DNA of 10,864 nt from Candidatus Hydrogenedentota bacterium (GTDB taxonomy: Bacteria > Hydrogenedentota > Hydrogenedentia > Hydrogenedentales > SCBR16-9). The notes under the pieces were generated by a model. It was not told the DNA's origin, did no database searches, and saw only the letters and a program-made list of their open reading frames with translations. Location of the stretch: positions 1 through 10,864 of the forward strand of contig SKJD01000359.1 in assembly GCA_007116095.1 (NCBI GenBank), written 5' to 3'. Below are positions 1 to 10,864 of the stretch, in pieces (position 1 is the first letter of the stretch; each line of letters opens with the position of its first letter). Position numbers and translations under genes: made by a program.

Positions 1-468
1 GTACTGGGCGGCAAATTCGCTGATCGTCGCGATGTATTGAATGTATTCCGTTTTGTCCGGGGTCAATTCCCGGGGCTTATCCCCCTGTCCGGGGCGGTAT
101 TGGCCGAAAAAGTGATCAAAGGCGAGGATCAAGGTGCGGTAGCCGGCGGCTTCCGCGCGCTCACAGATTTCGCGCAGGCTTTCCTCACGTGGCTCATGCG
201 AGAGGCTGGTGTTGACTTTCTGGTCGGGATCGGTCAGTTGCACCAGTTGCTCATCGCTCACAAAAATTACGTGGGGCCGCGGAATCATAAAGGTCCAGGG
301 CCCCACATAGTGCATCATTTCGGTTTCATGGAAGTTGTCCGGGAGGTCTTCCGCCATGATTGTTTCTCCCAAAAGCGGCCAGGCGAGCAGCAGGCCGAGT
401 AATATCCGGGGCGCCAGATAACTGCGCCAGGACGTTGTTCTGGTTGGATCGACAGAATTGTTCATCAT
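1..468 (-). CDS. Secreted protein of unknown function, N-terminal part (runs off left edge)
   Basis: The minus strand is open for 156 codons from the ATG at 468 to the window edge, so the C-terminus is missing. GAGGG lies 5 nt before the first of two adjacent ATGs (468 and 465), and either could be used. The N-terminus looks like a Sec signal peptide: an Arg-containing n-region, a hydrophobic stretch at about residues 22-33 (ILLGLLLAWPLLG) and a possible cleavage after Ala39. The mature part starts with an acidic, aromatic segment. It then alternates helix-like stretches with a strand-like one (RTLILAFDHFF, near residue 120), followed by another helix-like segment. That spacing would suit the start of a TIM-barrel enzyme such as a glycoside hydrolase, but no catalytic motif is visible and the family is not identified. 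The plus-strand reading frame over the same bases is a shadow. A weak promoter lies upstream. Confidence 0.75.
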   Translation of the reverse strand, partial: MMNNSVDPTRTTSWRSYLAPRILLGLLLAWPLLGETIMAEDLPDNFHETEMMHYVGPWTFMIPRPHVIFVSDEQLVQLTDPDQKVNTSLSHEPREESLREICERAEAAGYRTLILAFDHFFGQYRPGQGDKPRELTPDKTEYIQYIATISEFAAQY

Positions 469-538
469 GCTTTCCCTCGTACTTGGTGGTGCGCCGGGTG
501 GAAGTTGGTGGCTATGAAACCAAGTTCCCCTTCTGGAA

Positions 539-567
539 AGCATACTGGAAAGTGGGACGCCCTGCAA
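539..567 (-). promoter_or_regulatory. Weak candidate sigma70 promoter for the secreted protein
   Basis: On the minus strand TTGCAG (562-567) and TATGCT (539-544) are 17 nt apart. They match the consensus at 3/6 and 4/6 positions. The predicted start would give a leader of about 64 nt before the ATG at 468. The spacing is right but the match is poor, so this is tentative. Confidence 0.25.
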
Positions 568-592
568 ATTCATCATCCGAAGTCCAATACCA

Positions 593-637
593 ATAAAAAA
601 CGGGCATACCGCGATGGGGAGTCACGCGGTATGCCCG
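593..637 (-). terminator. Rho-independent terminator after the PpiC-like gene
   Basis: A perfect 13-bp inverted repeat (601-613 CGGGCATACCGCG against 625-637) with an 11-nt loop is followed, on the minus strand, by six T residues (595-600). It begins 34 nt after the stop codon of the lipoprotein gene. It separates that gene from the secreted-protein gene at 468, which therefore probably needs its own promoter. Confidence 0.92.
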
Positions 638-671
638 ATGATTGGTCTACGAGTTATATGTCTCAACCGGA

Positions 672-1805
672 CTACGCCAGGGGCTGGTCCACGTAGTCGT
701 AGTAGGCGCTGGGATCCGGCAGGCGATCCTCGAATATCTGCACGCCATGCTCTTCCCGCAGGATACGCATCTGCTCCGCCATGAGCAGTTGGGGAGCGAT
801 GTGCGGCATGGCCTCTTCCAGGGGCATGGCTTCTTCGTCATGGTGCTCTATAATCTTCAGCACCAGGTAATAGGCCGGCACCTCCTGCATGACGGGCTGC
901 CCGTTCTCGCCTACACGTTCCTGGCGGGACTGCGGCAGGTAGATCGGGCCGAGAATGTCGCCGGTTTGCGCCCCGGAGGCGGTTTGCCAGAAGCCCCGGA
1001 AACGGTCGATTGCCGGGTTGTTTTCAATCTCGGATTCGATTACCAGGTTAGTATTGAGCCGAAGGTATTCTTCAAAGACGGCATCAAAGTCCTCGCCCTC
1101 ATCAATGCGGGTGCGCACCTTGCCGGCTTCCTCCAGTGCGCCGGGGGCCTGGGCCGGAAAACGTATCGCCCGGAACACCAGCCGTTCATAGCGCATCAGA
1201 TTGTCGCTCTGGAAGCGGTACTCGCGTTCCAGGGCTTCCTGATCCAGTTCCAGCCGGCCTTCACTGAAAGCGGTGTAGGCCAGGTGCATCACTGCCTGAT
1301 CGCCCAGCAGCCGGTCCATGATACGGTCCGTTTCCATCTCAATCATTTCCTTGGCGGCGCGCACGGTGGCGGGCGTAAGATTGTAGACCTGCATCAGGGG
1401 CGTGGACTCGCCACCCTCCGGCAACTCAAGCTCCCAGATCATGCGGTGTTGCTGGGCTTCGTCGCCGCTCTGTCGGAAAAACTCCTCGCGGGCCATTTCC
1501 CGGGGCAGTGATATAATGCCGGCTTCGGACAATTCGTAGCCCAGTGGCTCTTTTATCTGCTTATCGATGTATTGATTCAGCACCCGCAGGAAGTCACGCT
1601 GGCTTCGAATATGTGGGCGCTCTGCATCGTCCATTTCCCGAATGACGCGAAACAAATCGCCGCGGGTGATCTGTTCGCCGTCAAGCTCGGCAATGACTAT
1701 GCGGTCCTTGTTTGCGATTTCGCCACATCCGCTGAATTGCAGCGTCATCCCCATGAACAGTACGGCAGGCAGCCACAGGCCTGGTTGAAAAACTTGGTAT
1801 TTCAT
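672..1805 (-). CDS. Lipoprotein of the SurA/PpiC (parvulin-like) type
   Basis: This gene encodes 377 residues. The N-terminus is a hydrophobic leader ending in a lipobox (FSGC, Cys27), so the protein is probably anchored to a membrane facing the periplasm. Residues of about 35-95 (an IAELDGEQITRGDL-type start) resemble the N-terminal segment of SurA/PpiC proteins. The middle is helical and Glu-rich. Residues from about 205 to 350 resemble a parvulin rotamase module (YERLVFRAIRFP, then GDILGPIYLP, then YYLVLKIIEH). Known relatives are peptidyl-prolyl isomerases or chaperones for exported proteins. This module looks divergent, so a purely chaperone role is possible. ATG at 1805 is preceded in frame by TTG at 1808. 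A GAGGA motif lies 12 nt from the ATG and 9 nt from the TTG, so the exact start is undecided. The gene appears to be monocistronic, ending in a strong terminator. Confidence 0.8.
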   Translation of the reverse strand: MKYQVFQPGLWLPAVLFMGMTLQFSGCGEIANKDRIVIAELDGEQITRGDLFRVIREMDDAERPHIRSQRDFLRVLNQYIDKQIKEPLGYELSEAGIISLPREMAREEFFRQSGDEAQQHRMIWELELPEGGESTPLMQVYNLTPATVRAAKEMIEMETDRIMDRLLGDQAVMHLAYTAFSEGRLELDQEALEREYRFQSDNLMRYERLVFRAIRFPAQAPGALEEAGKVRTRIDEGEDFDAVFEEYLRLNTNLVIESEIENNPAIDRFRGFWQTASGAQTGDILGPIYLPQSRQERVGENGQPVMQEVPAYYLVLKIIEHHDEEAMPLEEAMPHIAPQLLMAEQMRILREEHGVQIFEDRLPDPSAYYDYVDQPLA

Positions 1806-2052
1806 CAATTAATTCATTCCTCATTGGTCGTTAGCTGCGATATGGTAGCATGCTGCGCCTGCGCATTTCACAGCAGCAGACAATTGCAGTCCATCGAGCG
1901 TGCTCGCGGTGGATACTTGCGCTGCCCCCAGAGGCACAGCCCACCCTAAAAAGATAACGCGACAAGGCCGATACGGGTGTACAGCAGATTGGGTGTGAGG
2001 CAGAGGCATGATCGCCCCCACACGCACCTTGAGTCACTTGGGAACGTCTCGC
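1806..2052. other. Intergenic stretch between the lipoprotein gene and the asd terminator
   Basis: About 250 nt holds no convincing gene. Two overlapping 68-codon minus-strand frames cross it, but neither has a ribosome-binding site or a protein-like composition. No good promoter match was found for the lipoprotein gene downstream, although its promoter should lie here because the asd terminator stands just upstream. Confidence 0.5.
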
Positions 2053-2098
2053 CGCCGAAACACACGAAAGGCCGGAGAAACCCGAGGTTCTCCGGCCT
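2053..2098 (-). terminator. Rho-independent terminator after asd
   Basis: An 11-bp perfect stem (2069-2079 AGGCCGGAGAA against 2088-2098) closes an 8-nt loop. On the minus strand it is followed by a broken T-rich tail, TTTCGTGTGTTT. It lies about 60 nt beyond the asd stop codon. The imperfect T tract is the only weakness. Confidence 0.75.
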
Positions 2099-2157
2099 GA
2101 ATTGGGCTATGTCATAAGCGCATGGGATTTCACCATGGCTATGCTATTGCTAAGAAC

Positions 2158-3162
2158 TTAGAGCAGCTCGGCAATTTGAATCGTATTCAGCGCGGCGCCC
2201 TTGAGCAGGTTGTCCGAGACGACCCACATGTCCAACGCGCTCGGGTGCGAGACATCCTCGCGGATACGACCGACGAAGGTGTCATACTTGCCGTGGGCAT
2301 CCAGAGCGTGCGGGAAGATTTGGTTGGCCGGGTCATCCTGCACGACGACCCCCGGGGCCTTCGAGAGGATGTCACGAGCCTGATCCGCAGTCAGCTTTTT
2401 CTCTGTCTCCACATTGACCGACTCGCTGTGCCCGGTGTGCACCGGCACCCGCACCGTGGTCGCCGTGACACGTACGGAATCGTCCCCGAGGATTTTCTTG
2501 GTCTCGTTGACCATCTTCATCTCTTCGGAGGTGTAGCCGTTGTCCGTGTAGGCATTACTGCCAGGAATTTGCGGCAACACATTGAAGGCGATAGGATACG
2601 GGAATTCCTTGCACTGCGGTTCCTTACCGGCCAGCATCGCATCAATTTGCTCGTACATTTCATTGATGGCGTTGATGCCGCCCCCGGATACCGCCTGGTA
2701 GGTTGCCACGACCACGCGCTTGATGGTGGCGGCATCGTGTAGTGGCTTCAAAACCACGACCATCTGGATCGTGGAGCAGTTCGGATTGGCGATAATACCT
2801 TTGTGCTTTTTAACGGCGTCCGGATTCACTTCCGGCACGACCAGCGGTACATCCGGATCCATCCGCCAAGCGCTGGAATTATCTACCACCACACAACCAT
2901 CCTTCGCGGCAAACGGGGCAAACTTTTTACTTGTTCCGCCGCCTGCACTGAACAGGGCCACGTCGACTCCCTTAAAGGAGTTCTCGGTCAGCTCTTCGAC
3001 GACCACGTCTTCGCCTTTGAATTGAATGGTCTTGCCCTTGGAACGGGCGGAGGCCAACAGTTTGAGCGACTTGATGGGGTAATCGCGGTCTTCCAGTACC
3101 TTGAGCATCTGCTGACCCACGACACCCGTGGCGCCAGCAACGGCGACGACTTTCGGATTCAT
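2158..3162 (-). CDS. asd: Aspartate-semialdehyde dehydrogenase
   Basis: This 334-residue cytoplasmic enzyme reduces aspartyl phosphate with NADPH to aspartate semialdehyde, the branch point to lysine/diaminopimelate, threonine and methionine. The N-terminal Rossmann loop GATGVVGQQM spans residues 10-19. The catalytic nucleophile is Cys129 in NPNCSTIQ, the TYQAVSG segment contains Gln156, and Arg238 and the general base His245 lie in RVPVHTGHSE. All expected catalytic residues are present and the length is normal for the bacterial family. The loop after Gln156 reads SGGG where SGAG is usual, a mild change. ATG at 3162 has AAGGAG 10 nt upstream. The gene has its own promoter (3325-3354) and terminator, so it is probably transcribed alone. 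The leader is long, about 155 nt. Confidence 0.97.
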   Translation of the reverse strand: MNPKVVAVAGATGVVGQQMLKVLEDRDYPIKSLKLLASARSKGKTIQFKGEDVVVEELTENSFKGVDVALFSAGGGTSKKFAPFAAKDGCVVVDNSSAWRMDPDVPLVVPEVNPDAVKKHKGIIANPNCSTIQMVVVLKPLHDAATIKRVVVATYQAVSGGGINAINEMYEQIDAMLAGKEPQCKEFPYPIAFNVLPQIPGSNAYTDNGYTSEEMKMVNETKKILGDDSVRVTATTVRVPVHTGHSESVNVETEKKLTADQARDILSKAPGVVVQDDPANQIFPHALDAHGKYDTFVGRIREDVSHPSALDMWVVSDNLLKGAALNTIQIAELL

Positions 3163-3294
3163 TTAAATAAGGCTCCTTCGTTGTCCTGTTTGTTGAGTAA
3201 CTATGGGCGCCGTCGGACAGGCTCTTTCAAGTTCACACACCGCAAGCGGTTTTAATGCATATGGGGGTGAAATATCCAGATTCGGTAGCCCACA

Positions 3295-3317
3295 GAATTC
3301 GGGTTGTCACCGAATTC
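3295..3317. repeat. Inverted repeat at the predicted asd transcription start
   Basis: GAATTCGG (3295-3302) and its exact complement CCGAATTC (3310-3317) flank a 7-nt spacer. The repeat starts about 8 bp downstream of the asd -10 box, so it covers the predicted transcription start. It could be an operator for a dimeric repressor, or a 5'-terminal hairpin in the mRNA. The repeat is seen directly; its role is inferred. Confidence 0.55.
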
Positions 3318-3324
3318 ATGCGTA

Positions 3325-3354
3325 ATTATACAACAAATTACAAAGTTATAGCAA
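3325..3354 (-). promoter_or_regulatory. Sigma70-type promoter of asd
   Basis: On the minus strand a perfect TATAAT (3325-3330) lies 18 nt from TTGCTA (3349-3354, 4/6 match). The flanks are AT-rich. The predicted start near 3318 gives a leader of about 155 nt. The -35 box overlaps the T tract of the preceding larE terminator. Confidence 0.7.
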
Positions 3355-3374
3355 AAAAAGCTACCAAGCGGTAG
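3353..3374 (-). terminator. Rho-independent terminator after larE
   Basis: A short 5-bp stem (3361-3365 CTACC against 3370-3374) with loop GCTT is followed on the minus strand by C and seven T residues (3353-3359). A second stem (3371-3377 against 3394-3400, which overlaps the larE stop codon) shares bases 3371-3374. The two hairpins cannot form together. The short stem is offset by the good T tract. Confidence 0.65.
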
Positions 3375-3396
3375 GATTGAAAGCTAAAAGCCCATC

Positions 3397-4248
3397 CTAC
3401 ATGGTGGTTGTATCAGGGAGATCGGCGGTCGAGCCGGTGCGGTATCCGGAGAGGTCCAAAGTGACAAATCGGTAGCCTGCGGCCTGTATCTCGCGGGTTA
3501 TCGTATCCCGGATTTGCGGGTCCAGCAGCTTGGGAAAATCGGCGGTATCGACTTCCACCCGGCAAATCTCGCCATGATGACGGGCGCGGTACTGGTGGAA
3601 GCCCAGGCGCTTCAAGGTTTCTTCGGCCTGTTCTACCTGTTGCATGGCCTGGATATCGACACGGGTGCCTTTGGGAAAGCGGGAAGACAAGCAAGCAAAG
3701 GAGGCCTTGTTCCAGGTAGGCAACTCCCGGGCGCGACTCAAGCGACGGATTTCCTCCTTCTCCAGCCCAACTTGCGATAACGGCGCCACCACCTGGTGCT
3801 CCCGGGCGGCTTTGGCGCCCAAGCGGGTCGGATCGAGGAGGTCGTCGGCGATTTCGCCATAAGCCAGAATGGCAATTTGATGCGCCTCGGCATACTGGTC
3901 CATCTGGGTGAAGAGTTCATTCTTGCAGAAGTAACAGCGGGTTCCGTCGTTCTGCAGGAATGCTTCCTGTTCAAATTCCGTGGTCTGAATCACGGAGAGA
4001 TGCCAACCCCGCGCCTCGGCGAGTTCGACAGCATCGCGCACTTCGGAACGGGGGATGCTGGGCGAATCAGCGAGGATCATGTGGGCGTCGTGCCCGAGGG
4101 TCTCATGGGCGATTTCCGCCAGATAAGAAGAGTCCACCCCGCCGGAATAGGCTATCGCCAGGCATCCGTAGGACGCGATCAATTCTTTAAGGGCCTGTTC
4201 CTTGGCCAGCACATTTTCGGGTATTTCAGAGGCGGTGATCGTTTCCAT
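3397..4248 (-). CDS. larE: LarE-type ATP-dependent sulfur transferase (PP-loop family)
   Basis: This 283-residue cytoplasmic protein has the N-type ATP pyrophosphatase loop SGGVDSS (residues 35-41). It has the LarE signature ACLSSRFPKGTRV around Cys186 and the CYFC pair Cys105/Cys108. In the nickel-pincer cofactor pathway LarE adenylates a pyridinium dicarboxylate intermediate and inserts sulfur. In Lactobacillus LarE the cysteine equivalent to Cys186 is sacrificed. Homologues with three conserved cysteines are reported to hold a [4Fe-4S] cluster and act catalytically, so the triad Cys105/Cys108/Cys186 suggests that type. No larA, larB or larC is in view, so the substrate here is uncertain and another thiolation job is possible. 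ATG at 4248 follows GGGGAG by only 3 nt, which is tight, but no better start exists. The gene lies 76 nt after mtaB with no terminator between them, so the two are likely one operon. Confidence 0.85.
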   Translation of the reverse strand: METITASEIPENVLAKEQALKELIASYGCLAIAYSGGVDSSYLAEIAHETLGHDAHMILADSPSIPRSEVRDAVELAEARGWHLSVIQTTEFEQEAFLQNDGTRCYFCKNELFTQMDQYAEAHQIAILAYGEIADDLLDPTRLGAKAAREHQVVAPLSQVGLEKEEIRRLSRARELPTWNKASFACLSSRFPKGTRVDIQAMQQVEQAEETLKRLGFHQYRARHHGEICRVEVDTADFPKLLDPQIRDTITREIQAAGYRFVTLDLSGYRTGSTADLPDTTTM

Positions 4249-4324
4249 ATACTCCCCGTAACATGTTGTCAGGTCGAATTCTTCCCGGTTTACTTCCGGA
4301 GGGTTCGGTCATCTCAAGCCGGGT

Positions 4325-5749
4325 CTACGCCAGTTCTCCATACAGCAGATCGCCCTGCAGGCGCGTCAGGCGCACCGAACGAATCTGGTTCTCAAGGTCT
4401 TCGTTTGAAGTGGTCAACACCCGCAAGTAATTGTCGGTATAGCCGCCCCAATAGCCGTCCTGAGCGCGCTCAAACAATACGCTCATTCGTTTGCCCAGGT
4501 GGTGTTCCTGGAACATGCGCGTCTTCATTGCACTGCAACGCAGCAGCCGGGCGCTGCGTTCGTTGATTTGCGCCGGTGGTACCGGGTCGGAACGCCGTGC
4601 GGAGGCCGTGCCGTCGCGTTCAGAATACTTGAAGACATGGGCATAGAACAAGGGGCTTTCCTGGAGAAGTTGGTAGCTCTCCTCGAAGTCGGCTTCGCTT
4701 TCCCCGGGAAAACCGACCATGATATCCGTGCCGATACCCACCCCCGGCACGGCGTCGTGTACGTGGTGGATGAAGTTCAGAAAGTCTTGGCGGCTGTAAC
4801 GCCGTCGCATGGCTTCCAGGGTGTTGTCCGCCCCGGATTGCAAGGGAATGTGCAGGTAAGGCGCCAACTTGTGGGCCGGGTCCGCCATGCGGGTCAGGAG
4901 TTCTTTCGGGATGGTGGTCGGCTCGATGGAGCTGATTCGTATACGCGCAAGGCCGTCCAACTCCTGGAGCGTGTCCACCACGTCCACAATATCCTTCCCC
5001 TGCCAGGCATAACAGCCGACATTCACCCCCGTGAGCACCAACTCCTTCGCCCCTTTCGCGACCAGGTTTGCCGCTTCTTCGCGCAGATTCTGCATTTCCC
5101 GACTGCGTGCCCGGCCTCGGGCAAAGGGAATGACACAAAAGCTGCACATGAAATCGCAGCCGTCCTGTATCTTCAGGTTGGGACGATGGTTGATGGCGCT
5201 GCTATGGTCTGGAAATACCAGGGTAAAGTCATCCCGCAGGATTGAGTCCCGGACAATCAACGGGTGTTCGTTCTTGCCACTCTTAACATAATCCAGTACG
5301 TTCATCTTTTCCTGGCTGCCAATGATAAGGTCCACGCCTTCAATGGCGGCGAGGGTCTTTGCCCCCATCTGCGCATAACAGCCGATGACGGCCACATAGG
5401 CACTGGGGTTTTTTCGCAGGAATTGTCGCACCATTTTCCGGGACTTCGCGTCGGCCTCCCGCGTAACGGTACAGGTGTTGATGATACACAAATCCGCCGG
5501 CGCGCCGAATGGGACGATTCCATAGCCGTCTTCCCGGAGTTTGTCCGTCAAGATAGCCGTCTCGGACTGGTTCAATCGGCAGCCCAGGGTGTGCAACGAG
5601 GCCCGACGCAGCGACCCGGATGGGCGCAGCGTATCGGTGTGTTGCAAGGCCTCGGGCGCATCGCAACAGGCGCTGTTACTGTTGGCATGTAGGTCTGGCA
5701 TGGTGGTCATAAAATGGCTGAATTGTGTACTTTCATGTTTTTGCAACAT
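4325..5749 (-). CDS. mtaB: tRNA (N6-threonylcarbamoyladenosine(37)-C2)-methylthiotransferase
   Basis: This 474-residue radical-SAM enzyme probably adds a methylthio group to t6A37 of ANN-decoding tRNAs. The N-terminal UPF0004 domain carries the three auxiliary-cluster cysteines: Cys57 (TLGCRLNQSE), Cys93 (NTCTVT) and Cys124 (IGCYAQ). The radical-SAM motif CDFMCSFC gives Cys198/202/205, followed by the conserved IPFARG(R)SR-like segment and VGFPGE. The last 55 or so residues fit a TRAM RNA-binding domain. The TLGCRLNQSE pattern points to MtaB, not MiaB or RimO. About 47 residues precede the first domain, longer than usual; ATGs at 5710 and 5701 are alternatives and none of the three starts has a clear ribosome-binding site. 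A strong promoter lies about 92 nt upstream. larE follows in the same direction. Confidence 0.92.
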   Translation of the reverse strand: MLQKHESTQFSHFMTTMPDLHANSNSACCDAPEALQHTDTLRPSGSLRRASLHTLGCRLNQSETAILTDKLREDGYGIVPFGAPADLCIINTCTVTREADAKSRKMVRQFLRKNPSAYVAVIGCYAQMGAKTLAAIEGVDLIIGSQEKMNVLDYVKSGKNEHPLIVRDSILRDDFTLVFPDHSSAINHRPNLKIQDGCDFMCSFCVIPFARGRARSREMQNLREEAANLVAKGAKELVLTGVNVGCYAWQGKDIVDVVDTLQELDGLARIRISSIEPTTIPKELLTRMADPAHKLAPYLHIPLQSGADNTLEAMRRRYSRQDFLNFIHHVHDAVPGVGIGTDIMVGFPGESEADFEESYQLLQESPLFYAHVFKYSERDGTASARRSDPVPPAQINERSARLLRCSAMKTRMFQEHHLGKRMSVLFERAQDGYWGGYTDNYLRVLTTSNEDLENQIRSVRLTRLQGDLLYGELA

Positions 5750-5847
5750 TGCAAGGCAGCGAACAGCGGAGGAAGGGGCGGCAGCGCTTCATGCGGCTTG
5801 TACCGCTCGGTGTGTCCAGGGTTTGGTTACGGCGGTCAGAATGTATT

Positions 5848-5877
5848 ATTATATGTAAATACGACCACGATTGCCAA
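5848..5877 (-). promoter_or_regulatory. Sigma70-type promoter of mtaB-larE
   Basis: On the minus strand TTGGCA (5872-5877, 5/6) lies 18 nt from a perfect TATAAT (5848-5853). The predicted start near 5841 gives a leader of about 92 nt before the mtaB ATG at 5749. This is one of the best promoter matches in the window. Confidence 0.75.
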
Positions 5878-6008
5878 GAAAGCGTTGAGCCACACGGAAG
5901 CTGCTGGCAAGTTCTTGCAGACGCAGCCTCAATGGGCAAGTGGTCTGAAACCGCCATTCGAAACGCATTTTTATCCAATAAACCCCTGGAAGGTAGTGAA
6001 TAGATACC

Positions 6009-6266
6009 ATGGTAGATCAGAAATTGCTTGATATTCTCGTGTGTCCGGAAAACAAGACCCCGGTTAAGCTGGCGGACGATGCCTTGCTGGCCAAGGTCAA
6101 TGCGGCCATAGCAGATGGAACGTTAAAAAACCGCGCCGGGGATGCTGTAACGGATGCCATTGATGGCGGGCTGGTCCGGGAAGATCAGGCCTTCCTCTAC
6201 ATTATCCGCGATGATATTCCCGTTATGCTGATTGATGAATCAATCCCGCTGGACCAGTTGCAGTAA
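6009..6266 (+). CDS. Trm112-family small protein (YcaR/UPF0434-like)
   Basis: This 85-residue cytoplasmic protein opens with LLDILVCPENKTPVKL and ends with a REDQAFLYIIRDDIPVMLIDE segment, the two conserved blocks of the Trm112/UPF0434 family. Characterised Trm112 proteins are zinc-binding partners that activate methyltransferases acting on tRNA, rRNA or release factors. Bacterial versions like this one are mostly uncharacterised. Only one cysteine (Cys12) is present where zinc-binding members have several, so zinc binding is doubtful. The insert between the blocks (about residues 25-55) is typical of the longer bacterial form. ATG at 6009 is the first usable start; a GGAAGG stretch lies about 15 nt upstream, rather far. 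The gene is divergent from mtaB and convergent with the next gene, with 34 nt between the stop codons and no visible terminator. Confidence 0.85.
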   Translation: MVDQKLLDILVCPENKTPVKLADDALLAKVNAAIADGTLKNRAGDAVTDAIDGGLVREDQAFLYIIRDDIPVMLIDESIPLDQLQ

Positions 6267-6300
6267 CCTTCGCTTACCCTACTCAAACGGAATAACAGCC

Positions 6301-6798
6301 TTACTCCTTGTTTTGCTTGGGGGGCACAATGCTGCGCACCGGGCGGTGCAGCACCTGAAAACGCACCCAGTGGTAGCGTAAGGTTCCCGCGATGCGGCTG
6401 AGGAGGCTGCTGAAGGCCTGATGGTGCGGGGAAACCCGCAATAGTCGCCAATGGCCCCGGGAGGAAATGCAATAGCGCTCCCGAATACCCGTTAACGCGC
6501 CGAGTAGACGGAGTCGTGGGCTGTCGAACATCACCACGAACAAATCCGGCCGGTGTTGGCGGATTTGACGGCGCAGCCGGTACAGCGCGCCTATCTGGCG
6601 ACCGCGGTACTGTTTGTGTTGGGTGAACTCATAGGCGTCCACCAGGTCCCGGATTACCGCCGAAGGGTAGCCGGGCGGCAACAGGGCTATCAGCCGGGCA
6701 TCGGGATAGGCCGTACGGAGTTCCTGGAGCACCCGTCTGAAGTGGGGACCCCGGCTGTAATAGGCGCAGATGGCGCCTGGTGAATCAGGCGTGTTCAT
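6301..6798 (-). CDS. Short glycosyltransferase-like protein, coupled to GT4 gene
   Basis: This gene encodes 165 residues without a signal peptide. No family is recognised with confidence. The layout is a GT-B-like N-terminal half: two strand-helix units (GAICAYYSR, then ARLIALLPP) followed by PDLFVVMFDSPRLRLLGALTG. That last block resembles the region of heptosyltransferase-type (GT9) enzymes where the first Rossmann domain ends. No second, nucleotide-sugar-binding domain is present, so it is either a half-size relative, an accessory subunit or a degenerate enzyme. The C-terminus is basic (Arg/His/Lys-rich), suggesting contact with a membrane or a polyanion. Its ATG overlaps the stop of the upstream glycosyltransferase in an ATGA (6795-6798), the mark of translational coupling. 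The two products are probably made together and act in the same glycan pathway. Confidence 0.7.
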   Translation of the reverse strand: MNTPDSPGAICAYYSRGPHFRRVLQELRTAYPDARLIALLPPGYPSAVIRDLVDAYEFTQHKQYRGRQIGALYRLRRQIRQHRPDLFVVMFDSPRLRLLGALTGIRERYCISSRGHWRLLRVSPHHQAFSSLLSRIAGTLRYHWVRFQVLHRPVRSIVPPKQNKE

Positions 6799-8132
6799 GG
6801 GTATTCCCTTAATCGGGCTTGCAGGACGTGTCGCTGCTGCATCGGTGACTCCATATCTGGCGTATTGGCGCGTACTCCCTGTGCCTGCTGTACTGCGCTA
6901 CCGGACTGAAATTGCGCCAGCAGCGGCAGGTAGTGGTCCTGCACGATATTCTCCCAGGTGTACCGCGTCTCCACCGCCAGGCGTCCCGCCGCGCCCATAC
7001 GTTGCCGCATCTCCCAGTTGTCCAGCAAAATGCTGAGCTGTTTGGCGAGTTCCGCGTCGTCTTCGGAGGCGAAGACAAAGCCGGTTTCAGTATGCTTGAC
7101 GATGTGTTGTAACCCCCCCACCCGACTCACACAGACCGGCCGACCGGTCGCCATGGCCTCCAGCGCCACCAGACCGAAGGGCTCTTCCCAGATGCTGGGC
7201 GCCACACAGATATCCGCCTGGGCGTATAGGGCGCGCATCTCCTGGTGCGAACGCCATCCCACCGGTTGAAACCAGTCTGGGCCCTCGTTGTCCTCGGGCA
7301 ATGTGGCCTGAACTATAAAGTCGCTGCGCAATTCCGCCAGGCGTTCCCCCGCGTTCAGGAGCACGGACAGCCCTTTGGCCGGATCCTCGGCCCGCCCTGA
7401 GATCAGGATCACTTTCTTTTCTTTGGGTGCGCGCACCGGGCAACGGGAAAAGGGAAAGTCCAGTAGGTTGACGCCGCCGGGGATCACTGCGGTGCTTTGG
7501 CACCAGGGAGCCAGCGCTTCGGCCATGTGCGCGTTGTAGGTGATGGCTACCCGTACCTGGGCAAGGGCTTCGTGCAGCAGCGGGTAGTACTGTGGACTGT
7601 AGGCCCGGGCATGCAGGTATTCCCGCAGCCAGGCGCTATGGTTGCCGCATTTGATCTCCGGACCCAGGTGTTCCAGCGCACAGCGACGGCAGGCTTCCGG
7701 CGTTGCCAGGTAGTGGTTGGGGCAGGGAGCCCCTTCCTTGAAGCGCAGGATATCCCGGTGGCAAACCAGTTCATGGGCATAGAAGCGGCTCATGAGCGGG
7801 TAATCAGCCAAAGCTTGAAGCAAGTATGGCTTGAGAAAGAAGCTGTCGCATACAAAAACGAGATCCGGGCGGAATGCGTCCACTTCATGGCGAAATTCAG
7901 CAGCGGTTTTTTCCGCGCCCTGTCTTCCGGTACTGAGTGGTACATGGGAGGCGGGAAACGGTAATGCCGATGCGTCAAAAAGGCCCCGCTCCGGGCTATT
8001 GGCTTCGTCGAGACCGAAAAGATGCACCGTGTGCCCCAGTCGGTTCAGCTCCCCGGCCACATGGTACAAATCGACATCGGCTCCCCCGTTGGGTGGCCAT
8101 GAGAATAGGGTGTCAACAAAGGCTAAACGCAT
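6795..8132 (-). CDS. Glycosyltransferase family 4 (GT-B fold)
   Basis: This 445-residue enzyme should transfer a sugar from a nucleotide donor onto a surface glycan or lipid-linked acceptor on the cytoplasmic side. The N-terminal domain has the Gly-rich acceptor loop (PPNGGADVDLY, residues 13-23). The C-terminal domain has VIPGGVN (217-222), the donor phosphate-contacting pair Arg247/Lys253 (SGRAEDPAKGL), and the GT4 EX7E motif with Glu317 and Glu325 (EEPFGLVALEAMATG), followed by a GG loop. A cysteine-rich segment (Cys124, 137, 148, 151, 162) is inserted between the domains, as in some GT4 enzymes, and may bind metal. A tail of about 40 Gln/Arg-rich residues follows the last helix. The start at 8132 has only a distant TGGAA upstream; it overlaps the stop of a small upstream frame as TAATG. 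The sugar and acceptor cannot be told from sequence. Confidence 0.92.
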   Translation of the reverse strand: MRLAFVDTLFSWPPNGGADVDLYHVAGELNRLGHTVHLFGLDEANSPERGLFDASALPFPASHVPLSTGRQGAEKTAAEFRHEVDAFRPDLVFVCDSFFLKPYLLQALADYPLMSRFYAHELVCHRDILRFKEGAPCPNHYLATPEACRRCALEHLGPEIKCGNHSAWLREYLHARAYSPQYYPLLHEALAQVRVAITYNAHMAEALAPWCQSTAVIPGGVNLLDFPFSRCPVRAPKEKKVILISGRAEDPAKGLSVLLNAGERLAELRSDFIVQATLPEDNEGPDWFQPVGWRSHQEMRALYAQADICVAPSIWEEPFGLVALEAMATGRPVCVSRVGGLQHIVKHTETGFVFASEDDAELAKQLSILLDNWEMRQRMGAAGRLAVETRYTWENIVQDHYLPLLAQFQSGSAVQQAQGVRANTPDMESPMQQRHVLQARLREYP

Positions 8133-8232
8133 TACTGGCGAATTTCCAAAGTGTCAGGCGCATTGCAGGTGGTGGTTGCAGTACAGCTTGGCCAAAAAAT
8201 ATCCGGGGGCGCTTTCCGGTTTGCCGAATTGG

Positions 8233-8290
8233 GCTCCAAAGTATTGTGGAGCAAGTACGGCTGCGCTACCAATACGCAGGTGGCGTATTG
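8233..8290 (-). other. Two hairpins in the leader of the glycosyltransferase gene
   Basis: Two stable inverted repeats lie in the 160-nt leader. One is CAATACGC (8270-8277) with GCGTATTG (8283-8290) around a 5-nt loop, starting just after the predicted transcription start. The other is GCTCCA (8233-8238) with TGGAGC (8247-8252) around an 8-nt loop. Further down, the transcript has a CCGG/CCGG pair and then a T-rich run (ATATTTTTT) before the start codon. This suits a folded or attenuating leader but matches no riboswitch known to me. Confidence 0.45.
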
Positions 8291-8298
8291 TTGAGCGT

Positions 8299-8328
8299 AA
8301 TGTACACGCGGGACGGGCCGGGTTTCAA
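8299..8328 (-). promoter_or_regulatory. Candidate sigma70 promoter for the glycosyltransferase pair
   Basis: On the minus strand TTGAAA (8323-8328, 5/6) and TACATT (8299-8304, 4/6) are 18 nt apart. The predicted start near 8292 sits directly before the first leader hairpin. This is a reasonable but not strong match. Confidence 0.45.
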
Positions 8329-8401
8329 GCAATAGACCCCTGTTTACAGGCTTTTATTCACAGGTGCGAAGATATTATGGGCGGCGCCCGGCGTGGAGCG
8401 A

Positions 8402-9061
8402 CTACCCGGCCAGCGTAAGGCGAATTTGATCGAACTCGTAGCGGACGGCGAGTTTGGGGAAGGCGGGCAGGAGGTACTCCTGCAGGATGATGTCAAAAGA
8501 GCTTTCCGGGGGGATTTCCACTTGCCAACGGCGTGTTTCCTGTGGAAGGCTCCGGACAGCGGCTTCTATCACAATTTGAATTTCAGCTTCCTCGCCGAGG
8601 ATTTCCAACGCTGCAACAAAGTCGCTGTCTTCAAAAGTAATGGGCGCTTCAGAAAGCGGGGTGGTTAGTTTGGCGTGAAATTCCGTCGAGAGCTCGGCGC
8701 CGGTGATAATCTCTGGTGTTTTCGCTTCTTCCTCTTCACCGGCTTCCGTATCATTTGGGCCGTACTCGATATGCTCCACGAGCTTTTTGGCGATTTGGAG
8801 CGGCGCGACGCCTCCCCAGACCAGAATTTGAATCTGGGGGCCGGTGGCGCGGAGCACCTTGACATGCTCCAGCACCTGGCCAGTCACCAAGTGTACCGCG
8901 TCATTACCCGGTGCGCCTGAGGGGGCGGCAGCAGGGGCTGTTGCCGAAGAATTTTGCGATGTGGCAGAAAAAGCCGCTTGCTGCGCTGGAGCAGACTGAC
9001 TATGTCCCATTGCGACCAGCCCTACAGCCATCACATAAAGCAATCTATGCCCTTTTTTCAT
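8402..9061 (-). CDS. Small secreted protein with an STN-like C-terminal domain
   Basis: This gene encodes 219 residues. Its N-terminus is a Sec signal peptide (MKKGHRLLYVMAVGLVAMG) with likely cleavage after Ala26, so it should be periplasmic. A low-complexity Ser/Ala/Pro/Gln linker (about 27-54) follows. Next is a short beta-rich block (LVTGQVLEHVKVLRATG to HIEYG, about 57-101) and an acidic linker (EAGEEEEAK). The C-terminal 80 residues (from ITFEDSDFVAALEILGEEA to VRYEFDQIRLTL) resemble the STN (secretin/TonB N-terminal) short domain. STN domains normally sit in front of a secretin or TonB-dependent receptor channel, but none follows here. The protein could be a free-standing adaptor or assembly partner of an outer-membrane machine. 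The start at 9061 was preferred over ATG at 9082 because AAGGAG lies 6 nt before it. A good promoter is directly upstream. Confidence 0.75.
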   Translation of the reverse strand: MKKGHRLLYVMAVGLVAMGHSQSAPAQQAAFSATSQNSSATAPAAAPSGAPGNDAVHLVTGQVLEHVKVLRATGPQIQILVWGGVAPLQIAKKLVEHIEYGPNDTEAGEEEEAKTPEIITGAELSTEFHAKLTTPLSEAPITFEDSDFVAALEILGEEAEIQIVIEAAVRSLPQETRRWQVEIPPESSFDIILQEYLLPAFPKLAVRYEFDQIRLTLAG

Positions 9062-9080
9062 CGCTCTCTCCTTAACAATC

Positions 9081-9110
9081 ATAATATTTTTATCAAGCGG
9101 AGGAAGTCAA
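9081..9110 (-). promoter_or_regulatory. Sigma70-type promoter of the STN-like gene
   Basis: On the minus strand TTGACT (9105-9110, 5/6) lies 18 nt from TATTAT (9081-9086, 5/6). The predicted start near 9074 leaves a short leader of about 13 nt holding only the AAGGAG ribosome-binding site. This supports the start codon at 9061, since the ATG at 9082 would lie upstream of the predicted transcription start. Confidence 0.65.
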
Positions 9111-9266
9111 GATTTTCACAGGATTTTCCACTTATGCGTGGTGTCAGGATCAGGGGACTGAGCAGCGCCTATTACAGCTATAAAGCATGGGAGCGCATCG
9201 GGTAAAGTGTGTAAAACATACAGGCTTGCTGCTTGTCATCAGGGGCGGCTGAAGCGTCGGTAAGGC

Positions 9267-9295
9267 TTGATTCAAGGCCGATCTTAGCGTATAAT
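9267..9295 (+). promoter_or_regulatory. Strong sigma70-type promoter before a structured RNA
   Basis: TTGATT (9267-9272, 4/6) and a perfect TATAAT (9290-9295) are separated by the ideal 17 nt. Transcription should start near 9302. What follows is the hairpin-rich region ending in a terminator, not a protein gene. Confidence 0.75.
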
Positions 9296-9301
9296 ACTGG
9301 A

Positions 9302-9440
9302 ATCGATCAGACAAATATGGTACACACCATAGCGCTTTATTGTGGTTTCAACGGGCAGACCCGGCTTATGCGCCGTTACCAGCAATACGCTTTATCGGGA
9401 CGATCCCTACTTACACGACTGGTAATCGACCCGATTTTTT
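9302..9440 (+). ncRNA. Candidate small RNA (or terminated leader), about 139 nt
   Basis: The segment between the promoter and the T6 tract folds into three consecutive stems by eye. Stem 1 is TATGGT (9316-9321) with ACCATA (9326-9331) and loop ACAC. Stem 2 begins at the next base and is a long imperfect hairpin: 9332-9334 with 9388-9390, 9338-9342 with 9383-9387, 9344-9346 with 9378-9380, and 9350-9354 with 9373-9377. That makes 16 base pairs with small bulges. Stem 3 is the terminator hairpin. A 43-codon frame (ATG at 9317, stop in the bases after the T tract) crosses it but has no ribosome-binding site and starts inside stem 1, so a non-coding role is preferred. It matches no RNA family I recognise. 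Alternatively it is a riboswitch or attenuator for the tRNA-Leu/tig unit 220 nt downstream. Confidence 0.55.
9394..9440 (+). terminator. Intrinsic terminator ending the candidate small RNA
   Basis: ATCGGG (9394-9399) pairs with CCCGAT (9430-9435). After one A-A mismatch, CGAT (9401-9404) pairs with ATCG (9425-9428). Six T residues (9435-9440) follow at once. This is a ten-pair stem with a 20-nt loop and the expected T tract. Confidence 0.75.
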
Positions 9441-9663
9441 ATGTCTGACCATATTACGAATCAACGCCGGACATCGCAAAGCCTGGCGCAGTATTGTTCT
9501 ACTTGCCGGATTGGGCAGGCGTCAACGCAAGTGAAAATCGGCACGCCCGGGTCACGGGATGCCTGTAAACCCAAACCGGATTATTGCGATCCGTTGTCGT
9601 TTGAGGCGCCTGACTAATCGCTGGCGCGGGCTTAAATGGCAGCATCCAAGAAACTACAACGAC
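9441..9663. other. Non-coding stretch before tRNA-Leu with small hairpins
   Basis: No gene is seen. The plus-strand frame running through it into the tRNA is an artefact. Three small inverted repeats are visible: 9512-9517 with 9524-9529; GGCA..CCCG (9540-9549) with CGGG..TGCC (9555-9563); and CGGAT (9577-9581) with ATCCG (9589-9593). A promoter for the tRNA and tig should lie here if the upstream terminator is efficient, but no good match was found. Confidence 0.4.
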
Positions 9664-9748
<85 letters not shown>

Positions 9749-9777
9749 CCAACCCCGGGAAACAGACGGAATAGATC

Positions 9778-10864
9778 ATGAGCGACAAGGACATCAACGA
9801 GACCCCTGAAAACGAATCCACCGCAACCACTGCGACGGATGATAGCGAAAGCACGCCCCAGGTTACGGATGCGCCAGAGGCGGATGCGGAGCATGCCGGG
9901 CATGACCACGACCACGATCATGATCACGATCATGATGAAGCGTATAAGTTCACGGAAGAACCCACCTTCAATGTGGACTATAAAGGGGAATGCCTGTACG
10001 AAGTAGCGGTTTCGGTGCCCGCAATCAATCAAAAAAGTGAGGTTGACAAGCTTTTTGGTGAATTGCAGACCGATGCCGAGCTGCCGGGGTTCCGTAAGGG
10101 AAAGGCCCCTCGCAAGCTTCTCGAAAACAAGATGGGCAAGCATGTGCGCGCCGAAAGCATCGACAAGCTGGTATCGGCTTCGTTTGAGAAGCTGATCAAG
10201 CAGGAAGAACTGCGCCCCATGAGCCCGCCAGATATTGACGGGCTGGAAGATGCCTTGCAGCGCAAGGACGATGATCCCCTGGAGTTCACCATTAAATTTG
10301 AGGTGATTCCCCGCTGTGAATTGGGCGATTATAAAGGTCTGGAACTTGAGCGTCCCGTGCTGGAAATCAGCGATGAGGATGTCGAAAGCGCCATCAATGA
10401 AATGCGTGAACGCCTGGCCACCTTCGAGACCGTGGAAGATGGCGAAGCGGCTGATGGCGACCAGGTCATCATCGACTTCAATGGCCTCATCGATGGGGAA
10501 GAATTTCCGGGCAACAGCGCCGAAAATTATCCGTATGTAATCGGTTCGAAGCGCTTCTTTGAGAGCTTTGAGAATGCCTTGGTTGGCGCGAAGGCCGGTC
10601 AGGAAATCATTGCGGATGTGGACTTCCCAGAAGACTACCCCAGCGAAGATTTGGTCGGCAAGACGGCGAAGTTCACAATTCAGGTACATGAAGTGAAGCG
10701 CAAGACCTTGCCCGAGCTGAACGACGAATTCGCCAAGATGGCCGGCAAGGACAGCCTCGAAGAACTCCGCGAGCAGGTGCGTACCCAGCTTCGCGAGGGT
10801 TTTGCCGAGCAGTCACGCTCCATCATCGAGCAGGAAGCTCTGGACAAGATTGTAGAGAACAGCA
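9778..10864 (+). CDS. tig: Trigger factor, C-terminus cut by window edge
   Basis: The frame is open for 362 codons to the window edge. Trigger factor is the ribosome-bound chaperone and prolyl isomerase that meets nascent chains at the exit tunnel. The ribosome-docking signature GFRKGKAP is at residues 104-111. An FKBP-like domain (about 223-310; GDQVIIDFNG then GEEFPG) and the start of the helical C-terminal chaperone domain (LPELNDEFAKMAG) follow in the usual order. The signature lies near residue 44 in the E. coli protein, so this protein carries an N-terminal extension of about 60 residues. The extension is acidic and Ser/Thr/Glu-rich, and has six consecutive His-Asp pairs at residues 42-53. 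Such a stretch could bind metal ions; it is otherwise probably disordered. The ATG at 9778 has only a weak CGGA upstream, and no later start would keep the whole first domain with a better site. Confidence 0.95.
   Translation, partial: MSDKDINETPENESTATTATDDSESTPQVTDAPEADAEHAGHDHDHDHDHDHDEAYKFTEEPTFNVDYKGECLYEVAVSVPAINQKSEVDKLFGELQTDAELPGFRKGKAPRKLLENKMGKHVRAESIDKLVSASFEKLIKQEELRPMSPPDIDGLEDALQRKDDDPLEFTIKFEVIPRCELGDYKGLELERPVLEISDEDVESAINEMRERLATFETVEDGEAADGDQVIIDFNGLIDGEEFPGNSAENYPYVIGSKRFFESFENALVGAKAGQEIIADVDFPEDYPSEDLVGKTAKFTIQVHEVKRKTLPELNDEFAKMAGKDSLEELREQVRTQLREGFAEQSRSIIEQEALDKIVENS

What the first reader, a model, noticed from the sequence alone, without database searches (positions are those of the whole stretch)
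9267..9440. Unannotated structured small RNA with its own promoter and terminator
A 17-nt-spaced promoter with perfect TATAAT, two adjacent hairpins that use nearly every base from 9316 to 9390, and a ten-pair terminator hairpin with T6 follow one another within 175 bp and enclose no credible gene. That is the full anatomy of a free-standing small RNA of about 139 nt. The long stem tolerates small bulges in the way conserved RNAs often do. I recognise no known family.
Basis: partly seen in the sequence, partly recalled or inferred. Interest (0 to 1): 0.7.

Follow-up and report, generated by a model that had tools for sequence, protein, structure and literature searches.

The report
Leader RNA before a tRNA–chaperone operon
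A promoter and a stop signal for RNA synthesis bracket a short stretch just ahead of a leucine-tRNA and trigger-factor gene pair in an uncultured bacterium, so it is most likely the operon's leader (a control region that can release a small RNA) rather than an independent, conserved RNA gene.

Summary
The promoter (9267-9295) and terminator hairpin with T6 (9394-9440) are real as sequence. In 2000 dinucleotide shuffles of the intergenic region, 4 had such a promoter, 13 such a terminator, none both in order. The other two hairpins fold as described, but the long stem is no better than shuffles (43 of 200).

The genome is an incomplete Hydrogenedentota MAG. No Rfam family matches the element. 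A covariance model found it in 0 of 67 other genomes of the order. No same-family genome is held, so covariation is untested.

Context changes the reading. tRNA-Leu(UAG)-tig follows, a pairing seen in 52 of 58 genomes with tig. Here 9267 is the only strong promoter found before tRNA-Leu. Terminators before tRNA-Leu recur in 10 of 49 regions, own included, against 2.6 expected; for relatives with tRNA-Leu alone the excess is marginal (4 of 25).

Best explanation: the 5' leader of the tRNA-Leu-tig operon, with an attenuator-like terminator that releases a ~139-nt RNA. A free-standing sRNA remains possible. I had no expression data.

The parts
9267..9295 (+). sigma-70-type promoter, TTGATT-17-TATAAT
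   Evidence: 10 of 12; score reached by 5 of 1000 shuffles; only strong promoter in the 550 nt before tRNA-Leu
9302..9440 (+). predicted leader RNA of about 139 nt (start inferred 7 nt after the -10 box)
   Evidence: sequence; fold; promoter and terminator in order in 0 of 2000 shuffles
9316..9331 (+). hairpin 1, 6 bp with a 4-nt loop
   Evidence: 7 of 200 shuffles as good
9332..9390 (+). hairpin 2, long bulged stem
   Evidence: not better than chance (43 of 200 shuffles as good)
9394..9440 (+). intrinsic terminator: 6+4 bp stem, 20-nt loop, T6 at 9435-9440
   Evidence: 0 of 200 shuffles as good
9441..9663 (+). rest of the leader between terminator and tRNA-Leu; no strong promoter found
   Evidence: best scores there 7.5 and 6.0 against 13.6 for the 9267 promoter
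9664..9748 (+). tRNA-Leu, anticodon UAG
9778..10863 (+). tig, trigger factor, runs off the window
   Evidence: relatives in 57 other genomes of the order; the name is my reading of the sequence, no family search was run on it
9317..9448 (+). 43-codon frame through the terminator; probably chance
   Evidence: sequence; no homologue of the 71-aa frame that contains it; only weak tblastn matches in relatives' upstream regions (best E 0.24)

Best explanation
9302-9440 is the first part of the 5' leader of the tRNA-Leu(UAG)-tig operon. Transcription starts near 9302. At the hairpin 9394-9440 part of the polymerases stop and release a leader RNA of about 139 nt; the rest read on through 9441-9663 into tRNA-Leu and tig. 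The terminator thus acts as an attenuator or a fixed-ratio splitter of operon output. Shown by sequence and statistics: promoter, terminator, gene order, and that no other strong sigma-70 promoter was found. Inferred: transcription, partial termination, and any regulation of it.
For: Promoter and terminator in order: 0 of 2000 shuffles. tRNA-Leu(UAG) then tig on one strand in 52 of 58 genomes of the order that have tig, own included; in 3 of the 6 others the contig ends within about 190 nt of the match. In the 21 relatives with tRNA-Gly the best promoter's -10 lies 18-23 nt before it. In 28 other genomes with tRNA-Leu alone the best -10 lies 29-286 nt before the tRNA; ours is at 374 and is the only strong one. 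The neighbouring upstream frame is divergent (8402-9082, minus strand), so I see no other plus-strand transcript for the terminator to end. Sense terminators before tRNA-Leu: 10 of 49 regions, own included; shuffle mean 2.59 and maximum 6 in 100; antisense 1. Of the 24 own tRNA matches only tRNA-Leu(UAG) has such a terminator in the 300 nt upstream (two of the 24 have only 11 and 43 nt held there).
Against: In the tRNA-Leu-only relatives (own excluded) terminators are 4 of 25, mean 1.5, reached in 13 of 300 shuffles, so only marginal, and the promoters of those four score only 7.8, 8.7, 10.9 and 8.2; the stronger part (5 of 23) lies after tRNA-Lys, where it may simply end that unit. The sequence is not conserved. 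No convincing antiterminator was found: only a 4-bp GGGA/UCCC hairpin forms before the 3' arm is made. rRNA-type boxA is absent from this leader (best match 5 mismatches of 13). A terminator within 300 nt upstream was found in only 1 of 14 tRNA-Leu-tig loci outside the phylum. No RNA data.
Confidence: 0.5

Rival explanations
1. A free-standing, lineage-specific small RNA with its own promoter and an efficient terminator; tRNA-Leu-tig uses another promoter in 9441-9663 that does not look like sigma-70.
For: Promoter-terminator anatomy; a 223-nt gap follows before the tRNA; in one relative (L010) a T8 terminator at -59 is followed by that region's best promoter with -10 at -29.
Against: No second strong promoter in 9441-9663; no homologue of the RNA; long stem not significant.
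Confidence: 0.25
2. The operon promoter is real but the hairpin and the leader structure are incidental: weak termination, no regulatory role, a plain long leader that is processed away when the tRNA matures.
For: The 20-nt loop and A.A mismatch make a modest terminator; the leader's long stem is no better than shuffles; leaders align within a genus (59, 60 and 88% identical columns in three pairs) but hardly between genera (5% for four genera of family f4).
Against: None of 200 shuffles of the terminator folds as well; only 13 of 2000 shuffled regions carry one as good.
Confidence: 0.15
3. A leader-peptide attenuator: a ribosome on the 43-codon frame 9317-9448, with CUA CUU and CUG codons in the terminator loop, decides whether the terminator forms, so that supply of tRNA-Leu(UAG) controls its own operon.
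For: The frame is open through the terminator and ends just behind it; tRNA-Leu(UAG), which reads CUN codons (established knowledge), is the next gene.
Against: I see no ribosome-binding site before the ATG; no homologue of the enclosing frame; only weak matches in relatives; by a rough reckoning (my own, no call) a frame of 43 codons stays open by chance about one time in eight.
Confidence: 0.06
4. A relic of the tRNA-Gly-tRNA-Lys unit that stands before tRNA-Leu in many relatives, with its promoter and terminator kept and the tRNAs decayed.
For: tRNA-Gly and/or -Lys stand in this place in 22 other genomes, some with a terminator after tRNA-Lys; neither tRNA-Gly(GCC) nor tRNA-Lys(CUU) was found in the own, 63.7% complete assembly.
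Against: No similarity of 9302-9440 to those regions in nhmmer with filters off, no tRNA found there.
Confidence: 0.04

Closest known systems
UpsM, a 5'-leader-derived sRNA of the dcw cluster in Rhodobacteraceae (PMC5089854; outline and abstract read)
   Same: Long leader of a conserved operon contains a Rho-independent terminator; termination gives a non-coding RNA; reported as limited to one family.
   Different: UpsM is shown by experiment and precedes mraZ/dcw; here the operon begins with a tRNA gene and nothing is shown in vivo. No sequence comparison was made.
Transcription attenuators in general (PMC2965389; search listing and passages seen)
   Same: Terminator between promoter and first gene; signal-sensing parts described there as diverse and rapidly evolving.
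   Different: No recognised sensor, T-box or riboswitch (Rfam); the first downstream gene is a tRNA.
rRNA-operon leaders with boxA antitermination (the name and its role are recalled)
   Same: Leader before a stable-RNA gene.
   Different: boxA-like sites GYTCTTTGA stand upstream of 16S in 7 of 8 loci read, but not in this leader nor, beyond chance, in the other tRNA-Leu leaders.
6S RNA (RF00013)
   Same: Structured RNA of similar length (187 positions against 139).
   Different: The genome has its own 6S at C76:1265-1457 (60.2 bits); this region does not match.

Membership tests
Free-standing intergenic sRNA | Own promoter | tested here: met
   but the same promoter is the only strong one found for the downstream operon
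Free-standing intergenic sRNA | Intrinsic terminator | tested here: met
Free-standing intergenic sRNA | Conservation of the RNA in relatives | tested here: not met
   0 of 67 other genomes of the order (stricter filters that lose some weak matches); nothing credible in 52 upstream loci; none is of the same family
Free-standing intergenic sRNA | Compensatory changes in the stems | not testable with these tools
   no homologue to align
Free-standing intergenic sRNA | Discrete transcript independent of neighbouring genes | not testable with these tools
   no RNA data
5'-leader attenuator / leader-derived RNA | Terminator between the operon's promoter and its first gene | tested here: met
   assigning the promoter to the operon rests on no other strong one being found
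5'-leader attenuator / leader-derived RNA | Alternative antiterminator fold or sensor | tested here: inconclusive
   only a 4-bp competing hairpin in prefixes
5'-leader attenuator / leader-derived RNA | Read-through transcript into tRNA-Leu-tig | not testable with these tools
   no RNA data
Known Rfam family | Score over a curated cut-off | tested here: not met
   (best in the element: UCA1, 11.2 bits, gathering score 80)
boxA-antiterminated leader | boxA motif as in the order's rRNA leaders | tested here: not met
6S RNA | Match to RF00013 | tested here: not met

The most novel reading that the evidence does not exclude
A self-sensing attenuator that couples leucine-tRNA supply to chaperone output: translation of a short leader frame with CUN codons inside the terminator loop (9407-9412, 9419-9421) sets read-through into tRNA-Leu(UAG) and tig, and the terminated product is a leader sRNA; analogous terminators arose repeatedly in Hydrogenedentota.
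Probability: 0.04. Interest if true: 0.75.

Novelty: new member of a known kind. Interest (0 to 1): 0.33.

Why it matters
If the leader terminator works, a tRNA and the ribosome-bound chaperone trigger factor would be tuned together by transcription attenuation in a phylum that, to my knowledge, is known almost only from metagenomes. tRNA-Leu(UAG) was also seen upstream of tig in 14 of 25 loci fetched from outside the phylum (the fetch was a capped pattern search, and some of these loci hold little upstream sequence), so regulation of this pair could be of wider interest; but only 1 of those 14 had a terminator within 300 nt upstream.

Tried and rejected
Rfam: nothing over a gathering score but the tRNA; at E up to 10 two weak matches, taken as chance. 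Loci of 19 relatives plus our own: tRNAs only. 6S: rejected. rRNA-type boxA: rejected. Protein-coding gene: 71-aa frame without homologue (that search needs shared 5-residue words). tRNA-Gly-Lys relic: no similarity in nhmmer; blastn with short words gave only E of 3.1 or worse for 9302-9440. Shared leader words: the terminator tail reached 7 leaders at 14 nt with 3 mismatches, above the largest of 20 shuffles (6); the other words tested, including one shared with L027 and L060, did not exceed the shuffles. Group alignments of leaders: similar within a genus, hardly between genera. Pairing of the leader with the tig start or the divergent gene start: 151 and 147 of 200 shuffles do as well. Pairing of 9307-9313 with 9442-9448 behind the T-run: seen, not explained. 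Phage records: no match. Paper searches: I saw listings with the starts of abstracts, and beyond that only the outline and abstract of PMC5089854 and passages of PMC2965389; nothing I saw describes an RNA of this locus, but the searches cover open-licence PMC papers only.

Full report
Identity of the source. The window is contig C407 of a 2.79-Mb, 63.7% complete genome. The closest named tig relative is a Candidatus Hydrogenedentota MAG (52% identity). The held order contains 68 genomes, none other of the same family.

Observation. The promoter TTGATT-17-TATAAT lies at 9267-9295. The predicted RNA 9302-9440 folds into hairpin 9316-9331, hairpin 9332-9390 and the terminator 9394-9435 with T6. 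None of 200 shuffles of the terminator folds as well; the long stem is matched or beaten by 43 of 200 and hairpin 1 by 7 of 200. The whole 139 nt has z -2.40 (5 of 200), its reverse complement z -1.43 (16 of 200). In 2000 dinucleotide shuffles of 9111-9663, 4 had a promoter as good, 13 a terminator as good and 0 both in order; with looser limits 128, 54 and 0. With the strict limits the whole window has three promoters and three terminators on both strands, and this is the only pair in order at this distance. The generic scans show no clear excess of promoters (8, mean 5.6) or terminators (12, mean 12.0) in the window. The promoter-terminator pair is therefore real as sequence; the long stem is not established.

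Family and conservation. Rfam gives only the tRNA; permissive search gives weak matches only. A DNA search with 9260-9450 found only itself among 100 genomes. A single-sequence covariance model found only itself among the order's 68 genomes (with filters that lose some weak matches) and nothing credible in 52 tig-upstream loci (two matches at E 3.8 and 8.4). nhmmer without filters found nothing for 9302-9440. No close relative is held, so covariation is untested rather than absent. The own genome holds a 6S RNA elsewhere.

Context. The 6 without are L005, L008 and L064, whose contigs end within about 190 nt of the match, and L076, L077 and L090. Among the 52, 29 (own included) have tRNA-Leu alone, 22 have tRNA-Gly and/or tRNA-Lys before it, and 1 has tRNA-Arg. 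In the 21 with tRNA-Gly, the best promoter's -10 lies 18-23 nt before tRNA-Gly; in the 28 other tRNA-Leu-only genomes the best -10 lies 29-286 nt before tRNA-Leu, although 12 of the 29 score below 10 and are uncertain. In our window the only strong promoter is the one at 9267, its -10 374 nt before tRNA-Leu (score 13.6; next 7.5 and 6.0; 5 of 1000 shuffles reach 13.6). The neighbouring frame upstream is divergent. The simplest reading is that 9267 is the operon promoter and 9302-9663 its leader.

Terminators before tRNA-Leu. Scanning the stretch from promoter or last tRNA to tRNA-Leu in 49 of 52 genomes (3 dropped because the stretch was under 40 nt, among them L010, which has a T8 terminator before its promoter) gave 10 with a sense terminator, own included, against a shuffle mean of 2.59 and maximum of 6 in 100, and 1 on the antisense strand. 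Split up: tRNA-Leu-only without our own, 4 of 25 (mean 1.5; 13 of 300 shuffles reach 4), with promoters that score 7.8-10.9; after tRNA-Lys or -Arg, 5 of 23, all five after tRNA-Lys (mean 0.83; 0 of 300). The recurrence is clear overall but marginal for the arrangement most like ours. Outside the phylum 14 of 25 fetched tig loci have tRNA-Leu(UAG) upstream, and 1 of those 14 has a terminator within 300 nt. Of the 24 own tRNA matches, only tRNA-Leu(UAG) has one, two of the 24 having just 11 and 43 nt of upstream sequence held.

Mechanism. I favour an attenuator-like leader: initiation near 9302, partial termination at 9440 giving a ~139-nt RNA, and read-through into tRNA-Leu-tig. Initiation, termination and read-through are inferred. 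Prefix folding shows only a short competing hairpin GGGA/UCCC before the 3' arm of the terminator is made. rRNA leaders of the order carry a clear boxA-like GYTCTTTGA (7 of 8 loci read), but the tRNA-Leu leaders do not beyond chance, and ours has 5 mismatches of 13, so boxA antitermination is not the likely switch. A 43-codon frame crosses the terminator and has CUN codons in its loop, but the frame that contains it has no homologue, I see no ribosome-binding site, and it has a fair chance of being accidental.

Comparison. UpsM (PMC5089854, outline and abstract read) is the closest analogue in working: a leader terminator that yields an sRNA ahead of a conserved operon. No membership is claimed.

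Noticed in passing
9307-9313 and 9442-9448: A perfect 7-bp pairing (UCAGACA/UGUCUGA) encloses all three hairpins and the T-run in the fold of 9302-9470; next to it AATATGGT (9314-9321) is complementary to ACCATATT (9448-9455) behind the T-run. Unexplained; would form only in read-through RNA.
   Followed up: partly
9110-9081 (minus strand) and 8402-9082 (minus strand): Promoter-like TTGACT-18-TATTAT directly before a divergent 226-aa frame that has no Pfam match.
   Followed up: no
L123-L130 (16S leaders of Hydrogenedentota): Conserved boxA-like GYTCTTTGARARTTGAATACG upstream of 16S in 7 of 8 loci read, with a one-base variant in the eighth, L123.
   Followed up: partly
L071 and L082 (genus g39): tRNA-Leu leaders of about 275 nt with no tRNA inside, 59% identical columns between two species: a better place to look for a conserved leader RNA.
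   Followed up: partly
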